Of a DNA stretch of 64,000 nt, positions 1 through 64,000 are shown piece after piece. The DNA is from Cupriavidus sp. WKF15 (lineage in GTDB: Bacteria; Pseudomonadota; Gammaproteobacteria; Burkholderiales; Burkholderiaceae): contig NZ_CP119572.1 of the NCBI RefSeq assembly GCF_029278605.1, forward strand, positions 682,001 to 746,000, read 5' to 3'. The notes under the pieces are model-generated. The model had not been told where the DNA came from and made no database searches. It saw only the letters and a program-made list of their open reading frames with translations. The position numbers and the translations under genes were made by a program. How positions within the stretch are numbered: position 1 is the first letter of the stretch; every line of letters starts with the position of its first letter.

Positions 1-1
1 C

Positions 2-1474
2 CGACCCGATGGACCCGACGGACTGCTGCAAGCCCGCCGCAAGTGGATGGCGCAGTGCTTGAAGCTTGGTGCCGGCACGGCCGTGCTGACCCTCGCCGGA
101 CCGCAGCTGGCCTTCGGTGCCGGCATTGTCGCGGTACGCGTCTGGCCTGCCGAGGACTACACCCGCGTCACGATCGAATCCGACACGCCGCTGGCCGCCG
201 TGCACCAGATGATCCACGACCCGGACCGGCTCGTGGTGGACATCGACGGCCTCGATCTCTCGCCCACGCTGCGCGAGCTGGTGGCCAAGATTACGCCGAA
301 CGATCCCTATATCCAGACCGTGCGCGTCGGCCAGAACCGGCCGCGCGTGGTCCGCATGGTGTTCGATCTCAAGGAGAACGTCGCACCGCAGGTGTTCACG
401 CTGGCGCCGATCGGCAGCTACAAGAACCGTCTGGTATTCGATCTCTATCCGGTCAACCCGCCCGATCCGCTGTGGAAGCTCGTGCGCGACACCGAGGAGA
501 AGCAGCGCCGTTTCGCCAACAGCGCGCCGCCGCCGGGTGCGGATGGCGTGGCTGGCGCGCCCGCCGGCGCGGAGGAAGACGCCATCGGCGCGCTCGTGCG
601 CAAGTTCGATGAGAAGGGCGACGTGCCGGCGACCACGGCGCCGCCGCCGGCTATCGCCGCGGTCAAGCCGCCCAAGCCTTCGGCGCCTGTGGTGCCCAGG
701 CCCAACGCGCCCGTCGTACCGCCGGTCGCGCAGGGCGATCCAACGGCCGAGCGCCCCTTCAAGATGCGCCGCCTGCTGACGGTGGCGATCGATCCCGGCC
801 ACGGCGGCGAAGACCCCGGCGCCATCGGCGCCTCGGGCTCGCGCGAGAAGGACGTGGTGCTGCAGATCGCGCACCGCCTGCGCGCCAAGATCGATGCGCA
901 GCCCAATATGCGCGCGATGATGACGCGCGACGCCGATTTCTTCGTGCCGCTGAACGTGCGCGTGCAGAAGGCGCGCCGCGTGCAGGCCGACCTGTTCGTG
1001 TCGATCCACGCCGATGCCTTCCTGTCGCCGGAGGCGAAGGGCGCATCGGTGTTCGCGCTGTCCGAGCGCGGGGCGTCGAGCACGGCCGCGCGCTGGCTGG
1101 CCAACAAGGAAAATGCCTCGGACCTGATCGGCGGGGCCAACCTCAACAAGGATGCGCAGGTCGCGCGCGTATTGCTGGACCTGTCGACCACGGCGCAGAT
1201 CAACGACAGCCTGCTGGTCGGCAAGGCCGTGCTGCAGGAAATCGGCGGCATCAACCGCCTGCACAAGGGCAGCGTGGAGCAGGCCGGGTTTGCGGTGCTG
1301 AAGGCGCCGGATATCCCGTCGATCCTGGTCGAGACGGCCTTCATCAGCAACCCGGAGGAAGAGCGCAAGCTCAATGACGATGCGCACCAGGAGCAGCTCG
1401 CCAATGCCATCCTGCGGGGGATTCGGAGTTACTTTGCGCGCAATCCGCCGTTGTCGAAGAATCCGTCGGTGTAG
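2..1474 (+). CDS. amiC: N-acetylmuramoyl-L-alanine amidase AmiC (5' partial)
   Basis: Periplasmic zinc amidase that cuts the amide bond between MurNAc and the stem peptide during daughter-cell separation. The frame is open from base 2, and residues before the first ATG (base 47) read ARRKWMAQ followed by a hydrophobic stretch ending AFG. This looks like a Tat-type signal, so the true start lies upstream of the window and the ATG at 47 is internal. Domain order: AMIN domain (first ~120 residues), Pro/Ala-rich linker, then Amidase_3 with the zinc motif AIDPGHGGEDPGAIG (near base 790), SIHADAF and the ILVETAFISNPEEE block with the catalytic Glu. The next gene converges on its 3' end. Confidence 0.93.
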   Translation, partial: RPDGPDGLLQARRKWMAQCLKLGAGTAVLTLAGPQLAFGAGIVAVRVWPAEDYTRVTIESDTPLAAVHQMIHDPDRLVVDIDGLDLSPTLRELVAKITPNDPYIQTVRVGQNRPRVVRMVFDLKENVAPQVFTLAPIGSYKNRLVFDLYPVNPPDPLWKLVRDTEEKQRRFANSAPPPGADGVAGAPAGAEEDAIGALVRKFDEKGDVPATTAPPPAIAAVKPPKPSAPVVPRPNAPVVPPVAQGDPTAERPFKMRRLLTVAIDPGHGGEDPGAIGASGSREKDVVLQIAHRLRAKIDAQPNMRAMMTRDADFFVPLNVRVQKARRVQADLFVSIHADAFLSPEAKGASVFALSERGASSTAARWLANKENASDLIGGANLNKDAQVARVLLDLSTTAQINDSLLVGKAVLQEIGGINRLHKGSVEQAGFAVLKAPDIPSILVETAFISNPEEERKLNDDAHQEQLANAILRGIRSYFARNPPLSKNPSV

Positions 1475-1519
1475 GGGGAGTTTGCCATGCGTGGTCTTTT
1501 CGCCGGCTAAACCGAAACC

Positions 1520-2536
1520 TCAAGCCCGCGCCGTACCCCCATCCTCAACCAACGCATCCCGGTCGGCATACCGCGCAGCAATCACCGAGCACACGATCAG
1601 CTGCAGCTGGTGATAGACCATCAGCGGCAGCACCAGCAGGCCCAGCGCCGGATGCCCGGCGAACAGGATGTTGGCCATCGGAATGCCGTTGGCCAGGCTC
1701 TTCTTGGAGCCGCAGAAAACAGCAGTGATCTCGTCCTCGACACTGAAGCGCAGCCGGCGCGCGACGAAGGTGGTCGTGCCCAGCACAACGAACAGCAGCA
1801 TGGCGGCCAGCCCCATCACCGCGGCAATGGTCTGCCACTGGTAGTGGTGCCACAGGCCTTCGGCGGTCGCGTCGCAGAACGACGAGTAGACGATCAGCAC
1901 GATCACGCCGCGGTCGATCTTGCTGGTGATCTGCTTCTTCTTCGCGAGCCAGTTGCCGATCAGCGGACGCAGCAGCTGGCCCAGCGCGAACGGCAGCAGC
2001 AGCTGCAGCGCCACGCCCGTGAGCGCCTTGCCCAGTGGCATCGACGCGCCGCTGGCGCTGATCACCAGGCCCATCAGCAGCGGCGTGACGGCCATGCCGA
2101 TCAGGCCCGAGATGGTGGCGTTGAAGATGGCGCCCGGGACGTTGCCGCGCGCCATCGACGTCATGGCCACTGACGAAGATACCGTGGACGGCAGCGCGCA
2201 AAGATAGAACACGCCGAGCAGCAGGTCCGCCGGCAGCGAGTTGCGCAGCGACAGCATCAGCAGCAGGCCGACCACGGGGAACACGACGTAGGTGAAGGCC
2301 TGTACGAACACGTGCAGACGCCAGTGCCGTGCGCCTGCCACGAGCTTGTCCCGTGACAGTGCCGCGCCATGCAGGAAGAACACCAGTGCCACGCCCAGGC
2401 TGGTGACGGTGCCAAGGTGCAGCGGACCGCGGCTGCTGCCGAACTCGGGGGCCAGCAGGGCAATGCCTATGGCGGTCAGCATGATCAGGACGAAGCCGTC
2501 GATCAGGTCATAAAGTTTCTTGAGCTTGGAAAACAT
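1520..2536 (-). CDS. YfeH-type bile acid:sodium symporter family protein
   Basis: Inner-membrane protein of 338 aa with about ten hydrophobic segments, of the SBF-like/DUF4137 branch of the bile acid:Na+ symporter superfamily (E. coli YfeH-like). Recognised by the early block FFLHGAALSRDKL followed by ARHWRLHVFVQ, and by the internal CGSKKSLANGIPMA motif. The substrate is unknown. It is transcribed away from a LysR regulator with 99 bp between the starts, which suggests the regulator controls it. It converges with amiC, and no terminator hairpin is visible in the 45-bp gap. Confidence 0.85.
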   Translation of the reverse strand: MFSKLKKLYDLIDGFVLIMLTAIGIALLAPEFGSSRGPLHLGTVTSLGVALVFFLHGAALSRDKLVAGARHWRLHVFVQAFTYVVFPVVGLLLMLSLRNSLPADLLLGVFYLCALPSTVSSSVAMTSMARGNVPGAIFNATISGLIGMAVTPLLMGLVISASGASMPLGKALTGVALQLLLPFALGQLLRPLIGNWLAKKKQITSKIDRGVIVLIVYSSFCDATAEGLWHHYQWQTIAAVMGLAAMLLFVVLGTTTFVARRLRFSVEDEITAVFCGSKKSLANGIPMANILFAGHPALGLLVLPLMVYHQLQLIVCSVIAARYADRDALVEDGGTARA

Positions 2537-2594
2537 GCTGGGCTACTTAGGCTTCTAAGGGTTTAGCCTAGTATTGGACGATACCCGGGTCTAG

Positions 2595-2617
2595 AATGCA
2601 AATTCATTTATTGCATT
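2595..2617. promoter_or_regulatory. Perfect 7-9-7 inverted repeat, likely LysR operator
   Basis: AATGCAA, nine bases, TTGCATT in the divergent promoter region between the YfeH-type transporter (-) and the LysR gene (+). It contains the T-N11-A core typical of LysR-type boxes, and a third half-site-like TTGCAT lies at 2632-2637 over the LysR start codon. Its location about 60 bp from the transporter start and 19 bp from the regulator start fits an autoregulated divergent pair. Confidence 0.55.
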
Positions 2618-2635
2618 CATTTATCTCCTCGTTGC

Positions 2636-3550
2636 ATGAATTACACACTCCGGCAGTTGCGGGTGTTTCTCGCCGTCGCGGAAACAGGCGGCTTCAGCCG
2701 GGCAGCGGACGCCGTCGGCCTGACCCAGTCCGCCATCAGCCGCGGCGTGGCGGAGCTTGAGGAATCACTTGGCGTGCGGCTGCTCGACCGCACCACGCGT
2801 GAAGTCGTGCTGACGCCTGCGGGACACGCGCTCGCACCGGCGCTCGAACGGCTGCTGGGCCAGCTCGATGACACGCTGGAGGACACCCGTCAGCTCGGCG
2901 AGCACTATCGTGGCCGTGTGGTGATAGCGGGGGCACCGACCATTTCGGCGCGGCTGATGCCGATGTATGTGGCCGCGTGCGCGGCGCAATACCCGGAAAT
3001 CCGCCTGACCGTGCGCGACAACGTGCAGGCCGATGGCCTGGAGCAGGTGCGCGTGGGCGGCGTGGACTTTGGCGTGCTGATCGACCCGCTGGTGCACGAA
3101 GGGCTCACTATCGAGCCGCTGGTGACGGACCCGTTCTGCTTCGTATGCCGGCGTGACCATCCGCTCGCACAGGCCAGGACGGTCCCGTGGTCGGCGCTGG
3201 ACGGCATGCGGCTGGTGCTGTTGGACTTCGCCTCCGGCAGCCGGCCGCTAATCGATCGCGTGTTCGGGCGCCACGGCATCGTGCCGCGGGTGATACAGGA
3301 ACTGGGCCACTCGGCCAGCGTGTTCGGCATGGTGGAGGCGGGCATTGGCGCCTCGGTCCTGCCGACCTACTCACTGCCGCTGCCGGCGGCGTCGCCGCTG
3401 GTATGGCGGCCGCTGGTGCCGCGCGAGGAGCGGCGCATCGTCATGGTCCGGCGCGCGGACCGCTCGCTGTCGCCGGCCGCGGCGGCGGTGTGGTCGCTGG
3501 TCCGCAACCTCACCATCAAGGCGGCCGCGCCGGAGCAGGAGCCCGCCTGA
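2636..3550 (+). CDS. LysR-family transcriptional regulator
   Basis: 304 aa with the standard two-domain layout: winged HTH at residues ~3-62 (LRQLRVFLAVAETGGFSRAA, then LTQSAISRGVAELEESLGV) and a type 2 periplasmic-binding-like effector domain (~90-295). It is divergent from the YfeH-type transporter and converges with a methyltransferase. The effector cannot be told from sequence. Start chosen at the ATG that begins the canonical MNYTLRQLR opening, inside which a TTGCAT half site lies. Confidence 0.92.
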   Translation: MNYTLRQLRVFLAVAETGGFSRAADAVGLTQSAISRGVAELEESLGVRLLDRTTREVVLTPAGHALAPALERLLGQLDDTLEDTRQLGEHYRGRVVIAGAPTISARLMPMYVAACAAQYPEIRLTVRDNVQADGLEQVRVGGVDFGVLIDPLVHEGLTIEPLVTDPFCFVCRRDHPLAQARTVPWSALDGMRLVLLDFASGSRPLIDRVFGRHGIVPRVIQELGHSASVFGMVEAGIGASVLPTYSLPLPAASPLVWRPLVPREERRIVMVRRADRSLSPAAAAVWSLVRNLTIKAAAPEQEPA

Positions 3551-3556
3551 ACGGCT

Positions 3557-4342
3557 TCAGCGTGACCGGGCGGTGACCATGACCGCCTCCAGGTCGAAGC
3601 TGTCGTCCGCCTGCACGCGATAGTGCTCGCGGACCTCGGCGGGCGCGAGCTGCCACAGGTGGCGGATGGCCTCGACCGCGACCGGCGCGGTACGCATGCG
3701 CCTGACCCAGCTCTCGAACTCGATGCCGATGCGCCAGGCCGGCGAGACGCCGATGTCATCGGCGGCAAAGCCCGCCGCTTCGAACATCGCGCGCCAGGCC
3801 GGGCCGGTGTAGTCGCGCACGTGCGACGGGTCGCGCAGCAGTTCGACCGACTGCAGCCACGTGTCGCGCAAGGGATCTTCGGCGCCGGCGATATCGATCA
3901 GCACCACCTTGCCGCCCGGCTTGAGCACGCGGCGCATCTCGCGCAGGGCGGCCGGCACGTTGCGCCAGTGGTGGGCGCTCATGCGCGAGACCACCGCGCA
4001 GAAGCTGCCATCATCGAACGGCAGCGTTTCCGCCGCGCCTTGCCGCGTGACGATATTGGCGAGCCCGCGCTCTCGCGCCGCGCCGGCTACCACGTCGAGC
4101 ATTTCCTGCGACAGGTCATACGCCGTGACGGTGCCGGCGACCGCCGCCGCGGCGAAGCTCGCGTGTCCGGCACCGCAGCCCAGGTCCAGCACGGTGCTGG
4201 CCGCGCGCTTTTCCGCCGGGATCAGCTCGGCCAGTTCCTGCGTGAGCTGGTCCAGGTCCGCCCCCTGCGCGTGGACGGCGCTGGTGAGGTAAGCACTGGC
4301 AGTCGCGCCGAACTGGGCGGCGACGAGTTCCTGTTGTTGCAT
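3557..4342 (-). CDS. Class I SAM-dependent methyltransferase (UbiE/Methyltransf_11 type)
   Basis: 261 aa cytoplasmic protein. Motif I VLDLGCGAGHASFA binds S-adenosylmethionine, and the later DDGSFCAVVSRMSAHHW and LKPGGKVVLIDIAG blocks are typical of small-molecule methyltransferases; the substrate is unknown. The frame is open 34 codons further upstream, but the start was placed at MQQQELVAAQFG, where family homology begins. A candidate promoter (TTGTAC, 17 nt, TACAGT) lies upstream and overlaps a palindrome shared with the divergent regulator. Confidence 0.85.
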   Translation of the reverse strand: MQQQELVAAQFGATASAYLTSAVHAQGADLDQLTQELAELIPAEKRAASTVLDLGCGAGHASFAAAAVAGTVTAYDLSQEMLDVVAGAARERGLANIVTRQGAAETLPFDDGSFCAVVSRMSAHHWRNVPAALREMRRVLKPGGKVVLIDIAGAEDPLRDTWLQSVELLRDPSHVRDYTGPAWRAMFEAAGFAADDIGVSPAWRIGIEFESWVRRMRTAPVAVEAIRHLWQLAPAEVREHYRVQADDSFDLEAVMVTARSR

Positions 4343-4415
4343 GACTGGCTCCTGAACCGGCTCCAGGCCGGTCTTCTGGTGGTTCGGGGACTTGCCCGCA
4401 GTGCGGGTCCGGACT

Positions 4416-4444
4416 ACTGTATGACGACTGTTTTCCCGGTACAA
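4416..4444 (-). promoter_or_regulatory. Candidate sigma-70 promoter of the methyltransferase
   Basis: On the minus strand, TTGTAC (4444-4439), a 17-nt spacer and TACAGT (4421-4416). It lies 74-102 bp upstream of the methyltransferase ATG. The -35 overlaps the palindrome at 4437-4451, which fits repression by the adjacent MmyB-type regulator. No experimental support. Confidence 0.45.
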
Positions 4445-4451
4445 GTTACCG
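4437..4451. promoter_or_regulatory. Palindrome CGGTA-N5-TACCG between divergent genes
   Basis: A perfect 5-5-5 inverted repeat between the methyltransferase and the MmyB-type regulator. A related GGTATAAG element follows at 4461-4468, echoing GGTACAAG at 4438-4445. The location 30 bp before the regulator ATG, and over the -35 of the opposite promoter, suggests an autoregulatory operator. Confidence 0.45.
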
Positions 4452-4480
4452 TTTTATCCTGGTATAAGACGCACCAGCCT

Positions 4481-5323
4481 ATGGTCGAATCCTCCGATTT
4501 CCTCGCACGTCCGGACCATCCGGACCATCCGCCGGATCCGGATGCCGCCGCGCCGGTCACGCGTGAAGCGGTGCTCGGCGCCTTCCTGCGCGCGCACCGC
4601 GAACGCCTGGCACCGGCAGACGTGGGCCTGCCACCAGGACGGCGCCGGCGCACGCCGGGCCTGCGCCGCGAGGAAGTGGCCCAGCTTGCCGGGCTGAGCG
4701 CCACGTGGGTGACATGGCTGGAACAGGGCCGCCCGGTGGCGTTGTCGGCGCGGGCGCTGGCCGGCCTTGCCAGCGCGCTGCGCCTGTCGCGCGCCGAGCG
4801 GGCCTACCTGTTCGAACTGGCCGGGCGGCGCGATGCGCAGCAGGCCGGCAGCGAAGCGGTCCCGCCGGCTGTCATGGCCAGCGTGCATGCCATCAACGGC
4901 CCGGCCTACCTGCTGGACCGCCAGTGGAACGCGCTGGCGTGGAACGAGGCCGCGGCACGGTTGTTTGTCGGCTGGCTCGATGGCGGCAACCAGGAGCGCA
5001 ATCTGCTGCGCGCGATGTTCCTGTCCGCGCCGCTGCAGGTGCTGGTCGACGACTGGACGCACCGGGCCGGACGCCTCGTGGCGGAATTCCGCGCGCACAG
5101 CATCCGCCATGCGGAAGATGCGCCGATGCGCGCGCTGATCGAGGGATTGATGGCCGACAGCCCGGCCTTTCGCGCGGCCTGGCTGTCGCAGGATGTGGAA
5201 GACCGCGAGGGCGGGCGCCGCGGCTTCCACCATCCGGCGCTCGGCGCGCTGCAGTTCGAGCAGCTCACGCTGTGGCCGGCGGCGGCGCCGGGGTTGATGC
5301 TGGTGATGCTGCTGCCGGCCTGA
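4481..5323 (+). CDS. XRE/MmyB-type helix-turn-helix regulator
   Basis: 280 aa. An N-terminal HTH_31 domain (about residues 25-90; blocks TPGLRREEVAQLAGLSATWV and LEQGRPV) is followed by an MmyB-like ligand-binding domain (LDRQWNALAWNEAAARLF). The R-R-x-T-P-G-L-R-R-E-E-V signature is typical of this family. The start is the ATG at 4481. A TATAAG hexamer at 4463-4468 would put transcription very near the ATG, so a leaderless message is possible. Members commonly control a divergent oxidoreductase or methyltransferase gene, and here the neighbour is a methyltransferase. Confidence 0.88.
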   Translation: MVESSDFLARPDHPDHPPDPDAAAPVTREAVLGAFLRAHRERLAPADVGLPPGRRRRTPGLRREEVAQLAGLSATWVTWLEQGRPVALSARALAGLASALRLSRAERAYLFELAGRRDAQQAGSEAVPPAVMASVHAINGPAYLLDRQWNALAWNEAAARLFVGWLDGGNQERNLLRAMFLSAPLQVLVDDWTHRAGRLVAEFRAHSIRHAEDAPMRALIEGLMADSPAFRAAWLSQDVEDREGGRRGFHHPALGALQFEQLTLWPAAAPGLMLVMLLPA

Positions 5324-5349
5324 GGGCCGCAGCAGGGGAGAGCAGCCGC

Positions 5350-6108
5350 TTACTTGGGCTGCATGCGGATCGCGCCGTCGAGCCGGATCACTTCGCCGTT
5401 GAGCATGGTGTTGCCGATGATGGCCTGGGCCAGCTTGGCGTATTCGGCCGGGCGGCCGAGGCGCGGCGGGAAGGGCACCATCTTGCCGAGCGCGTCCTGG
5501 ACCTCCGGCGGCATGCCCAGCAGCATCGGCGTCTCGAACAGGCCGGGGGCGATCGTCACGCAGCGCACGCCGTCGCGCGACAGGTCGCGCGCGATGGCCA
5601 GAGTCATGCCGACCACGCCGCCCTTGGAGGCCGCGTAGGCGGCTTGCCCGATCTGGCCGTCGAAGGCCGCGACCGAGGCGGTGTTGATGATCACGCCACG
5701 TTCGCCTTCGGCGTCGGGCGTGTTCTGCACCATGGCCGCCGCGGCCAGGCGGATCATATTGAAGGTGCCGACCAGGTTGACGCGGATGGTCTTGTCGAAG
5801 GCGTCGAGCGGATGCGGGCCGTTCTTGCCCACGGTCTTGCTGGCGACGGCGATGCCGGCGCAGTTGACCAGCCCGGCCAGGCGGCCCAGTGCCAGCGCGG
5901 CGGCCACGACGGCCTGGCCGTCGGCTTCGGAGGCCACGTCGCACTTGACGAAGGCGCCGCCCAGCTCCTGCGCGAGCGCGGTGCCCGCGGCCTCGTTCAG
6001 GTCGGCGATGACAACCTTGCCGCCCGCCTCGGCAATCATGCGTGCGGTGCCGGCGCCCAGGCCCGATGCGCCGCCCGTGACGATGAATACATTGCCCTGG
6101 ATGTCCAT
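5350..6108 (-). CDS. SDR-family oxidoreductase (3-hydroxyacyl-CoA dehydrogenase type)
   Basis: 252 aa classical short-chain dehydrogenase. The cofactor motif is [13 protein letters not shown], the NCAG-type block is LVNCAGIAV, and the catalytic Y-x-x-x-K lies in [10 protein letters not shown] after [10 protein letters not shown]. The overall pattern resembles type 2 3-hydroxyacyl-CoA / 2-methyl-3-hydroxybutyryl-CoA dehydrogenases, which act in beta-oxidation or isoleucine degradation. A good ribosome site (GGAGACTGCAG) precedes the ATG. It lies downstream of adk on the same strand, but a strong terminator separates them, so it has its own transcription. Confidence 0.87.
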
Positions 6109-6230
6109 CTGCAGTCTCCTCTATGGCCAGTCGCGTTGGCGACTGCCGTTTACGTAAACGTCAATTCTCGCGCTATTGTACGGAGCCATGAGTGGCTGGC
6201 AAGAGGGAAAGCCATGCATCGCGAAGAAAC

Positions 6231-6260
6231 AAAAAAAGCGACCCGAAGGTCGCTTTTTTT
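6231..6260 (-). terminator. Rho-independent terminator of adk
   Basis: Symmetric hairpin with stem AGCGACC / GGTCGCT, loop CGAA, flanked by seven A and seven T. It can work in both directions. It sits 20 bp beyond the adk stop codon and ends the leftward envelope block. Confidence 0.92.
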
Positions 6261-6279
6261 GCGGTCTTTATGCCGAAGC

Positions 6280-6945
<666 letters not shown>

Positions 6946-7283
6946 TTACGGGTCCTCAGAGTTTTGAATCTGGTGTGGCGGGAGATGAGAACGAGGGTAA
7001 CGCCGTAACTTGACGCAGGACTTACTGCGCGCGCTTGGATCAGGTCACGTGGTCGGCCGGTGCGGCGCTGCGGGGGAACGCGGCGCGGGTCACCGGACGG
7101 GCTCTATCTTTATCTCCCCACCGAGCCTTGGCCGGCCGGTGCATTCTGGTGCACCATTCCGACGGCTCTGTATCGTCAAGCATTATGCCATGAGGCGGCA
7201 GGAATCCGGCCCGAAATCGAGCCGATTCCATGGTTGCAACAGTATGAACCCCAACGCAAAGGCCATGTCACGCAACAAAGTGC
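6946..7283. other. 338-bp gap between kdsB and adk, no gene seen
   Basis: No open frame here has coding character or a ribosome site. Presumably it carries the adk promoter on the minus strand, though no convincing -35/-10 pair was found. Confidence 0.5.
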
Positions 7284-8093
7284 TCAGGGGCCTTCTTGCG
7301 CCATGCCTTGCGCCCACAGTGCGCGCACGCGTTCCAGATCGGCCAGGGTATCGACGCCGGGTGCCGGCGCGGCCGCCGTTTCCAGCACCGCGATACGCTC
7401 GCCATGCCACATCGCGCGCAGCTGCTCCAGGGCCTCGGTCTGCTCCAGCGGTGCCGCCGCCAGCGTCGGGAAGCGGCGCAGGAAGCCGGCGCGGTACGCA
7501 TACAGGCCGATATGGCGCAGCACCGGCATGGGCGGCAGCGGCACCTGGGCAAGCGAGGCGGGCACCGCGGGCACGCCGGCCCAGTCGTCGCGCGACCACG
7601 GAATCGGCGCGCGCGAGAAGTACAGCGCACGGCCGGCAGCATCGCACACCACCTTGACCACGTTCGGGTTGAAGACCTCGGCGACGTCGTGCAGCGGATG
7701 CGCGGCGGTCGCGATCGCGCAGTCGGGATGATGCGCGAGGTGAAGCGCGACCTCATCGATCAGTTGCGGGTCGATCAGCGGCTCGTCACCCTGCACGTTG
7801 ACGACAATGGCGTCGTCGGGCAGCGCGAGCTTTGCCGCGACTTCGGCCAGGCGGTCCGTGCCCGAAGGGTGGTCGGCGCGCGTCAGCACGGCGTCGATCC
7901 CGTGCGCGGCGCAGGCTTGCGCCACCGCCGGCGCATCGGTGGCGACCACGGTACGCCGCGCCGACGACGCGTGCGCGCGTTCGGCCACGCGCACGATCAT
8001 CGGCCGTCCGCCGATATCGGCCAGCGGCTTGTCCGGCAGGCGCGTGGATGCCAGCCGAGCGGGAATGACAACGGTGAAGTCCGGGATGCTCAT
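7284..8093 (-). CDS. kdsB: 3-deoxy-manno-octulosonate cytidylyltransferase
   Basis: 269 aa. Activates Kdo with CTP to CMP-Kdo for lipopolysaccharide inner-core synthesis. The N-terminus [19 protein letters not shown] is the nucleotidyltransferase signature, followed by [11 protein letters not shown] and [13 protein letters not shown]. It lies 10 bp downstream of the Trm112-like gene and belongs to the lpxK-Trm112-kdsB lipid A/Kdo cluster. Confidence 0.97.
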
Positions 8094-8103
8094 GATGCGC
8101 GCC

Positions 8104-8307
8104 TCAGTCCGCGCTTGGCTTGGCCGGGTCGATCACGCGGCCCGGCACCGACTGGCGGGCCTCATCGGCCAGCATGACGGGGATGCCGTCGCGGATCGGG
8201 TAGGCGAGCTTGTCGGCGTGGCAGATCAGTTCCTGCGCGGCGCGGTCGTATTCCAGCTTGCCCTTGCACAGGGGGCAGACCAGGATTTCAAGCAGCCGGT
8301 TGTCCAT
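8104..8307 (-). CDS. Trm112-family zinc-ribbon-like protein
   Basis: 67 aa. [20 protein letters not shown] opens the protein, and [13 protein letters not shown] closes the conserved part, as in YcaR/Trm112-type proteins. Two of the zinc-ribbon cysteines (CPLC) are present, while the second pair is reduced to a single Cys (ELICHADK). Its start overlaps the lpxK 3' end by 20 bp, indicating translational coupling. Its molecular role in bacteria is not settled. Confidence 0.9.
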
Positions 8308-9394
8308 CTTGGTGTTCCTTGTTGAGGCCGGGGGCGCCGCCCGATGCGGGCGCCGCGGCAGTCGTCGGCGCCGCGACGCGCGCCTGCACGGCGCGGCGAA
8401 TCTTGTCGATCAGGCCCGCGTCGATCACGGGCGTGGTGGGCACGACCCAGATGCGCGGGTCGTCGAATCGCTCGCATTTTACGGCATCCTTCTCGGTGAT
8501 CAGGATGACGTCGGCGTCGAGCGCGTCGGGGTTGCCGGCGAACGGGTCGTCGGCGAAATCGTAGTGGTCGGGCAGCGGCAGCGTCTTCGGGCTCAGGCCG
8601 GCACCGCGCAGGCTCGCGAAGAAGCGCTCCGGGTTGCCGATGCCGGCCGCGGCCAGGACACGGCGTCCGGCAAAGGCGCCGACCGGCCGCGCCATGGCCG
8701 GATCGTTGAGCCGCCAGGCCTCGTCCAGCTCCAGGCGCATGCCGTAGACATCGGGCCGGTCCGGCGTGGCGCGGAAGTTCGGATCATTGATCAGCGTTGC
8801 GTCGCGCGGGCGCGACAGCGGCTCGCGCAGGGGGCCGGCGGGCAGCATCAGGCCGTTGCCGCCCATGCGGGAGTCGAACATCACGATTTCGAAGTCGCGC
8901 TGCAGCCGGTAGTGCTGCAGGCCGTCGTCTAGCAGCAGCACATTGACGCCGGGGTGCGATACCAGCATGGCCTGCGCGCACAGCGCGCGGTCGGGAAAGA
9001 CCCAGACCGGCACGTCGGCGGCGCGCGCGATCAGCAGCGGTTCGTCGCCGACGTCCGACGCCTTCGAGGTCGGCTTGACCCGGCGCGGATGCTTGAGCGC
9101 GACCCCATAGCCGCGCGACACCACGCCCGGACGCAGGCCGGCCTCGGTCAGCGCCTGCGCCAGCGCGATCACGGCCGGCGTCTTGCCGGTGCCGCCCACG
9201 GTCACGTTGCCGACCACGATCACGGGCATCGGCAGCCGCGTGGACTTGAACCAGCCGCGCAGGTAGCCGTGGCGGCGCACGCGTGCGATCAGGCCGAACA
9301 GCAGCGAAAACGGCAGCATCACCCACGCGAACCAGCCCCGGCGCTGCCACTGGGCGGTCACGAAATCGGCAAGGGCATGGCGCGGAACGGACAT
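8288..9394 (-). CDS. lpxK: Tetraacyldisaccharide 4'-kinase
   Basis: 368 aa inner-membrane-associated kinase that phosphorylates the 4' position of the lipid A disaccharide to make lipid IVA. N-terminal membrane segment ([20 protein letters not shown]) followed by the P-loop [13 protein letters not shown] and [12 protein letters not shown]. The frame is open 26 codons upstream; the ATG at 9394 ([11 protein letters not shown]) fits family length better. Confidence 0.95.
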
Positions 9395-9521
9395 GGGAGG
9401 GCGGGGCGAAGGGTTGGTTGGCTGGCGCGGCGGCCGGCCGGACGCGCACATTATGGGCATTGCCCTGCGCATGCGGCAACCCCGGGCCCGGCGCCATGCC
9501 GGTGTCCGAGCCCTGCGGAGG

Positions 9522-9953
9522 TCAGCGCGGCTGCGCGCTTTGCGTCGAGAAGGTCAGGCGCGACAGTCCGGCCAGGCGCGCGGCTTCCATCACGTTGACG
9601 ACGGCCTGGTGCGTGGCCTGGGCATCGGCGTTGACGATGACCACCGGCGGCTGGCCGCCAGACGCGGGACCGGCCGCGGCGCGCAACTGGTCCGCCAGGC
9701 TGGTCACGTCCTTCTGCTCCATCACATGCTTGTTGACGGAATAGATGCCGCGCGAAGACACCGATACGACGATCTCCTGCGGGCGCTGTTGCGCGTGCTC
9801 GGCATCGGCGGTCGGGAGCTGGATCTGCAGCTCGGTGTAGCGCGAGTAGGTGGTCGTGATCATCAGGAAGATCAGGATCACGAGCAGTACGTCGATGAGC
9901 GGAATCAGGTTGATTTCCGGCTCTTCGCGCCGCTGGCGGGAACGGAATTGCAT
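9522..9953 (-). CDS. exbD: ExbD/TolR-family biopolymer transport protein
   Basis: 143 aa. One N-terminal membrane segment with the conserved Asp in [18 protein letters not shown], which is the proton-path residue of ExbD/TolR stators, and a periplasmic C-terminal domain. Works with ExbB to convert proton motive force to work on TonB or a related energiser. It lies 24 bp downstream of exbB and is separated from lpxK by 127 bp. Confidence 0.93.
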
Positions 9954-9977
9954 GGCGTTTCCTGCCTGTTCCGGTGC

Positions 9978-10598
9978 TTAGCCGCGCCGCTGCGGCAGGA
10001 TGGCGTCCAGGAACGCCGTGGCGCGGAATTCCAGCTCGGCCACGTAGTCGTCCACGCGGCGGCGGAAATAGCGCCAGAAAATCAGTGCCGGGATCGCCAC
10101 GATCAGGCCGAAGGCGGTGTTGTACAGCGCTACCGAGATACCGTGAGCGAGCTGCTCGGGATTGGCGCCCGTGCCGCCCTGGCTGCCAAAGATCTCGATC
10201 ATGCCGATGACGGTGCCGAGCAGGCCCATCAGCGGGGCGACCGAAGCGATGGTGCCCAGCGCGTTCAGGTAGCGCTCCAGGTCATGGGCAACCACGCGAC
10301 CAGCTTCCTCCACGACTTCCTTGGCGGCGTCGCGCGAAGTCTGCGGCTGCAGCACCACGTGGCGCAGTCCGGCCGCAAGGACGCGGCCCAGCGGCGAACT
10401 CTGTTCCAGCGTATTGACCACTTCCGGCGTGGCGCGGCGCTGCTGCGCGGCCGAGAGCGCTTCTTCGTAGAGGCGGGTCGGAAGCACCTTGCTGCGCTTG
10501 AGGGTAAGGAAGCGCTCCACGATCAGTGCCAGCGCAAGAACCGAAGCGAGCAGCAGCGGCCAGATCGGCCAGCCGGCCGCTTGAATGATCGAAAACAA
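9978..10598 (-). CDS. exbB: ExbB/TolQ/MotA-family proton channel protein
   Basis: 206 aa with three membrane segments: one at the N-terminus (WPIWPLLLASVLALALIVERF) and two in the C-terminal half (TIASVAPLMGLLGTVIGMI, LYNTAFGLIVAIPALIFW). Partner of ExbD. The frame has an upstream extension of 30 residues, but no ATG fits; the likely start is a TTG at 10598 preceded by GGGGGT, giving (M)FSIIQAAGWPIW. A GTG at 10604 is an alternative. Confidence 0.9.
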   Translation of the reverse strand: MFSIIQAAGWPIWPLLLASVLALALIVERFLTLKRSKVLPTRLYEEALSAAQQRRATPEVVNTLEQSSPLGRVLAAGLRHVVLQPQTSRDAAKEVVEEAGRVVAHDLERYLNALGTIASVAPLMGLLGTVIGMIEIFGSQGGTGANPEQLAHGISVALYNTAFGLIVAIPALIFWRYFRRRVDDYVAELEFRATAFLDAILPQRRG

Positions 10599-10795
10599 TT
10601 GGACCCCCGAATCGACAACCAAACACGACAAAAAAACGACCGGCTTTATATGGCAGGCCTTGGATGCGCGCACACCGGGTCTCTGCACGCAGCGGCACTG
10701 CTCCGAAAATCAGGCAGCACTCTAACCCGCGCCATGGCGCGCGGCAAGACGCTGGCAACGGGTGTCTCGGCCGCGCATCGGTGCGGTGACGCACG

Positions 10796-10909
10796 CTTTC
10801 CACAGCGAGGCGGGACAGTATTGTGGATGGATTGTGGAAACCAGCCGGACAAGCAGGCTAAGTTATTGATCCGAAAGGGTAAAGATGGCGCTGCCTGTTT
10901 TTTGTGCAG
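10796..10909 (+). repeat. Non-coding repeat unit A (DnaA-box-like, possible small RNA)
   Basis: First of three well-matched units in the exbB-xseA gap. Order: CTTTCCACA (10796-10804), GGGACAG, ATTGTGGATGGATTGTGGAA (from 10820), CTAAGTTATTGAT (10858-10870), then a weak hairpin CTGC...GCAG (10891-10909). TTTCCACA to ATTGTGG is 23 nt and ATTGTGG to CTAAG is 38 nt, identical in units B and C. It has no open frame of its own. Strand is assigned by the position of the terminal hairpin and is tentative. Confidence 0.75.
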
Positions 10910-10978
10910 ATCGGGTCTCACCGCCCTTATTTGGCTGTGGATAGGCTTTCGCAGGCATCGGGAGGGGTTTACCCGCTG

Positions 10979-11091
10979 CTTTCCACATGACTACGGGACA
11001 GGATTGTGGACGGCCTGTGGAAATTGTTCTGAGAAGGAAGCTAAGTCATTGATTTCAATGGGAGGATGCATCCCTGCCTAAAAAATGGGCA
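10979..11091 (+). repeat. Non-coding repeat unit B (DnaA-box-like, possible small RNA)
   Basis: Order: CTTTCCACA (10979-10987), GGGACAG, ATTGTGGACGGCCTGTGGA (11003-11021), CTAAGTCATTGATTT (11041-11055), then TGCC...GGCA hairpin (11075-11091). Shares a 19-bp identical core with unit C, 170 bp away, and the same internal distances as unit A. Confidence 0.8.
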
Positions 11092-11148
11092 ATGTGGCGC
11101 GCAGCAGCTCGCGGCATCTGCCGCCAAAGTCCTGGCCAATGTCGGTCT

Positions 11149-11262
11149 TTTTCCACACACCACAGGGAGAGCATTGTGGACGGCCTGTGGACAACCCTTG
11201 GAGATCGATCCTAACTCCTTGATTTATCAGGGGGTGCCGGCCATTGCCCGCAAAATAGGCAA
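11149..11262 (+). repeat. Non-coding repeat unit C (DnaA-box-like, possible small RNA)
   Basis: Order: TTTTCCACA (11149-11157, a full match to the relaxed DnaA box TTWTNCACA), GGGAGAG, ATTGTGGACGGCCTGTGGA (11173-11191), CTAACTCCTTGATTT (11211-11225), then TTGCC...GGCAA hairpin (11244-11262). Internal distances equal those of A and B. Confidence 0.8.
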
Positions 11263-11391
11263 GGGTACCGTGCAAAGGGCATGAAACAGGCTTGTGGCCC
11301 TTGGGATTCATCTCCCGGACCGGCTTGATGACATCGCACCGGCGCAGGCGACTAACGCTGTACATTCTCAGCGCTTGTGCCGAATGAATCT

Positions 11392-11490
11392 CTTTTATCC
11401 AGAGTTCCTGTGGATAACTTTGTGAACAAGCCCGGGGTGCCGCCTGTAAGTGATTGACGCGTAAGGAAATTGGTTACATTGCCTAATTTT
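11392..11490 (+). repeat. Diverged fourth repeat unit D with a perfect DnaA box
   Basis: TTTTATCC, CTGTGGATAAC (perfect reverse DnaA box TGTGGATAA at 11409-11417), GTAAGTGATTGAC (from 11446) and an ATTGCCTAATTTTT tail echo the order of units A-C, with a one-base change in spacing. It lies about 150 bp upstream of the xseA start. Confidence 0.5.
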
Positions 11491-11638
11491 TGTTGCGCTC
11501 CGAAAATTCATAAGAATCAAAGGCTTGTACCTACTCATGCGGATTCCGGCAGGGGTTGGCGACAACATATCTCCCCTCTTGACATAGCCGTTATGCTGTG
11601 GACATGTCCAACCCACGCCGCATGCACGGCGACGCCCC

Positions 11639-13024
11639 ATGCCCGAGCCGCAGAACTTTTCGCGTGACTTGCCTTCCATGCCCGCCCGAAACCCGCGCGA
11701 AGCGATCCCGGTCGGCGAACTGAACCATGCGATCGCGACCATGCTTGAGCGTGGTTTTCCTTTGACCTGGGTACGGGGCGAGATTTCCAACCTGACCCGG
11801 GCGGCCAGCGGCCACTGGTATTTCTCGCTCAAGGACGCGCGTGCGCAGATTCGCTGCGTGATGTTCCGCGGGCGCAATCAGCATGTCGACTTCACGCCGC
11901 GCGAAGGCGAGGCGGTGGAAGTGCGTGCCGTGGTTACGCTTTACGAAGCGCGCGGCGACCTGCAGCTTGGCGTCGAGGCCATGCGCCGTGCCGGCCTCGG
12001 CAATCTTTACGAAGCGTTCCTGCGCCTGAAGGAAAAACTGGCACAGGCAGGACTGTTCGCGCTCGAGCGCAAGCGGCCCGTGCCCGCGCACCCGCGCGCG
12101 ATCGGCATCGTCACATCGCTGCAGGCGGCCGCGCTGCGCGATGTGCTGACCACGCTGCGCCGGCGCGCGCCGCACGTGCCGGTGATGGTCTATCCGGCGC
12201 CGGTGCAGGGCGCCGGCGCCGCGCAGAAGATTGCCGACATGCTCGATCAGGCCTCTGCCCGGCGCGAGTGCGACGTGATCATCCTGTGCCGCGGCGGCGG
12301 CAGTATCGAAGACCTGTGGTCGTTCAACGAAGAGGTGGTGGCGCACGCCATCGCGCGCAGCGCGGTGCCGGTGATCTCGGGCGTGGGCCATGAAACCGAC
12401 TTCACCATCGCCGATTTCGTGGCCGACGTGCGCGCGCCCACGCCTACTGGAGCGGCGGAACTGGTCAGCCCGGACCGCGGGCACCTGCTGGCGCTGACGC
12501 GCCGGGCCGGGGACGCACTGGCGCAGTCGATGCGCCGCGAGCTGGACCGGCGCGCGCAGCACCTGGACTGGCTCGCGCGCCGGCTGCGCAGTCCGCAGGC
12601 GCAACTGCAGGAGCGGCGCGCGCGCGTCGACAATCTGGCGCGACACTTGCGTTCGGCATTGCGGGAGACCGTGGTGGCACAGCGCCACCGCCAGCAAGTG
12701 CTGGCGATGCGCTGGACCGCCTGCCGGCCCGACACGGCCGCGGCGAGCGCGGACGTCGCGCGGTTGTCGCAGCGCATGCAGGCCGCGGCGGCCCGCCAGC
12801 AGGAGCGGCAGGCGCAGCGCCTGGCACGCGTCGCGGGCGCGCTTGAACTGCTGGCGCCGCAACGTACGCTGGAGCGCGGCTATGCCGTGCTGCTCGACCA
12901 GCGTGGCCGCGCCCTGCGTTCGCCGGCCGAACTGCGTGCGGGCAGTGTCGTGGAGGCCCACCTTGCCGAAGGCGTGGCCGACCTTGCCATTGCCGCCGTG
13001 CAGGCCAAGCTGGGCGGATTCTGA
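11639..13024 (+). CDS. xseA: Exodeoxyribonuclease VII large subunit
   Basis: 461 aa. With XseB (not in the window) it degrades single-stranded DNA in both directions. N-terminal OB fold ([38 protein letters not shown]), catalytic domain ([53 protein letters not shown]) and a long coiled-coil C-terminal part. The start at 11639 lacks a clear ribosome site; an internal ATG at 11678 ([10 protein letters not shown]) is the alternative. Confidence 0.95.
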
Positions 13025-13157
13025 GCAGGCTGCCCGCGCCGGCGCGGACAAACTAACATGACCCCAGGGGGCTTTGCGCCGCGGTTTGCGTGGGTCTTGC
13101 AAGTCTCCTACAATCGGCAATTCCCCGACCACAACCCCAACCCACAGAGACAGAACA

Positions 13158-13739
13158 ATGGAACACAAGCTCCCCCCGCTGCCGTACGCGCATGATGCCC
13201 TGGCTCCGCACATCTCCAAGGAGACGCTGGAGTTCCACCATGACAAGCATCACCAGACCTACGTCACCAACCTGAACAACCTCATCAAGGGCACCGAGTT
13301 CGAGAACGCGACCCTGGAAGAGATCACCAAGAAGTCGTCCGGCGGCATCTTCAACAACGCCGCCCAGGTGTGGAACCACACCTTCTACTGGGACTCGATG
13401 AAGCCCAACGGCGGCGGCCAGCCGACCGGCGCCCTGGCTGACGCCATCAACGCCAAGTGGGGCTCGTTCGACAAGTTCAAGGAAGAATTCACCAAGACCG
13501 CCGTCGGCACCTTCGGTTCGGGCTGGGCCTGGCTGGTCAAGAAGGCCGACGGCTCGCTGGACCTGGTGTCGACCTCGAACGCCGCCACGCCGCTGACCAC
13601 CGACGCCAAGCCGCTGCTGACCTGCGACGTGTGGGAACACGCCTACTACATCGACTACCGCAATGCCCGTCCGAAGTACGTCGAGGCATTCTGGAACGTC
13701 GTGAACTGGGACTTCGCCAGCAAGAACTTCGCCGGCTGA
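13158..13739 (+). CDS. sodB: Superoxide dismutase (Fe)
   Basis: 193 aa cytoplasmic enzyme converting superoxide to hydrogen peroxide and oxygen. N-terminal [19 protein letters not shown], metal ligands in [11 protein letters not shown] and WNHTFYW, and in the C-terminal [13 protein letters not shown]. The pattern is of the Fe-type. The frame is open 28 codons upstream, but the family always starts at MEHKLP/MEHTLP. It has its own terminator. Confidence 0.97.
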
Positions 13740-13759
13740 TCCGTTTCAGCGCCGATGTG

Positions 13760-13785
13760 AAAAAGGGCCCGCCGGGCCCTTTTTT
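13760..13785 (+). terminator. Rho-independent terminator of sodB
   Basis: GGGCCC-GCC-GGGCCC stem-loop preceded by five A and followed by six T, starting 20 bp after the sodB stop. Confidence 0.92.
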
Positions 13786-13962
13786 CATGGGCGCATCGTT
13801 TCGACTTCGCAACACGCGCAGGGCAGATCCGGTTGCCGTTTCTTTCCGTCGCGGGGAAAGAGTTACTGACGATACGAACGGGTGCCGGGCGGGGGCAGGC
13901 AGGAATGAACGTTGCTCACACGGATGTCAGGGAACCCCATCGACTTTCGCGGAGTCCACATC

Positions 13963-14478
13963 ATGCCCGAATTCAAGTCCAGGCTGACCGACTACCACTA
14001 CGGCGGCCACAGCGCGGTGAGCAATGATCGCGGCCGGTTCGCTGCCGCAGAGGTGACGCCGGCCAGTCACGACAACTACCTGATCCAGCCGTATGTCCCA
14101 TCAGGCGCCAACGAGCCGGTCGGGGTCGAACGCTACGGCATGTATGGCGTGGCACCGGGGTGGCCGGCCACGGACGCTCTGGCTAGCCCTGCCTATGTCG
14201 AGCCCATACCTGGATGCTATGACGGTGACGGCGTGCGTACCGGGGCGCAGGCGAGCGAGGCCAGACTGCTCGAGCGGTTCGAGGTGGAGATCGCCCAGGT
14301 CGTCGACCCGGGCATTGTCAAGGCCGAAATCGAAACGGGGGTTTGCACGCTGCGCGGCACGGTACGCGATGCCGCCACCCGGATTCGCATCGAAGCGATT
14401 GCCGGCCAATGTCTTCCGGAGTACGCCATACACAGCGAACTGCTGACATCGACGCCGCCACAGGCCGCAAGCGATTGA
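13963..14478 (+). CDS. BON-domain-like protein
   Basis: 171 aa. The N-terminal half is polar with many Tyr/Gly/Pro (DYHYGGHSAVSND). The C-terminal ~70 residues look like a BON domain (LLERFEVEIAQVVDPGIVKAEI... GVCTLRGTVRDAATRIRIEAIAG). BON proteins usually bind phospholipid and appear in envelope stress responses, but no signal peptide is seen here. Start at MPEFKSRL, preceded by GCGGAG. The first of several small stress-type genes. Confidence 0.65.
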   Translation: MPEFKSRLTDYHYGGHSAVSNDRGRFAAAEVTPASHDNYLIQPYVPSGANEPVGVERYGMYGVAPGWPATDALASPAYVEPIPGCYDGDGVRTGAQASEARLLERFEVEIAQVVDPGIVKAEIETGVCTLRGTVRDAATRIRIEAIAGQCLPEYAIHSELLTSTPPQAASD

Positions 14479-14521
14479 CGGCGCCATGCATGTCGTCGCC
14501 GGCCGCACCGCCTGATTCGCC

Positions 14522-14671
14522 ATGAAGCCGCATATCCAGAAATCGCGCCGTGCTCTGCGCAAAGACGAGCCGCATGGCCGCAGCCGCTTCTACATGCAGC
14601 TGCTCGTCTTGCTGTGCGTGCTGGGGTTCGTGTACCTGCTGATCGTTCTGTACCCGCGCGGCGCGTGGTAA
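14522..14671 (+). CDS. Small single-pass membrane protein, 49 aa
   Basis: MKPHIQKSRRALRKDEPHG leads into one membrane helix (YMQLLVLLCVLGFVYLLIVLY), then a short PRGAW tail. The positive N-terminus suggests N-in orientation. It starts 43 bp after the BON-like gene, on the same strand, and may share its transcript. Function unknown; no family recognised. Confidence 0.6.
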   Translation: MKPHIQKSRRALRKDEPHGRSRFYMQLLVLLCVLGFVYLLIVLYPRGAW

Positions 14672-14709
14672 TGCAGCGTGGTAATGCGGCCAGCGAATGC
14701 GGCCAGCGA

Positions 14710-15684
14710 TCAGCCGCATATCGCGTCATGCAGTATCTTCAAAAGCCGCTCGGTTTGCCGGATGCGCGACTGTTCGAACTGGTAGGCATCATGGTCCCCA
14801 TCGGCCTTCGCCTGCGATGCGCGGATGCGCGCCAGCGCGAGGCTTTCCTTTTGCGTGCGCATCGCGGCAAACAGGGCGTGCTCGGCGGCCTTGTCCTCGG
14901 CCGCGGCCAGGGTCATGCCGCTGAATGCGTGTCCGGTATGGCAGCGAAAGCGCAGCGGGTGCGTATCGCGGAGCTGCCACATCGCCCCGCCGCATTCGGG
15001 ACAGGTGATGGCCGCGCGCATGGCAATGCGGTCCAGGTCTTCAACGCCGCCCTCTGGACTGCCTGCGGTGGCGGCCTCGGTTCGCAGTGCGTCCATGTCT
15101 TTCTCCCACTGGTGTTGACCTCCGCCGGCATGAAGCAGGCCCGCAATGGCTTCCCCGATTTCGCGGGGTTCTGCTACGGCATCGGCACCGGCGGCCTCCA
15201 TTGCCGCGCGCGGCATGGATGACGCCTCCGCATTGCACGGGTGCTGGATCAGCGTGCGTCCGCCAAAGGCGCGCACGAATGCCAGGCCCGCAGCGCCGTC
15301 ATCGAGATCGCCGCTGAGGATCACGCCGATCACACGCGGTCCGAACGCAACCGCCGCGGAGCGGAACAGCGGATCGATCGCAGGCCGGCTGTGGTTCTCC
15401 TGGGCGCCGTGCGAGAGTTCGATCTCTTTCGCCGTGACAAGCATGTGGTAGTCGGGGGGGGCCACGTAGATGTGGCCGGCATGCCAGGTTTCCCCATGGC
15501 GCGGATATGACGCGGGCAGCTTTCCCCACCGCGCCAGCAGGCTTGGCAGCTGAGACTGGTGCTTGCCTACATGCAGGACGATGAAGACGGCGGCATCGAG
15601 ATCCGCCGGCAGAGCGGCCACGAGGTCCCGCAGCACAGCGAAGGCGCCGCGCGAACCGCCGATCACCACGATATTTCGGGTCAT
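14710..15684 (-). CDS. CheB-like methylesterase with C-terminal zinc ribbon
   Basis: 324 aa. The first ~185 residues match the CheB catalytic domain: nucleophile in VVIGGSRGAFAVL, His in FIVLHVGKHQSQL and Asp in GVILSGDLDDGAAGL. No receiver domain is present. The rest contains a possible zinc site (CPECGGAMW... FRCHTGHAF) and a helical tail. No cheR, receptor or cheA lies nearby, so it is an orphan. Start at MTRNIVVIGG; the frame is open nine codons further. Confidence 0.82.
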   Translation of the reverse strand: MTRNIVVIGGSRGAFAVLRDLVAALPADLDAAVFIVLHVGKHQSQLPSLLARWGKLPASYPRHGETWHAGHIYVAPPDYHMLVTAKEIELSHGAQENHSRPAIDPLFRSAAVAFGPRVIGVILSGDLDDGAAGLAFVRAFGGRTLIQHPCNAEASSMPRAAMEAAGADAVAEPREIGEAIAGLLHAGGGQHQWEKDMDALRTEAATAGSPEGGVEDLDRIAMRAAITCPECGGAMWQLRDTHPLRFRCHTGHAFSGMTLAAAEDKAAEHALFAAMRTQKESLALARIRASQAKADGDHDAYQFEQSRIRQTERLLKILHDAICG

Positions 15685-15782
15685 TGAAGCTCCTGCAACC
15701 CCGCCTGCCACGCAGTGGATATGCCATGCAGGCGGTCACGAACCGGGTGCGCCGCTGGGCCGTGTCCGGAGTTCACGGTGCT

Positions 15783-16556
15783 TTACTGGCTGGTCGCGTC
15801 CCCGTCGCCTTCGCCGCCATTGATCTCGTTGGCCGTCTTGCGGTTGTCGATCGGCCTGCGCGGGTCTGGTTTGGCAGCGTTGCCCGAGGTCTCATCGTCG
15901 ACCAAGCCGTTGCCTTCCCCGGTGACCCTGACTTCGATCGTCTCCGGTGTTGGCGGGGCTTCTTCCCCGGATGTATGGTTGCCTGAGGCCACGGCCTTGA
16001 CGGGCATTGCTGGCTCCCGGATATCGGTAAGGGCGGTTTGGCTAACCGGTAACTTTGTCGCCGAAGCCGCCAGCGCGTAGTAGTGCGGAATGCGTTGCAG
16101 CGCCCATGCGGACGCCGCCTGGCGGATCTCGGTGCGGTTGCCGCGAAAGCGCCGGGTTTCGGTGAACGCATGGGGCAGGCCGGCCCGCGCTTCCAGGCGG
16201 ATCAGCCACGCAAAGCATTGCGTGCCCGGGGGAGTGCCGTCCGGCGCGCCATCATCGGCTACGCCGGTATTGGCGATGGCGACGTTGGCCCCGCTGAGCC
16301 TCATCACGCCACGCGCCATGGCCAGCGACACAGCTTCGCTGGTCAGCCCGTGCCGGCGGATGAGCGTGGCGCTCACGCCCAGGATCTGCGTCTTGGCATC
16401 GGGCGAGTAGGCCACGACGGCGCACTTCAGCGTGCTGCCGCAGCCAGGCACATCGGCGATATGCGAAGCAATCAGCCCGGCCGTGCATGACTCGGCCGTG
16501 GCAAGGCGCAATCCGCGCCGCTGCAGGAAGCGGGCGGTTTCCTCGATCGGATCCAT
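15783..16556 (-). CDS. CinA-C family nicotinamide-nucleotide amidase-like protein
   Basis: 257 aa. Residues ~1-165 match the CinA C-terminal domain (LATAESCTAGLIASHIADVPG; YSPDAKTQILGV; NTGVADDGAPDGTPPGT), which deamidates NMN. A ~90-residue Ser/Thr/Glu/Asp-rich tail, probably disordered, is not part of the family. Start at MDPIEETARFL, preceded by AGCGGAA; a GTG 15 codons upstream is possible. Confidence 0.82.
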   Translation of the reverse strand: MDPIEETARFLQRRGLRLATAESCTAGLIASHIADVPGCGSTLKCAVVAYSPDAKTQILGVSATLIRRHGLTSEAVSLAMARGVMRLSGANVAIANTGVADDGAPDGTPPGTQCFAWLIRLEARAGLPHAFTETRRFRGNRTEIRQAASAWALQRIPHYYALAASATKLPVSQTALTDIREPAMPVKAVASGNHTSGEEAPPTPETIEVRVTGEGNGLVDDETSGNAAKPDPRRPIDNRKTANEINGGEGDGDATSQ

Positions 16557-16637
16557 GGCATGTTCCGCTGGGCTATACGTCCCCTTCGCAGCAAGCTTCA
16601 CGCCAGAACTGCCTGGGCTGCGCGAGCCGGCGGGCAG

Positions 16638-16862
16638 TCAGCCCCGGATCTGGCGCGGATCATGGCCGAACGAGCTGCGGCTGCGAATCTGGCCGTCCCG
16701 GCCGTGGATGAACAGCTCACTCTTGCTCTGCCTTGCCATCTCGGTGGCAACCTCGATCGCATCTTCCTGGGTTGCAAACAGCTTCCTGCTGGCGGGGTTG
16801 CTGGCTTCCTCGACGGCCCAGCCTTGCAGTGCCGGCACGACATGCACATCCATGGACTTCAT
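16638..16862 (-). CDS. DUF2188 domain protein
   Basis: 74 aa. MDVHVVPALQGWAVEEASN ... FATQEDAIEVATEMARQ ... ELFIHGRDGQIRSRSSFGHDP is the usual DUF2188 pattern. The fold is small and the function unknown; it is often found near general stress genes. Start at MKSMDVHVVP because GGAGG lies 9 bp upstream; a longer frame starting 16 residues before (MNNSRGTG) is possible. Confidence 0.8.
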   Translation of the reverse strand: MKSMDVHVVPALQGWAVEEASNPASRKLFATQEDAIEVATEMARQSKSELFIHGRDGQIRSRSSFGHDPRQIRG

Positions 16863-17041
16863 TTCCGGTACCTCCGGTTTGCCCGTTCCCCTTGAGTTAT
16901 TCATCGGCAGGCGGGCCGAGGCAATCGGCGCGTGTCTGACAACGGCGTAGGCGAAACGCGTACGAGAATGCAGGTGCCCGCGGCCTGCGGCGGCCCAGCG
17001 AGCCGTAAAGATCCACCCGAGGCCTCCCACCGCGGTGCGCG

Positions 17042-18055
17042 CTATTGCGCCCCGTACGGAAAGCCGTGCTGCGCGCTCATCCGGTCAAGCCGCGCGCGCA
17101 TGCGGGCCAGGTCGGCGGCGAGCTGGCGCGCCATGAACGGGAGCGGGCCGGACTGCATGTCGGCCCCTGCGGTGGCCATGGGCGCGGCGGGCGATGGCGC
17201 CTGCCCGGTTTCGAGCGCCTCGGCCATCGACAGCAGCGCGGGCTCGATGCCCGGGTCTTCGCCCTCGCGCATGCCCGTTTCGTGTTCGATCGCGGCCATG
17301 AGTTCCAGCGCGCTGATGCAGACGCGCGCGGCGTGCTGGGTCTCTTCGAACTCTGCTGCCGGCACGCCGGTCTCCTTGGCCACGGAGGGAATCAGCCCGC
17401 GCAGGGGAATCAGTGTCGTGCCGAGGTCGAGCATGGCCTTGCGCTGTTCCGCGGCATCGGCAAAGCCGCTCTGCATCTTGCGGTGGACCGCTGCGCTGGC
17501 CCGCAGCAGCGCGGCCAGCAGGATGCGCCAGGCATAGGAGGCATGGGCGGGCAACGCGAACGAGAACACGAGCGCGATCGCCGTGCCGATAAGGACATCG
17601 ACGGTGCGCCACAGCGCGTCATAGACGTTCTGGTTGCCATGGCCGGCGGTGATCACCACGGTGATCGCTGCGAGCAGGGCGATATAGCCGCCCTTGCCAA
17701 TGGCGTGGTACGCACAGTAGCCGCAAATGATGGCCATCAGCAAGTACGTCAGCAGCGGCATGCCGACATACGATTGCTGCACGATCAGCGCCAGGCCCGC
17801 CAGCGCGCCGATCAGCGTGCCCAGCCCGCGCTCGGCCGCGCGGCGCCGGATATTGCCGTGGTGCTGCAGCCCGCCGATCACCACCAGCACCGTGATGGTG
17901 GCCCACTCGCCGTGCGGGATGTCGATGCCAGTGGTCAGTGCGATCGATGCCAGCAGCGCGAATGCGACGCGTATCGCGTGGAACTGCCTGGCCTGACGGA
18001 AGCGAAGGTTCGTGTCGAACAGCACATCGGTGGTCTTGCGCAGGAGATCGAGCAT
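17042..18055 (-). CDS. FUSC-family inner-membrane protein
   Basis: 337 aa. Six or so membrane segments in the first ~190 residues (FALLASIALTTGIDIPHGEW; GTLIGALAGLALIVQQSYV; LLAAITVVITAGHGNQNVYD) with the IGTAIALVFSFALP block typical of fusaric-acid-resistance/FUSC proteins, then a helical cytoplasmic half. Possible efflux role; substrate unknown. The ATG at 18055 (MLDLLRKTTD) is preferred over one 18 codons upstream. Confidence 0.8.
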   Translation of the reverse strand: MLDLLRKTTDVLFDTNLRFRQARQFHAIRVAFALLASIALTTGIDIPHGEWATITVLVVIGGLQHHGNIRRRAAERGLGTLIGALAGLALIVQQSYVGMPLLTYLLMAIICGYCAYHAIGKGGYIALLAAITVVITAGHGNQNVYDALWRTVDVLIGTAIALVFSFALPAHASYAWRILLAALLRASAAVHRKMQSGFADAAEQRKAMLDLGTTLIPLRGLIPSVAKETGVPAAEFEETQHAARVCISALELMAAIEHETGMREGEDPGIEPALLSMAEALETGQAPSPAAPMATAGADMQSGPLPFMARQLAADLARMRARLDRMSAQHGFPYGAQ

Positions 18056-18182
18056 GATCGCGTGGCGGCTGGGGGCGAATGCCAAGTGTACGTCACGTTG
18101 CGCGGCCACGAGCGACGCATTTGCGTTGGCGGCCAGTGCCGGGTGCGAGGTCCCGGGCGCTAGCGCAGGGGCGCGGGGCTTC

Positions 18183-18464
18183 TTACTCTTTCATCCATGC
18201 CTGGTTGCGCCACGACACGATTTCATTGGGTGGCGCTGCACCGCCCGGCGCGCCGCCCTTGCGGTACGCGAGCGTGAACAGGACCAGCGAGGTGCGGCGC
18301 GACGAGTACCGGTCGCGTAGCGGCATGCCAGACCTTACCGGCCACCAGTGCGGCGGCAGCCGTCCGGCGCTGGCGTAGGCCAGGCCGCAGTATCCCCAGC
18401 CGGACGATGACAGCTGCCACAGCCAGCGGAATCCTTCATTGGGAGGGCGGGAGCGTACGCGCAT
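18183..18464 (-). CDS. Hypothetical Trp-rich protein, 93 aa
   Basis: No family recognised. The reason to believe it is a strong ribosome site (AGGGAGGAAACTGC before the ATG). The protein is rich in Trp, Gly and Arg (GFRWLWQLSSSGWGYCGLAY; PPHWWP; WRNQAWMKE) without a signal peptide or membrane helix. Confidence 0.5.
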   Translation of the reverse strand: MRVRSRPPNEGFRWLWQLSSSGWGYCGLAYASAGRLPPHWWPVRSGMPLRDRYSSRRTSLVLFTLAYRKGGAPGGAAPPNEIVSWRNQAWMKE

Positions 18465-18661
18465 GCAGTTTCCTCCCTGCAGGACGGCTGGCGCGTTAGT
18501 GCATGACGGCTGGCCGGCACTGCCGGCTAGCCGCGCTCATGGGAGGCGGGCAGGGCGCTTTGTCGCGGCGACAGCGCTGCCTCGAATCCGTACCTGCCAA
18601 CATAGCATCTGGTGGCGGCGCAGGGGAAGTTTCCTACCAAGGCGCAACTGCCGCGTACGCT

Positions 18662-19375
18662 TCACACGAGCGACGAATCGTCGTCGAAGAAGCCACCGTC
18701 GTCGAGTCCGCCGGACAGCCCGCCATCGTCCAGGAAGCCGTTTGCCGAGGCTGCATTGCGGTTGCCGGACAAGGCCGGGTCGTCGTTGCCGAAGTAGTTG
18801 TTGACGATGGTAGTGTCGCTCGCTGCCTGGCCCGTGCCCGACTGGCCGAGAAAGCCGCTGCCGCTGTTGTGGTGGAACAGGTTCTCGATACCCTGGAACA
18901 GGAACGCGCCGCCGGCCACGCCGGCGGCGGTGGTCGCAATGCTGCCCAGCGTGCTGCCAAGCCCGCCGCTGAGGAAGCCCGGGCGTGGCGCCTGGACTGG
19001 CACCCCCTGCGGCATGGGTTGCGGCATCGATTGCGGCATCGGTTGCGGCACTGCGGCGGCCGGTGCGGGCGGCATCTGCGCTGGGGCGTGGCCCCATGCG
19101 TTCTGCGCGTTGATGAAGCTGCCGGTGCCGGCGCCATTCCCCGCGTTGGCCTGTGCGGCGGCGAGCTGCCCCTGCAGCGATGCGACCTGCGCCTGCGCCG
19201 AGGCGAGCGCGTGGTCGAGCAGCATGGCGCGCTGGACCAGCAGGTAGGCCGCGTCAGGCTGCCGGGCCACGGCCTCGGCAATGAGCTGTTGCGCCTGCGG
19301 GTCCTTGGCGCCGGCACGGGCCTGCGTGAGCTGGGTCAGAAAGGCTTCGAGTGCCTGCAATTCCTGGGGGGCCAT
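18662..19375 (-). CDS. DUF2076 family protein
   Basis: 237 aa. N-terminal helical part (MAPQELQALEAFLTQLTQAR; VARQPDAAYLLVQRAMLLDH) with predicted coiled coil, a Pro/Met/Gln-rich middle (repeated PQPMPQ), a Gly-rich hydrophobic segment (LGSTLGSIATTAAGVAGG) and an acidic Asp/Gly C-terminus. This order is that of DUF2076 proteins, which have no known function. Transcribed alone. Confidence 0.8.
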   Translation of the reverse strand: MAPQELQALEAFLTQLTQARAGAKDPQAQQLIAEAVARQPDAAYLLVQRAMLLDHALASAQAQVASLQGQLAAAQANAGNGAGTGSFINAQNAWGHAPAQMPPAPAAAVPQPMPQSMPQPMPQGVPVQAPRPGFLSGGLGSTLGSIATTAAGVAGGAFLFQGIENLFHHNSGSGFLGQSGTGQAASDTTIVNNYFGNDDPALSGNRNAASANGFLDDGGLSGGLDDGGFFDDDSSLV

Positions 19376-19470
19376 CAGATTTCTCCTGTCCGGACTGTCC
19401 GGTGCTTGAGTACGCAGGCAGTCTATGGCGCGAGACTTAAGCGAAACTTAAGACCAGGCGAACCGGCCTT

Positions 19471-20274
19471 TCAGGCTGCACCCGTGAAGGCGCGCCACAG
19501 CATCAGGCCGGCTGCCGCCATGCTCACCAGCGCGAACAGGCGTTGCAGCCGTGCCGGGTGTGCCGCCGCCACGAAGCGCCTGCCCGCCAGCATCGCTGCC
19601 ACCGCACCCAGCGCAAAGGGCAGGGCCATGCCCCAGTCCACACGGCCACGGGCGGCAGCTGCGGTGATGGCCCCCGCCGAAACCAGCGCAATGACTGCCA
19701 GCGATGTCGCCAGAATGCTGCGCGCGGTCAGGTCGGTATAGCGTCGCAAGGCCGGCACGATAACAAAGCCGCCGCCCACGCCGAGCAGCCCGCTGAGCAA
19801 GCCGGACAACGCGCCGATGGCGGCAAGCGCCCGTGCGCACGGACGCGTCCAGCGCAGCCGGCCTTGCTGCGGGTGCAGTACGCACGGTGGACGCACTGCG
19901 CCGGGCGCGGCCGTGCCGGCCCTGCGCAAGGTGCGCCACGCATTCAGCGCCAGCACCAGTGCGAACGCCGTCATCAGCGGCGGATTTGGCAGCCGCCCTG
20001 CCAGCGCCACGCCGAGCGGGGCCACGGCCATGCCGAGCACGCCGATCAGCGCCGCCGCGCGATAGCGCACGATGCCGTCGCGCAGTCCGAGTCCGGCGCC
20101 CACCGCGGCCGACATCCCTACTGCGATCAATCCCATCGGGGCGGCCTGGGCGACGTCAAGGTGCAGGCCGAACACCAGCATCGGCACTGCCAGGATGCCG
20201 CCGCCGGCACCCGTGGCGGCCAGGATGGCACCGATGACTGCGCCGAGCGCGGCGGTCAGGAGCGAGGCTTCCAT
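19471..20274 (-). CDS. TauE/SafE-family sulfite exporter-like protein
   Basis: 267 aa with about eight membrane segments. Characteristic repeats: AAPMGLIAVGMSAAVGAGLG and SGLLSGLLGVGGGFVIVPAL. Family members export sulfite, sulfoacetate or related anions. The stop codon of sqr lies only five bases upstream, so sqr and this gene are co-transcribed, and export of sulfite or thiosulfate made by persulfide oxidation is the likely role (inference). Start at MEASLL. Confidence 0.87.
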   Translation of the reverse strand: MEASLLTAALGAVIGAILAATGAGGGILAVPMLVFGLHLDVAQAAPMGLIAVGMSAAVGAGLGLRDGIVRYRAAALIGVLGMAVAPLGVALAGRLPNPPLMTAFALVLALNAWRTLRRAGTAAPGAVRPPCVLHPQQGRLRWTRPCARALAAIGALSGLLSGLLGVGGGFVIVPALRRYTDLTARSILATSLAVIALVSAGAITAAAARGRVDWGMALPFALGAVAAMLAGRRFVAAAHPARLQRLFALVSMAAAGLMLWRAFTGAA

Positions 20275-20279
20275 CGCGG

Positions 20280-21587
20280 CTACCCGGTCACTTCCGGCCG
20301 CACCAGCCACTCGCGGCCCTTGAGCATGCCCTCCCAATACAGCGCGGGCAGGACGTTGGCCTTGAGCATCCAGGCAGCGCGCGAAGGGCGCGTGCCGTCG
20401 ATGAACCATTTGGGAAATGTCGGCCTGACCTTGCCACCATAGACGAACTCGGCCAGCACGATCTTGCCGCGCTCGACCGTGAGCGGGCATGAGCCATAAC
20501 CATCGTAGTGCGCCAGGCCGTGCGCGCGGCCCAGGCTGGCCAGCACATTGTGCGCGACGATCGGAGCCTGCTTGCGCGCGGCTGCCGCGGTCTTGGCGTT
20601 GCTGGTATTGGTCGCGTCGCCCAGCGCCCAGATGTTCGCAAAGGCCGCATGACGCAGCGTGGCCGGATCCACGTTGATCCAGCCGGCGGCGTTTGCGAGC
20701 GGACTGGCCTTGATGAAGCCGGGCGCGCTCTGCGGCGGCACGACGTGGATCATGTCGAAATCTTCTTCCACGCTCTGCGTGGTGCCGTCCGCCATGGTGC
20801 GCACGAAGCGCGCACGCCGGCGCACGCCGTCGATCGCCGTCAGGCGGTGCTGCAGGCGCAGGTCGATGCCGTAAGCCTGCACATAGGACATCAGCGCCGG
20901 TACATAGTCGGCCACGCCGAACAGCGCTGCACCTGCGTTGAGAAAGCTGACGCGCGTGGCATCCAGAGTGCCCTGGCGCCGCCAGGCGTCGCAGGCCAGG
21001 TACATCGCCTTCTGCGGCGCGCCGGCACACTTGATCGGCATCGGCGGCTGGGTGAAGAGCGCCTTGCCGCCGTGCAGTTCGCTGACGAGCTGCCATGTGT
21101 AGGGCGCCAGGTCGAAGCGGTAGTTGGACGTTACGCCATTGCGGCCCAGCGCCTGCGCCAGGCCCTCGATGCCGTCCCAGTCAAGCTGCAGGCCCGGGCA
21201 TACGACGAGCTGCTCGTAGCGCACGATGCGCGCGTCGTCGAGCCGGACCTCGTTGCGCTCGGGATCGAACGCCGCCACGGCGGCGCGGATCCAGCGTGCC
21301 TGCGGCGGAATGCAGTCCGACATCGCGCGCACGGTGGCGCCGGCCTTGAACACGCCGCCGCCCACCATGGTCCAGCCGGGCTGGTAGTAGTGGTGCTGCG
21401 CTGGGTCGATCAGCGCAATGTCCAGCCCGGGCTCGCGCGCGAGCAGGCTGGCGGCCACGGCAATGCCGGCGGCACCGGCGCCGACGATGACCACGCGGTG
21501 GGTGCTGTCGATGACCTTGCCGGCAGGGGCATGGCCGGGTTGCCCGCCGGGCGTGGCCGGGCGGGGATCTTGGGGGCGAGGATCCAT
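20280..21587 (-). CDS. sqr: Sulfide:quinone oxidoreductase
   Basis: 435 aa FAD enzyme, membrane-associated, that oxidises sulfide to persulfide and reduces quinone. FAD motif RVVIVGAGAAGIAVAASLL, then YYQPGWTMVGGG, the Cys in QLVVCPGLQLDW, and FTQPPMPIKCAGAPQKAMYL, a type II SQR block. NIWALGDATNTSNAKTAAA is the second FAD contact. Follows pdo (78-bp gap), precedes the TauE gene; all three are leftward under FisR. Confidence 0.92.
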   Translation of the reverse strand: MDPRPQDPRPATPGGQPGHAPAGKVIDSTHRVVIVGAGAAGIAVAASLLAREPGLDIALIDPAQHHYYQPGWTMVGGGVFKAGATVRAMSDCIPPQARWIRAAVAAFDPERNEVRLDDARIVRYEQLVVCPGLQLDWDGIEGLAQALGRNGVTSNYRFDLAPYTWQLVSELHGGKALFTQPPMPIKCAGAPQKAMYLACDAWRRQGTLDATRVSFLNAGAALFGVADYVPALMSYVQAYGIDLRLQHRLTAIDGVRRRARFVRTMADGTTQSVEEDFDMIHVVPPQSAPGFIKASPLANAAGWINVDPATLRHAAFANIWALGDATNTSNAKTAAAARKQAPIVAHNVLASLGRAHGLAHYDGYGSCPLTVERGKIVLAEFVYGGKVRPTFPKWFIDGTRPSRAAWMLKANVLPALYWEGMLKGREWLVRPEVTG

Positions 21588-21665
21588 GATTGGGGGCGTT
21601 CCTTGGGGTGAGTGCTGCCCGCCGCGGTCAGGCGGCGGAGGAGATGCGGCCGGGCCGCGGCGGCT

Positions 21666-22565
21666 TCAGACCGCGTCGAGGGGAATCTTCAGGTAGCGCA
21701 CGCCGTTGTCCTCGGGCTCGGGCAAGTGGCCGGCGCGCATATTGACCTGGACCGAGGGCAGCATCAGCGCGGGCATGCCCAGCGTGGCATCGCGCTGCGT
21801 GCGCATGGCGACGAAATCGTCCTCGGTCACGCCGTCGTGGACATGCAGGTTGCCGCGGCGCTGGTCGGCCACGGTGGAGCGGAAACGCAGCTCGCGGCCG
21901 CCGGGCTGGTAGTCATGGCACAGAAAGAGTTCGGTCTGCGGCGGCAGCGACAGGATGCGCTGAATCGAGCGGTACAGCGTGCGCGCGTCGCCGCCGGGAA
22001 AATCGCAACGGGCGGTGCCGTAGTCGGGCATGAATAGTGTGTCGCCGACAAAGGCGGCCTGCCGGCTGCCGTCGCTGACGAGATAGGTCAGGCACGCGGG
22101 CGTATGTCCCGGCGTGGACAGCACGGTGACCTCGAGCTCGCCGATGCGCAAGCGGTCGCCGTCGGCCAGCAAGCGGTTGAACTGGCTGCCGTCGCGCGCA
22201 AAGGCAGTGCCGGCGTTGAACATCTTGCCGAACACGGTCTGCACGGTCGTGATGTGGGCGCCGATGGCCGTCATGCCGCCCAGCCGGGCCTGCAGATAGG
22301 GCGCCGCGGAGAGATGGTCGGCATGGACATGAGTCTCGAGAATCCACGCGACCGTGGCGCCGAGCGCCTGTACCCGCGCGATCAGGCGGTCGGCGCTCGC
22401 GGTGCTGGTGCGCCCGGCGCTGGCGTCATAGTCGAGCACGCTGTCGATGACGGCGCACTGGCGCGAGGCTTCGTCGAGCACGAGATAGCTGACGGTGCTG
22501 GTGCGAGGGTCGAAGAAGCCTTCGACGGCAAGGCTGGGGGCGGATGGGGTCGGTTGTGCTGCCAC
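21666..22565 (-). CDS. pdo: Persulfide dioxygenase (MBL fold, ETHE1/Blh type)
   Basis: 299 aa non-haem iron enzyme that oxidises glutathione persulfide to sulfite. Metal ligands in ETHVHADHLSAAPYL, STPGHTPACLTYL, VGDTLFMPDYGTARCDF and LFLCHDYQPGG. The start is a GTG at 22565. A sigma-54-like promoter lies about 40 bp upstream, followed further up by a palindrome and the divergent fisR. Probably first gene of pdo-sqr-tauE. Confidence 0.92.
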   Translation of the reverse strand: MAAQPTPSAPSLAVEGFFDPRTSTVSYLVLDEASRQCAVIDSVLDYDASAGRTSTASADRLIARVQALGATVAWILETHVHADHLSAAPYLQARLGGMTAIGAHITTVQTVFGKMFNAGTAFARDGSQFNRLLADGDRLRIGELEVTVLSTPGHTPACLTYLVSDGSRQAAFVGDTLFMPDYGTARCDFPGGDARTLYRSIQRILSLPPQTELFLCHDYQPGGRELRFRSTVADQRRGNLHVHDGVTEDDFVAMRTQRDATLGMPALMLPSVQVNMRAGHLPEPEDNGVRYLKIPLDAV

Positions 22566-22601
22566 GATTGTCTGCCAGTTGATGTTCTGGGCAGGGGAAG
22601 A

Positions 22602-22617
22602 TCAATTTTCGTGCCTG
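22602..22617 (-). promoter_or_regulatory. Candidate sigma-54 promoter of pdo
   Basis: Minus strand AGGCACGAAAATTGAT, compared with the sigma-54 consensus TGGCACG-N4-TTGCW: GGCACG and TTG match at correct spacing, with one departure in the -12 GC. It is 37-52 bp upstream of the pdo start, and its neighbour fisR encodes a sigma-54 activator. Confidence 0.65.
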
Positions 22618-22730
22618 CTGCGCCGCTTGTTGCGCGGGAAGGGCGGGTTCCTCCAGAAAAATCAACGGGAAAGAGATGCCCGGGACGCGCGTGGAGCACC
22701 GCCTCGATCGCGCCCCTATGGCATACTCCT

Positions 22731-22744
22731 CTGCCATTTGGCAG
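22731..22744. promoter_or_regulatory. Palindrome CTGCCA-TT-TGGCAG, candidate FisR enhancer site
   Basis: 6-2-6 inverted repeat 115-140 bp upstream of the pdo sigma-54-like element, the usual distance for an enhancer site. TGGCA recurs at 22719 and 22749 on either side. It is also 34 bp before the fisR ATG, so it could mediate autoregulation. Confidence 0.5.
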
Positions 22745-22777
22745 TAATTGGCAGTTCATGACAGTGGGCTGCCCATC

Positions 22778-24175
22778 ATGATGGCGCCCCCCAGGACTCT
22801 TCCTTCCGAAACCGGCAATACCCCGGCCCAGGCCGATGCAATGCGTCCGCTGATCGCCTTCCTCGAACATGAGGCGCAGCCGATGATCGTGCTCGATCCC
22901 GACTACAACATCGTCGCGGCCAATGCCGCCTACCAGCGGCAGTTCGCGCGCAACGGGACCCAGTACGTGGGCAGGAAGTGCTACCAGGTTTCGCACCAGT
23001 ACGACGTGCCGTGCGACCGGGCCGGCGAACACTGCCCGATGCAGAAGGCGCGCGAAACCCTTGGCACGGACCGCGTCCTGCATGTTCACCACACGCCGCG
23101 CGGCCCCGAGCATGTCGATGTCGAGCTTCGGCCCATTGTGGGCGCCGACGGCGCGATCGTCGCCTTTGTCGAGCGGCTCAACACCGTCAGGAGCGCGTCG
23201 GCGCGCGTCAGCGAGGACGGCCTGGTCGGGCGCTCGCCGGCGTTCAACGCGGTGCTCGAACAACTGCATCGCGTGGCGCCGTCCGCGCTGCCCGTGCTGC
23301 TGCAGGGGGAGTCCGGCACCGGCAAGGAGATGTTCGCGCGCGCCCTGCACGACGCCAGCGACCGCGCGGACGGCCCGTTCGTGGTGGTGGACTGCTCGGG
23401 CCTGTCGGAGACGCTGTTCGAGAGCGAACTGTTCGGCTACGAGAAGGGCGCGTTCACCGGTGCGCAAGCGCGCAAGCCCGGCCTTGTCGAAACCGCGCAG
23501 CATGGCACGCTGTTCCTCGACGAGATCGGCGACGTGCCCCTGGCCATGCAGGTGAAGCTGCTGCGGCTGATCGAGTCGCGCACGTTCCGCCGCGTGGGCG
23601 GACTGGAAACGCATGCCGCCGACTTCCGCCTGGTGGCGGCCACGCACAAGCCGCTGCAGCAGATGGTGGCGCAGGGCACGTTCCGGCAAGACCTGCTGTA
23701 TCGCATCAACGCCTTTCCGATTCATCTGCCGGCCTTGCGCGAGCGGCCGCAGGACATCCCGCTGCTGGCGCAGGCACTGCTGCGGCGTGCGCTGCCGGTG
23801 GACCGGACCCTGCGCATTGACGACGAGGCCGCGGCACGGCTGTGCGCGCACGCGTGGCCGGGCAATATCCGCGAGCTGCGCAACGTGCTGGAGCGGGCCA
23901 TGCTGTTCGCCGATGACGGGGTGATCCGTGTCAGGGATCTGCCGCCGGAACTGGCGCAAGGCCCGCTCACGCCGGCACGCACGGACCTGCCGGGCGATGC
24001 CGCGTGGCATGGCCACGGCCGGATGCGCTGGCCCGACGATGCGGCGCTGCGCGCGCTGGCGCTGGAATTCCCGGGCACGCGCAAGGCCCTGGCGACCCAT
24101 CTTGGGTGTAGCGAACGCACGCTGTACCGGCGGCTGCAGCGCCTGCCGGCGGCGGCCACGGTTCAGGCAATTTGA
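22778..24175 (+). CDS. fisR: FisR, sigma-54-dependent sulfane-sulfur-responsive activator
   Basis: 465 aa. N-terminal PAS-like sensor with three cysteines ([20 protein letters not shown]) spaced 11 and 7 residues, the same spacing as described for FisR of Cupriavidus, where they sense polysulfide. AAA+ domain with Walker [10 protein letters not shown] and the sigma-54 loop GAFTGA. Fis-type HTH at the C-terminus ([20 protein letters not shown]). Divergent from pdo. The start is uncertain: ATG at 22778 or 22781, or TTG at 22748. Confidence 0.88.
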
Positions 24176-24260
24176 ATGACTCGGACAGTGCGCGCCGCCC
24201 CGCCGGCAACGGTGGCGCGCTAACATCGTCGGGTTTGCTGTCCGCTGTTCGCCCCCCAAG

Positions 24261-24590
24261 ATGACCTTTGTCGTGACGGATGCCTGCATCCAGTGCCGCC
24301 ACACCGACTGCGTGGAAGTCTGCCCCATGTCGTGCTTCCACGAAGGGCCCAACTTCCTCGCCATTGATCCCGACCAGTGCATCGACTGCTCGATGTGCGT
24401 GCCGGTGTGTCCGGTGGGCGCGATCTATTCCGAGCATGACCTGCCCGAAGACCAGCGCCATTTCCTGGCGCTCAACGCCGAACTGGCGCGCCGCGCGGAC
24501 TGGCCGCCGCTGCTGCAGGCGAAGGGGCCGCTGCCCGGTCATGCCGACTGGGCCGGCCATCCCGACAGGCTGTCGCTGCTGATCCGGTAA
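24261..24590 (+). CDS. fdxA: FdxA-type 7Fe ferredoxin
   Basis: 109 aa. Two cluster-binding stretches: CIQCRHTDCVEVCPMSCF and CIDCSMCVPVCPVGAIY, a pattern compatible with a [3Fe-4S]/[4Fe-4S] pair, and the C-terminal extension of FdxA. Electron carrier. It lies between fisR and fdsR without clear functional coupling to either. Confidence 0.92.
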   Translation: MTFVVTDACIQCRHTDCVEVCPMSCFHEGPNFLAIDPDQCIDCSMCVPVCPVGAIYSEHDLPEDQRHFLALNAELARRADWPPLLQAKGPLPGHADWAGHPDRLSLLIR

Positions 24591-24608
24591 GCGGCGCGAG
24601 CCTCCGCT

Positions 24609-25706
24609 TCAGCGCTTCTGCGCGCGGTACTCCGGAAACGCCTCGGCCAGCGTCAGCACCGTGCCGGTCAGGCTGCCGTCATAGCCCGGCAAGGCATTGA
24701 CGCGCTCGCGAAAGCTCTCGCTCGTGAGCGCGCCGACGGCATCGGCCAGTGCGGGGCTGGTCAGCTTCTTCTTTTCGATCGCGAAGAAGTAGCGCTCCTT
24801 GAGCACCGGCACGAACTCCAGCCCGAAGCGCCGCGCCGCGGTTTCCACGCCAAAGCCCACGTCCGCCATGCCGCTGCCGATATACGCGGCGACCGCCGCA
24901 TGCGTGAACTCGCCGTTGTTGTAGCCCTCGATCCGTGCCGGATCGATGCCGCGCGCCGCCAGGATCAGGTCCAGCAGCAGCCGCGTGCCGGAGCCGACCT
25001 GCCGGTTGACGAAGCGCACTTCGCGCCGCGTCAGGTCTTCCAGTGTCAGCACGCCGAGCGGGTTGCCCATGCGCACGAACAGCCCCTGGCTGCGCACGGC
25101 CAGATGGATCAGGCAGTGCGTGTCGGGCTTGAGCCACGTGGTGAAGTGGCGAACCATGCCATGCTCGAACTCGCCGACCGGCACATGGAAGCCAGCGATG
25201 TCGCAGGCGCCTTCCGCCAGGGCGGCCACGGCTTCCACGCTGCCGCAGTACTTCAGGTCGTGCCGCACCTGCTGCTCGTCGAGGAAATCGCGCAGCGCCG
25301 CCACCGCGAAACCATGGCTGGCGTGCAGGCGCACGGCCGGGTCGGTCCGGTCCATCAGCTTCTTCAGTTCGATCTCCAGCTCCGACGCCAGGCTGTCCAG
25401 CGTCGGCGACAAGCGCGCGCCAATGCGCTTGCTGGCCCATACCAGCTGCTGCGCCAGCGGCGTCAGGGCACTGCCGCGTCCGCGCGTCTTGTCGATCAGC
25501 GGGCCGCCGAACAGCGCCTCGGCATCGCGCAGGATGCCCCACGCATAGCGGTAGGACAGCGACACCGCCTCGGCCGACTGGCTGATGCTGCCGGAGGCCT
25601 CGATATGGCCGAGCAGCGCCACCAGGCGCGAAACGTCCAGCGGCTCCGCAGTCGGGCTGTCATCGTCCCGGATCTGCAGGTGAGGGGAGATCGAGATGCG
25701 GATCAT
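24609..25706 (-). CDS. fdsR: FdsR, regulator of the formate dehydrogenase operon
   Basis: 365 aa. N-terminal ModE/LysR-like HTH (HIEASGSISQSAEAVSLSYR; WGILRDAEALFGG; GRGSALTPLAQQLV) followed by a periplasmic-binding-protein-like ligand domain (GSVEAVAALAEGACDIAGFH; VNRQVGSGTRLLLDLIL). The architecture and divergent position next to fdsG identify it as FdsR, reported to control the fds operon in Ralstonia eutropha. No good ribosome site precedes the ATG; a 12-bp repeat overlaps the start. Confidence 0.85.
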   Translation of the reverse strand: MIRISISPHLQIRDDDSPTAEPLDVSRLVALLGHIEASGSISQSAEAVSLSYRYAWGILRDAEALFGGPLIDKTRGRGSALTPLAQQLVWASKRIGARLSPTLDSLASELEIELKKLMDRTDPAVRLHASHGFAVAALRDFLDEQQVRHDLKYCGSVEAVAALAEGACDIAGFHVPVGEFEHGMVRHFTTWLKPDTHCLIHLAVRSQGLFVRMGNPLGVLTLEDLTRREVRFVNRQVGSGTRLLLDLILAARGIDPARIEGYNNGEFTHAAVAAYIGSGMADVGFGVETAARRFGLEFVPVLKERYFFAIEKKKLTSPALADAVGALTSESFRERVNALPGYDGSLTGTVLTLAEAFPEYRAQKR

Positions 25707-25708
25707 AT

Positions 25709-25807
25709 GAAAAAAATAGCTTATTGAACCCTGCCGGACAACTACTTATAGTCGCTCCAACGGCCATAAAGTCGTCGTTATACCCCGGTAAATAGGAAAA
25801 AAATAGC
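25709..25807. repeat. Two direct copies of G(A)7TAGC flanking the fdsR-fdsG promoter region
   Basis: Identical 12-bp words at 25709-25720 (abutting the fdsR start) and 25796-25807 (about 50 bp before fdsG). Between them lie TACC-CC-GGTA at 25783-25792 and two related AGTCG elements near 25750 and 25770. These are candidate FdsR sites and promoter elements for the divergent genes; which is which cannot be told from sequence. Confidence 0.5.
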
Positions 25808-25854
25808 ATATAAACGGTCGCCCCGCCGAGGATGCGGCCCCCACAGGAGACGCC

Positions 25855-26382
25855 ATGCCAGATACCGCTACCCTCGCTACGGCGCCGGCCGACGCGGCCC
25901 GCACAGCGGCCATCGCCGCGATCGTGGCGGCCCGCCAGGACATGCCCGGAGCCCTGCTGCCCATCCTGCATGAAATCCAGGATACCCAGGGCTACATCCC
26001 GGAGACGGCCGTGCCGGTCATCGCCAAGGCATTGAACCTGTCGCGCGCCGAAGTGCATGGCGTGATCACGTTCTACCACCATTTCCGCCAGCAGCCCGCC
26101 GGCCGCCACGTGGTGCAGGTCTGCCGTGCCGAGGCCTGCCAGTCGGTCGGCGCCGAGGCGCTGGCCGAACACGCGAAGCGCGCGCTGGGCTGCGATTTCC
26201 ATGAAACCACCGCCGACGGCGCGGTCACGCTGGAGCCGGTCTACTGCCTGGGCCAGTGCGCCTGCGGCCCGGCCGTGATGATGGGCGAGCAGCTGCACGG
26301 CTACGTCGATGCCAGGCGCTTCGACGTGCTGGTGCGCCAGCTGCGCGACGTCCAGCCCGCCAACGAGGAGGCCCAGGCATGA
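25855..26382 (+). CDS. fdsG: NAD-dependent formate dehydrogenase gamma subunit
   Basis: 175 aa, NuoE-like [2Fe-2S] subunit. Cluster ligands in VCRAEACQSVG and CLGQCACGPAVM. Carries electrons in the diaphorase half of the soluble FdsABG complex, which oxidises formate to CO2 with NAD+. Good ribosome site (AGGAGACGCC). Overlaps fdsB by ATGA. Confidence 0.95.
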   Translation: MPDTATLATAPADAARTAAIAAIVAARQDMPGALLPILHEIQDTQGYIPETAVPVIAKALNLSRAEVHGVITFYHHFRQQPAGRHVVQVCRAEACQSVGAEALAEHAKRALGCDFHETTADGAVTLEPVYCLGQCACGPAVMMGEQLHGYVDARRFDVLVRQLRDVQPANEEAQA

Positions 26383-27944
26383 GCGCCGCAGTCACCACCA
26401 TCTTCGTCCCGCGCGACTCCACCGCGCTGGCCCTGGGCGCCGACGACGTGGCGCGCGCGATTGCGCGCGAGGCCGCGGCGCGCGGCGAATCCGTGCGCAT
26501 CGTGCGCAACGGTTCGCGCGGCATGTTCTGGCTTGAGCCGCTGATCGAGGTGCAGGCCGGCGCGGGCCGCGTGGCCTACGGCCCGGTCAGCGCCAGTGAT
26601 GTGCCGGGGCTGTTCGATGCCGGCCTGCTGCAAGGCGGCGCGCATGCGCTCGCGCACGGCCTGACCGACGAGATCCCCTTCCTCAAGCGCCAGGAACGCC
26701 TGACGTTCGCACGCGTCGGCATCACCGATCCGTTGTCGCTGGACGACTACCGGGCGCATGAAGGCTTTGCCGGCCTGGAACGCGCGCTCGCGATGGAACC
26801 CGCCGCGATCGTGCAGGAAGTGACCGACTCGGGCCTGCGCGGCCGCGGCGGCGCGGCCTTCCCGACCGGCATCAAGTGGAAGACCGTGTTGGGCGCGAAG
26901 TCGGCCGTCAAGTACATCGTCTGCAATGCGGACGAGGGCGATTCGGGCACGTTCTCCGACCGCATGGTGATGGAAGACGATCCGTTCATGCTGATCGAGG
27001 GCATGACCATCGCCGGCCTCGCCGTGGGCGCGGAGCAGGGCTATATCTACTGCCGTTCCGAATACCCGCATGCGATCGCCGTGCTCAATGCCGCCATCGC
27101 CATCGCCACCGCTGGCGGCTGGCTGGGCGATGACATCCGCGGCAGCGGCAAGCGTTTTCACCTTGAAGTGCGCAAGGGCGCCGGCGCCTACGTATGCGGC
27201 GAGGAAACCGCGCTGCTCGAGAGCCTGGAAGGCAAGCGCGGCGTGGTGCGCGCCAAGCCGCCGCTGCCCGCGCTCGAAGGCCTGTTCGGCAAGCCCACGG
27301 TCATCAACAACGTGATCTCGCTGGCCACGGTGCCCGTGATCCTCGCGCGCGGCGCGCAGTACTACCGCGACTTCGGCATGGGCCGTTCGCGCGGCACGCT
27401 GCCGTTCCAGCTGGCCGGCAATATCCGCCAGGGCGGCCTGGTCGAAAAGGCATTCGGCGTGACGCTGCGCGAACTGCTCCACGACTACGGCGGCGGCACG
27501 CGCAGCGGCCGCGCCGTGCGCGCGGTGCAGGTGGGCGGCCCGCTCGGCGCCTACCTGCCGGAATCGCGCTTCGACGTGCCGATGGACTACGAGGCCTATG
27601 CCGCGTTCGGCGGCGTGGTCGGCCACGGCGGCATCGTGGTGTTCGACGAGACCGTCGACATGGCGAAGCAGGCGCGCTACGCGATGGAGTTCTGCGCGGT
27701 CGAGTCGTGCGGCAAGTGCACGCCGTGCCGGATCGGCTCCACGCGCGGCGTCGAAGTCATGGACCGGATCATCGCCGGCAACGAACCTGTCAAGCACATC
27801 AAGCTCGTGCGCGACCTGTGCGACACCATGCTCAACGGCTCGCTCTGCGCCATGGGCGGCATGACGCCGTACCCGGTGCTGTCCGCGCTCAATGAATTCC
27901 CCGAGGACTTCGGCCTCGCCCCCAACCCAGCCAAGGCGGCATAG
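26379..27944 (+). CDS. fdsB: NAD-dependent formate dehydrogenase beta subunit
   Basis: 521 aa, NuoF-like subunit with FMN, NADH site and a [4Fe-4S] cluster. FMN/NAD blocks: LRGRGGAAFPTGIKW and NADEGDSGTFSDRMVM, and YVCGEETALLESLEG. Cluster Cys in ESCGKCTPCRIGSTRG with the last Cys further downstream (SLCAMGG). An N-terminal ~130-residue thioredoxin-like part is present. Its ATG overlaps the fdsG stop (ATGA), so translation is coupled. Confidence 0.95.
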   Translation: MSAAVTTIFVPRDSTALALGADDVARAIAREAAARGESVRIVRNGSRGMFWLEPLIEVQAGAGRVAYGPVSASDVPGLFDAGLLQGGAHALAHGLTDEIPFLKRQERLTFARVGITDPLSLDDYRAHEGFAGLERALAMEPAAIVQEVTDSGLRGRGGAAFPTGIKWKTVLGAKSAVKYIVCNADEGDSGTFSDRMVMEDDPFMLIEGMTIAGLAVGAEQGYIYCRSEYPHAIAVLNAAIAIATAGGWLGDDIRGSGKRFHLEVRKGAGAYVCGEETALLESLEGKRGVVRAKPPLPALEGLFGKPTVINNVISLATVPVILARGAQYYRDFGMGRSRGTLPFQLAGNIRQGGLVEKAFGVTLRELLHDYGGGTRSGRAVRAVQVGGPLGAYLPESRFDVPMDYEAYAAFGGVVGHGGIVVFDETVDMAKQARYAMEFCAVESCGKCTPCRIGSTRGVEVMDRIIAGNEPVKHIKLVRDLCDTMLNGSLCAMGGMTPYPVLSALNEFPEDFGLAPNPAKAA

Positions 27945-27987
27945 GTCCACCTAAGCCGACTAACGAAGAGAACAACGGGAGACAACC

Positions 27988-30858
27988 ATGGATTGCCGCG
28001 ATGTGATTGACTTCGGCACCCCCGCCAGCGAATCGACCGAGCTGGTCACCCTCGAGATCGACGGTGTCAGCGTCACCGTGCCCGCGGGCACGTCGGTGAT
28101 GCGCGCCGCGATGGAGGCGCAGGTCAGCGTGCCCAAGCTGTGCGCGACCGACAGCCTGAAGTCCTTCGGCTCGTGCCGCCTGTGCCTGGTGGAGATCGAA
28201 GGGCGCCGCGGCTATCCGGCCTCGTGCACCACGCCGGTGGAAGCCGGCATGAAGGTGAAGACGCAAAGCGACAAGCTGTCCGACCTGCGCCGCGGCGTGA
28301 TGGAGCTGTACATCTCCGACCACCCGCTGGACTGCCTGACCTGCCCGACCAACGGCAACTGCGAGCTGCAGGACATGGCCGGCGAGGTGGGCCTGCGCGA
28401 GGTGCGCTACAACGACGGCGGCCCGATCGCGACCCACACCGAGATGAAGAAGGACGAGTCCAATCCTTACTTCACCTACGACCCGTCCAAGTGCATCGTC
28501 TGCAACCGCTGCGTGCGCGCGTGCGAGGAAACGCAGGGCACCTTCGCGCTGACGATCTCGGGCCGCGGCTTCGACTCGCGCGTGTCGCCGGGCACCAGCC
28601 AGTCGTTCATGGACTCGGACTGCGTGTCGTGCGGCGCCTGCGTGCAGGCCTGCCCGACCGCGACGCTGACCGAGACCTCCGTCATCAAGCTGGGCCAGGC
28701 GCCGCGCAGCGTCGTCACCACCTGCGCCTACTGCGGCGTGGGTTGCTCGTTCAAGGCCGAGATGAAGGGCAACGAGGTCGTGCGCATGGTGCCGTACAAG
28801 GACGGCAAGGCCAATGAAGGCCACGCCTGCGTCAAGGGCCGCTTCGCCTGGGGCTACGCCACGCACCAGGACCGCATCCTCAAGCCGATGATCCGCGCGA
28901 AGATCACCGATCCGTGGCGCGAGGTGTCGTGGGAAGAGGCCATCAACTACGCGGCTTCGGAGTTCAAGCGCATCCAGGCCAGGCATGGCAAGGATTCGAT
29001 CGGCGGCATCGTGTCGTCGCGCTGCACCAACGAGGAAGGCTACCTGGTCCAGAAGCTCGTGCGCGCCGCGTTCGGCAACAACAACGTCGATACCTGCGCA
29101 CGGGTCTGCCACTCGCCGACCGGCTACGGCCTGAAGCAGACGCTTGGCGAATCGGCCGGCACCCAGACCTTCAAGTCGGTCGAGAAATCCGACGTGATCA
29201 TGGTGATCGGCGCCAACCCGACCGATGGCCACCCGGTGTTCGCATCGCGCATGAAGAAGCGCCTGCGCGCCGGCGCCAAGCTGATCGTGGTGGATCCGCG
29301 CAGGATCGACCTGGTCGATTCGCCGCACATCCGCGCCGACTACCACCTGCAGCTGCGTCCGGGTACGAACGTCGCGCTGGTGACGTCGCTGGCCCACGTG
29401 ATCGTGACCGAAGGCCTGCTGGCCGACGCCTACATCGCCGAGCGCTGCGAGGACCGCGCGTTCCAGCAATGGCGCGACTTTGTCTCGCTGCCCGAGAACT
29501 CGCCCGAAGCCATGGCCGAGGTGACCGGCGTGCCGGCCGACCAGCTGCGCGGCGCCGCGCGCCTCTATGCCACCGGCGGCAACGCGGCCATCTTCTACGG
29601 CCTGGGCGTCACGGAACATGCGCAGGGCTCCACCACGGTGATGGGCATCGCCAACCTCGCCATGGCGACCGGCAATGTCGGCCGCGAAGGCGTGGGCGTG
29701 AACCCGCTGCGCGGCCAGAACAACGTGCAGGGCTCGTGCGACATGGGTTCGTTCCCGCACGAACTGCCGGGCTACCGCCACGTGTCGGACTCGACCGTGC
29801 GCGGGCTGTTCGAATCGGCGTGGAATGTCCAGATCAGCCCCGAGCCGGGCCTGCGCATCCCGAATATGTTCGAGGCCGCGCTCGGCGGCAGCTTCATGGG
29901 CCTGTACTGCCAGGGCGAGGACATCGTCCAGTCCGACCCGAACACCCAGCACGTGTCCGAGGCGCTGTCGTCGATGGAATGCATCGTGGTGCAGGACATC
30001 TTCCTGAACGAGACCGCCAAGTACGCGCACGTGTTCCTGCCGGGCTCGTCGTTCCTGGAAAAGGACGGCACCTTCACCAATGCCGAGCGCCGCATCTCGC
30101 GCGTGCGCAAGGTGATGCCGCCCAAGGCCGGCTACGCTGACTGGGAAGCGACCATCCTGCTGGCCAACGCGCTCGGCTATCCGATGCACTACAAGCATCC
30201 GTCCGAAATCATGGACGAGATTGCCCGCCTGACGCCGACGTTCTCGGGTGTCAGCTACAAGCGGCTGGACGAACTGGGCAGCATCCAGTGGCCGTGCAAC
30301 GAGCAGGCGCCGGAAGGCACGCCGACCATGCACATCGACCAGTTCGTGCGCGGCAAGGGCAAGTTCATCATCACCAAGTACGTGCCGACCACGGAGAAGA
30401 TCACGCGCGCCTATCCGCTGATCCTGACCACGGGCCGCATCCTGTCGCAGTACAACGTGGGCGCGCAGACGCGGCGCACCGAGAACGTCCAGTGGCATGA
30501 CGAGGACCGGCTCGAAATCCATCCGCACGATGCCGAGGAACGCGGCGTCAAGGACGGTGACTGGGTCGGCGTGCAGAGCCGGGCAGGGGAGACCGTGCTG
30601 CGCGCGATCGTCAGCGAGCGCATGCAGCCGGGCGTGGTCTACACCACCTTCCACTTCCCGGAATCCGGCGCCAACGTCATTACCACCGACAACTCCGACT
30701 GGGCCACCAACTGCCCCGAGTACAAGGTGACCGCGGTGCAGGTGATGCCGGTGGCGCAGCCATCGGCGTGGCAGAAGGAGTACCACGCGTTCAACGCGCA
30801 GCAGCTGCAGCTGCTCGAAGCCGCCAGTGCCGACCCGGCCCAGGCCGCGGCAGGCTGA
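27988..30858 (+). CDS. fdsA: NAD-dependent formate dehydrogenase alpha (catalytic) subunit
   Basis: 956 aa, with Mo-bis-MGD. N-terminal [2Fe-2S] ferredoxin domain (CATDSLKSFGSCRLC), a NuoG-like His-Cys cluster region, two [4Fe-4S] sets (CIVCNRCVRACEE; CVSCGACVQACP) and a MopB domain beginning TCAYCGVGCSF. The active-site Cys-His pair is in CARVCHSPTGYGL, where the molybdenum ligand is expected. NPLRGQNNVQG and the C-terminal MopB block complete the family. Formate to CO2 in the cytoplasm. Confidence 0.96.
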   Translation: MDCRDVIDFGTPASESTELVTLEIDGVSVTVPAGTSVMRAAMEAQVSVPKLCATDSLKSFGSCRLCLVEIEGRRGYPASCTTPVEAGMKVKTQSDKLSDLRRGVMELYISDHPLDCLTCPTNGNCELQDMAGEVGLREVRYNDGGPIATHTEMKKDESNPYFTYDPSKCIVCNRCVRACEETQGTFALTISGRGFDSRVSPGTSQSFMDSDCVSCGACVQACPTATLTETSVIKLGQAPRSVVTTCAYCGVGCSFKAEMKGNEVVRMVPYKDGKANEGHACVKGRFAWGYATHQDRILKPMIRAKITDPWREVSWEEAINYAASEFKRIQARHGKDSIGGIVSSRCTNEEGYLVQKLVRAAFGNNNVDTCARVCHSPTGYGLKQTLGESAGTQTFKSVEKSDVIMVIGANPTDGHPVFASRMKKRLRAGAKLIVVDPRRIDLVDSPHIRADYHLQLRPGTNVALVTSLAHVIVTEGLLADAYIAERCEDRAFQQWRDFVSLPENSPEAMAEVTGVPADQLRGAARLYATGGNAAIFYGLGVTEHAQGSTTVMGIANLAMATGNVGREGVGVNPLRGQNNVQGSCDMGSFPHELPGYRHVSDSTVRGLFESAWNVQISPEPGLRIPNMFEAALGGSFMGLYCQGEDIVQSDPNTQHVSEALSSMECIVVQDIFLNETAKYAHVFLPGSSFLEKDGTFTNAERRISRVRKVMPPKAGYADWEATILLANALGYPMHYKHPSEIMDEIARLTPTFSGVSYKRLDELGSIQWPCNEQAPEGTPTMHIDQFVRGKGKFIITKYVPTTEKITRAYPLILTTGRILSQYNVGAQTRRTENVQWHDEDRLEIHPHDAEERGVKDGDWVGVQSRAGETVLRAIVSERMQPGVVYTTFHFPESGANVITTDNSDWATNCPEYKVTAVQVMPVAQPSAWQKEYHAFNAQQLQLLEAASADPAQAAAG

Positions 30859-30873
30859 GAGGAGGATCGCATC

Positions 30874-31740
30874 ATGATGCGCTGCCTGAATGCGCCGGAA
30901 CTCGAACCGGCGCTGCAAGCGGACGGTGAGCCGGCCACGCACAGCACCTTCGCCGTGAGCCGCTGGCGCAACGGCGAACACGCGCTGAGCCCGGACGAGC
31001 TGGCCGAAGAGGTGCCCGTTGCGCTGGAATACAACGGCATCTCGCACGCGGTGATGCTGGCCACGCCGGCGGACCTGGAAGACTTTGCGCTCGGCTTCAG
31101 CCTGAGCGAGGGCATTGTCTCCAGTCCGCGCGATGTGTACGACATCGAGGTCGAGCCGCGCGAGCACGGCATCGCGGTGCGGCTGGAGATCGCGTCGGAA
31201 GCCTTCATGGGCCTGAAGGAGCGGCGCCGTTCGCTGGCGGGCCGCACGGGCTGCGGCCTGTGCGGCACCGAATCGCTGGAGCAGGTGATGCGCATGCCGG
31301 CGCCGGTGAAGAGCGAAGCCAGCTTCGACGCCGAGCTGATCCAGGCCGCGTTCGTGCAGCTTCAGCTGCGCCAGGCGCTGCAGCGCGAGACCGGCGCCAC
31401 GCATGCGGCGGCGTGGCTGCGTGCCGACGGCCATGTCGCGATGGTGCGCGAGGACGTGGGGCGCCACAACGCGCTCGATAAACTCGCCGGCGCGCTGGCG
31501 CGCAGCGGCGAGGACATCGCCACCGGCGCCGTGCTCGTGACCAGCCGCGCCAGCTATGAAATGGTGCTCAAGGCCGCGTCCATCGGCGCCGGCGTGCTGG
31601 CCGCCGTCTCGGCGCCCACGGCGCTGGCCGTGCGGCTGGCCGAGCAGGCCAACATCACGCTGGCCGGCTTCGTCCGCGCCAGCGGCCACGTGGTCTACAC
31701 CCATCCCCAACGCCTGCAACACGAAGCGAGCCTGGCATGA
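30874..31740 (+). CDS. fdsC: FdhD-family sulfurtransferase FdsC
   Basis: 288 aa. Moves sulfur from a cysteine desulfurase to the Mo-cofactor of FdsA before insertion. The GRTGCGLCGTESLEQV block carries the C-x-x-C pair of FdhD, and REDVGRHNALDKL is another hallmark. Ribosome site GAGGAGG. Overlaps fdsD by ATGA. Confidence 0.93.
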   Translation: MMRCLNAPELEPALQADGEPATHSTFAVSRWRNGEHALSPDELAEEVPVALEYNGISHAVMLATPADLEDFALGFSLSEGIVSSPRDVYDIEVEPREHGIAVRLEIASEAFMGLKERRRSLAGRTGCGLCGTESLEQVMRMPAPVKSEASFDAELIQAAFVQLQLRQALQRETGATHAAAWLRADGHVAMVREDVGRHNALDKLAGALARSGEDIATGAVLVTSRASYEMVLKAASIGAGVLAAVSAPTALAVRLAEQANITLAGFVRASGHVVYTHPQRLQHEASLA

Positions 31741-31961
31741 AGATCGACAACCTGATTACGATGGCCAACCAGATCGGCAGTTTCTTTGAAGCGATGCCGG
31801 ACCGGGAGGAGGCGCTGGCCGACATCGCCGGACACATCAAGCGGTTCTGGGAGCCGCGCATGCGCAGGGCCTTGCTGGGCCATGTGGATGCGGATGCCGG
31901 CGCCGGACTGCTGGGGATTGTCCAGGAGGCGGTGGGCAGGCATCGGGGCGTGCTGGAGTGA
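31737..31961 (+). CDS. fdsD: Formate dehydrogenase delta subunit
   Basis: 74 aa. MKIDNLITMANQIGSFFEAM ... EEALADIAGHIKRFWEPRMR is the FdsD/FdhD-delta family. Needed for assembly or maturation of the FdsABG enzyme. Last gene of fdsGBACD, translationally coupled to fdsC. Confidence 0.92.
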   Translation: MKIDNLITMANQIGSFFEAMPDREEALADIAGHIKRFWEPRMRRALLGHVDADAGAGLLGIVQEAVGRHRGVLE

Positions 31962-32005
31962 GGCGTTCGGGTATGGCCTGACCAGGTGCCCGGCATGGCA
32001 GGCAC

Positions 32006-32569
32006 CTAGTCATCCGCATCGCGCGACGCCGTCTCCCTTTCCCGTCTTGCTGCCCGACGCCGCTCGGCATCCACCATCGCCTGCAGGCACGCCTCGGGCC
32101 CCCCATGCACGAGCCTGGCCGGGCAGGCCAGCATCAGGTTCTTCGGCAGCCCGAAGTCCTCGACCAGATACCCCTGCGCATCCCGGGCACGTCCGCGCGC
32201 ATCGACGCCCGCGGTCGCGCGCTCGCGCAGCGACCCGTGTTCCCCGTAGTAGCCCCACACCGGCTTCTGCAGCGCCACGGCGAAGCCGACTTCGAAGGCC
32301 GTGCCCGAGTCCGGTTCGCCAGGCCCGCGGAAATCCCCGAGGTTGGCCATGACCCGGTCGGCACGGCGGATCAGCGCGATATTGGTGTCGTAGATCCAGC
32401 GAGCGGTGTCCGGCCCGGACAAGCCGGCGGGCGCCGCCTTGTCGAGCGGATACAGCCCTTCGAAGCCATACCGGGCGCATAGCGCCTTGAGTTGCTCTCC
32501 CCATTCCAGGGCATCCTCGCGGAACACATCGAATCCGGCCAGGTAGAGGGTCGTCATAGGGGTCTTCAT
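32006..32569 (-). CDS. Nucleoside 2-deoxyribosyltransferase-like protein
   Basis: 187 aa. TLYLAGFDVF at the N-terminus, a middle PDTARWIYDTNIALIRRADRV block, and DSGTAFEVGFAVALQKPVWG with the catalytic Glu of nucleoside deoxyribosyltransferases. Probable role in nucleoside salvage or damaged-nucleotide handling. The start is either MKTPMTTLYL or the internal MTTLYL. Confidence 0.82.
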   Translation of the reverse strand: MKTPMTTLYLAGFDVFREDALEWGEQLKALCARYGFEGLYPLDKAAPAGLSGPDTARWIYDTNIALIRRADRVMANLGDFRGPGEPDSGTAFEVGFAVALQKPVWGYYGEHGSLRERATAGVDARGRARDAQGYLVEDFGLPKNLMLACPARLVHGGPEACLQAMVDAERRRAARRERETASRDADD

Positions 32570-32704
32570 GGCAAGGCGCGCAGGCGCAACGGTTGTTCAG
32601 GACGGCTGCCAGCATAGCGCAGCGCGCGTGCCGCTGGCCGGCAGGACCGGCAAGCCTGCGCTACCATTGCCGTTCCGTTTTTCGCCCGATTTCCATCCGC
32701 TCCC

Positions 32705-33646
32705 ATGTCCGCAATCCAGATCCTCCAGGTCGGCCCGCTGACGCCGCCGACCAACCTCGCGCTGCAGGAGCGCTTCGGCGCTGCCGCGCTGTGGCAACAG
32801 GCCGATCCGCTGGCCTGGGCGCGCGAGCAGGGTGGCGAGGTGCGCGTCGTGGTGACCTCCGCCCGGCATGGCTGCAGCGCCGCGCTGATCGCCGCGCTCC
32901 CGCGCCTGGAGGCCATCGTCAGCTTCGGAGTCGGCTACGACTCGATCGCGCTCGACGCGGCCCGCGCCCGCGGCATCCAGGTCAGCAATACGCCCGAGGT
33001 GCTCAATGACTGCGTGGCCGACCTGGCCATTGGCCTGCTGATCGACGCGGCGCGCGGCATTGCCCACGGCGACCGCTTCGTGCGCGCGCAACGCTGGCCG
33101 CAGGGCGGCTTTGCGCTGACCACGCGGGTATCGGGCAAGAAGCTGGGCATCCTGGGCCTGGGCCGCATCGGCGAGATCGTCGCACGCCGCGCGGGCGGCT
33201 TCGACATGGAGATCGCGTACCACAACCGCCGTCCGCGCGAAGGCGCGCCGTGGCGCTTCGAGCCTGACCTGAAGGCGCTGGCGGCATGGTCCGACTTCCT
33301 CGTGGTGGCCTGCGTGGGCGGCCCCGAAACCGAGGGCCTGGTCTCGCGCGGGATCATCGAGGCGCTGGGGCCCAAGGGTATCCTCGTCAATGTCTCGCGC
33401 GGCAGCGTGATCGACGAGGCGGCAATGGTGGAGGCACTGGCCGACGGCCGGCTCGGCGGCGCGGGCCTCGACGTGTTCCGCGACGAGCCCAATGTCCCGC
33501 CGGCGCTGCTGGCGCTCGACAATGTCGTGCTGGCGCCGCACATGGCCAGCGGCACGCATGAAACGCGCGCTGCCATGACCGCGCTGACGCTCGAGAACCT
33601 GGAGGCGTTCCTGGCCACCGGCAAGGTCCTCAATCCCGTCCTGTAA
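32705..33646 (+). CDS. D-isomer 2-hydroxyacid dehydrogenase (glyoxylate/hydroxypyruvate reductase type)
   Basis: 313 aa, NAD(P)-dependent reduction of 2-oxoacids. Cofactor motif LGILGLGRIGEIVARR, catalytic Arg in the VACVGGPETEGLVSRG region, NVSRGSVIDEAAMVEAL, the catalytic Glu in FRDEPNVP, and His in LAPHMASGT. Monocistronic. The exact substrate is not determined; GhrB-like reductase is most likely. Confidence 0.88.
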   Translation: MSAIQILQVGPLTPPTNLALQERFGAAALWQQADPLAWAREQGGEVRVVVTSARHGCSAALIAALPRLEAIVSFGVGYDSIALDAARARGIQVSNTPEVLNDCVADLAIGLLIDAARGIAHGDRFVRAQRWPQGGFALTTRVSGKKLGILGLGRIGEIVARRAGGFDMEIAYHNRRPREGAPWRFEPDLKALAAWSDFLVVACVGGPETEGLVSRGIIEALGPKGILVNVSRGSVIDEAAMVEALADGRLGGAGLDVFRDEPNVPPALLALDNVVLAPHMASGTHETRAAMTALTLENLEAFLATGKVLNPVL

Positions 33647-33709
33647 CACCTGCCGACCTGCGCCCTATACTGGGAAACACCGGTCGCCGGACCAGTGTCA
33701 GGAGGCAAT

Positions 33710-33904
33710 ATGGGACGCAAGTATATTGATTGCCGCGAGTTTCCGAGCGAGGCCAACTGCACGGTCGCCCTCAGCGCCGACAGCGAAGACGAACTGCTCG
33801 AAGCCGCGGTCCAGCATGCCGTGGCTGTGCACCAGCACCAGGACACCCCTGAGTTGCGCGCGCAGTTGAAGACCCTGTTCAAGGACGGCGCACCGCCGGC
33901 CTGA
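33710..33904 (+). CDS. DUF1059 family small protein
   Basis: 64 aa. MGRKYIDCREFPSEANCTV and EDELLEAAVQHAVAVH follow the DUF1059 pattern. Perfect ribosome site GGAGG (33701-33705) before the ATG at 33710. Function unknown. Confidence 0.85.
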   Translation: MGRKYIDCREFPSEANCTVALSADSEDELLEAAVQHAVAVHQHQDTPELRAQLKTLFKDGAPPA

Positions 33905-34038
33905 ACCGTGTTGGCGCGCCGGCACCGGCGCGCCATCTCCCGCTCCTGTCCCCTTTGTGCGGCATTCGCCGCCCGTGATATCCGCCTTGTGCGTGGGTCA
34001 ATACCCATGCAGGCAGTCATGGCGCATCATTGACGCCT

Positions 34039-34062
34039 CGCTATATACAGCCTTATATTGCG
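34039..34062. promoter_or_regulatory. ModE-box-like operator upstream of modA
   Basis: CGCTATATA-N6-TATATTGCG, against the known ModE consensus CGNTATATA-N6-TATATNNCG. All invariant positions fit. It lies 50-75 bp before the modA ATG, and the matching ModE-type regulator is encoded at 37581-38375. Confidence 0.82.
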
Positions 34063-34112
34063 CCTGACAGTACGCTCAAGCCTATCCGCGCCCACGCGCT
34101 TCCAGGACTTCC

Positions 34113-34913
34113 ATGCAGACCTCCCGCTCCGCTCGCACGCCGGGCCCGGCTTTCCGGCGCCGTGCCGTTCATTTCGCCAGCGCCGCGCTGGCCGCCCTGG
34201 CGCTGGCCGCCCCGCCCGCCTTCGGCGCCGACCTGGTGGTATCGGCGGCGGCGAGCCTGACCAATGCGTTCAAGACGCTGGCCGAGTCGTTCGAGAAGGC
34301 GCACCCGGACACCAAGGTAGTCCTGAACTTCGGTGCGTCGGACGTGCTGATGCAGCAGATCATCAAGGGCGCGCCCGCCGACGTGTTCGCCTCGGCCGAC
34401 CAGGAAGCCATGAACAAGGCCGAGGCCGAGAAGGTGGTGGTCCCGGCCACGCGCCGCGACTTCGCCGCCAACCAGGTCGTGCTGATCGTGCCCAGCGACA
34501 GCAAGCTCCATATCGGCGCGCTGCAGGACCTGACCAGGCCCGAGGTGAAACGCATTGCCTTCGGCAACCCGGCCTCGGTGCCGGTCGGCCGCTACACCAA
34601 GGGCGCGCTCGAAGCCGCCGGCCTGTGGGACGCCGTCTCGGCCAAGGGCGTGCCCGCGCAGAACGTGCGCCAGAGCCTGGACTATGTCGCGCGTGGGGAG
34701 GTCGAAGCGGGCTTTGTCTTCGCTACCGACGCGGCGGTCATGCCGGACAAGGTCAAGGTGGCCGTGCGCGTGCCCAGCCGCACGCCAGTGACCTACCCCA
34801 TCGCCTTGACCAGCCTGACCAGGCAGAACACGCAGGCTACCGCCTTCGTGAGCTACGTGCTGTCGGCCGAAGGCCAGGCGATCCTGGCGCGCTACGGCTT
34901 CCAGAAGCCCTGA
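34113..34913 (+). CDS. modA: Molybdate ABC transporter substrate-binding protein
   Basis: 266 aa with a Sec signal peptide (basic N-terminus, then AALAALALAAPPAFGAD). LVVSAAASLTNAFKTLAES, NFGASDVLMQQI and APADVFASADQEAM are the oxyanion-binding blocks of ModA. Periplasmic capture of molybdate; first gene of modABC. Confidence 0.96.
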   Translation: MQTSRSARTPGPAFRRRAVHFASAALAALALAAPPAFGADLVVSAAASLTNAFKTLAESFEKAHPDTKVVLNFGASDVLMQQIIKGAPADVFASADQEAMNKAEAEKVVVPATRRDFAANQVVLIVPSDSKLHIGALQDLTRPEVKRIAFGNPASVPVGRYTKGALEAAGLWDAVSAKGVPAQNVRQSLDYVARGEVEAGFVFATDAAVMPDKVKVAVRVPSRTPVTYPIALTSLTRQNTQATAFVSYVLSAEGQAILARYGFQKP

Positions 34914-34931
34914 TCCGGACCGGCACATACC

Positions 34932-35648
34932 ATGAACGCTGTCTGGGTGCCGCTGCTGCTGTCGCTGAAGGTCGCGGGCTGGGCCACCGCGATCAACGCC
35001 GTGCTGGGCGTAGCCGCGGCCTATGCGCTGGCGCGCTGGCGCTCTCCGGCACGCGACGTGGTCGACGCGGTGCTGACGCTGCCGCTGGTGCTGCCGCCCA
35101 CGGTGCTCGGCTACTACCTGCTGGTGCTGGTGGGCCGGCGCGGTGTGTTCGGCGAATGGCTCGGCACGCTCGGCATCGAACTGGTGTTCACATGGCAGGG
35201 GGCGGTGCTGGCCTCGACCATCGTCGCTTTTCCGCTGGTGCTGAAATCGGCGCGCGCCGCGTTTGAAGGCGTGGACCACCAGCTGGAAAACGCCGCGCGC
35301 GTGCTCGGCGTGCCGGAAGCGGGGATCTTCTTCCGCGTCACGCTGCCGCTGGCCGCGCGCGGCATCTTCGCCGGCGTGCTGCTGGCCTTTGCGCGCGCGC
35401 TCGGCGAGTTCGGCGCCACGCTGATGGTCGCCGGCAACCTGCCGGGGCGCACACAGACCCTTTCCGTCGCCATCTACGAGGCCGTGCAAGCCGGCGACGA
35501 CAACACCGCCAACCTGCTGGTGCTGGTCACCTCGGTCACCTGCGTCGCGATACTGGTGGTGGCGGGGCGGCTGGTTCCCGCCACGGCGCGCAACCCGGCC
35601 GAAATCTACGAGCGCGGACGCCTGCGGCGCACGCGCACGGCGCAGTGA
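34932..35648 (+). CDS. modB: Molybdate ABC transporter permease
   Basis: 238 aa with about five membrane segments and the EAA-type loop (LENAARVLGVPEAGIFFRVT). LPLVLPPTVLGYYLLVLVGR is characteristic of ModB. 18 bp after modA. Confidence 0.95.
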   Translation: MNAVWVPLLLSLKVAGWATAINAVLGVAAAYALARWRSPARDVVDAVLTLPLVLPPTVLGYYLLVLVGRRGVFGEWLGTLGIELVFTWQGAVLASTIVAFPLVLKSARAAFEGVDHQLENAARVLGVPEAGIFFRVTLPLAARGIFAGVLLAFARALGEFGATLMVAGNLPGRTQTLSVAIYEAVQAGDDNTANLLVLVTSVTCVAILVVAGRLVPATARNPAEIYERGRLRRTRTAQ

Positions 35649-35655
35649 GGCAGCC

Positions 35656-36378
35656 ATGAGCATGCAGGTCAGCATTCGCAAGCGCATGGTCTCGGCCGAC
35701 CGTCATTTCGAGCTGGACATCAGCTTCGATTCGGACAGCCGCCGCATCGCGCTGTTCGGCCCTTCCGGCGCCGGCAAGAGCCTGACGCTGCGCGCCATCG
35801 CCGGGTTGCTGATGCCGGATTCCGGGCGCATCGTGCTCAACGGCCGCACGCTGTTCGATGCCGAGGCCGGCATCAACGTGCGCCCGCAGGAACGCCGCGT
35901 CGCCTACCTGTTCCAGGAGTACGCGTTGTTCCCGCACCTGACCGTGGAGCAGAACATCGCCTTCGGCCTCGCCAGGGGCTGGCGCAATCCGCGCCGCGGC
36001 GCCATGCACCCGGAGACCGAACGCTGGATCCACGCTTTCGGCCTGCGCGAGATCCTCGGCAATTATCCCGCCGAGATCTCCGGCGGCCAGAAGCAGCGCG
36101 TCGCGCTGGCGCGCGCGCTGGTGGCAAAGCCCGATATCGTGCTGCTCGACGAACCGTTCTCGGCACTCGACCCCGCGCTGCGCCTGCGCATGCGGGAAGA
36201 GCTGCGCGCGTTGCAGGCCAGTCTGGACGTGCCGATGCTGGTCATCTCGCACGACCCGGCCGACGTGGAAGCGCTCGGCGAGCACGTGCTGGAGATCCGC
36301 GAAGGCCGGATCTTTGGCGGCGGTACCGCGCGCCGCCACCCGCCCGTCTACGCCCCGCTACCGGCCAGCGTGGTCTGA
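35656..36378 (+). CDS. modC: Molybdate ABC transporter ATP-binding protein (short, no Mop domain)
   Basis: 240 aa. Walker A GPSGAGKSL, signature ISGGQKQRVALARAL, Walker B IVLLDEPFSALD, switch His in ISHDP. It stops after the ATPase domain; the C-terminal Mop/TOBE domain of E. coli ModC (~350 aa) is absent. Molybdate sensing may rest on the separate di-Mop ModE-type protein. Its 3' end overlaps the convergent CYTH gene by 31 bp. Confidence 0.93.
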   Translation: MSMQVSIRKRMVSADRHFELDISFDSDSRRIALFGPSGAGKSLTLRAIAGLLMPDSGRIVLNGRTLFDAEAGINVRPQERRVAYLFQEYALFPHLTVEQNIAFGLARGWRNPRRGAMHPETERWIHAFGLREILGNYPAEISGGQKQRVALARALVAKPDIVLLDEPFSALDPALRLRMREELRALQASLDVPMLVISHDPADVEALGEHVLEIREGRIFGGGTARRHPPVYAPLPASVV

Positions 36379-36887
36379 GCCGTGCGCAGCAGGTCGACAT
36401 AGGCGCCCTCCAGCAGGGCGCCGGCTTCCACCCCCAGCTGGTCCAGCAGGCCGTGCGCTTCCGCGACGCCGTCGGCCACGCTCTCGTCATCGGCCAGCAC
36501 CACCTCAAGCTCCAGGAACTCGCCGAGTTCTTCCACGCGGTCCAGGTGAATGCGCGTGCGGCCCGCCAGGTACAGCGTGCGTACCTTGCGCACGCGTCCC
36601 GCTTCGCCGTGGGCGGCCGCCAGCGCGGCACGCAGCGTATCGGGCGATGCCGTCGGGGAAAGGAGGTAGAAGCTCTCCTTGGGACCGGCCTGATCGGGGC
36701 GCGCGTAGAAGATCAGCTCGCCGCGACCGGCGCTGAACGCCCTGAGCTTCAGCCGGCCGTTGGGGCACGGGAAGAAGGTGTCGTCCTGCTCGATCCGTTC
36801 CGGTCCGCTGCTTGTCAGCGCCGCGACACGCGGCTCGATGGCGTCGATGCTGTCCAGACGCGCCTTGATTTCGATATTTCTTGCCAT
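36348..36887 (-). CDS. CYTH-domain protein (class IV adenylate cyclase-like)
   Basis: 179 aa. The MARNIEIKARLDS opening resembles the CYTH signature, though the first Glu of ExExK is Asn here; later FFPCPNGRLKLR and ELGEFLELEVVLAD are typical triphosphate-tunnel blocks. Could be an adenylate cyclase or tripolyphosphate-binding enzyme; activity is not predictable. Convergent with modC and overlapping it. Confidence 0.8.
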   Translation of the reverse strand: MARNIEIKARLDSIDAIEPRVAALTSSGPERIEQDDTFFPCPNGRLKLRAFSAGRGELIFYARPDQAGPKESFYLLSPTASPDTLRAALAAAHGEAGRVRKVRTLYLAGRTRIHLDRVEELGEFLELEVVLADDESVADGVAEAHGLLDQLGVEAGALLEGAYVDLLRTAQTTLAGSGA

Positions 36888-36911
36888 GGGTACCTGCCTT
36901 GTTGTGCGTGT

Positions 36912-37511
36912 TCAGTCCAGCAGCAGCTTCGCCGCGATTGCCCACATGGTGACGCCGATCACCACCTCCAGCACCTGCCATGCGCGCGGCCGCGCGAACA
37001 CCGGCCTCAGCAGCGCGGCGCCATAGCCCAGCGCGAAGAAGAACAGGAACGACGCCGTCACCGCGCCCGCGGCGAACTGCGTCTCGCGGCCGTGGAACTG
37101 CGTGGAGACCGAACCGATCAGCATCACCGTGTCGAGGTACACGTGCGGATTGAGCCAGGTAAATGCCAGGCAGACGCCGAGCGTCGCCAGCAGCGGCCGG
37201 GGCTCGGCATTGCTCGGATCGAGCACCGCCGACGACCGCATTGCCGCAAGGAAGCTGCGCGCGCCATACCAGACCAGGAAAGCCGCGCCGCCATAGCGCA
37301 TGGCCGCGCCAAGCCACGGAAGCTGCCGGATCATGACCGCAAAGCCCGACACGCCAGCCAGGATCAGCAGGGCATCGGACAAGGCGCAGATGAGGCAGAC
37401 CCAGAACACGTGCTCGCGGCGCAGTCCCTGGCGCAGCACGAAGGCATTCTGGGAACCGATCGCAAGGATCAGGGAAAGACCGAGGGAAAAACCGGCCAGC
37501 GAGGCGTCCAT
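36912..37511 (-). CDS. LysE/ArgO-family amino-acid exporter
   Basis: 199 aa, about five or six membrane helices. SLILAIGSQNAFVLRQGLRR is the LysE family signature, and FTWLNPHVYLDTVMLIGSVS is the second hallmark block. Probably exports arginine or lysine. Same strand as the CYTH gene, with a 24-bp gap. Confidence 0.88.
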   Translation of the reverse strand: MDASLAGFSLGLSLILAIGSQNAFVLRQGLRREHVFWVCLICALSDALLILAGVSGFAVMIRQLPWLGAAMRYGGAAFLVWYGARSFLAAMRSSAVLDPSNAEPRPLLATLGVCLAFTWLNPHVYLDTVMLIGSVSTQFHGRETQFAAGAVTASFLFFFALGYGAALLRPVFARPRAWQVLEVVIGVTMWAIAAKLLLD

Positions 37512-37580
37512 GTGCGGGAAGATCGGGTCTTGCGAGGAGGCCCGACATTATGGACGACCCGCACGCGCTGCGCTGCCTGC

Positions 37581-38375
37581 CTACGCCACCACGCCCAGGA
37601 TGACGCTGGACGCCTTGAAGATTGCCAGCGCGCGCACACCCGCCGCAAGACCGAGGGCCTGCACGCTCTCATTGGTGACGATGGCCGCCACGCTGCCGCC
37701 GCCATCCAGGTCCAGCACGATCTCCGCATTGACGGCACCGGGCACGACGCGCGACACCACGCCGGGCAGCTGGTTGCGCGCGGACAGGCGCAAGCCGGGA
37801 TCGGGCAGCCCGATGAGGACCGACGACGCCTTGATCAGCGCAAACGCCTCCACGCCAGGTTTCAGCTCCAGCGTCTCGACGCTCTCATGCGTGATCGTGG
37901 ACACGATGGCCTGCCCGCCCGGCAAGGCCAGCACCACCTCGTCGTTGACGGCGCCGCCGCGGATGCTGTCGACCTTGCCGAACAGCTTGTTGCGCGCACT
38001 CGTGCGGATCATGAAACGCCTCATCACGTTAAGGTCTTCAGCCGCGCTATCGCCCAGGCGGCCAAGGTGGGCGACGAAGCGCCGGTGTTCTTCCTCGAGC
38101 GCCCGATAGGTGCGGATCAGCTGTTCGGCGCGCTCGGTGAGGCGCGTGCCGCCGCCACCCTTGCCGCCCGCGGCGCGCACCACGAGCGGTTCGCCGGCGC
38201 TGTTGTTCATGGCGTCGATGGCGTCCCAGGCGGCCTTGTAGCTGATGCCCACGGCGCGCGCCGCCGCCGTGATCGAGCCCTGTTCGCCGATGGCGGCCAG
38301 TAGCGCGATGCGATCCTTGCCGCCCCAGTCGTGTGAGCCGGAGCGGAACCAGATGGCCCCCTGGAGTTCAAGCAT
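37581..38375 (-). CDS. modE: ModE-type molybdate-responsive regulator
   Basis: 264 aa. N-terminal winged HTH (AAIGEQGSITAAARAVGISY; KAAWDAIDAMNN), followed by two Mop/TOBE repeats (ARNKLFGKVDSIRGGAVNDE and ARNQLPGVVSRVVPGAVNAE) that bind molybdate. With molybdate it should bind the box upstream of modA. The modA box sits 3.5 kb away, so the regulator is encoded on the opposite strand beyond the transporter genes. Confidence 0.92.
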   Translation of the reverse strand: MLELQGAIWFRSGSHDWGGKDRIALLAAIGEQGSITAAARAVGISYKAAWDAIDAMNNSAGEPLVVRAAGGKGGGGTRLTERAEQLIRTYRALEEEHRRFVAHLGRLGDSAAEDLNVMRRFMIRTSARNKLFGKVDSIRGGAVNDEVVLALPGGQAIVSTITHESVETLELKPGVEAFALIKASSVLIGLPDPGLRLSARNQLPGVVSRVVPGAVNAEIVLDLDGGGSVAAIVTNESVQALGLAAGVRALAIFKASSVILGVVA

Positions 38376-38426
38376 GGCGTGGATGGCGCCGCCCTGCGAA
38401 GGCGGCGCGGCAGAGTCGGAATGCGG

Positions 38427-38705
38427 TTATGGTAATCGCTTTGCGCCGTCGGCCGGGGACTCCGGCTCCTGATGCGCGGGGATGTACCAGTGCATGCGCC
38501 CGCCGGCGAAATACTGCCGGTCCAACTGGCGCAGCAGGCTCCATGCCATGAAACGGTCGACCTCCAGGTCCACCCAGGCCCACGGGCGCTCGGGATCGCC
38601 TTCACGGACGATCTCCACGGAGTTGACCGGTACATGCTGCGCGAGCATGTCGCGCAGCATCGCTTCGGTGACGTTGCGGCGCAGGCCGCGGATCAGGATC
38701 TGCAT
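38427..38705 (-). CDS. RRM-like RNA-binding protein
   Basis: 92 aa. MQILIRGLRRNVTEAMLRDM fits strand 1 and helix 1 of an RNA recognition motif, and the RPWAWVDLEVDRFMAWSLLR part resembles the RNP1/helix 2 region, although the aromatic RNP residues are weak. The longer upstream frame was rejected as it lacks coding character. A 36-aa ORF at 42333-42443 starts with a similar sequence. Confidence 0.65.
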   Translation of the reverse strand: MQILIRGLRRNVTEAMLRDMLAQHVPVNSVEIVREGDPERPWAWVDLEVDRFMAWSLLRQLDRQYFAGGRMHWYIPAHQEPESPADGAKRLP

Positions 38706-38796
38706 GGCTTGCGTGGCCGTGCAACGCGACGCGCGCCGCGCGCTCGGGCGTTTGCGCACCCCCAGGCGATGGAATCGGCGTTGGCCACGCCGACGA

Positions 38797-41178
38797 TCAG
38801 CACGCGCGCGGGCCGCCGGCGCGGCGCTTGCCGCCAGCCGCCGGGTTGCTTGCCTCCGGACGTGCCACGCGCGCGCGTCCGTTGCCGGTCTTTGCAGCCG
38901 GAGCCACTGGCAACTCGGCGGACTGGGCCCCGCCGTGCGCGTGGTCGGTGCCCAGCACGTCGGCCACTTCACGGTAGTGCGCCAGGCGCTCGCTCTCCAG
39001 CGGCGCGCTCACGGTCAGCACGCGATGCGCGGCCACCATCAGCCTGCGGCGCTCGTCCTGCTCCGGCACCAGCAGCGGCAGCGCGTTCAGCGCGCGCTGA
39101 CGGTCAAGCTGCACGATGAAGGTCTGCTGCCGCACCAGCGACTTGAACTCGGCCAGCGTCAGGCGGCCGCGCCCCTCCGGCTGCTCGCGCGCCATCTGGC
39201 GCAGCAGGTTGAACGGGCGTTCCTCGATCGCGGCATTGGCGTCCGCGACGTAGGCCAGCACGCGAACGAAGGCTTCGCGCATGCCGCCCTGCTCGATGGC
39301 AGCCTGGGCATCCTGCAGGCGCCGCTGCGCCAGCTCCTTGCGCAGCTGCACCGTCACCGGCGATTCCAGGTTGACGGGTGCCTGCGCCGTCATGCCCACC
39401 AGCGCCGCCATCATCGGTGACTGGTATATCGCTTCGAATACCTGTTCGTACCAGGCATCGCGCACATCGCGATACTGGTCGAGCGCGGTAGTGATCTGCG
39501 CCGACACGGCACGCTCCATGGTCAGGAACGGGTTGTCCTGCGAGACGGCATGGCGGTGCTCGCGCACCATCGGCGCCAGTGCGCCGATCCAGGCCATCCA
39601 CGGATTGGCGTCGGTGGCCGCCGAGCGCTCCAGGCGCGACGGGTGGACAGCGCGCGAAGCCTCCGCGCCAAGCTCGCTCGATGCCGCGCGCACCAGCGGC
39701 GAAGCGAAGGTGTCGTAGAGGTGCTGGTTGACTTGGGACACGCGGCGCACGACTTCGAACGCGCGCTCGTCCTCGCGGCCGTCGTCGAGCGCGAGGATGT
39801 CGGCGATCTTGCGGCGCTCGAAGCGCACCAGATAGCGCCCCTCGATCAGGTTGCGGTGCGGGGTGCCGGGCGCGATGTCCTCGATCTTCGCCTCGTACAG
39901 TCCCGGCGGCAGCACGTCGATGAGATCCAGCGCGCAGAACAGTTCGCTGTGCTCGCGGTTGGCCACGCCCGCGGACACGAAGATGCCCAGGTGCCCCACC
40001 GTCGGATGCAGGCAGTACACGATGACCTGGTCGTTGGCGACCAGCTCCTCGTCGGTGGCGTACAGGTCGGGAATCCAGTTCAGCGCCTGCTGCGGCGGCG
40101 TGATGTTGTCCCCCCATGACGCGAACACGATCACCGGCGAGCGGATATTGCGCAGGTCCACCACGGTCTTGCCATCGGCGCTGCGCACCTGGCCCGCGGT
40201 CAGGCGGTTGCCGACGAACAGGTTCTGCACGATCCAGTCGATCTCTTCCCGGTTCATCAGGAAGTGTCCGCCCCACCAGCGCTCGAACTCCAGGAAGCGC
40301 GGGCCTTCCGTATCGGCCTTGGCGTAGACGTTGTAGAGCTTGCCCCAGAGCGTGTTGGAAGGATTGAGCTGCTCGAAGTTCTGCACCAGCCAGGCGCCGT
40401 CGAAGCGCCCGTTGCCGAGGTCGGCCGTCAGCGAGGCCAGCCACGACCCGCCGAGCAGGCCGCCGCTGTAGCGCATCGGGTTGGTGCCGCGCTTGCCGGA
40501 CCAGTACGCCAGCGGCGCGCCCGCCACCAGCAGCGGGCCGACGGCGGGTGCCACCGCCGCGAGGATCATCAGCGCCCAGCCGGCCTGGCAGTTGCCGACC
40601 ACGAATGGCTTGCCCGGCGCATCGGGATGGCGTTCCTTGATGATCTGCAGGAAGCCGGCCTCGGCCCGCGCGACGGCTTCGATGGTCTGGCCCGGGCACG
40701 GATCGCGGAAGAACGTGATGAAGTAGCACGGATGCCCGGTGCGCAGCGCGATGCCGATCTCGCTGTCGGCCTTGAAGCCGCCGATGCCGGGGCCGTGCCC
40801 GGCGCGCGGGTCGATCACGACAAACGGGCGCCTGGCCGGGTCGGTCGGCATGCCGGCCGGCGGGATGATGCGCAGCAGCGCATAGTTGACCGGCTCGGGC
40901 TGCGTGCGCGCGTCGGCGAGCATCTCGTAGTCGAACACGAGCACCGGCGGCATGCCTTCGCGCTCATGTTCGGAGGATTCGTTGCCGCGCTGGCGCAGGA
41001 TGTCGAGCAGCAGGACCGAGCGTTGCCAGGCATCGACTCCGTATTCGAGCGCGGCCCACGGCCATGCCGCGAATGGGGCAAGGGCGCCGAACTGCGCCAG
41101 TGGGCCAGTGGTCGCTTCCGTGGTTTCAGGCTGTGCGGACCCGAGAATGGTCGGGCCGGAGGCGTTGCTAGCGGGCAT
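38797..41178 (-). CDS. DUF3141 protein (PHB synthase-like alpha/beta hydrolase)
   Basis: 793 aa. YFITFFRDPCPGQTIEAVARAE followed by VGNCQAGWALMILAA (nucleophile elbow G-x-C-x-x-G, with Cys where other hydrolases have Ser) and GDNITPPQQALNWI, then the DUF3141 C-terminal domain. Resembles polyhydroxyalkanoate synthases with Cys nucleophiles, but its reaction is unknown. Start at MPASNASG; the frame is open 34 codons upstream. Confidence 0.85.
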   Translation of the reverse strand: MPASNASGPTILGSAQPETTEATTGPLAQFGALAPFAAWPWAALEYGVDAWQRSVLLLDILRQRGNESSEHEREGMPPVLVFDYEMLADARTQPEPVNYALLRIIPPAGMPTDPARRPFVVIDPRAGHGPGIGGFKADSEIGIALRTGHPCYFITFFRDPCPGQTIEAVARAEAGFLQIIKERHPDAPGKPFVVGNCQAGWALMILAAVAPAVGPLLVAGAPLAYWSGKRGTNPMRYSGGLLGGSWLASLTADLGNGRFDGAWLVQNFEQLNPSNTLWGKLYNVYAKADTEGPRFLEFERWWGGHFLMNREEIDWIVQNLFVGNRLTAGQVRSADGKTVVDLRNIRSPVIVFASWGDNITPPQQALNWIPDLYATDEELVANDQVIVYCLHPTVGHLGIFVSAGVANREHSELFCALDLIDVLPPGLYEAKIEDIAPGTPHRNLIEGRYLVRFERRKIADILALDDGREDERAFEVVRRVSQVNQHLYDTFASPLVRAASSELGAEASRAVHPSRLERSAATDANPWMAWIGALAPMVREHRHAVSQDNPFLTMERAVSAQITTALDQYRDVRDAWYEQVFEAIYQSPMMAALVGMTAQAPVNLESPVTVQLRKELAQRRLQDAQAAIEQGGMREAFVRVLAYVADANAAIEERPFNLLRQMAREQPEGRGRLTLAEFKSLVRQQTFIVQLDRQRALNALPLLVPEQDERRRLMVAAHRVLTVSAPLESERLAHYREVADVLGTDHAHGGAQSAELPVAPAAKTGNGRARVARPEASNPAAGGKRRAGGPRAC

Positions 41179-41294
41179 TCCACGTTCCCTGGTTGGCATC
41201 GGGTGTGTGCGCCACGCATGCCGGGTCAGCCATCCGGGCCTGCCCCTGACGTGACGCATTGTGCTTTGCAGCAAAAACAAGCCTACCAGCGTGC

Positions 41295-41444
41295 CATGTC
41301 CATGGCAACCGCACCCATGTGGCCGACCGCGTGCAGACAGCGGCGATCGCGCGGCTCGAGGCGCTGATCCCGCTCGCGCCGCTGCACCGGCCGCACAATC
41401 TCACGGCGCTGAGTACGGCGAGGATGATGCGGCAGAGGGGTTAG
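41295..41444 (+). pseudogene. Acetate kinase fragment (ackA relic)
   Basis: Plus-strand translation contains AAIARLEALIPLAPLHRPHN, the block after the HRVVHGG motif of acetate kinase, preceded by a degraded HVHGN. The rest of the ~400-aa enzyme is missing. It lies in the 330-bp gap between the DUF3141 gene and the phosphatase, on the opposite strand to both. No other gene is visible in that gap. Confidence 0.6.
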
Positions 41445-41508
41445 GCGCTCCGGGGCCTTGGGGATGATGCCTGGCGCCGCCCGCCAGGCATGGCAAGCCC
41501 CCGGCCGG

Positions 41509-42336
41509 CTACGCCAGGTAGTGATGCCTGAGGGCCTCCACATCCACCCCCAACCCCTCGGAGAGATACCGTCCCATATCGCCATACCCCGCTTCGATTG
41601 CCTGAATCGAAGCTTCCATATAACTGGCCCGCACCTCCAGCAATGGCATCATGACTTCCGGCCGGATCCCGAACTGCGCGATGCGCTCCAGCGCCTGCGT
41701 GTTGAACCGCGCATTGCGCTGGTTGGATTCGAGGTAGTTGGCGAGGATATCGTCCTGCCCCACGCCAAGCGCCGAGAGCAGCAGCAGTGACGCAAAGCCC
41801 GTGCGGTCCTTGCCCGCGGTGCAGTGGTACAGCAGCGTCTTGCCCGCCTGGGCATTGCGCATGAAATCGCCAAAGACCTGCCGGTAGCGCACCGGAAAGT
41901 CGCGATAGACGCCGAGCATGAATGCATCCACGTCTTCAGGCGTGCTTTCGCGCAGGCGCGGCATCAGCACATCCATGGCCATGCTGCCTTCGAGCACCGG
42001 CATGGCGATCCAGTTGAAGCGCTGGCCGAACGGGGCTTCGTCCGCCGACTTTTCGCCGGGCGAGCGAAAGTCCACCACGGCGTCCAGCCCCAGCCCCTGC
42101 AGCCGGTCGATGTCGGCCCCGCAGGCAAGTGCCGGATTGCCGCTGCGGTACAGGCGGCCATGCCGTACGCGACGGCCGCCGGCTCCGGCAAGGCCGCCGA
42201 GGTCGCGCGCGTTGCTGACGGTTTCGAGTTGCAGTTCGCTCCCATTCGCGGCGGGCCCGAAGGGCACCGCCATATGCAGGCCCGGCGCGTGCAATGCACG
42301 CATGCCTGGGGCCCAGGCCAACCATTGGCTGATCAT
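41509..42336 (-). CDS. Tyrosine-protein phosphatase (DSP/Y_phosphatase3 type)
   Basis: 275 aa. Active-site loop YHCTAGKDRTGFA (C-x5-R) after VVDFRSPGEKSAD and NARDLGGLAG. It matches bacterial tyrosine phosphatases with possible phosphoinositide activity. The ATG overlaps the stop of a 36-codon ORF (ATGA), so translation is likely coupled to it. Confidence 0.88.
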   Translation of the reverse strand: MISQWLAWAPGMRALHAPGLHMAVPFGPAANGSELQLETVSNARDLGGLAGAGGRRVRHGRLYRSGNPALACGADIDRLQGLGLDAVVDFRSPGEKSADEAPFGQRFNWIAMPVLEGSMAMDVLMPRLRESTPEDVDAFMLGVYRDFPVRYRQVFGDFMRNAQAGKTLLYHCTAGKDRTGFASLLLLSALGVGQDDILANYLESNQRNARFNTQALERIAQFGIRPEVMMPLLEVRASYMEASIQAIEAGYGDMGRYLSEGLGVDVEALRHHYLA

Positions 42337-42443
42337 TTGTCGTCCTCTTGTCTGTCTTCTGTGGCGCGATCGGTTCGCGCCAGCGCCGCACGCAATGCCG
42401 CGGCGTCGACGCCGGCCCGCAGGCCTCGTACCAGAACCTTCAT
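42333..42443 (-). CDS. 36-aa ORF, N-terminal RRM-like remnant or leader peptide
   Basis: MKVLVRGLRAGVDAAALRAA is nearly the same kind of opening as MQILIRGLRRNVTEAMLRDM of the 92-aa RRM-like protein at 38427, then ends after 36 residues. It has a ribosome site (TTGGGAGTCGAAC) and its stop overlaps the phosphatase start (ATGA). It may be a decayed RRM gene now acting as a leader for the phosphatase. Confidence 0.55.
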   Translation of the reverse strand: MKVLVRGLRAGVDAAALRAALARTDRATEDRQEDDK

Positions 42444-42622
42444 GTTCGACTCCCAATTATCCCAGATCGCTCCGGCGCCTGCGTCACCTGCCAGTTTGAC
42501 GCATTGCGGCGAACCTCAGGGCAGGCCGCACTGGCTGGTTGCACGCGCGTTTAGTAGGGTCCTGCCGAAGCAGCGGTCCCGCCAAACGTGACGCCAGGCT
42601 GCTTGCTGGCACAATACCCGGC

Positions 42623-43318
42623 ATGAAAAGTCTCTGGTCCGCCTTTGTCAAACTGGTGGTGCTCGCCGTGGTCGGCGGCGCGCTGCTTGCCACGGTTGCC
42701 GTGCTGGTGGCCAATCGCCAGCTGCCATCGCTCGATGCGCTCAACGCGTTCCGCAGCACGCCTGACTATGTGCCGTTACGCGAGTTTCCGCGCGACCTGG
42801 CCGATGCGGTGGTCGCCATCGAGGATGAGCGCTTCTACCTGCATGACGGCATCGACTACGTCGGCGTCATGCGCGCGGGCGTGGCCAATCTCTCTGACGA
42901 GCTGTCACAGGGCGCGTCGACCATCACCATGCAGGTCGCGCGCAACTTCTTCCTGTCGCGCGAAAAGACCTATACGCGCAAGCTCTACGAGGCGCTGCTG
43001 TCGTACCGGATCGAGCATGCGATGAGCAAGGACGAGATCCTTGAGCTGTACATGAACAAGATCTACCTTGGGCAGGGCGCATATGGGTTTGGCGATGCGG
43101 CGCGGGTTTATTTCGGGAAGTCTCTCGGCCAGCTGACGCTGGCCGAGTGCGCCATGCTTGCGGGCCTGCCCAAGGCGCCTTCGGCCAACAACCCGGTGGT
43201 CAACCCGCGGCGGGCGCGGCAGCGGCAGGCTTATATCCTGCATCGGATGCTGGAGCTGGGGAAGATTTCGAGGGGCGAATATGACGCGGCGTTGCTGGAA
43301 CCCATGAGGCTGAAATAG
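42623..43318 (+). CDS. Stand-alone glycosyltransferase 51 (peptidoglycan transglycosylase)
   Basis: 231 aa with an N-terminal membrane anchor (FVKLVVLAVVGGALLATVAV). GT51 motifs are complete: AIEDERFYLHDGID, GASTITMQVARN, EILELYMNKIYLGQGAYG, LAGLPKAPSANNP. They look like the GT module of class A PBPs rather than classic MtgA. There is no transpeptidase domain. Polymerises lipid II. Confidence 0.87.
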   Translation: MKSLWSAFVKLVVLAVVGGALLATVAVLVANRQLPSLDALNAFRSTPDYVPLREFPRDLADAVVAIEDERFYLHDGIDYVGVMRAGVANLSDELSQGASTITMQVARNFFLSREKTYTRKLYEALLSYRIEHAMSKDEILELYMNKIYLGQGAYGFGDAARVYFGKSLGQLTLAECAMLAGLPKAPSANNPVVNPRRARQRQAYILHRMLELGKISRGEYDAALLEPMRLK

Positions 43319-43360
43319 GGGCCCGGCAACGCCGGCACGCCGGCAAGATGCGGTACCCGT

Positions 43361-43984
43361 CTACCGCTTCAACGCCTGCAATCCCGCCGCAATGTCATTC
43401 GCGGCCGCGGACAGGATCTCCCGGTAAGCGGCCACGACTCCCTCGACCTCGCCGGGCGCGGCCAGATCCGACTGCGTACGTCCGCTCACGACTTTCCCAT
43501 CCGGCAGCCGCCGCACGGTCCAGTTGATGGTCGCCCCGGCCCGCTGGCCGATATCGGCGTCCAGCCGCACCACTTCGGTAGTGATCCGGTACACCGGCGA
43601 CACATCGGCCAGCCCCTGCTGGTAGGTATCCACCGCGCCCAGGCTGGCCTGCAGCTGCTGCGACAGCGCATCGCGCATCTCGTCGGGCAGCGGCGACGAC
43701 CAGCGCGACAGGTCCAGCAGCCTGAGCCCGGCTTCATTGCCATTGCGGCTGTCCCGCACCACGAGCTGCGGCCGGTTCAGGCGTTCGGGCACGCGCACGG
43801 GCGCCACCTCGATCCACAGTGGATCTGTGTTGGTCGCCGGTGTTGCCGCGCTGGCGACAGCGGCGGCCGGCCCTTGTGCGAGCGTGTAGTAGCGGGGCTC
43901 CGGCGAGGCGCAGCCCGCCAGCACCGTGGCGGCGGCCAGCGCGGCCAGCGCACAGGCGCGCGTGGCATGGGTCCGATTCATCAT
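43361..43984 (-). CDS. pqiC: PqiC-like outer-membrane lipoprotein
   Basis: 207 aa with a lipobox (ATVLAGCASPEPRYY) and the PqiC/ABC-type transport auxiliary domain (WIEVAPVRVPERLNRPQLVV). Works with PqiAB in lipid transport between membranes. The start overlaps the stop of pqiB by 4 bp. Confidence 0.9.
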   Translation of the reverse strand: MMNRTHATRACALAALAAATVLAGCASPEPRYYTLAQGPAAAVASAATPATNTDPLWIEVAPVRVPERLNRPQLVVRDSRNGNEAGLRLLDLSRWSSPLPDEMRDALSQQLQASLGAVDTYQQGLADVSPVYRITTEVVRLDADIGQRAGATINWTVRRLPDGKVVSGRTQSDLAAPGEVEGVVAAYREILSAAANDIAAGLQALKR

Positions 43985-45612
43985 TCCTTCTCCGGCTTGC
44001 CGCGCAGCAGCGCTTCGGGGTGGCGTTCGAGATAGTCGGTCAGCGTGCGCAGCGACGTCGCGGTGCGGGTCAGCTCCTGCACCATGCGGCGCGCATCCTG
44101 CTGCAGCGGCGCGTCGGAAGCCAGCGTGCCGTTGGCGGTCGACAGCGTCTTGCGCGCGTCCTGCAGTGCGGCCAGCACCTGTGGCGCGACATCGCCGTTG
44201 AGCTGCTTGACGAGTTCGTCGGCGCTCGCGAGCGTGCCGTTGAGCGCGGCCACCGACTTGCGCAGGTCCTCGCCGATCTGGTCGAACGGCACCTTGTCGA
44301 TGCGGTTGACGATGTCGCCTACCTGCGCCTGCAGCTGGTCGAACGTGCCCGGCGTGGTGGCGAATTCGGGAATCGGCGCGTTCAGGTCGACGTTCGCCGG
44401 TGGCGCCTTCGGGAAGAAGTCCAGCGCCACGTAGAGCTGGCCGGTCAGCAGGTTGCCGGTGCGCAGCTGCGCGCGCATGCCGCGCTTGAGCAGCCCGGCG
44501 ATGATCTCGTGGCGGCGGGTCGGGTCCTGCACGTCGCGTTCGCGGAAGCCCATGCGCGACGGGTACAGCTCCACCACCACCGGCATGCGGAACGCCTTCT
44601 TGTCGCGCTGGAACTCGATGCCGATGGAGCGCACCTGGCCCACGATGACGCCGCGGAAGTCCACCGGTGCGCCCGGCGCGAGCCCGCGCACGGACTGGTC
44701 AAAGTTGAGTACCGCCAGGGTCGGCGCCAGCTCCTCGGGCTCCTTCATGGCCTCGACTTGATCGGCGGCGAGCAGGAACTGCGTGTTTTCCGCGGCGGGG
44801 GCCGTCGCGCTGGTGCCTTCGGGCGCCTGGAAGGCCACGCCGCCGAGCAGCACGGTGACCAGTGATTGCGTCGACAGCTTCAGGCCCGACGCATCGAGCT
44901 TGAGGTCGACACCGCTGGCGTGCCAGAAACGCGTGTCGGCATTCACCAGCTTGTCATAGGGCTTGTTGACGAACACGCGCAGGGTGATGTCGCGCCCGTT
45001 CGGATCGAGCTGGAACGCCACCACCTGGCCCACCTGGACGCGCCGGTAGTAGACCGGCGAGCCGATGTCGAGCGAACCCAGGTCCGACGCGCGCAGCACG
45101 AACTGCTTGCCCGACGAGTCCGATGTCACGACGGGCGGCGCCTCCAGGCCCTTGAACTCGCGCCTGCTCTCGTTGGACTTGCCCGCGTCCACGCCGATGT
45201 AGGCACCGGAGAGCAGCGTTTCCAGCCCCGATATGCCGCCGATGGCAAAGCGCGGCCGCACTACCCAGAAGCGCGTGTCGGCCACGGCGAAGTTCTCGGC
45301 GTCCTTGGTCAGCTCGATCTTGGCCAGCACGTGCGAGCGGTCAGGCGCGAGCCGCACCGATTTCACCAGGCCGATGTCCACGTCCTTGTAGCGCACGGCA
45401 GTCTTGCCCGGCGTCAGGCCTTCGGCCGAGCGGAAGGTCACGGTGATCTCGGGCCCGCGCGAGGCCAGCGTGTGGACCAGCAGCGAAATGCCGACCACGG
45501 CCGCGACGATCGGGATCAGCCAGACCAGCGACGGCAGCCAGCGCGCGCGGCGGCGGCGCTCGGGTTGCGGCAGCCCCGGCGGCGAGGGGGGAGTGTTGTC
45601 AGTCTCGGGCAT
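43981..45612 (-). CDS. pqiB: PqiB, MCE-domain protein for intermembrane lipid transport
   Basis: 543 aa. One N-terminal membrane helix (WLPSLVWLIPIVAAVVGISL), followed by MCE domains (EITVTFRSAEGLTPGKTAVR; GAPVDFRGVIVGQV among them) and a C-terminal helical tube segment. Forms a periplasmic barrel. Overlaps pqiA2 by 14 bp. Confidence 0.93.
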   Translation of the reverse strand: MPETDNTPPSPPGLPQPERRRRARWLPSLVWLIPIVAAVVGISLLVHTLASRGPEITVTFRSAEGLTPGKTAVRYKDVDIGLVKSVRLAPDRSHVLAKIELTKDAENFAVADTRFWVVRPRFAIGGISGLETLLSGAYIGVDAGKSNESRREFKGLEAPPVVTSDSSGKQFVLRASDLGSLDIGSPVYYRRVQVGQVVAFQLDPNGRDITLRVFVNKPYDKLVNADTRFWHASGVDLKLDASGLKLSTQSLVTVLLGGVAFQAPEGTSATAPAAENTQFLLAADQVEAMKEPEELAPTLAVLNFDQSVRGLAPGAPVDFRGVIVGQVRSIGIEFQRDKKAFRMPVVVELYPSRMGFRERDVQDPTRRHEIIAGLLKRGMRAQLRTGNLLTGQLYVALDFFPKAPPANVDLNAPIPEFATTPGTFDQLQAQVGDIVNRIDKVPFDQIGEDLRKSVAALNGTLASADELVKQLNGDVAPQVLAALQDARKTLSTANGTLASDAPLQQDARRMVQELTRTATSLRTLTDYLERHPEALLRGKPEKE

Positions 45613-46357
45613 CTTGTTGTTCCAGCGAGTCCCATAGCAGGCGCGGGTCGAAGCTCAGCGACGCGAGCATGGTCAGCACCACGACCGAGGCAAAGGCCAG
45701 CGCGCCGCCGCCGGGAATGATGGTGGCCAGCGCCCCGGCCCGCACCAGCGAGGCCAGCAGCGCCACCACGAATATGTCGAGCATGGACCATCGGCCGATC
45801 ACCTCGATCAGGCCATACAGCCTGGTCCGCTGCCGCAGGCGCCAGGTCGAGCGCATATGCACGGAGACCAGCAGCAGCGTGAGGATCAGCATCTTCAGCA
45901 GCGGCACGATGATGCTGGCGATCAGCACGATCCCCGCGAGCAGGTGCGAGCCCGACAGCCACAGGTAGATCACGCCGGACAGGATGGTGTCCTGCTGCGT
46001 GCCGAGGATGGACTGCGTCACCATTACCGGCAGCAGGTTGGCGGGAATATAAAGTATGTAGGCCGACAGCAGGAACGCCCAGGTACGGGCCACGCTGTCG
46101 GGCTTGCGGTGGTGCAGCGTGGCGCCGCAGCGCGGGCAGGGCCGGCCTTCGAGCGAACGGGGGCTGACCAGGTCGCAGGCATGGCAAGACAGCAGCCCCA
46201 GCCGCGTGGCCGTGGGCACCTGCGGCAGCGGCGTGCGCTCGTCGTCGTCGGTGATCTCCTGCACCACGCTACTGGCGAACTGGCGCGAGCGCTGGAGCTG
46301 CTCGCGCGCGCCGGCCAGGCGCGGCAGCTTGCGGCGCGGCGGCTGCGTATCGCTCAT
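45599..46357 (-). CDS. pqiA: PqiA-like protein, second half
   Basis: 252 aa. Zinc ribbon (LSCHACDLVS... CPRCGATLHH) and four membrane helices (TWAFLLSAYILYIPANLLPV; IASIIVPLLKMLILTLLLV). Corresponds to the C-terminal half of the single E. coli PqiA. Start at MSDTQPPRRK overlapping the previous gene by ATGA. Confidence 0.9.
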   Translation of the reverse strand: MSDTQPPRRKLPRLAGAREQLQRSRQFASSVVQEITDDDERTPLPQVPTATRLGLLSCHACDLVSPRSLEGRPCPRCGATLHHRKPDSVARTWAFLLSAYILYIPANLLPVMVTQSILGTQQDTILSGVIYLWLSGSHLLAGIVLIASIIVPLLKMLILTLLLVSVHMRSTWRLRQRTRLYGLIEVIGRWSMLDIFVVALLASLVRAGALATIIPGGGALAFASVVVLTMLASLSFDPRLLWDSLEQQDARD

Positions 46358-47031
46358 CGGCGGGCTCCGTCCGTGGCCTTGGCCTGCGCCTCTTGCGGCG
46401 ATTCCAGGAAATGCCACAGGTCGCGCGGATCGAACGACAGCATGGCCGCCAGCACCACCACCAGCGCGCCGAACGACCACAGCGCGATGCCGGGCAGCAC
46501 CTGGGCCATGCTCGACAGCTTTACCAGCGTGACCAGCACGCCGATCATGAACACTTCGATCATGCCCCACGGCCGGGTCTGGCGGATGCCGCGCACGACG
46601 CGGTCAAAGCCGGCAGGCATGCGGCGGGCCGCCATGGGCACCAGCAGGTAGGCCATCATCAGCATTTCCGAAAGCGGGAACAGGATGGTGGTGGCGAACA
46701 CCAGCGCGGCCACCAGCGCCATGTTGTCGGCATATAGCGCCTGCACGGCGCCGAGCAGCGTGGTTTGCGTGCGCACGCCTTTCAGGTCCATCTCGACGAT
46801 CGGAAAGGCGTTGGAGACCAGGAACAGGATCAGCGCGGTGATGACCAGCGGCAGCAGGTGCCGGTAGGCGCGCGTGCTTTCGCGGTACAGCTCGCCGCCG
46901 CAGCGCAGGCACAGCGCGCGTTCGCCCGGGGCCAGTTCCGCGCGCTGGTACACGGCGTCGCAGTATTCGCAGGCGACCAGTCCGTGCAGGGTGCCAGCGT
47001 CCAACGGCGTGCCGGTGTCACCGTGTGCCAT
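46354..47031 (-). CDS. pqiA: PqiA-like protein, first half
   Basis: 225 aa. Zinc ribbon (CEYCDAVYQRAEL ... LCLRCGGEL) and four membrane helices. Corresponds to the N-terminal half of E. coli PqiA. First gene of pqiA1-pqiA2-pqiB-pqiC, all overlapping. Confidence 0.9.
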   Translation of the reverse strand: MAHGDTGTPLDAGTLHGLVACEYCDAVYQRAELAPGERALCLRCGGELYRESTRAYRHLLPLVITALILFLVSNAFPIVEMDLKGVRTQTTLLGAVQALYADNMALVAALVFATTILFPLSEMLMMAYLLVPMAARRMPAGFDRVVRGIRQTRPWGMIEVFMIGVLVTLVKLSSMAQVLPGIALWSFGALVVVLAAMLSFDPRDLWHFLESPQEAQAKATDGARR

Positions 47032-47040
47032 GCGTCGCGC

Positions 47041-48198
47041 TCAGCCGGGCCGCTTGCCCGGCGCGACTGCCGGTGCGTCGGGGTTGTCGACCAGCGCGGG
47101 CGCGGGGCTGGGCGCGGGCGCCGGCGCCATGGCTTGCGCGCGCTGCACGGCTTCGATCTGCGAGCCGATGGTCCAGTCGCGCAGCAGGGCGTAGGCCACC
47201 GCGAGCAGGGTCGGGCCGATGAATACACCCAGGAAACCGAAGGCCAGCGCGCCGCCGAGCACGCCCATCATGATCCAGATAAGCGGCATGCCCGTGCCCT
47301 TGCTGATCAGCAGGGGCTTGATGATGTTGTCGGCCATGCCGACCACGGCTACGCCCCATACCACCAGGAAGATCGCCCAGCCCGTGGCGCCAGCGTGATA
47401 GAGCCACAGCGCGGCAGGCAGCCAGATCAGCGGCGGCCCGACCGGGATCACCGACAGGAAGAACGTGACGAAGCCCAGGATGGCAGCCCCCGGCACGCCC
47501 GCGATCCACAGGCCGATCCCTTGCAGCACTGCCTGGATGAACGCCGTGCCGAGCACGCCGTAGACCACGCCCTTGACCGTGCTGCCGGCCAGCGCGAGCA
47601 GGTGGTCGGCGCGCTCGCCGGCAATGCGGCGCATGCCCGCGCGCAGCCAGTCGACCGCGTATTCGCCGCCGGTGTAGAAGAAGAACGCGAGGATGATCGA
47701 CAGCGCGAGCTGCCCCAGTCCGGCGCCGACCGACAGCCCGGCGCCGAGCAGCGCATGGCCGACCGGCGCGATCAGCTTGCGCAGGTTGGCCATCATGTCG
47801 GAGTCGGCGTGGAACAGCCCCTGCCACGACGTCTGCAGATAGCTGCCCACATAGGGCAGGCTGCTGAGCCAGTCGGGCAACTGCGGAACGCCCTGGTCCA
47901 TGTAGCGGTCGACCAGGCCGGAGAGTTCATCGATATGCGCGGCAAAGCTCGCGCCCGCATAGACAAAGGGGCCGAGCACGATCACCGTGGCCAGCACCAC
48001 GCAGATCAGCGCTGCCAGGCCGCGCCGGTTGCCGAGCCAGCGCGCCAGCACCGTATAGGGGTACCACGAACTGAATGCCAGGATGGCGCCCCACAGCAGC
48101 GCCGTCGTGAACGGTGCCAGAACCAGCAACGAGCCGCCGATCAGCACGACCAGCGCGAATACGGCGGCGATCTTTTCAATCAGTTGGCCGGAACTCAT
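47041..48198 (-). CDS. AI-2E-family transporter
   Basis: 385 aa. About eight membrane segments, the PerM/AI-2E block (GVPGAAILGFVTFFLSVIPV and LPAALWLY) and a long extracytoplasmic loop (ELSGLVDRYMDQG...). Pro/Ala-rich C-terminal tail. Nine bases upstream of pqiA1, so perhaps the first gene of the same transcript. Ribosome site GGAG 8 bp before the ATG. The substrate is unknown. Confidence 0.85.
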   Translation of the reverse strand: MSSGQLIEKIAAVFALVVLIGGSLLVLAPFTTALLWGAILAFSSWYPYTVLARWLGNRRGLAALICVVLATVIVLGPFVYAGASFAAHIDELSGLVDRYMDQGVPQLPDWLSSLPYVGSYLQTSWQGLFHADSDMMANLRKLIAPVGHALLGAGLSVGAGLGQLALSIILAFFFYTGGEYAVDWLRAGMRRIAGERADHLLALAGSTVKGVVYGVLGTAFIQAVLQGIGLWIAGVPGAAILGFVTFFLSVIPVGPPLIWLPAALWLYHAGATGWAIFLVVWGVAVVGMADNIIKPLLISKGTGMPLIWIMMGVLGGALAFGFLGVFIGPTLLAVAYALLRDWTIGSQIEAVQRAQAMAPAPAPSPAPALVDNPDAPAVAPGKRPG

Positions 48199-48383
48199 GA
48201 CTTCTCCAATTCCGCCGGAGTGACGGAAACGGCGTAAATATAGCCTACGTCGGTCCCCCCGGCGGCGAGAGGGCCATTTCGGGGGCCGGTGCAGGCACTC
48301 GTGCGGGCATAGCCGAGGGAACAACCCACAGTGCCACACCTGTATGACATGCGCCAGCACCGCATGGAAAGCATGAAAGCGCA

Positions 48384-48405
48384 AACGGGCGCCGTAGCGC
48401 CCGTT
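48384..48405 (-). terminator. Candidate terminator of the HPP-family gene
   Basis: Nine-bp perfect stem AACGGGCGC / GCGCCCGTT with loop CGTA, 24 bp past the stop. The T tract is short, so intrinsic termination is likely weak. Confidence 0.55.
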
Positions 48406-48428
48406 GCCGTGCGGAAAGAACTGGCTGG

Positions 48429-49568
48429 TCAGGACGTCGCGCTCATCACGCCGTCCTTGAGCAGCGCTGCCACCAGGTCCGACTGCGTCACCATGCCGAC
48501 CACGCGGTGGTGGTCGTCGATGACGGGCGCGTGGTGCAGGCCGCCGTCGCTGAACGCCTGCGCCAGTTCCACCATGGGCTGCTCGGGGCGCGCGGTGACC
48601 ACGGCGCGCGTCATCAGGTCGCGCACGGTGCCGGCCAGGCGGCGCGCACCGGTGTCGCGCTGCGCGGCGAAGAAATCGCTCTGGGTGATGATGCCCAGCA
48701 GCTTGCGGTGTTCGTCGACCACCGGCAGCGCCTTGATGCGGTGCCGCGTCAGCAGGTGCGAGGCCTCGGTGGCGGGCCGCTCGGCGCGCACCGTCACGAC
48801 GTCGCGCGACATGATGTCGGAGCACAGCACGTTGCCGAAGCGGCGCCGGTACGCGCGCAGTTGCGCGGCCATCAGGATCGCTTCGAGATCGTCTTCTTCG
48901 ATATCGAGGAACTCGCCGCGCGCCTGCAGCGCATCGTGCAGGTCGGCGCGCGTGAAGCCGACGCGCTGTCCGGGCGGAAGATCGCTGGTGTGGTGCTGCA
49001 CCGGCGGCTCGGGCGGGCGGTGCGGATAGCGCCGCTGCGACAGGTTGTTGAAGGCCAGTGCCATCAGCAACAGCAGCATGGAATTGAACAGCACCGGCAC
49101 GACCACGAAGCCGAAGCCCAGCGCACTGACCGCAGGTCCGCCAAACACAGCAGTGATCGCCACCGCGCCGCTGGGCGGGTGCACGCAACGGAGCTGGAAC
49201 ATCACCGCGATGGCGACCGCCACCGCGGTGGCCGCGGCCAGGCCGGGGTCGGGAATCCAGCGCGCGCAGGCCACGCCGATCAGCGCGGCGAACAGGTTGC
49301 CGCCGATGATCGACCAGGGCTGTGCGAGTGGACTCGAAGGCACTGCGAACAGCAGCACCGCCGAAGCACCCATCGGCGCGACAAACCATGGGTTGAAGCC
49401 GCCCAGGGTCTGGTGGCTGATCCACTCGGTGCAAAACAGGCCCAGCAGCGCGCCGAGGCAACTCTTGATGCGCTCGAGACGGCTGGCCGATACCGGCAAG
49501 GGGACGAAAGTGCGCAGCCAGGCACGGGTGTTATGTGCAAGTGCAGCGACGGCGGGGGCGGAAGGCAT
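48429..49568 (-). CDS. HPP-family membrane protein with two CBS domains
   Basis: 379 aa. HPP domain with four membrane helices (WFVAPMGASAVLLFAVPSSP; RCVHPPSGAVAITAVFGG) followed by two CBS domains (SDIMSRDVVTVRAERPATEA; VRDLMTRAVVTARPEQPMVE). HPP proteins have been linked to nitrite transport in plastids and bacteria; the bacterial role here is unknown. A striking inverted repeat lies 34-56 bp before its start. Confidence 0.87.
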   Translation of the reverse strand: MPSAPAVAALAHNTRAWLRTFVPLPVSASRLERIKSCLGALLGLFCTEWISHQTLGGFNPWFVAPMGASAVLLFAVPSSPLAQPWSIIGGNLFAALIGVACARWIPDPGLAAATAVAVAIAVMFQLRCVHPPSGAVAITAVFGGPAVSALGFGFVVVPVLFNSMLLLLMALAFNNLSQRRYPHRPPEPPVQHHTSDLPPGQRVGFTRADLHDALQARGEFLDIEEDDLEAILMAAQLRAYRRRFGNVLCSDIMSRDVVTVRAERPATEASHLLTRHRIKALPVVDEHRKLLGIITQSDFFAAQRDTGARRLAGTVRDLMTRAVVTARPEQPMVELAQAFSDGGLHHAPVIDDHHRVVGMVTQSDLVAALLKDGVMSATS

Positions 49569-49601
49569 TCGGGAACGGGGGCGCGTTGGAATGGTCGGTG
49601 T

Positions 49602-49624
49602 AATATATCACGGGGTGATATATT
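49602..49624. promoter_or_regulatory. Perfect 10-3-10 palindrome AATATATCAC-GGG-GTGATATATT
   Basis: An AT-rich perfect inverted repeat in a GC-rich context, just upstream of the HPP-CBS gene. The symmetry and length are those of an operator for a dimeric repressor, but the regulator is not identified. Confidence 0.7.
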
Positions 49625-49656
49625 TGGCGGCCTTTGGGGTGGAAAGCACCGACACC

Positions 49657-49788
49657 ATGTCCATGCGGCTGATCGGCATTGTCTCGCTGCGCGACCTGCT
49701 GCGGCCGAGCGGGCAGGTCTTCCATGAGGAGTTCAGCCGCGAGCGCCTGCGCGGCGTCGCGACCGGCAAGCTGAGCGCTACGCGCTGA
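49657..49788 (+). pseudogene. CBS-domain C-terminal fragment
   Basis: RLIGIVSLRDLLRPSGQVFH matches the last strand-helix of CBS domains, as in the C-termini of ClC-type chloride channels. Only ~43 codons remain from MSMRL, and no ribosome site or complete CBS domain is seen. Probably the end of a gene lost by deletion. The frame is open further upstream only because of the overlapping HPP gene. Confidence 0.5.
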
Positions 49789-49792
49789 AGCG

Positions 49793-50215
49793 CTAAAGCT
49801 TGTAGGTCGACAGCAGGATGCTGGTCTCCGTCGCGCTGATGCCGTCGATCAGCCGGATCCGGTCCAGCGTGCGGTCGAACGCTTCGAGCGAATCGGCGCG
49901 CAGCTCCGCAATGATGTCCCAGCGGCCGTTGGTGGTGTGCAGCGCCTGCACATTCGGCTCGCCGCGCAAGGCCTGCAGCACGGTGCGGGCCTTGTTGCCT
50001 TCCACCGCCACCGTCATCCACGCGCGGATGCGGTGCGGCTCGGCCTCCGGCCGCAGCCGCACGGTATAGCCGACGATCAGTCCTTCCTTCTCCAGTTTGT
50101 CGATACGGTTCTGCACGGTCGCGCGCGACACGCGCAGCGCCTGCGCGAGCGCCGTGACCGGCGTGCGGGCGTTGTCGCGCAGCAGCGAGAGCAGTTGGTG
50201 GTCAATGGCGTCCAT
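49793..50215 (-). CDS. Lrp/AsnC-family transcriptional regulator
   Basis: 140 aa. HTH (DNARTPVTALAQALRVSRAT; VQNRIDKLEKEGLI) and an AsnC ligand domain (VQALHTTNGRWDIIAELRAD). Divergent from the amidinotransferase-ocd pair, which it probably controls in response to an amino acid. Start at MDAIDHQLL; a 15-codon upstream extension is possible. Confidence 0.9.
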   Translation of the reverse strand: MDAIDHQLLSLLRDNARTPVTALAQALRVSRATVQNRIDKLEKEGLIVGYTVRLRPEAEPHRIRAWMTVAVEGNKARTVLQALRGEPNVQALHTTNGRWDIIAELRADSLEAFDRTLDRIRLIDGISATETSILLSTYKL

Positions 50216-50375
50216 GGGGCGGGTTGGCGCTTTGTTGTTTTGTCCTGGCGATTTGTACATTCAACAGCGCAGATTGTGCAAGTTGCTGGCTATTAGTTAA
50301 CACCGGCCTGCATCAGAATGCAATCGAACAAATAACCGCGCCGCAGACTGCTGCCGACGCCTTCAAGGAGCCGCC

Positions 50376-51257
50376 GTGATCACCACCCCTACCATCCTGC
50401 TTGTCGAACCCACGTTTTACGATGTGTCGTACAGCATCAACCCGTGGATGGATCCGCAAGCGTGGGCGCGCGATCCCCGCGGCATGCACCGCGATGCCAG
50501 CAATGCCTTTGATGCGCTGCACGATGCGCTGCGCCTGGCCGGCTTCGCGGTCGAACTGGCGCCGGGCTTCCCGGGCGTGCCGGACATGGTGTTCCCGGCC
50601 AATGCCGCCGTGGTGCTGGACGGCCGCGCCGTGCTCGCGCGCTTCCGCTACCCCCAGCGGCGCGGCGAAGAGGCGCCGTTCGCCAGCATCTTCGAAAGCA
50701 TGCGCCAGCGCGGGCTGGTCGATGAAGTCATGCAGCTTCCGGACGGCTGCTACCAGGAGGGCGCGGGCGACTGCATCTGGGACGCCAGCCGCGGCCACTT
50801 CTGGGCCGGCTTCGGTCCGCGCTCCTCGCGCGAGGCGGCCGATGCCATGGCGGCCCGGTTCGGGCGAGAGGTGGTGGCGCTGGAACTGGCCACGCAGCAC
50901 AGCTATCACCTGGATGTGTGCTTCTGCCCGCTGTCGGGGGGAGAGATCCTGTACTACCCGCCGGCCTTCTCCGAAGCGTCGCTGCGCGACCTGCGCGCAC
51001 GCGTGCCGGCCAGCCTGCGCATCGAGGCGACCGAGGACGACCTGCGCCACTTCAGCGTGAACGCCGTCAACCTGCACGACCAGGTCGTGATGACGCGCAC
51101 GACGCCGCACCTGCGCGCCGAACTGGGCGGGCGCGGCTACCAGTTGCGCGAAGTCGACCTGTCGCCGTTCATGCTGTCCGGCGGTGGCGCCTATTGCATG
51201 ACCTTGCGCCTGGACCGCAGCAGCGGGACGCTCAACGCATCTCGCGCGGCAGCGTGA
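50376..51257 (+). CDS. Amidinotransferase/dimethylargininase-fold hydrolase
   Basis: 293 aa of the guanidino-group-modifying superfamily. Core blocks: PDMVFPANAAVVLDG, GDCIWDASRGHFWAG, catalytic His in HSYHLDVCFCPLSGG and Cys in SGGGAYCMTLRLDR. Similar to arginine deiminase-like, dimethylargininase and CtlX (citrulline-hydrolysing) enzymes. Adjacent to ornithine cyclodeaminase, so it likely makes ornithine or citrulline. Which substrate is not clear. Confidence 0.85.
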   Translation: MITTPTILLVEPTFYDVSYSINPWMDPQAWARDPRGMHRDASNAFDALHDALRLAGFAVELAPGFPGVPDMVFPANAAVVLDGRAVLARFRYPQRRGEEAPFASIFESMRQRGLVDEVMQLPDGCYQEGAGDCIWDASRGHFWAGFGPRSSREAADAMAARFGREVVALELATQHSYHLDVCFCPLSGGEILYYPPAFSEASLRDLRARVPASLRIEATEDDLRHFSVNAVNLHDQVVMTRTTPHLRAELGGRGYQLREVDLSPFMLSGGGAYCMTLRLDRSSGTLNASRAAA

Positions 51258-51287
51258 ACGGTTGTCACCGGGATTCGGGAGTCCACC

Positions 51288-52364
51288 ATGAAAGACACCA
51301 CCATGACGCGCTTCCTGGACGCCACGGACGTTGCCAGGCTGGTCGGCGCCATCGGCGTGCCGGTTGCCCTCGCGCAATTGTCCGACCACGTGCGCCAGGA
51401 TTTCCTGCGCTGGGATCAGTTCGAGAAGTCGGCCCGGCTGGCCAGCCATTCGCCGGTCGGGGTGATCGAGCTGATGCCTGTGAGCGACGGCGTGCAGTAT
51501 GCGTTCAAGTATGTGAACGGTCATCCGCGCAATGCGCGTTTCGCCATGCCGACCGTGATGGCCTTCGGCATGCTGGCCGAGGTCAAGACCGGCTTCCCGC
51601 TGATGCTGGCCGACCTGACCCTGGGCACGGCGCTGCGCACGGCCGCCACCTCGGCACTGGCCGCGCGCGCCATGGCGCGGCCGGACAGCGCGGTCATGGC
51701 GCTGATCGGCAATGGCGCGCAGGCCGAGTTCCAGGCGCTGGCCTTCCACGCCATGCTGGGCGTGCGCGAGGTCCGTGCCTATGACATTGACCGCGAGGCC
51801 ACGGCACGGCTGGCGCGCAACCTCGCGGCGGTTCCGGGTTTGTCCATCGTTCCCGTCGAAACCGCGCGGGCCGCGCTGGCGGACGCGGACATCGTCACCA
51901 CGGTGACCGCCGACAAGAAGCAGGCGACGATCCTGACGCCGGACATGGTGCGCCCGGGCATGCACCTGAACGCCCTCGGCGGCGACTGCCCGGGCAAGAC
52001 CGAGCTGCATCGGGACATCCTGCGCCAGGCGCGCATCGTGGTGGAGTATGAACCGCAGACGCGGCTCGAAGGCGAGATCCAGCAGCTCGCGCCCGACGCG
52101 CCGGTCACCGAACTCTGGCAGGTGCTCTCAGGCCGCGCGCCGGGGCGTGCCGGCGCGGACGAGGTGACGATCTTCGATTCGGTCGGGTTTGCGCTCGAAG
52201 ACTACTCGGCGCTGCGCTGGCTGTACGCGGCCGCGTGCGCACGCCATGCCGGCCGGCAGATCGAGCTGGTGGCGATGCCGCCCGACCCGCGCAACCTGTA
52301 TGGCTGGATGGTGGACGCGCAGGCGCCGCGCGCGGCAGCACCGCAGGAGACGGCGCTGGCGTGA
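51288..52364 (+). CDS. Ornithine cyclodeaminase
   Basis: 358 aa mu-crystallin/OCD-family NAD enzyme converting ornithine to proline and ammonia. Substrate-binding block YAFKYVNGHPRNARFAMPTV and cofactor motif LIGNGAQAEFQALAF, with the later LNALGGDCPGKTEL. 30 bp after the hydrolase gene. A GGGAG element precedes the ATG; a start at the fifth codon further (MTRFLDATD) is also possible. Confidence 0.9.
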   Translation: MKDTTMTRFLDATDVARLVGAIGVPVALAQLSDHVRQDFLRWDQFEKSARLASHSPVGVIELMPVSDGVQYAFKYVNGHPRNARFAMPTVMAFGMLAEVKTGFPLMLADLTLGTALRTAATSALAARAMARPDSAVMALIGNGAQAEFQALAFHAMLGVREVRAYDIDREATARLARNLAAVPGLSIVPVETARAALADADIVTTVTADKKQATILTPDMVRPGMHLNALGGDCPGKTELHRDILRQARIVVEYEPQTRLEGEIQQLAPDAPVTELWQVLSGRAPGRAGADEVTIFDSVGFALEDYSALRWLYAAACARHAGRQIELVAMPPDPRNLYGWMVDAQAPRAAAPQETALA

Positions 52365-52382
52365 CCGGCCTCGGCCGGGGTT

Positions 52383-52982
52383 TCAGCCGCCCCGGCCCAT
52401 CATCAGCTGCGCGCGCAGGAAGCCCTTGACCTCTTCGAGCGAGGGCGTCTTCAGGAACACCATGATGCCCCAGTGCTGCAGTGCGTCGGCCACGCCTTCG
52501 TAGGCCTGGCGGTTGGTGATGACCGCAAAGATCACGTGCAGGCTGGAGAAGAAGTTCTGCAGCTTCTCGATGGTGGCGGACTCGGCGTCGTTCAGTTCGT
52601 CGACGTAATAGAGCACCACGCGCGGCTGCGCGCTGACCGAGGCGATCACCGTGTCGAGCAGGTCGTCCACCACCGCGGTGCGCAGCGGAAGGCCCCATTT
52701 GCCGAGCTGGCCGTGGATGCGCTGGGCTTCCTGGTGGTTGGGGTGGAACACCACCAGGTCCAGCGCGTTGCCGCTGGCGGGCGCGTCATGGCCGACGCGC
52801 GTCGCCAGCAGGCGGTGCACGGTTTCCTTGTGGATGCGGCGGTGGCCGCCATTGGTCTTCCAGGCGCCGAGCTCGCCGCGCTCGACCATCTTCTGCACGG
52901 TGCCCAACGATACGTTGAGCAGTTTTGCCGCGGTACGCGTACTGTAGTAAGGCTTTTCAGCCAGTGCCGGATCCAGTTTCAT
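52383..52982 (-). CDS. Excisionase-type helix-turn-helix protein with response-regulator-like C-terminus
   Basis: 199 aa. A MerR/excisionase-type HTH near the start (YYSTRTAAKLLNVSLGTVQK; NGGHRRIHKETVHRLL) followed by a ~120-residue receiver-like part (LDLVVFHPNHQEAQRIHGQL; VVLYYVDELNDAESATIEK) with a weak phosphoacceptor pocket. Likely DNA-binding regulator; the target is unknown. It converges with ocd. Confidence 0.75.
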   Translation of the reverse strand: MKLDPALAEKPYYSTRTAAKLLNVSLGTVQKMVERGELGAWKTNGGHRRIHKETVHRLLATRVGHDAPASGNALDLVVFHPNHQEAQRIHGQLGKWGLPLRTAVVDDLLDTVIASVSAQPRVVLYYVDELNDAESATIEKLQNFFSSLHVIFAVITNRQAYEGVADALQHWGIMVFLKTPSLEEVKGFLRAQLMMGRGG

Positions 52983-53361
52983 CCCATCACCCGAAGTAGT
53001 CCCGATCACGGCCCCGCGCTGCGCCAGGCACCTGCGCCGCACGGCCTGCTGCCGTCATCCTGGTTGACTGACCCTGTTCGTCGGCCCGCTCCCTGGCCCG
53101 ACCGCAGCTGCGTTGCTGCTCTAGTTCTTTTCTTTGTGGCTGTTCTTTGCTGACCGGTCCGTGTGGCTAAGCTGGACCCAATAATATGCCGGAAAGAGCA
53201 GAATATCACTGCTCATGAACAATAATCGACTGACATTTTTGTTCTTTGACACACATTCCGCAATCCGCAGCTATCTGCCGCAATAAGGCTCAACAAGGCG
53301 CCCTGCCTGGAGGCAGACCCGTGCAAGCGGTGTCAGTTCCCGCCGCATTGCCGCTAGCGGG
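52983..53361. other. 379-bp intergenic region without a gene
   Basis: No coding frame was recognised. It includes an AT-richer patch around 53195-53260 (GAACAATAATCGACTGAC, TTTTGTTCTTTGACAC) that may carry promoter elements for the leftward HTH gene, and the 3' end of the dctBD transcript. Confidence 0.45.
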
Positions 53362-54681
53362 CTACAGGCCGTACTTGCGAGTCTTGTCGAACAACGTGGT
53401 TTTGGCGACGCCCAGCGCCTCGCTGGCGCGGCTGAGGTTGCCGTCGTGCCGGCGCAGCGCATCGGCGATCAGGGCGCGCTCGAACTGCTCCACCGCCTGG
53501 GCCAGCGGCAGCGCCTCCGGTGCGGTGGTGCCGCGGCCCGGATCGCAGCCAAGCCCCAGCACGTGGCGCTCGGCCAGGTTGCGCAGTTCGCGCACATTGC
53601 CGGGCCAGGGGTAGGCCACCAGCGTGGCCAGCTCGGCCGGGGTGGCCGGCACGGCGTCGCGCCCGAAGCGCAGCGCGGCCTGCGCCACGAAATGCTCGAA
53701 CAGCAGCGGCACGTCTTCGCGCCGCTCCCGCAGCGCGGGCAGTTCCAGCGTGATCACGTTGAGGCGGTAATACAGGTCGGAACGGAACTGGCCAGCGTCC
53801 GACAGCGCGCGCAGGTCGGCCTTGGTGGCCGCGACCACGCGCGCGTCCACCGGCACGGGCTCGTTGGAGCCCAGGCGCTCCACCACGCGTTCCTGCAGCA
53901 CGCGCAGCAGCTTGATCTGCAGCGGCATCGGCATGCTCTCGATCTCGTCGAGGAACAGTGTGCCGCCTTCGGCGTGTTCCACCTTGCCGATGCGGCGGCG
54001 CGCGGCGCCGGTGAAGGAGCCGGCCTCGTGGCCGAAGATCTCGCTTTCGAACAGCTGCTCGGGCAGGCCGCCGCAGTTGATGGCGACGAAGTTGCGCGCA
54101 TGGCGCTGGCTGGCTTCGTGCAGGCAGCGCGCCACCAGTTCCTTGCCGGTGCCGGTCTCGCCGTGGATCAGTACGTTGGCCGCCGTGTCGGCCAGGTCCG
54201 CGATCAGCCGGCGCAGCCTTTCGATCGCGGGCGAGTGGCCGATCAGCCGGGCCTCGAGCTTGTCACGGCCGGCCAGGCGCTCGCGCAGCGACGCCACCTC
54301 CAGCGTCAGGCGGCGCTGTTCCAGCGCGCGGCGCGTGGCGTCCACCAGCTGCTCGGGCGAGAACGGCTTTTCCAGGAAATCATAGGCGCCTTGCTTCATC
54401 GCCTGCACGGCCAGGCCGACGTCGCCATGCCCCGTGATCATGATCACCGGCAGTGCCGGGTCGCGCGCGCGCAGTTGCGCGAGCAGGGCCATGCCGTCGA
54501 TGCCGGGCAGGCGGATGTCGCTGATCACGATGCCGGGCCAGCCCGCCGCGGTCTCGCGCAGCGCGGCCTCGGCACTGGCCACGCCGCGCGTGGCAATGCC
54601 TTCCAGGCCAAGCGCCTGCTCGCAGCCCAGGCGCACGTCGGCATCGTCCTCGACGATCAGTACAGTCAGCTCAGCTGGCAT
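53362..54681 (-). CDS. dctD: DctD-like sigma-54 response regulator
   Basis: 439 aa. Receiver domain (LIVEDDADVRLGCEQ; phosphoacceptor Asp in VISDIRLPGIDG), AAA+ domain (GETGTGKELVARCL; FLDEIESMPMPLQIKL) and Fis-type HTH (RHDGNLSRASEALGV). The loop reads GSFTGA instead of GAFTGA. Pairs with the overlapping histidine kinase for C4-dicarboxylate sensing (inferred from resemblance to DctD). No transport gene lies in the window. Confidence 0.88.
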   Translation of the reverse strand: MPAELTVLIVEDDADVRLGCEQALGLEGIATRGVASAEAALRETAAGWPGIVISDIRLPGIDGMALLAQLRARDPALPVIMITGHGDVGLAVQAMKQGAYDFLEKPFSPEQLVDATRRALEQRRLTLEVASLRERLAGRDKLEARLIGHSPAIERLRRLIADLADTAANVLIHGETGTGKELVARCLHEASQRHARNFVAINCGGLPEQLFESEIFGHEAGSFTGAARRRIGKVEHAEGGTLFLDEIESMPMPLQIKLLRVLQERVVERLGSNEPVPVDARVVAATKADLRALSDAGQFRSDLYYRLNVITLELPALRERREDVPLLFEHFVAQAALRFGRDAVPATPAELATLVAYPWPGNVRELRNLAERHVLGLGCDPGRGTTAPEALPLAQAVEQFERALIADALRRHDGNLSRASEALGVAKTTLFDKTRKYGL

Positions 54682-56572
54682 GAGGGGCTTCCTGGCGGAC
54701 CAGCGGCAGGACCAGCGTGAAGCACGCGCCGCCGTCCGGATGATTGGAGGCGGACAGGCTGCCGCCGCTTTCGTTGAGGATGCCTGCCGAGAGCGTGAGG
54801 CCCAGGCCCAGGCCCTCGCCGGCAGGCTTGGTCGTGAAGAACGGCTCGAACAGCCGCGAGAACGCTTCTTCCGACAGGCCGGGGCCGTTGTCGCGCACGG
54901 TCAGGTGCGCCGTGCCGCCGCTCACATGGGCATGCAGCGACACCATCGGCTGTTCGCGCCCCGATACGGCGTCAAGCGCGTTGCCGATCAGGTTGACCAG
55001 CACCTGCTCGAGCCGGTTCGGGTCGCAGGCCACCAGCAGCCCCGGCTCGATCTCGCGCTGCAGCCGCGGGTGCGCGGCCTCGACGCGGGTATCGAGCAGG
55101 AACAGCGCGTTGTCCACCGCCTGCGCCAGCTCGGCCTGGCGCAGGCCGTTGCCGGGCTTGCGCGCGAACGACTTGAGCGCGCCGGTGATGCGTCCCATCC
55201 GTTCCACCAGGCCGATGATCGTGCCGAGGTTGGCGCGCACCGTGTCATAGTCGCCGCGGTCGAGGAACTTGCCGGTATTGCCGGAAATCGTGCGCAGTGC
55301 CGCCAGCGGCTGGTTGAGTTCATGCGCGATGCCGGTCGACATCTGCCCCACCGCGGCCAGCTTGCCGGCCTGCAGCAGGCCGTCCTGGGCCTGGCGCAGC
55401 ACGGCCTCGGTGCGGATGCGCTCGCTGACCTCGGCCTGCAGGCGCTGGTTGGTGGTCGACAGGTCGGCGGTGCGCTCCGCCACCTTGCGCTCCAGTTCGC
55501 TGTTGGCGGCTTCGAGCGCGGCGCGCGCGGCCAGCCGCTCGCCGATGATGCGCCGGCGCACGTTCCAGGCCGCGCCCAGCAGCAGCACGAACGCCGTCAG
55601 CACGCCGGCCAGCGCCGCGCTGTTGAGTGCCGCGACGCGCGCCTGCGAGGTATTGGACAGCAGCGTGAGGTGCCAGTCGGTGCCCGGCAGCGCGGCCTGC
55701 TGCGCGAGCATCGGCGGGCCCTGGCGCAGCCGCACCAGGCGGTCGCTGCCATTGCCATTGCCGAGCAGGCGCACTTCCGACAGCGGCAGTTGCGGCAGCG
55801 GCGCGCGGTTGTATTGCAGGCTGCGCGCGAGCCGCTCGCGTACATCGGGCGATAGCGGGTGCAGTGCCGCAAGTTTCCAGGATGGGTCCGAGGCCAGGAT
55901 CACCACGCCGTTCTCGTCCGCGAGCAGCATCTGGCTGTCGGCGCCCTGCCAGCGGTTTTCCAGCGGCTCCAGGCCGATCTTGACCACGGCCACGCCGTCG
56001 GGGTTGTCGCGCTCGCCCAGCGGCGCGGACAGGTAGTAGCCCGACTCGCTGCGCGTGGTGCCCACGCCGTAGAAGCGGCCGAGCTGGCCTTCCATGGCGG
56101 TACGGAAGTACGGGCGGAAGCTCAGGTCCTCGCCCAGGTAGCTGTCGGGCCGCTGCCAGTTGCTCGTGGCCAGCACCTTGCCGCGCGCATCGAGCACATA
56201 GACCGCGCGGGTGCCGGCGCGCGTGTTGAGGGCGGACAGGTAGTCGTTGGCGCGCGCCGCCGCGGCGCTGTCGCCGGGCTGGCGCAAAAGCGTGCCGATG
56301 CGCTCGTCCAGCGTCAGCAGCCCCGGCACGTAGTCGTAGTGCGCCAGTTCGCTTTCCAGCGCCTGCGCGTACAGGCGCAGCTGCACCTGTCCGCGCTCGG
56401 CCTGCCGTGCCAGCGCGGTGTCATAGCTGAAGCGGTAGCCCAGCCACCCGGCCAGGCCGACCAGCACGGCCAGCGCCAGCAGCGCGAGCAGCGGCGCGGC
56501 GCCGCGCAGGGCGGGGGAGCGGGGGGCAGGGTGGCGGGCGGGGTCGTGGAACGGATCGGGCTGGCCGGTCAT
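54671..56572 (-). CDS. dctB: DctB-like sensor histidine kinase
   Basis: 633 aa. Two membrane helices (LLALLALAVLVGLAGWLGY and ALAGVLTAFVLLLGAAW) bracket a ~250-residue double-Cache-type periplasmic sensor, then a coiled coil, HisKA with MSTGIAHELNQPLAALRT, and HATPase (VLVNLIGNALDAVSG; GEGLGLGLTLS). Overlaps dctD by 11 bp. Confidence 0.88.
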   Translation of the reverse strand: MTGQPDPFHDPARHPAPRSPALRGAAPLLALLALAVLVGLAGWLGYRFSYDTALARQAERGQVQLRLYAQALESELAHYDYVPGLLTLDERIGTLLRQPGDSAAAARANDYLSALNTRAGTRAVYVLDARGKVLATSNWQRPDSYLGEDLSFRPYFRTAMEGQLGRFYGVGTTRSESGYYLSAPLGERDNPDGVAVVKIGLEPLENRWQGADSQMLLADENGVVILASDPSWKLAALHPLSPDVRERLARSLQYNRAPLPQLPLSEVRLLGNGNGSDRLVRLRQGPPMLAQQAALPGTDWHLTLLSNTSQARVAALNSAALAGVLTAFVLLLGAAWNVRRRIIGERLAARAALEAANSELERKVAERTADLSTTNQRLQAEVSERIRTEAVLRQAQDGLLQAGKLAAVGQMSTGIAHELNQPLAALRTISGNTGKFLDRGDYDTVRANLGTIIGLVERMGRITGALKSFARKPGNGLRQAELAQAVDNALFLLDTRVEAAHPRLQREIEPGLLVACDPNRLEQVLVNLIGNALDAVSGREQPMVSLHAHVSGGTAHLTVRDNGPGLSEEAFSRLFEPFFTTKPAGEGLGLGLTLSAGILNESGGSLSASNHPDGGACFTLVLPLVRQEAPHAS

Positions 56573-56810
56573 GAAGTGCTGGGTAAGGCTGCTGATATGC
56601 GGCGCCGCAAGGCTGGCGGGCGCCTACTTTTACCACACCGTGGAGACACAAAAACAAAAAAGGGAGGGGCTGGCCCAGGCTCCTGCCGGCGGCGCCATGT
56701 AGCGCTGCTTTGCGGCCCGCGGCCTTGCGGCGAACTTCCGAACCCACTGTGGCTCAGACCGTTATGGGCAGCAGCAGTCAGGCGTCGGCGTCGACGCATG
56801 GGGAGGGGCC

Positions 56811-57079
56811 ATGAAACTGGCGGGCGAGACAGCGCTTGTGACTGGCAGTGCGAGTGGGATCGGCCGTGCCATCGCGTTGCGCTTTGCGCAGGAGGGTGCC
56901 AACGTTGTGCTGGCGGTACACCGTGTCGATGACCGCGCCGAACAGGCCTTGCAGGCGTGCGATCCACGGGACGCAGGGGATGGCTGGTGGCCGGCGACAT
57001 CGGCCAGGTCGCGGATATCGGCCACATGATGGCGGGAGCGCTGGTATGCGGAGCAATGATGCCCGTCGTGGCCGGCTGA
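56811..57079 (+). pseudogene. Broken SDR gene (short-chain dehydrogenase remnant)
   Basis: [20 protein letters not shown] and [11 protein letters not shown] form a good N-terminal Rossmann motif, after which the frame runs to a stop at 57029. A second frame carries [16 protein letters not shown], resembling the next conserved SDR segment (D-V-x-D), before stopping at 57079. This indicates a frameshift and loss of the catalytic half. Confidence 0.75.
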
Positions 57080-57148
57080 CATTGCACGGTGCCTCGCGCG
57101 GCGCCTGAACGGTTGACTACTGGTCCCCAGCGCACCTGTGGGCGGCGT

Positions 57149-57532
57149 TCAGGGCCGCTTTGATGCCGCTCGCAGCGAATGCAACTGCGCCGTCAGCCAC
57201 ACTGCGCTTGGCTGTGCCGCCGCGTTGCCGCATTGAACCAGATAGGGCTTGCCGGAAAAGCTGCTCTTGCTACCGGCGAGTTCGATGAACTGTTCAGTGC
57301 TCACTAACGTGGTCCGGTCTTCGATGTAATGGAGCTTGGTGAGCAAATGGGATTTCGCTTCCGATGCCGTGTGCCACACGCCATTGCGGTTGAACCGGCA
57401 CCCCGATGTTTCCAGGCGGGAAAGCAGTGATGTAATTTCCAACTGCACAGCGGGCCTGGCCTCGCCGGCCGCGACCATCGTGGCCATGCTCATGGCCAAC
57501 GCAAACAGAGTATTGCGAACATGCAATGACAC
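57149..57532 (-). CDS. DUF5329-like secreted protein
   Basis: 127 aa with a signal peptide (LFALAMSMATMVAAGEA). EITSLLSRLETSGCRFNRNG, then TEQFIELAGSKSSFSGKPYL and VWLTAQLHSLR follow the YfeK/DUF5329 pattern, with two cysteines that may pair. Function unknown. Confidence 0.75.
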   Translation of the reverse strand: MSLHVRNTLFALAMSMATMVAAGEARPAVQLEITSLLSRLETSGCRFNRNGVWHTASEAKSHLLTKLHYIEDRTTLVSTEQFIELAGSKSSFSGKPYLVQCGNAAAQPSAVWLTAQLHSLRAASKRP

Positions 57533-57687
57533 AGCACCCTCTCATTTTGGACGTAGCGCGGGCGTTACCTTGGCGTGCCGAACGAGTCCGATATTGAACC
57601 CAGATCGGTGACACGGCAAGCTACGAAAGTACCTTGGAAGCAGAGCCGGTCATTCGTGCTACGGCCTGTTGGGCTATTCGCCGGGAA

Positions 57688-57948
57688 TTACCGCGGGGAG
57701 AAACTCAGGCGATCGTGCCAGGTGCGCAATTCCGCGGCGCGGAAGGATTGGAACTTCCCACCAAGCGCCAGGAGAAGATCGGATTGCGATGTCCCAAGCA
57801 TGGTCGCAGCCTCGGAGATTGTCAGTCCGGTGACACGAATCCGGTTGGTGATGTCCTGCACAATTCCCGCCTTGACGGGGATCTCTTCGGCGTCCGCGAA
57901 GCCAAGCTGCGCATAAACATTGCTCTTTCCATATACGAAGCGAAACAT
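57688..57948 (-). CDS. XRE-type helix-turn-helix protein (orphan)
   Basis: 86 aa. Central HTH (RIRVTGLTISEAATMLGTSQ) resembling antitoxin-like HTH_37 domains. A strong ribosome site AAAGGAGTCC precedes the ATG. No toxin gene such as higB/relE was found on either side. Confidence 0.65.
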   Translation of the reverse strand: MFRFVYGKSNVYAQLGFADAEEIPVKAGIVQDITNRIRVTGLTISEAATMLGTSQSDLLLALGGKFQSFRAAELRTWHDRLSFSPR

Positions 57949-58195
57949 GTGGACTCCTTTGCTTATCCCTCGACAACAACCCCTTTCTGCATTGGCTGAT
58001 GGTGGGTGAGGCCGCGATTATTGCGGGAGGCCAATGTAAAGACAATCTCGGGGAAACACCGATCTGGTGCAGAGCCTCCTGGGCCCTGGCAGTCATCACA
58101 GTGACACAATGCGTGCGCCGTCACCGCATGGCACAGGCTGCCCGCCCCTCGATTCGAAGCCGCGCACTGAAATCGCGAGAACGCTTTCGGATCCC

Positions 58196-58915
58196 TCAGA
58201 TCGCCTGCAAGTTGGGAAGGAGTCGGTCGAACTCCTGCTTGACGACGGTGTAGCACTCGCACACGCGAGCCTCCAGGCCAGCCCGGTCCAGCACGTCGAT
58301 GCACCCGTGGTGATAATGGATCAGGCCTGCCTCCTGTAATTTCAGCGCTGCCTCGGTCACGCCTGCCCTGCGCACGCCCAGCATGTTGGCGATCAGCTCT
58401 TGCGTCATGCGAAGCTTATTGGTGGGCAAACGGTCCAGGCTCAGCAGGAGCCAGCGGCAAAGCTGCTGGTCAATGGAGTGATGCCGGTTACAGACAGCGG
58501 TCTGCGCCATCTGCGTAATCAGTGCCTGCGTATAGCGCAGGAGCAGCCGCTGCATTGGCCCGCCACGGTTGAACTCCGCTTTCATTGCCGCGCGGTCGAG
58601 CATGAAGCCCGCGCCCGCACTCTGCACGATCGCGCGGCTCGGCATGGTTTCTCCACCCATGAAGATGGCGATTCCGACGACGCCTTCGTTTCCTACGATG
58701 GCGATCTCGGCCGACGCGCCGTTCTCCATGACATAGAGCAACGACACGATCGACGTGGTGGGGAAAAAGGCATAGTCCAGGCGGTCGCCGGACTCGTAGA
58801 TCGCGCTGCCCAGCGGAAGATCAACGGGCATCAGTTGTGCCGCCAGGCGAGACCATTCTGACTCTGGCAGAACGGACAAGAGATGATTCCCTCGCGGAGC
58901 GTCCAAGTGCAGCAT
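58196..58915 (-). CDS. Crp/Fnr-family transcriptional regulator
   Basis: 239 aa. Cyclic-nucleotide-type beta barrel in the first 120 residues (IYESGDRLDYAFFPTTSIVS; EIAIVGNEGVVGIAIFMGG) and a Crp-type HTH at the C-terminus (LRMTQELIANMLGVRRAGVT). No Fe-S cysteine set as in FNR. The start is the ATG at 58915 (MLHLDAPRG); the upstream frame has poor coding character. Confidence 0.85.
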   Translation of the reverse strand: MLHLDAPRGNHLLSVLPESEWSRLAAQLMPVDLPLGSAIYESGDRLDYAFFPTTSIVSLLYVMENGASAEIAIVGNEGVVGIAIFMGGETMPSRAIVQSAGAGFMLDRAAMKAEFNRGGPMQRLLLRYTQALITQMAQTAVCNRHHSIDQQLCRWLLLSLDRLPTNKLRMTQELIANMLGVRRAGVTEAALKLQEAGLIHYHHGCIDVLDRAGLEARVCECYTVVKQEFDRLLPNLQAI

Positions 58916-59215
58916 ATCTCGCTTCCCTTGTGCAATCGCGTGTCGATGGCGAAACGAGAAACAGGCCATGCAAGCATCGGGATTCCAATATATACCTTCG
59001 GCAAGAATGGATGGGTGCGTCACGCGCCCCTTGCCCAAGGTAATGTGGCCGATCGGATTCTTCGAACACGCAAAAATTGCACGACTTGCACGATAGCGTA
59101 CCGACAGGTCGCAGGCGATCTCTTATTGTGGCTGCATCGATTCTGTCCTGTGACCGGGGCGTGGAGGTTGCGCACCGAACAAGACGCCGTGGATGCGCAG
59201 GAGATAGGGGGTTGT
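58916..59215. other. 300-bp gap between the Crp-family gene and a divergent hypothetical
   Basis: No gene seen. It contains a tandem 9-bp direct repeat TTGCACGAC-TTGCACGAT at 59077-59094, a candidate regulatory element. Confidence 0.45.
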
Positions 59216-59500
59216 ATGGCTATCCAGCATGCAGGTCACAGCGTGATTCTCTTCCCGGCGTTGAATGGCGGTTGGTGCTTTGCCGAGGTCGATGGCGCAT
59301 CGGTCTATCGCTTTGGTCCCTTCGATTCCCATCAGGTCGCCGACGAACTCGTTTCGGTCCTGTTTCCCGAAGTGCCCAGGATCGAGCTCAGCGATTCATC
59401 CGAAGTTCTGGACGACAGCGCACTGATGATTCGCGGGAACGCGGAACGAATGACAAATAGCACGTGGTCGTCAGTCCGGGCTTCCCGCACGAACTCGTGA
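59216..59500 (+). CDS. Hypothetical protein, 94 aa
   Basis: Start at MAIQHAGHSVILFPALNGGW, with a G-rich ribosome site (AGGGGGTTGT). The middle part is beta-rich (FAEVDGASVYRFGPF). No family recognised. The frame continues upstream but lacks coding character there. Confidence 0.5.
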   Translation: MAIQHAGHSVILFPALNGGWCFAEVDGASVYRFGPFDSHQVADELVSVLFPEVPRIELSDSSEVLDDSALMIRGNAERMTNSTWSSVRASRTNS

Positions 59501-59515
59501 TCGAAAGATCCCCAA

Positions 59516-59821
59516 ATGAGGCATGTGATGCGAATCGAAGATGCAGAGGTGGTTGGCAGCGGCGGTCTTTCCAGCCAGTGGGCGAAACAGGCGGATAACG
59601 AGCGTATCAGCGCGGTCGCCGCGTTATTGATGCCGTTAAGCCAGGCGTTGGATGGCGGAGATCCCTGGCCGTGGGCCCGGCGGCTGCACGACGTTGCGAG
59701 CGGCCAGCAACTTTCGGATGAAGCCTGCGCGGCATTCTGCCAGCAATGGCTTCGCACCAGCGAACCCACCCTGGAAAACCTGTACGCCTTTGTCTATGGG
59801 ATTGCCGAGGCCACTTGGTAG
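59516..59821 (+). CDS. Hypothetical protein, 101 aa
   Basis: Helical, W-rich (SSQWAKQADNERISAVAALL; PWPWARRLHDVASG). No motif recognised. It follows the preceding hypothetical with a 15-bp gap and may be co-transcribed. The start may be the fifth codon (MRIEDAE). Confidence 0.5.
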   Translation: MRHVMRIEDAEVVGSGGLSSQWAKQADNERISAVAALLMPLSQALDGGDPWPWARRLHDVASGQQLSDEACAAFCQQWLRTSEPTLENLYAFVYGIAEATW

Positions 59822-59956
59822 AGGGTTACGCAAGGTGCGGTAGAAACGAACGCCTTCAATGCTGCGGAGGTTCGCCGCGCGCCTGACGGATTGCGGTTCA
59901 AGTAATCCTGCATGCCCTGGCGCAAGAGCGTACAGTGAGAGCACGGTCCAACGGAG

Positions 59957-60247
59957 ATGACAATGGACAATTCCCCGAGTGCCAACTACAAGGGCTTCGA
60001 CCTTTATCCGCTGGTCTACCGCTATGATTCGCCCCGCGAGTGGCATGAGCGGCGGCCTGACCGCACCTACAGCGCTTCCGTCGTCATCTGCCGTGAAGGC
60101 GAGGAACCAACCGCTGCCAACGGCAAGGTCTTTGCCTTGGCCGCGGAACAATGGGAAAGCCTTGGCCTCGCGAAGCGCGCGGCGGTCAGGACGGGAGAGC
60201 AGATCATCGATGGCCTGGTCCCCGGCCAGAGCATGGGAGGCGTCTAG
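59957..60247 (+). CDS. Hypothetical protein, 96 aa
   Basis: MTMDNSPSANYKGFDLYPLV and ERRPDRTYSASVVIC, then QIIDGLVPGQSMGG. Amphipathic beta-rich start; no domain identified. Ends 14 bp before the suggested TTG start of the metallopeptidase, so probably in the same transcript. Confidence 0.55.
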   Translation: MTMDNSPSANYKGFDLYPLVYRYDSPREWHERRPDRTYSASVVICREGEEPTAANGKVFALAAEQWESLGLAKRAAVRTGEQIIDGLVPGQSMGGV

Positions 60248-60261
60248 TATCGGACAACGCT

Positions 60262-61422
60262 TTGACCGACCTGCCTCTGCCTTCTGCGAAAGCCGCCCAT
60301 GGCGTCGCGATCCCTCGCGCGTATCAGTGCATCTGCGGCCAGCAAGTCTTCTTCCGCAACAGCCGCTGCCTGGCATGCGAAGCGCCGCTTGGCTATGCGC
60401 CATCGCTGCGGGGCTTGTATCCGTTGGAAGCGGGGCCGGAACCGGACACCTGGCGGATCGTCGGCAATGACGCGGCAAGCGCGCTCCTGTACCGCCGCTG
60501 TGCCAACTTCACCACCGCCGCGTCCTGCAATTGGCTGATCGAGCCCGACGACGCGGCGCATCCGGACTTGTGCAAGGCTTGCCGGCTCAACCGCACCATT
60601 CCGGACCTGTCTTGCAGCGAGAACCTGCCGCTGTGGCAAAACCTGGAAAGGGCCAAGCGCCGGCTCGTGTCACAGCTCATCGGGCTTGGCTTGCCGGTCA
60701 AATCCAAGGTGGTGGAGGACCCTGACAGGGGACTTGCCTACGACTTCCTGCGTCGTTTGCCCGGACAGCCGCGTGTGCTGACAGGGCACGTGCGCGGCAT
60801 CATCACCATCGACCTGGAAGAGGCCGACGACGTGTTTCGCGAGCGCGCCCGCGTCGCGATGCACGAGCCTTACCGAACGCTGCTCGGTCACTTCCGCCAT
60901 GAGGTTGGCCACTACTACTGGTGGCGGCTGATCATGGGAAGCGACTGGCAGGATGCCGGCCGCCGCGTCTTCGGGGACGACCGGCAGGACTACGCCGCGG
61001 CACTGAAGCAAGGCTATCGGCATGGCCCGCCGGCCGATTGGGCGCAGCACTTCGTCAGTGCCTATGCGAGTGTCCACCCGTTCGAGGACTGGGCGGAAAG
61101 CTGGGCGCACTATCTCCATCTTCGCGACACGCTCGATACTGCTATCAGCTTCGGCATCGCGCCGATGCAGGTGGATAGCGAGTCCGAATCCTTCGGCGTA
61201 CCTGACCTGTGGTGGACCGACGACCCCGGCGGGGACGCATTCCTGGAGATGCTGCACCGGTGGATTCAGATCACCGGCGTGATGAACGAGATGTCGCGCG
61301 CGATGGGCCAGCACGATTTCTATCCGTTCGTCCTGCCCCGGCGTGCCGTCGCCAAACTGCACTTCATCCATTGCGCAGTGTCGCGCCTGCCGGAGCTGCC
61401 GCAATGCAAGTGTCCGGTATGA
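60262..61422 (+). CDS. Putative zinc-ribbon metallopeptidase
   Basis: 386 aa if started at the TTG at 60262. N-terminal zinc ribbon (CICGQQVFF ... CLACEAPLG, and a later pair around CNWLI, CKACRLNRT), and a gluzincin-like site HEVGHYYWW (H-E-x-x-H) with the likely third ligand in DWAESWAHYLH. No ATG is available in the right place; a GGGAGG element lies at 60236-60241. Overlaps the following transglutaminase gene by ATGA. Confidence 0.75.
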   Translation: MTDLPLPSAKAAHGVAIPRAYQCICGQQVFFRNSRCLACEAPLGYAPSLRGLYPLEAGPEPDTWRIVGNDAASALLYRRCANFTTAASCNWLIEPDDAAHPDLCKACRLNRTIPDLSCSENLPLWQNLERAKRRLVSQLIGLGLPVKSKVVEDPDRGLAYDFLRRLPGQPRVLTGHVRGIITIDLEEADDVFRERARVAMHEPYRTLLGHFRHEVGHYYWWRLIMGSDWQDAGRRVFGDDRQDYAAALKQGYRHGPPADWAQHFVSAYASVHPFEDWAESWAHYLHLRDTLDTAISFGIAPMQVDSESESFGVPDLWWTDDPGGDAFLEMLHRWIQITGVMNEMSRAMGQHDFYPFVLPRRAVAKLHFIHCAVSRLPELPQCKCPV

Positions 61423-62306
61423 GTCCCGCCTGCTCGCCCAAAGTGCGGATCGAGCTGCACGTCGATCTGGCGTACCACATCGATACCCCGGGCGGCGACT
61501 TCATCTTCAATATCCATCCCGCGCACACGCCATGCCAGTGGGTGTCGTCCGAGCACCTGTCGCTGAGCCAGGCCATCGAGGCTGAAATCCAGACCGATGC
61601 GCTGACGGGCAATCGATACATGCGGTTGCGCGGCCAGCCGGGGGAACTGGCGGTATCGTATCGGGCCACGGTCGACCTGCGGCACCATCAGGCCGATCCC
61701 GCTCAGTTGCAGGAGATCCCGATCCATCGGTTGCCACTGGAGGTGTTGGGCTATATCTATCCCAGCCGCTATTGCGAGTCCGACAAGTTATTGCGGCTGG
61801 CGATGGAAGAGTTTGGCAGCCTCCCCCAGGGCTATCGGCGCGTACAGGCCATCATGGCATGGGTGCAGCGGCAGATCACCTACACGGCGAACGCATCCAA
61901 TGCGCGCACGTCGGCCGTCGAAACGCTGATCGAGCGTGCCGGCGTATGCCGTGATTTTTCGCACCTGATGATTGCGCTCTGCCGGGCCGTCAACATCCCG
62001 GCGCGGTTCACCACCGGCACGGATTACGGCGCCGACCCGTCGCTGGGTCCGCCCGATTTCCACGCCTATGTCGAAGTCTATGTCGGCGACCGCTGGTACA
62101 TCGTCGATCCGTCCAGAACCGGCATTCCGATGGGGTTCGTACGGATCGGCACCGGCCGCGACGCCGCCGATGTGTCGTTCGCGACGATCTTTGGCGACGT
62201 CACGCCGATCTACGCGCCAATGGTTCATGCCATCGCCATCGACGAACCGGCGCAAGGCTTCGTGATGCCGTACCACACGGAGAAGGCCGTCTCGACTGGC
62301 AATTGA
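61419..62306 (+). CDS. Transglutaminase-family protein
   Basis: 295 aa. N-terminal beta-sandwich part, then catalytic GVCRDFSHLMIALCRAVNIP (Cys), FHAYVEVYVGDRWYIVDPS (His, then Asp). A transglutaminase-like fold acting as a cysteine protease or peptide ligase/transferase; similar proteins form part of small peptide-processing loci. ATGA overlap with the peptidase indicates coupling. Confidence 0.87.
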   Translation: MSPACSPKVRIELHVDLAYHIDTPGGDFIFNIHPAHTPCQWVSSEHLSLSQAIEAEIQTDALTGNRYMRLRGQPGELAVSYRATVDLRHHQADPAQLQEIPIHRLPLEVLGYIYPSRYCESDKLLRLAMEEFGSLPQGYRRVQAIMAWVQRQITYTANASNARTSAVETLIERAGVCRDFSHLMIALCRAVNIPARFTTGTDYGADPSLGPPDFHAYVEVYVGDRWYIVDPSRTGIPMGFVRIGTGRDAADVSFATIFGDVTPIYAPMVHAIAIDEPAQGFVMPYHTEKAVSTGN

Positions 62307-62552
62307 TGAACCCGGTGCGCCGCACGGCTGGCGCGCAGCGCGGAGACTGGAAAATCCCTGGCCGGCTTGGCCCGCCAGCTACGCCAAAGCATCGGTCAAG
62401 GGCCGCCACAACCGCGCGGCGTCCGGGTTGCATTCGGGGGATCCCTGCCCTATGGTCATATGGCGAATCCGGCGGAATGTGACTTACGGCGGACGTCGGC
62501 TTGTCATGATGAGGCAAGGCGGACAGATAGGGGCACTAGCGGGGGGCTCTCC

Positions 62553-63257
62553 GTGGCAAATACACCCAAGACGAGCATCGGCGCAGGCACGCCAGCCGCG
62601 CCGGAAGGCGCAGAGATGCGAGAGCCGGTGCTGGACGTGGTGGACCGTGTATCCGAGATGTGCTTCGGCCTGTTCATGGCGCTCACTTTTGTGGGCGCGG
62701 TGGCGAGCGGCACGGGCGGGCCGAACGCCAGCCGCACCATGCTGCATGCCGCCCTGGGTTGCAACCTGGCCTGGGGGCTGGTCGACGCAGTCATGTTCCT
62801 GGTGCGCACGCTGGCAGGCCGCGGCCAGAGGCTCGCCCTCGCGCTGGCCGTCAGGAATGCGAAGGACCGTTCGGTGGCAACCGCTCTCATACGTGATGCC
62901 TTGCCACGGAAAATGAGGTCGCTGGTGACCGAGACGGAACTGGAAGCCGTGCGGGCGCGGCTCGCCGCCGACCCGACACTGCCGGCCCGTCCCCGCCTGA
63001 ACCTGGGCGACCTGCTGGCGTCCGTGCGGATCTTCTGCATTGTCGTCCTGACCACGTTTCCGGTAGCGCTGCCGTTCGTGCTGGTGGCAGACGTGCGCCA
63101 GGCACTGCTGATCTCGCGCGTGCTGACGCTCGCCATGCTCTTTATCGCCGGATGGGCGCTGGGCCGCTACGCAGGCATTGGCGGGTGGGCCACCGGCCTG
63201 GGCATGATGGCGGGAGGGGCCGCCCTGACTGCAGCTGTCATTGCGCTGGGTGGCTGA
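62553..63257 (+). CDS. Putative VIT1-like integral membrane protein
   Basis: 234 aa. Hydrophobic segments (CFGLFMALTFVGAVASG; AALGCNLAWGLVDAVMFLV; VRIFCIVVLTTFPVALPFVL; AGGAALTAAVIALGG) with an N-terminal helix resembling VIT/CCC1-type transporters. GTG start with GGGGGG upstream; MREPVL at 62616 is the alternative. Stop overlaps the start of the next gene. Confidence 0.72.
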   Translation: MANTPKTSIGAGTPAAPEGAEMREPVLDVVDRVSEMCFGLFMALTFVGAVASGTGGPNASRTMLHAALGCNLAWGLVDAVMFLVRTLAGRGQRLALALAVRNAKDRSVATALIRDALPRKMRSLVTETELEAVRARLAADPTLPARPRLNLGDLLASVRIFCIVVLTTFPVALPFVLVADVRQALLISRVLTLAMLFIAGWALGRYAGIGGWATGLGMMAGGAALTAAVIALGG

Positions 63258-63903
63258 GGTGCGTGCCGCGACCTTGCTGCTGGCCCTCACGCTTGCGGCG
63301 GCCGGCGCAAGCGCAGAGGAGCCGCCCCAGCCTGCACCGGATGCTGCCCCAATGCCTGCCAGCATGCCTTGGACGTTTTCGGCAACCGGCTACTGGAATA
63401 TGCCGCGCGAGAGCGGTGACTATCTCAGCGGCATCTTCATTGCTGAAAAATCGCAACTCCACCTCGAGGCAAGAACCAACTACGAGGCGAAGCATTCGCA
63501 GTCGGCATTCATCGGCTGGTCATTCGCGGGGGGCGAAGCCATCCAGTTCAAGGCGACGCCTATCGTCGGATTCGTCTGGGGCTCGACACACGGTGTGATT
63601 GGCGGGCTCGAGGCCAGCGTGGCCATCAGCAAGTTCGACTACTACATCGAAGCCGAATACCTGGATCCGAACGGGGCAGAACCGGGATACCTCTATGCCT
63701 GGAGCGAACTGGGCTACCGCCCCGTCGAATGGCTGAGATTGGGCCTCGTCGCCCAGCGCACGCGGATTTACGGGGGCGACCGCGATCTCCAGCGGGGCGG
63801 CTTTTTCCAGGTCACGGTGCGCAAGGTCACCGCTGGTTTCTACTGGTTCAACCCTGGCTCGCACGAGCAGGTCGCGATCCTGTCGCTGGGTGTCAGCTTC
63901 TAG
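63250..63903 (+). CDS. Exported beta-barrel-like protein
   Basis: 217 aa from a GTG at 63250. Signal peptide (AATLLLALTLAAAGASAEE), then alternating-hydrophobic strands (QSAFIGWSFAGG; FKATPIVGFVWG; YYIEAEYL) ending in Phe (LSLGVSF), as in outer-membrane proteins. No family recognised. TTG at 63241 is the alternative start. Overlaps the previous gene by 8 bp. Confidence 0.65.
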   Translation: MAEVRAATLLLALTLAAAGASAEEPPQPAPDAAPMPASMPWTFSATGYWNMPRESGDYLSGIFIAEKSQLHLEARTNYEAKHSQSAFIGWSFAGGEAIQFKATPIVGFVWGSTHGVIGGLEASVAISKFDYYIEAEYLDPNGAEPGYLYAWSELGYRPVEWLRLGLVAQRTRIYGGDRDLQRGGFFQVTVRKVTAGFYWFNPGSHEQVAILSLGVSF

Positions 63904-63918
63904 AGTAAGAGGCAAACC

Positions 63919-64000
63919 ATGTGGATGAACTGGCTTCTTGTCTTTGTCCCGATTGCAATCGCCCTGGAGTTCCTGGCTCCCGACCATCACCTCCTGATAT
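63919..64000 (+). CDS. Ca2+/H+ exchanger (Cax-type), 5' fragment
   Basis: The first 27 residues (MWMNWLLVFVPIAIALEFLA then PDHHLLI) are those of bacterial calcium/proton antiporters. The gene continues past the window end. It is 16 bp downstream of the beta-barrel-like gene, so these three genes look like one transcript. Confidence 0.7.
   Translation, partial: MWMNWLLVFVPIAIALEFLAPDHHLLI

Follow-up and report, generated by a model that had tools for sequence, protein, structure and literature searches.

Cupriavidus sp. WKF15 carries an array of four units in an intergenic segment of ~660 bp (Table 1). In the window, meaning the whole 64-kb stretch of DNA that was analysed, the array lies between xseA, which encodes the exonuclease VII large subunit, and a divergent gene on its left. 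The original prediction had named the flanking genes exbB and xseA; the xseA assignment was confirmed, and the left-hand gene can be placed only in the TolQ/ExbB family. The dnaA gene apparently spans the ends of contig C1, 693 kb from the array, and the array is positioned 18.5% of the chromosome away from it. In E. coli, DARS2 lies about a fifth of the chromosome from oriC. A reading of the array as oriC itself was rejected on the distance to dnaA, and neither the pattern of the units (≤2 mismatches) nor the canonical core described below (≤1 mismatch) has matches elsewhere in the genome. DnaA, IHF alpha and a Fis homologue are all encoded in WKF15; the IHF alpha gene scored above its curated cut-off, and the Fis homologue is 41% identical (E 2.1e-14).

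Table 1. Positions in the window of the flanking genes, the four units and their predicted protein-binding sites
Feature	Position	Strand	Remark
TolQ/ExbB-family gene, left flank, divergent	9978..10688	-	below all curated cut-offs; start codon uncertain
Unit 1	10796..10907
Unit 1 DnaA box I, CTTTCCACA	10796..10804	+
Unit 1 conserved GGGACAG element	10810..10818	-	possible weak DnaA half-site (putative assignment); starts 12 bp before next box
Unit 1 reverse DnaA box B, TGTGGATGG	10822..10830	-
Unit 1 reverse DnaA box C, TGTGGAAAC	10833..10841	-
Unit 1 predicted IHF site, TAAGTTATTGATC	10859..10871	+	off consensus at last base
Unit 1 Fis-type palindrome, GCCTGTTTTTTGTGC	10893..10907	.	loose consensus
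Unit 2	10979..11090
Unit 2 DnaA box I, CTTTCCACA	10979..10987	+
Unit 2 conserved GGGACAG element	10993..11001	-
Unit 2 reverse DnaA box B, TGTGGACGG	11005..11013	-
Unit 2 reverse DnaA box C, TGTGGAAAT	11016..11024	-
Unit 2 predicted IHF site, TAAGTCATTGATT	11042..11054	+	full consensus
Unit 2 predicted Fis site, GCCTAAAAAATGGGC	11076..11090	.	full consensus GnnYAnnnnnTRnnC
Unit 3	11149..11260
Unit 3 DnaA box I, TTTTCCACA	11149..11157	+	full consensus
Unit 3 conserved GGGAGAG element	11163..11171	-
Unit 3 reverse DnaA box B, TGTGGACGG	11175..11183	-
Unit 3 reverse DnaA box C, TGTGGACAA	11186..11194	-
Unit 3 predicted IHF site, TAACTCCTTGATT	11212..11224	+	full consensus
Unit 3 Fis-type palindrome, GCCCGCAAAATAGGC	11246..11260	.	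loose consensus
Unit 4	11395..11458
Unit 4 DARS-type core box I, TTATCCAGA	11395..11403	+	one mismatch to TTWTNCACA
Unit 4 DARS-type core box II, TGTGGATAA	11409..11417	-	perfect
Unit 4 DARS-type core box III, TGTGAACAA	11421..11429	-	one mismatch
Unit 4 IHF-like site, TAAGTGATTGAC	11447..11458	+	last-box distance as in units 1-3; overlaps possible promoter
xseA, exonuclease VII large subunit, right flank	11639..13024	+	TIGR00237, 474.3 bits

Site layout of the four units

Units 1-3 share one layout, consisting of a forward DnaA-box core, a GGGA(C/G)AG element, two reverse cores, a predicted IHF site and a Fis-type palindrome. With TCCACA set to 0, the GGGA(C/G)AG element occupies positions 13-19, the reverse cores (TGTGGA) stand 23 and 34 nt downstream of the forward core, TAAnnnnTTGA is at 60 and the palindrome (GCCTAAAAAATGGGC type) is at 94-108. 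The original prediction of three units with the same order of sub-elements and equal distances was borne out: box I starts at 10796, 10979 and 11149, and all three units have 23 nt from TCCACA to the first TGTGGA and 38 nt from ATTGTGG to CTAA. A repeat search detected 85-nt copies at 10795, 10978 and 11148, the latter two being 72% and 60% identical to the first. The DnaA-box-like motifs of the prediction hold as cores but not as full consensus boxes. Only two full TTWTNCACA boxes lie inside the array, so most of its sites are DnaA-box cores; the whole window has three full boxes against 0.78 expected, a number reached in 4 of 100 shuffles, which is not a striking enrichment. The IHF consensus is TAAnnnnTTGATW and the Fis consensus GnnYAnnnnnTRnnC (PMC8682772), and CTAAnTnnTTGAT agrees with the IHF consensus. 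Among the window units, 2 and 3 have the full IHF consensus and unit 2 has the full Fis consensus, the remainder being near matches. The element previously taken for a terminal hairpin is instead the conserved Fis-type palindrome, and the terminator scan reported none there.

A diverged fourth unit with a perfect DnaA box had also been proposed, and this box is present as TGTGGATAA (box II). In unit 4, box I is opposed to boxes II and III, and the starts of the three boxes are 14 and 12 nt apart. The DARS1 and DARS2 cores of E. coli K-12 likewise consist of one forward box followed by two reverse boxes, the first 14 nt away and the second 12 nt beyond it, and the unit 4 core is identical to them at 28/36 and 26/36 positions, respectively. 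The next best places in the 64 kb, on both strands, score 21 and 20. When the genome was searched for the canonical core at ≤1 mismatch, with a pattern that takes box III only by its TGTG, unit 4 was the sole match. By consensus check, the IHF site of unit 4 is only partial, and a clear Fis site is absent from this unit. Two stretches near xseA were also observed. At 11447-11490, the IHF-like site of unit 4 overlaps TTGA(C/T)G, and in much of the genus this motif has TACATT/TATATT ~15 nt after it; the pair is a possible xseA promoter, although the consensus scan did not report it. At 11579-11608, directly upstream of xseA, a block TTGACA...GTTATGCTGTGGACATG hardly varies within the genus and holds another TGTGGA core.

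Counted from where the last box begins, the TAA of the IHF site is 26 nt away in all four window units. In units 1-3, box I lies one helical turn further from the next clear box, giving I-to-II and II-to-III distances of 26 and 11 compared to 14 and 12 in the DARS cores, and the gap is filled by GGGA(C/G)AG. GGAnA is found again at positions 14, 37 and 48, with GGA at position 26, in steps of 11-12 bp, and this phasing suggests that the gap element could be a weak, reverse-oriented DnaA site. If so, the first three sites of units 1-3 would stand 14 and 12 apart. A profile of the units gave a weak fourth match on unit 4 in 4 of 10 genus genomes (G001, G019, G033 and G102), in the columns of boxes B and C, IHF and Fis, which supports a shared register.

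Conservation and distribution of the units

To describe the array in relatives, we used a genus sample of 36 genomes including WKF15, 34 of them with xseA; 30 loci were analysed, with G015, G019, G031 and G033 left out. To be counted, a unit had to have both reverse cores, plus a forward core in relaxed form, at the fixed spacing, and an unforced listing of all TCCACA and TGTGGA occurrences gave the same spacing in 30/30 genus loci. Positions 0-109 of the units hold register across these loci and the linkers vary, with distances of 118-216 between units 1 and 2, 159-216 between units 2 and 3 and 243-283 between unit 3 and box II of unit 4. Twenty-seven units from three genera could be aligned over 113 positions with one indel. 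GGAnAG in the gap element is invariant in these 27 and varies in a few of 90 genus units. Pairwise identity between species was 0.89-0.92 in the site columns and 0.45-0.49 in the spacers, a contrast that is partly built in because the columns were selected by conservation. The IHF core TAANNNNTTGA was found in 66/90 genus units and the full IHF consensus in 43/90. The loose Fis consensus matched 80/90 at offset 94 and the full one 40/90; no other offset from -10 to 105 matched the loose consensus in more than a fifth of the units. In genus g48, 14 units passed from 6 loci, the middle unit of three loci having no forward core. Here the IHF core was present in 8/14 and the full IHF consensus in 1/14, and the Fis consensus was present in 13/14, with two other offsets matching almost as often because the g48 sequences are nearly identical.

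The arrangement of the sites is rare. In the window, the pattern TCCACA-N17-TGTGGA-N5-TGTGGA had four matches at ≤3 mismatches compared to 0.03 expected from shuffling; these were units 1-3, matched exactly, and a minus-strand match with three mismatches that overlaps unit 1. In the 7.38-Mb genome, the DnaA-box arrangement occurred three times at ≤2 mismatches, always in the array. At ≤1 mismatch the pattern was found in 98 of 398 family genomes, and a reversed-pattern control in none of the 398. Exactly three units were present in 57/59 genomes of the window's genus, one of the others having two units and one (78% complete) none. Three units were also found in 14/16 genomes of g48, with two units in the other 2/16, and the single g28 genome has two. 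We take g1, the window's genus, to be Cupriavidus and g48 to be Ralstonia. In other genera, 23 genomes had one match, except that one of the 23 had two. Among the matches listed, the seven other-genus genomes that match the pattern at one mismatch have no GGGACAG element, so these matches need not be the same thing. When a collection of 84,980 species was searched for the exact pattern together with the IHF core, 46 stretches were retrieved, all labelled Cupriavidus, Ralstonia or Burkholderiaceae bacterium. At E ≤0.01, a sequence-only profile of the 27 units had matches in 72 of 120 family genomes. Only g1, g48 and g28 gave strong ones (53.8-84.9 bits), and the next best scored 25.6 bits. This search took at most 31 first-look candidates per genome under strict filters, so weak copies may have been lost. 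In genus g35, weak unit-like matches were paired 0.2-2.6 kb apart on one contig (G069:C2, G089:C13, G106:C4, G120:C31, G148:C3, G156:C6 and G163:C2), and are perhaps DnaA/IHF sites near replicon origins. Collectively, the fixed spacing in the 30 genus loci and in the three-genus alignment, the copy number of three and the variable linkers give good support to the original prediction of selection on spacing rather than recent duplication.

The core of unit 4 is kept in 30/30 genus loci, where box I reads TT(A/G)TCCA(G/A)A, and in the six g48 loci box I reads TTTTCCAG(C/G). Upstream of xseA in g33, g35, g37, g44 and g49, boxes II and III are present without box I, and in g40 box I is degenerate. 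TGTGGATAA is absent at the xseA place in 6 of 30 family loci (L100, L102, L103, L104, L107 and L108). Upstream of xseA in L086-L089 and L091-L093 there is a bare tandem pair, TGTGGATAACt(c/t)TGTGnAnAA or a close variant, without box I, which is possibly an ancestral state. Across the class, the canonical core (≤1 mismatch) was found in 274/369 genomes. Of three other genomes of the order within this sample, one had it, which does not establish the core as a general feature of the order. A single shifted spacing was tried, in which boxes I and II stood 5 bp further apart; it matched 3/185 class genomes, compared to 141 of the same 185 at the DARS distance (the latter counted by eye from a table). 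These frequencies indicate that, as a sequence pattern, the DARS-core spacing is both specific and common across the class. None of dnaA, dnaN and mnmG was found among the flanks of DARS-type cores in other members of the class, for which 20 proteins from 10 of 30 listed loci were scanned, WKF15's own being among the listed loci; ten of these proteins had a family match at E ≤1e-15 and ten stayed unnamed. At four loci in other members of the class, the DARS-type core adjoins priA (L111, L114 and L133) or rpmE (L109), which may be another conserved location of DARS-like sites.

Candidate roles of the array

The original prediction had offered a small RNA or a protein-binding array. The second alternative is well supported, with putative DnaA sites, by the unique arrangement, the three copies in almost all genomes of the genus and the fixed spacing. 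The first did not stand up, and we consider it very improbable that the units are tandem small RNAs such as the betaproteobacterial toxic small RNA family RF02278. The earlier note had pointed to such tandem RNAs, and RF02278 copies do exist in the WKF15 genome, with two places above the cut-off (68.2 and 53.8 bits); the array itself, however, does not match the model, either at the gathering score (50 bits) or at E up to 10. Folding z-scores ranged from -1.01 to +0.94 for the three units on both strands, promoter-like sites numbered 0, and there were 2 terminator-like sites compared to 1.4 expected. The consensus fold has 6 pairs, which join DnaA-box cores that are invariant in the 27 units, and its covariation term is 0. 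Matches to RF02278 in the genome lie at G000:C1:513505 and C1:3472996 (above cut-off) and at C2:372752 and C2:965739, and in Burkholderia cenocepacia four transcripts of this family have been listed (PMC4603805). Neutral, decaying repeats are scarcely credible: spacer identity between species is indeed low, but the site columns are highly identical (partly by construction), their spacing is fixed and the copy number is three in 57/59 genomes.

Two further explanations accept binding proteins and differ in what the binding would achieve. The array could be a DnaA titration locus or a datA-like inactivation locus, in which phased DnaA sites and IHF gather ATP-DnaA and sequester or hydrolyse it. 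The four reverse GGAnA motifs in steps of 11-12 bp beside an IHF site are consistent with this, and E. coli datA likewise joins DnaA boxes and IHF (PMC4585315, PMC10380432). We nevertheless judge it unlikely, if the strongest of the alternatives, as the array boxes all lie on one side of IHF, whereas the IHF site of E. coli datA lies between boxes; minimal datA has no Fis site (PMC10380432); and box I opposes the other boxes, as in DARS. Titration alone would not need a spacing fixed over 110 bp, and by itself leaves the fixed IHF and Fis sites and the DARS-core geometry unexplained. Rather less likely still is a control region responsive to DnaA, IHF and Fis for the divergent xseA and TolQ/ExbB-type genes, coupling a DNA-repair exonuclease to the cell cycle. 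Copies do lie upstream of xseA in 30 genus and 6 g48 loci (these loci were fetched by xseA), a conserved block with TGTGGACAT directly precedes xseA, and the possible promoter overlaps unit 4. Against this, the consensus scan found no sigma-70 promoter-like site in 10600-11660, three far-upstream copies at variable distances would be unusual for a promoter, and unit 3 ends ~380 nt before the start of xseA.

In its order of core, IHF and Fis, the array is closer to DARS2 than to datA, and we therefore regard a tandem DARS-type locus as the most likely explanation. It is probable, with chances somewhat better than even, that the array is a DnaA-reactivation locus in tandem form that works like DARS2. 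Unit 4 would provide a canonical DARS core with boxes II and III set against box I, so that bound ADP-DnaA could meet head to head; DARS boxes I and II allow such a meeting (PMC8682772). Units 1-3 would be compact, extended modules, each with its own IHF and Fis-type site. IHF and Fis would bend each module and drive DnaA-DnaA contacts, and these contacts would release ADP. Apo-DnaA would then leave and bind ATP, and ATP-DnaA would rise before the next initiation at oriC. Binding by DnaA, IHF and Fis, ADP release and an effect on initiation timing are all predicted here from sequence. A bolder form of this proposal, which we put forward tentatively and regard as possible but doubtful, is that in Cupriavidus and Ralstonia a multi-copy reactivation array replaces the single DARS2. 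In this form, a canonical core and three DnaA-IHF-Fis modules of new geometry would act through site dose, which, doubled at fork passage (18.5% of the main chromosome), would set the ATP-DnaA level and might also time the secondary chromosome.

DARS-like sequences are reported to be conserved in many proteobacteria (PMC10380432), even in "beta- or gamma-" proteobacteria (PMC5742627), and V. cholerae has them (PMC6090056); the DARS2 core and Fis are, by contrast, described as restricted to E. coli relatives (PMC4245941). Since reviews report DARS-like sequences in proteobacteria, the idea of DARS outside E. coli relatives is not new. No description of a DARS-type locus in Cupriavidus or Ralstonia was found in the literature searched, a search whose reach took in few subscription papers. 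Two Cupriavidus genome papers describe DnaA boxes near origins and, for C. metallidurans, a 65-nt cluster at 3,707,588-3,707,653; a search of both for the terms DARS and xseA found neither. The tandem compact DnaA-IHF-Fis module thus appears to be new, as far as literature searches reach. The recharging of ADP-DnaA at chromosomal sites has been worked out in E. coli. Four DARS-type units in one segment would be a clean target for asking if reactivation is modular and dose-dependent, and the array would also be a target for studying how a multi-replicon bacterium times initiation. The tandem small RNA reading is a false lead that is now removed.

Comparison with E. coli datA, DARS1 and DARS2

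Like the array, E. coli datA combines clustered DnaA boxes with an IHF site. Minimal datA consists of boxes 2, 3 and 7 and one IHF site (PMC10380432), and its IHF site lies between DnaA boxes, whereas the boxes of every array unit lie on one side of IHF. With DARS1 the likeness is in the core, since unit 4 has the same box order and spacing. DARS1 lies at bioD-uvrB, where the array does not, and it releases ADP in vitro without additional factors (PMC5742627).

DARS2 requires its core, IBS1-2 and FBS2-3, and the positions of the sites relative to the core matter (PMC4245941). The forward-reverse-reverse order of boxes is found in unit 4 and in units 1-3. Unit 4 has the same three-box core as DARS2, with box I opposed and the +14/+12 spacing exact. 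Units 1-3 have an extended box I distance and depart from this spacing, unless GGGA(C/G)AG is counted as a weak box. In a consensus scan of E. coli DARS2 (L041), the core is at 636-670, IHF at 747 and Fis at 781. This order of core, IHF and Fis recurs by consensus in units 1-3, but the distances differ, IHF being about 85 nt from the last box in DARS2 compared to 26 nt in the array units. DARS2 has one unit and the array has four. Both loci are intergenic; DARS2 adjoins mutH and the array adjoins xseA. As the array is not at mutH, we call it DARS-type rather than a DARS2 orthologue.
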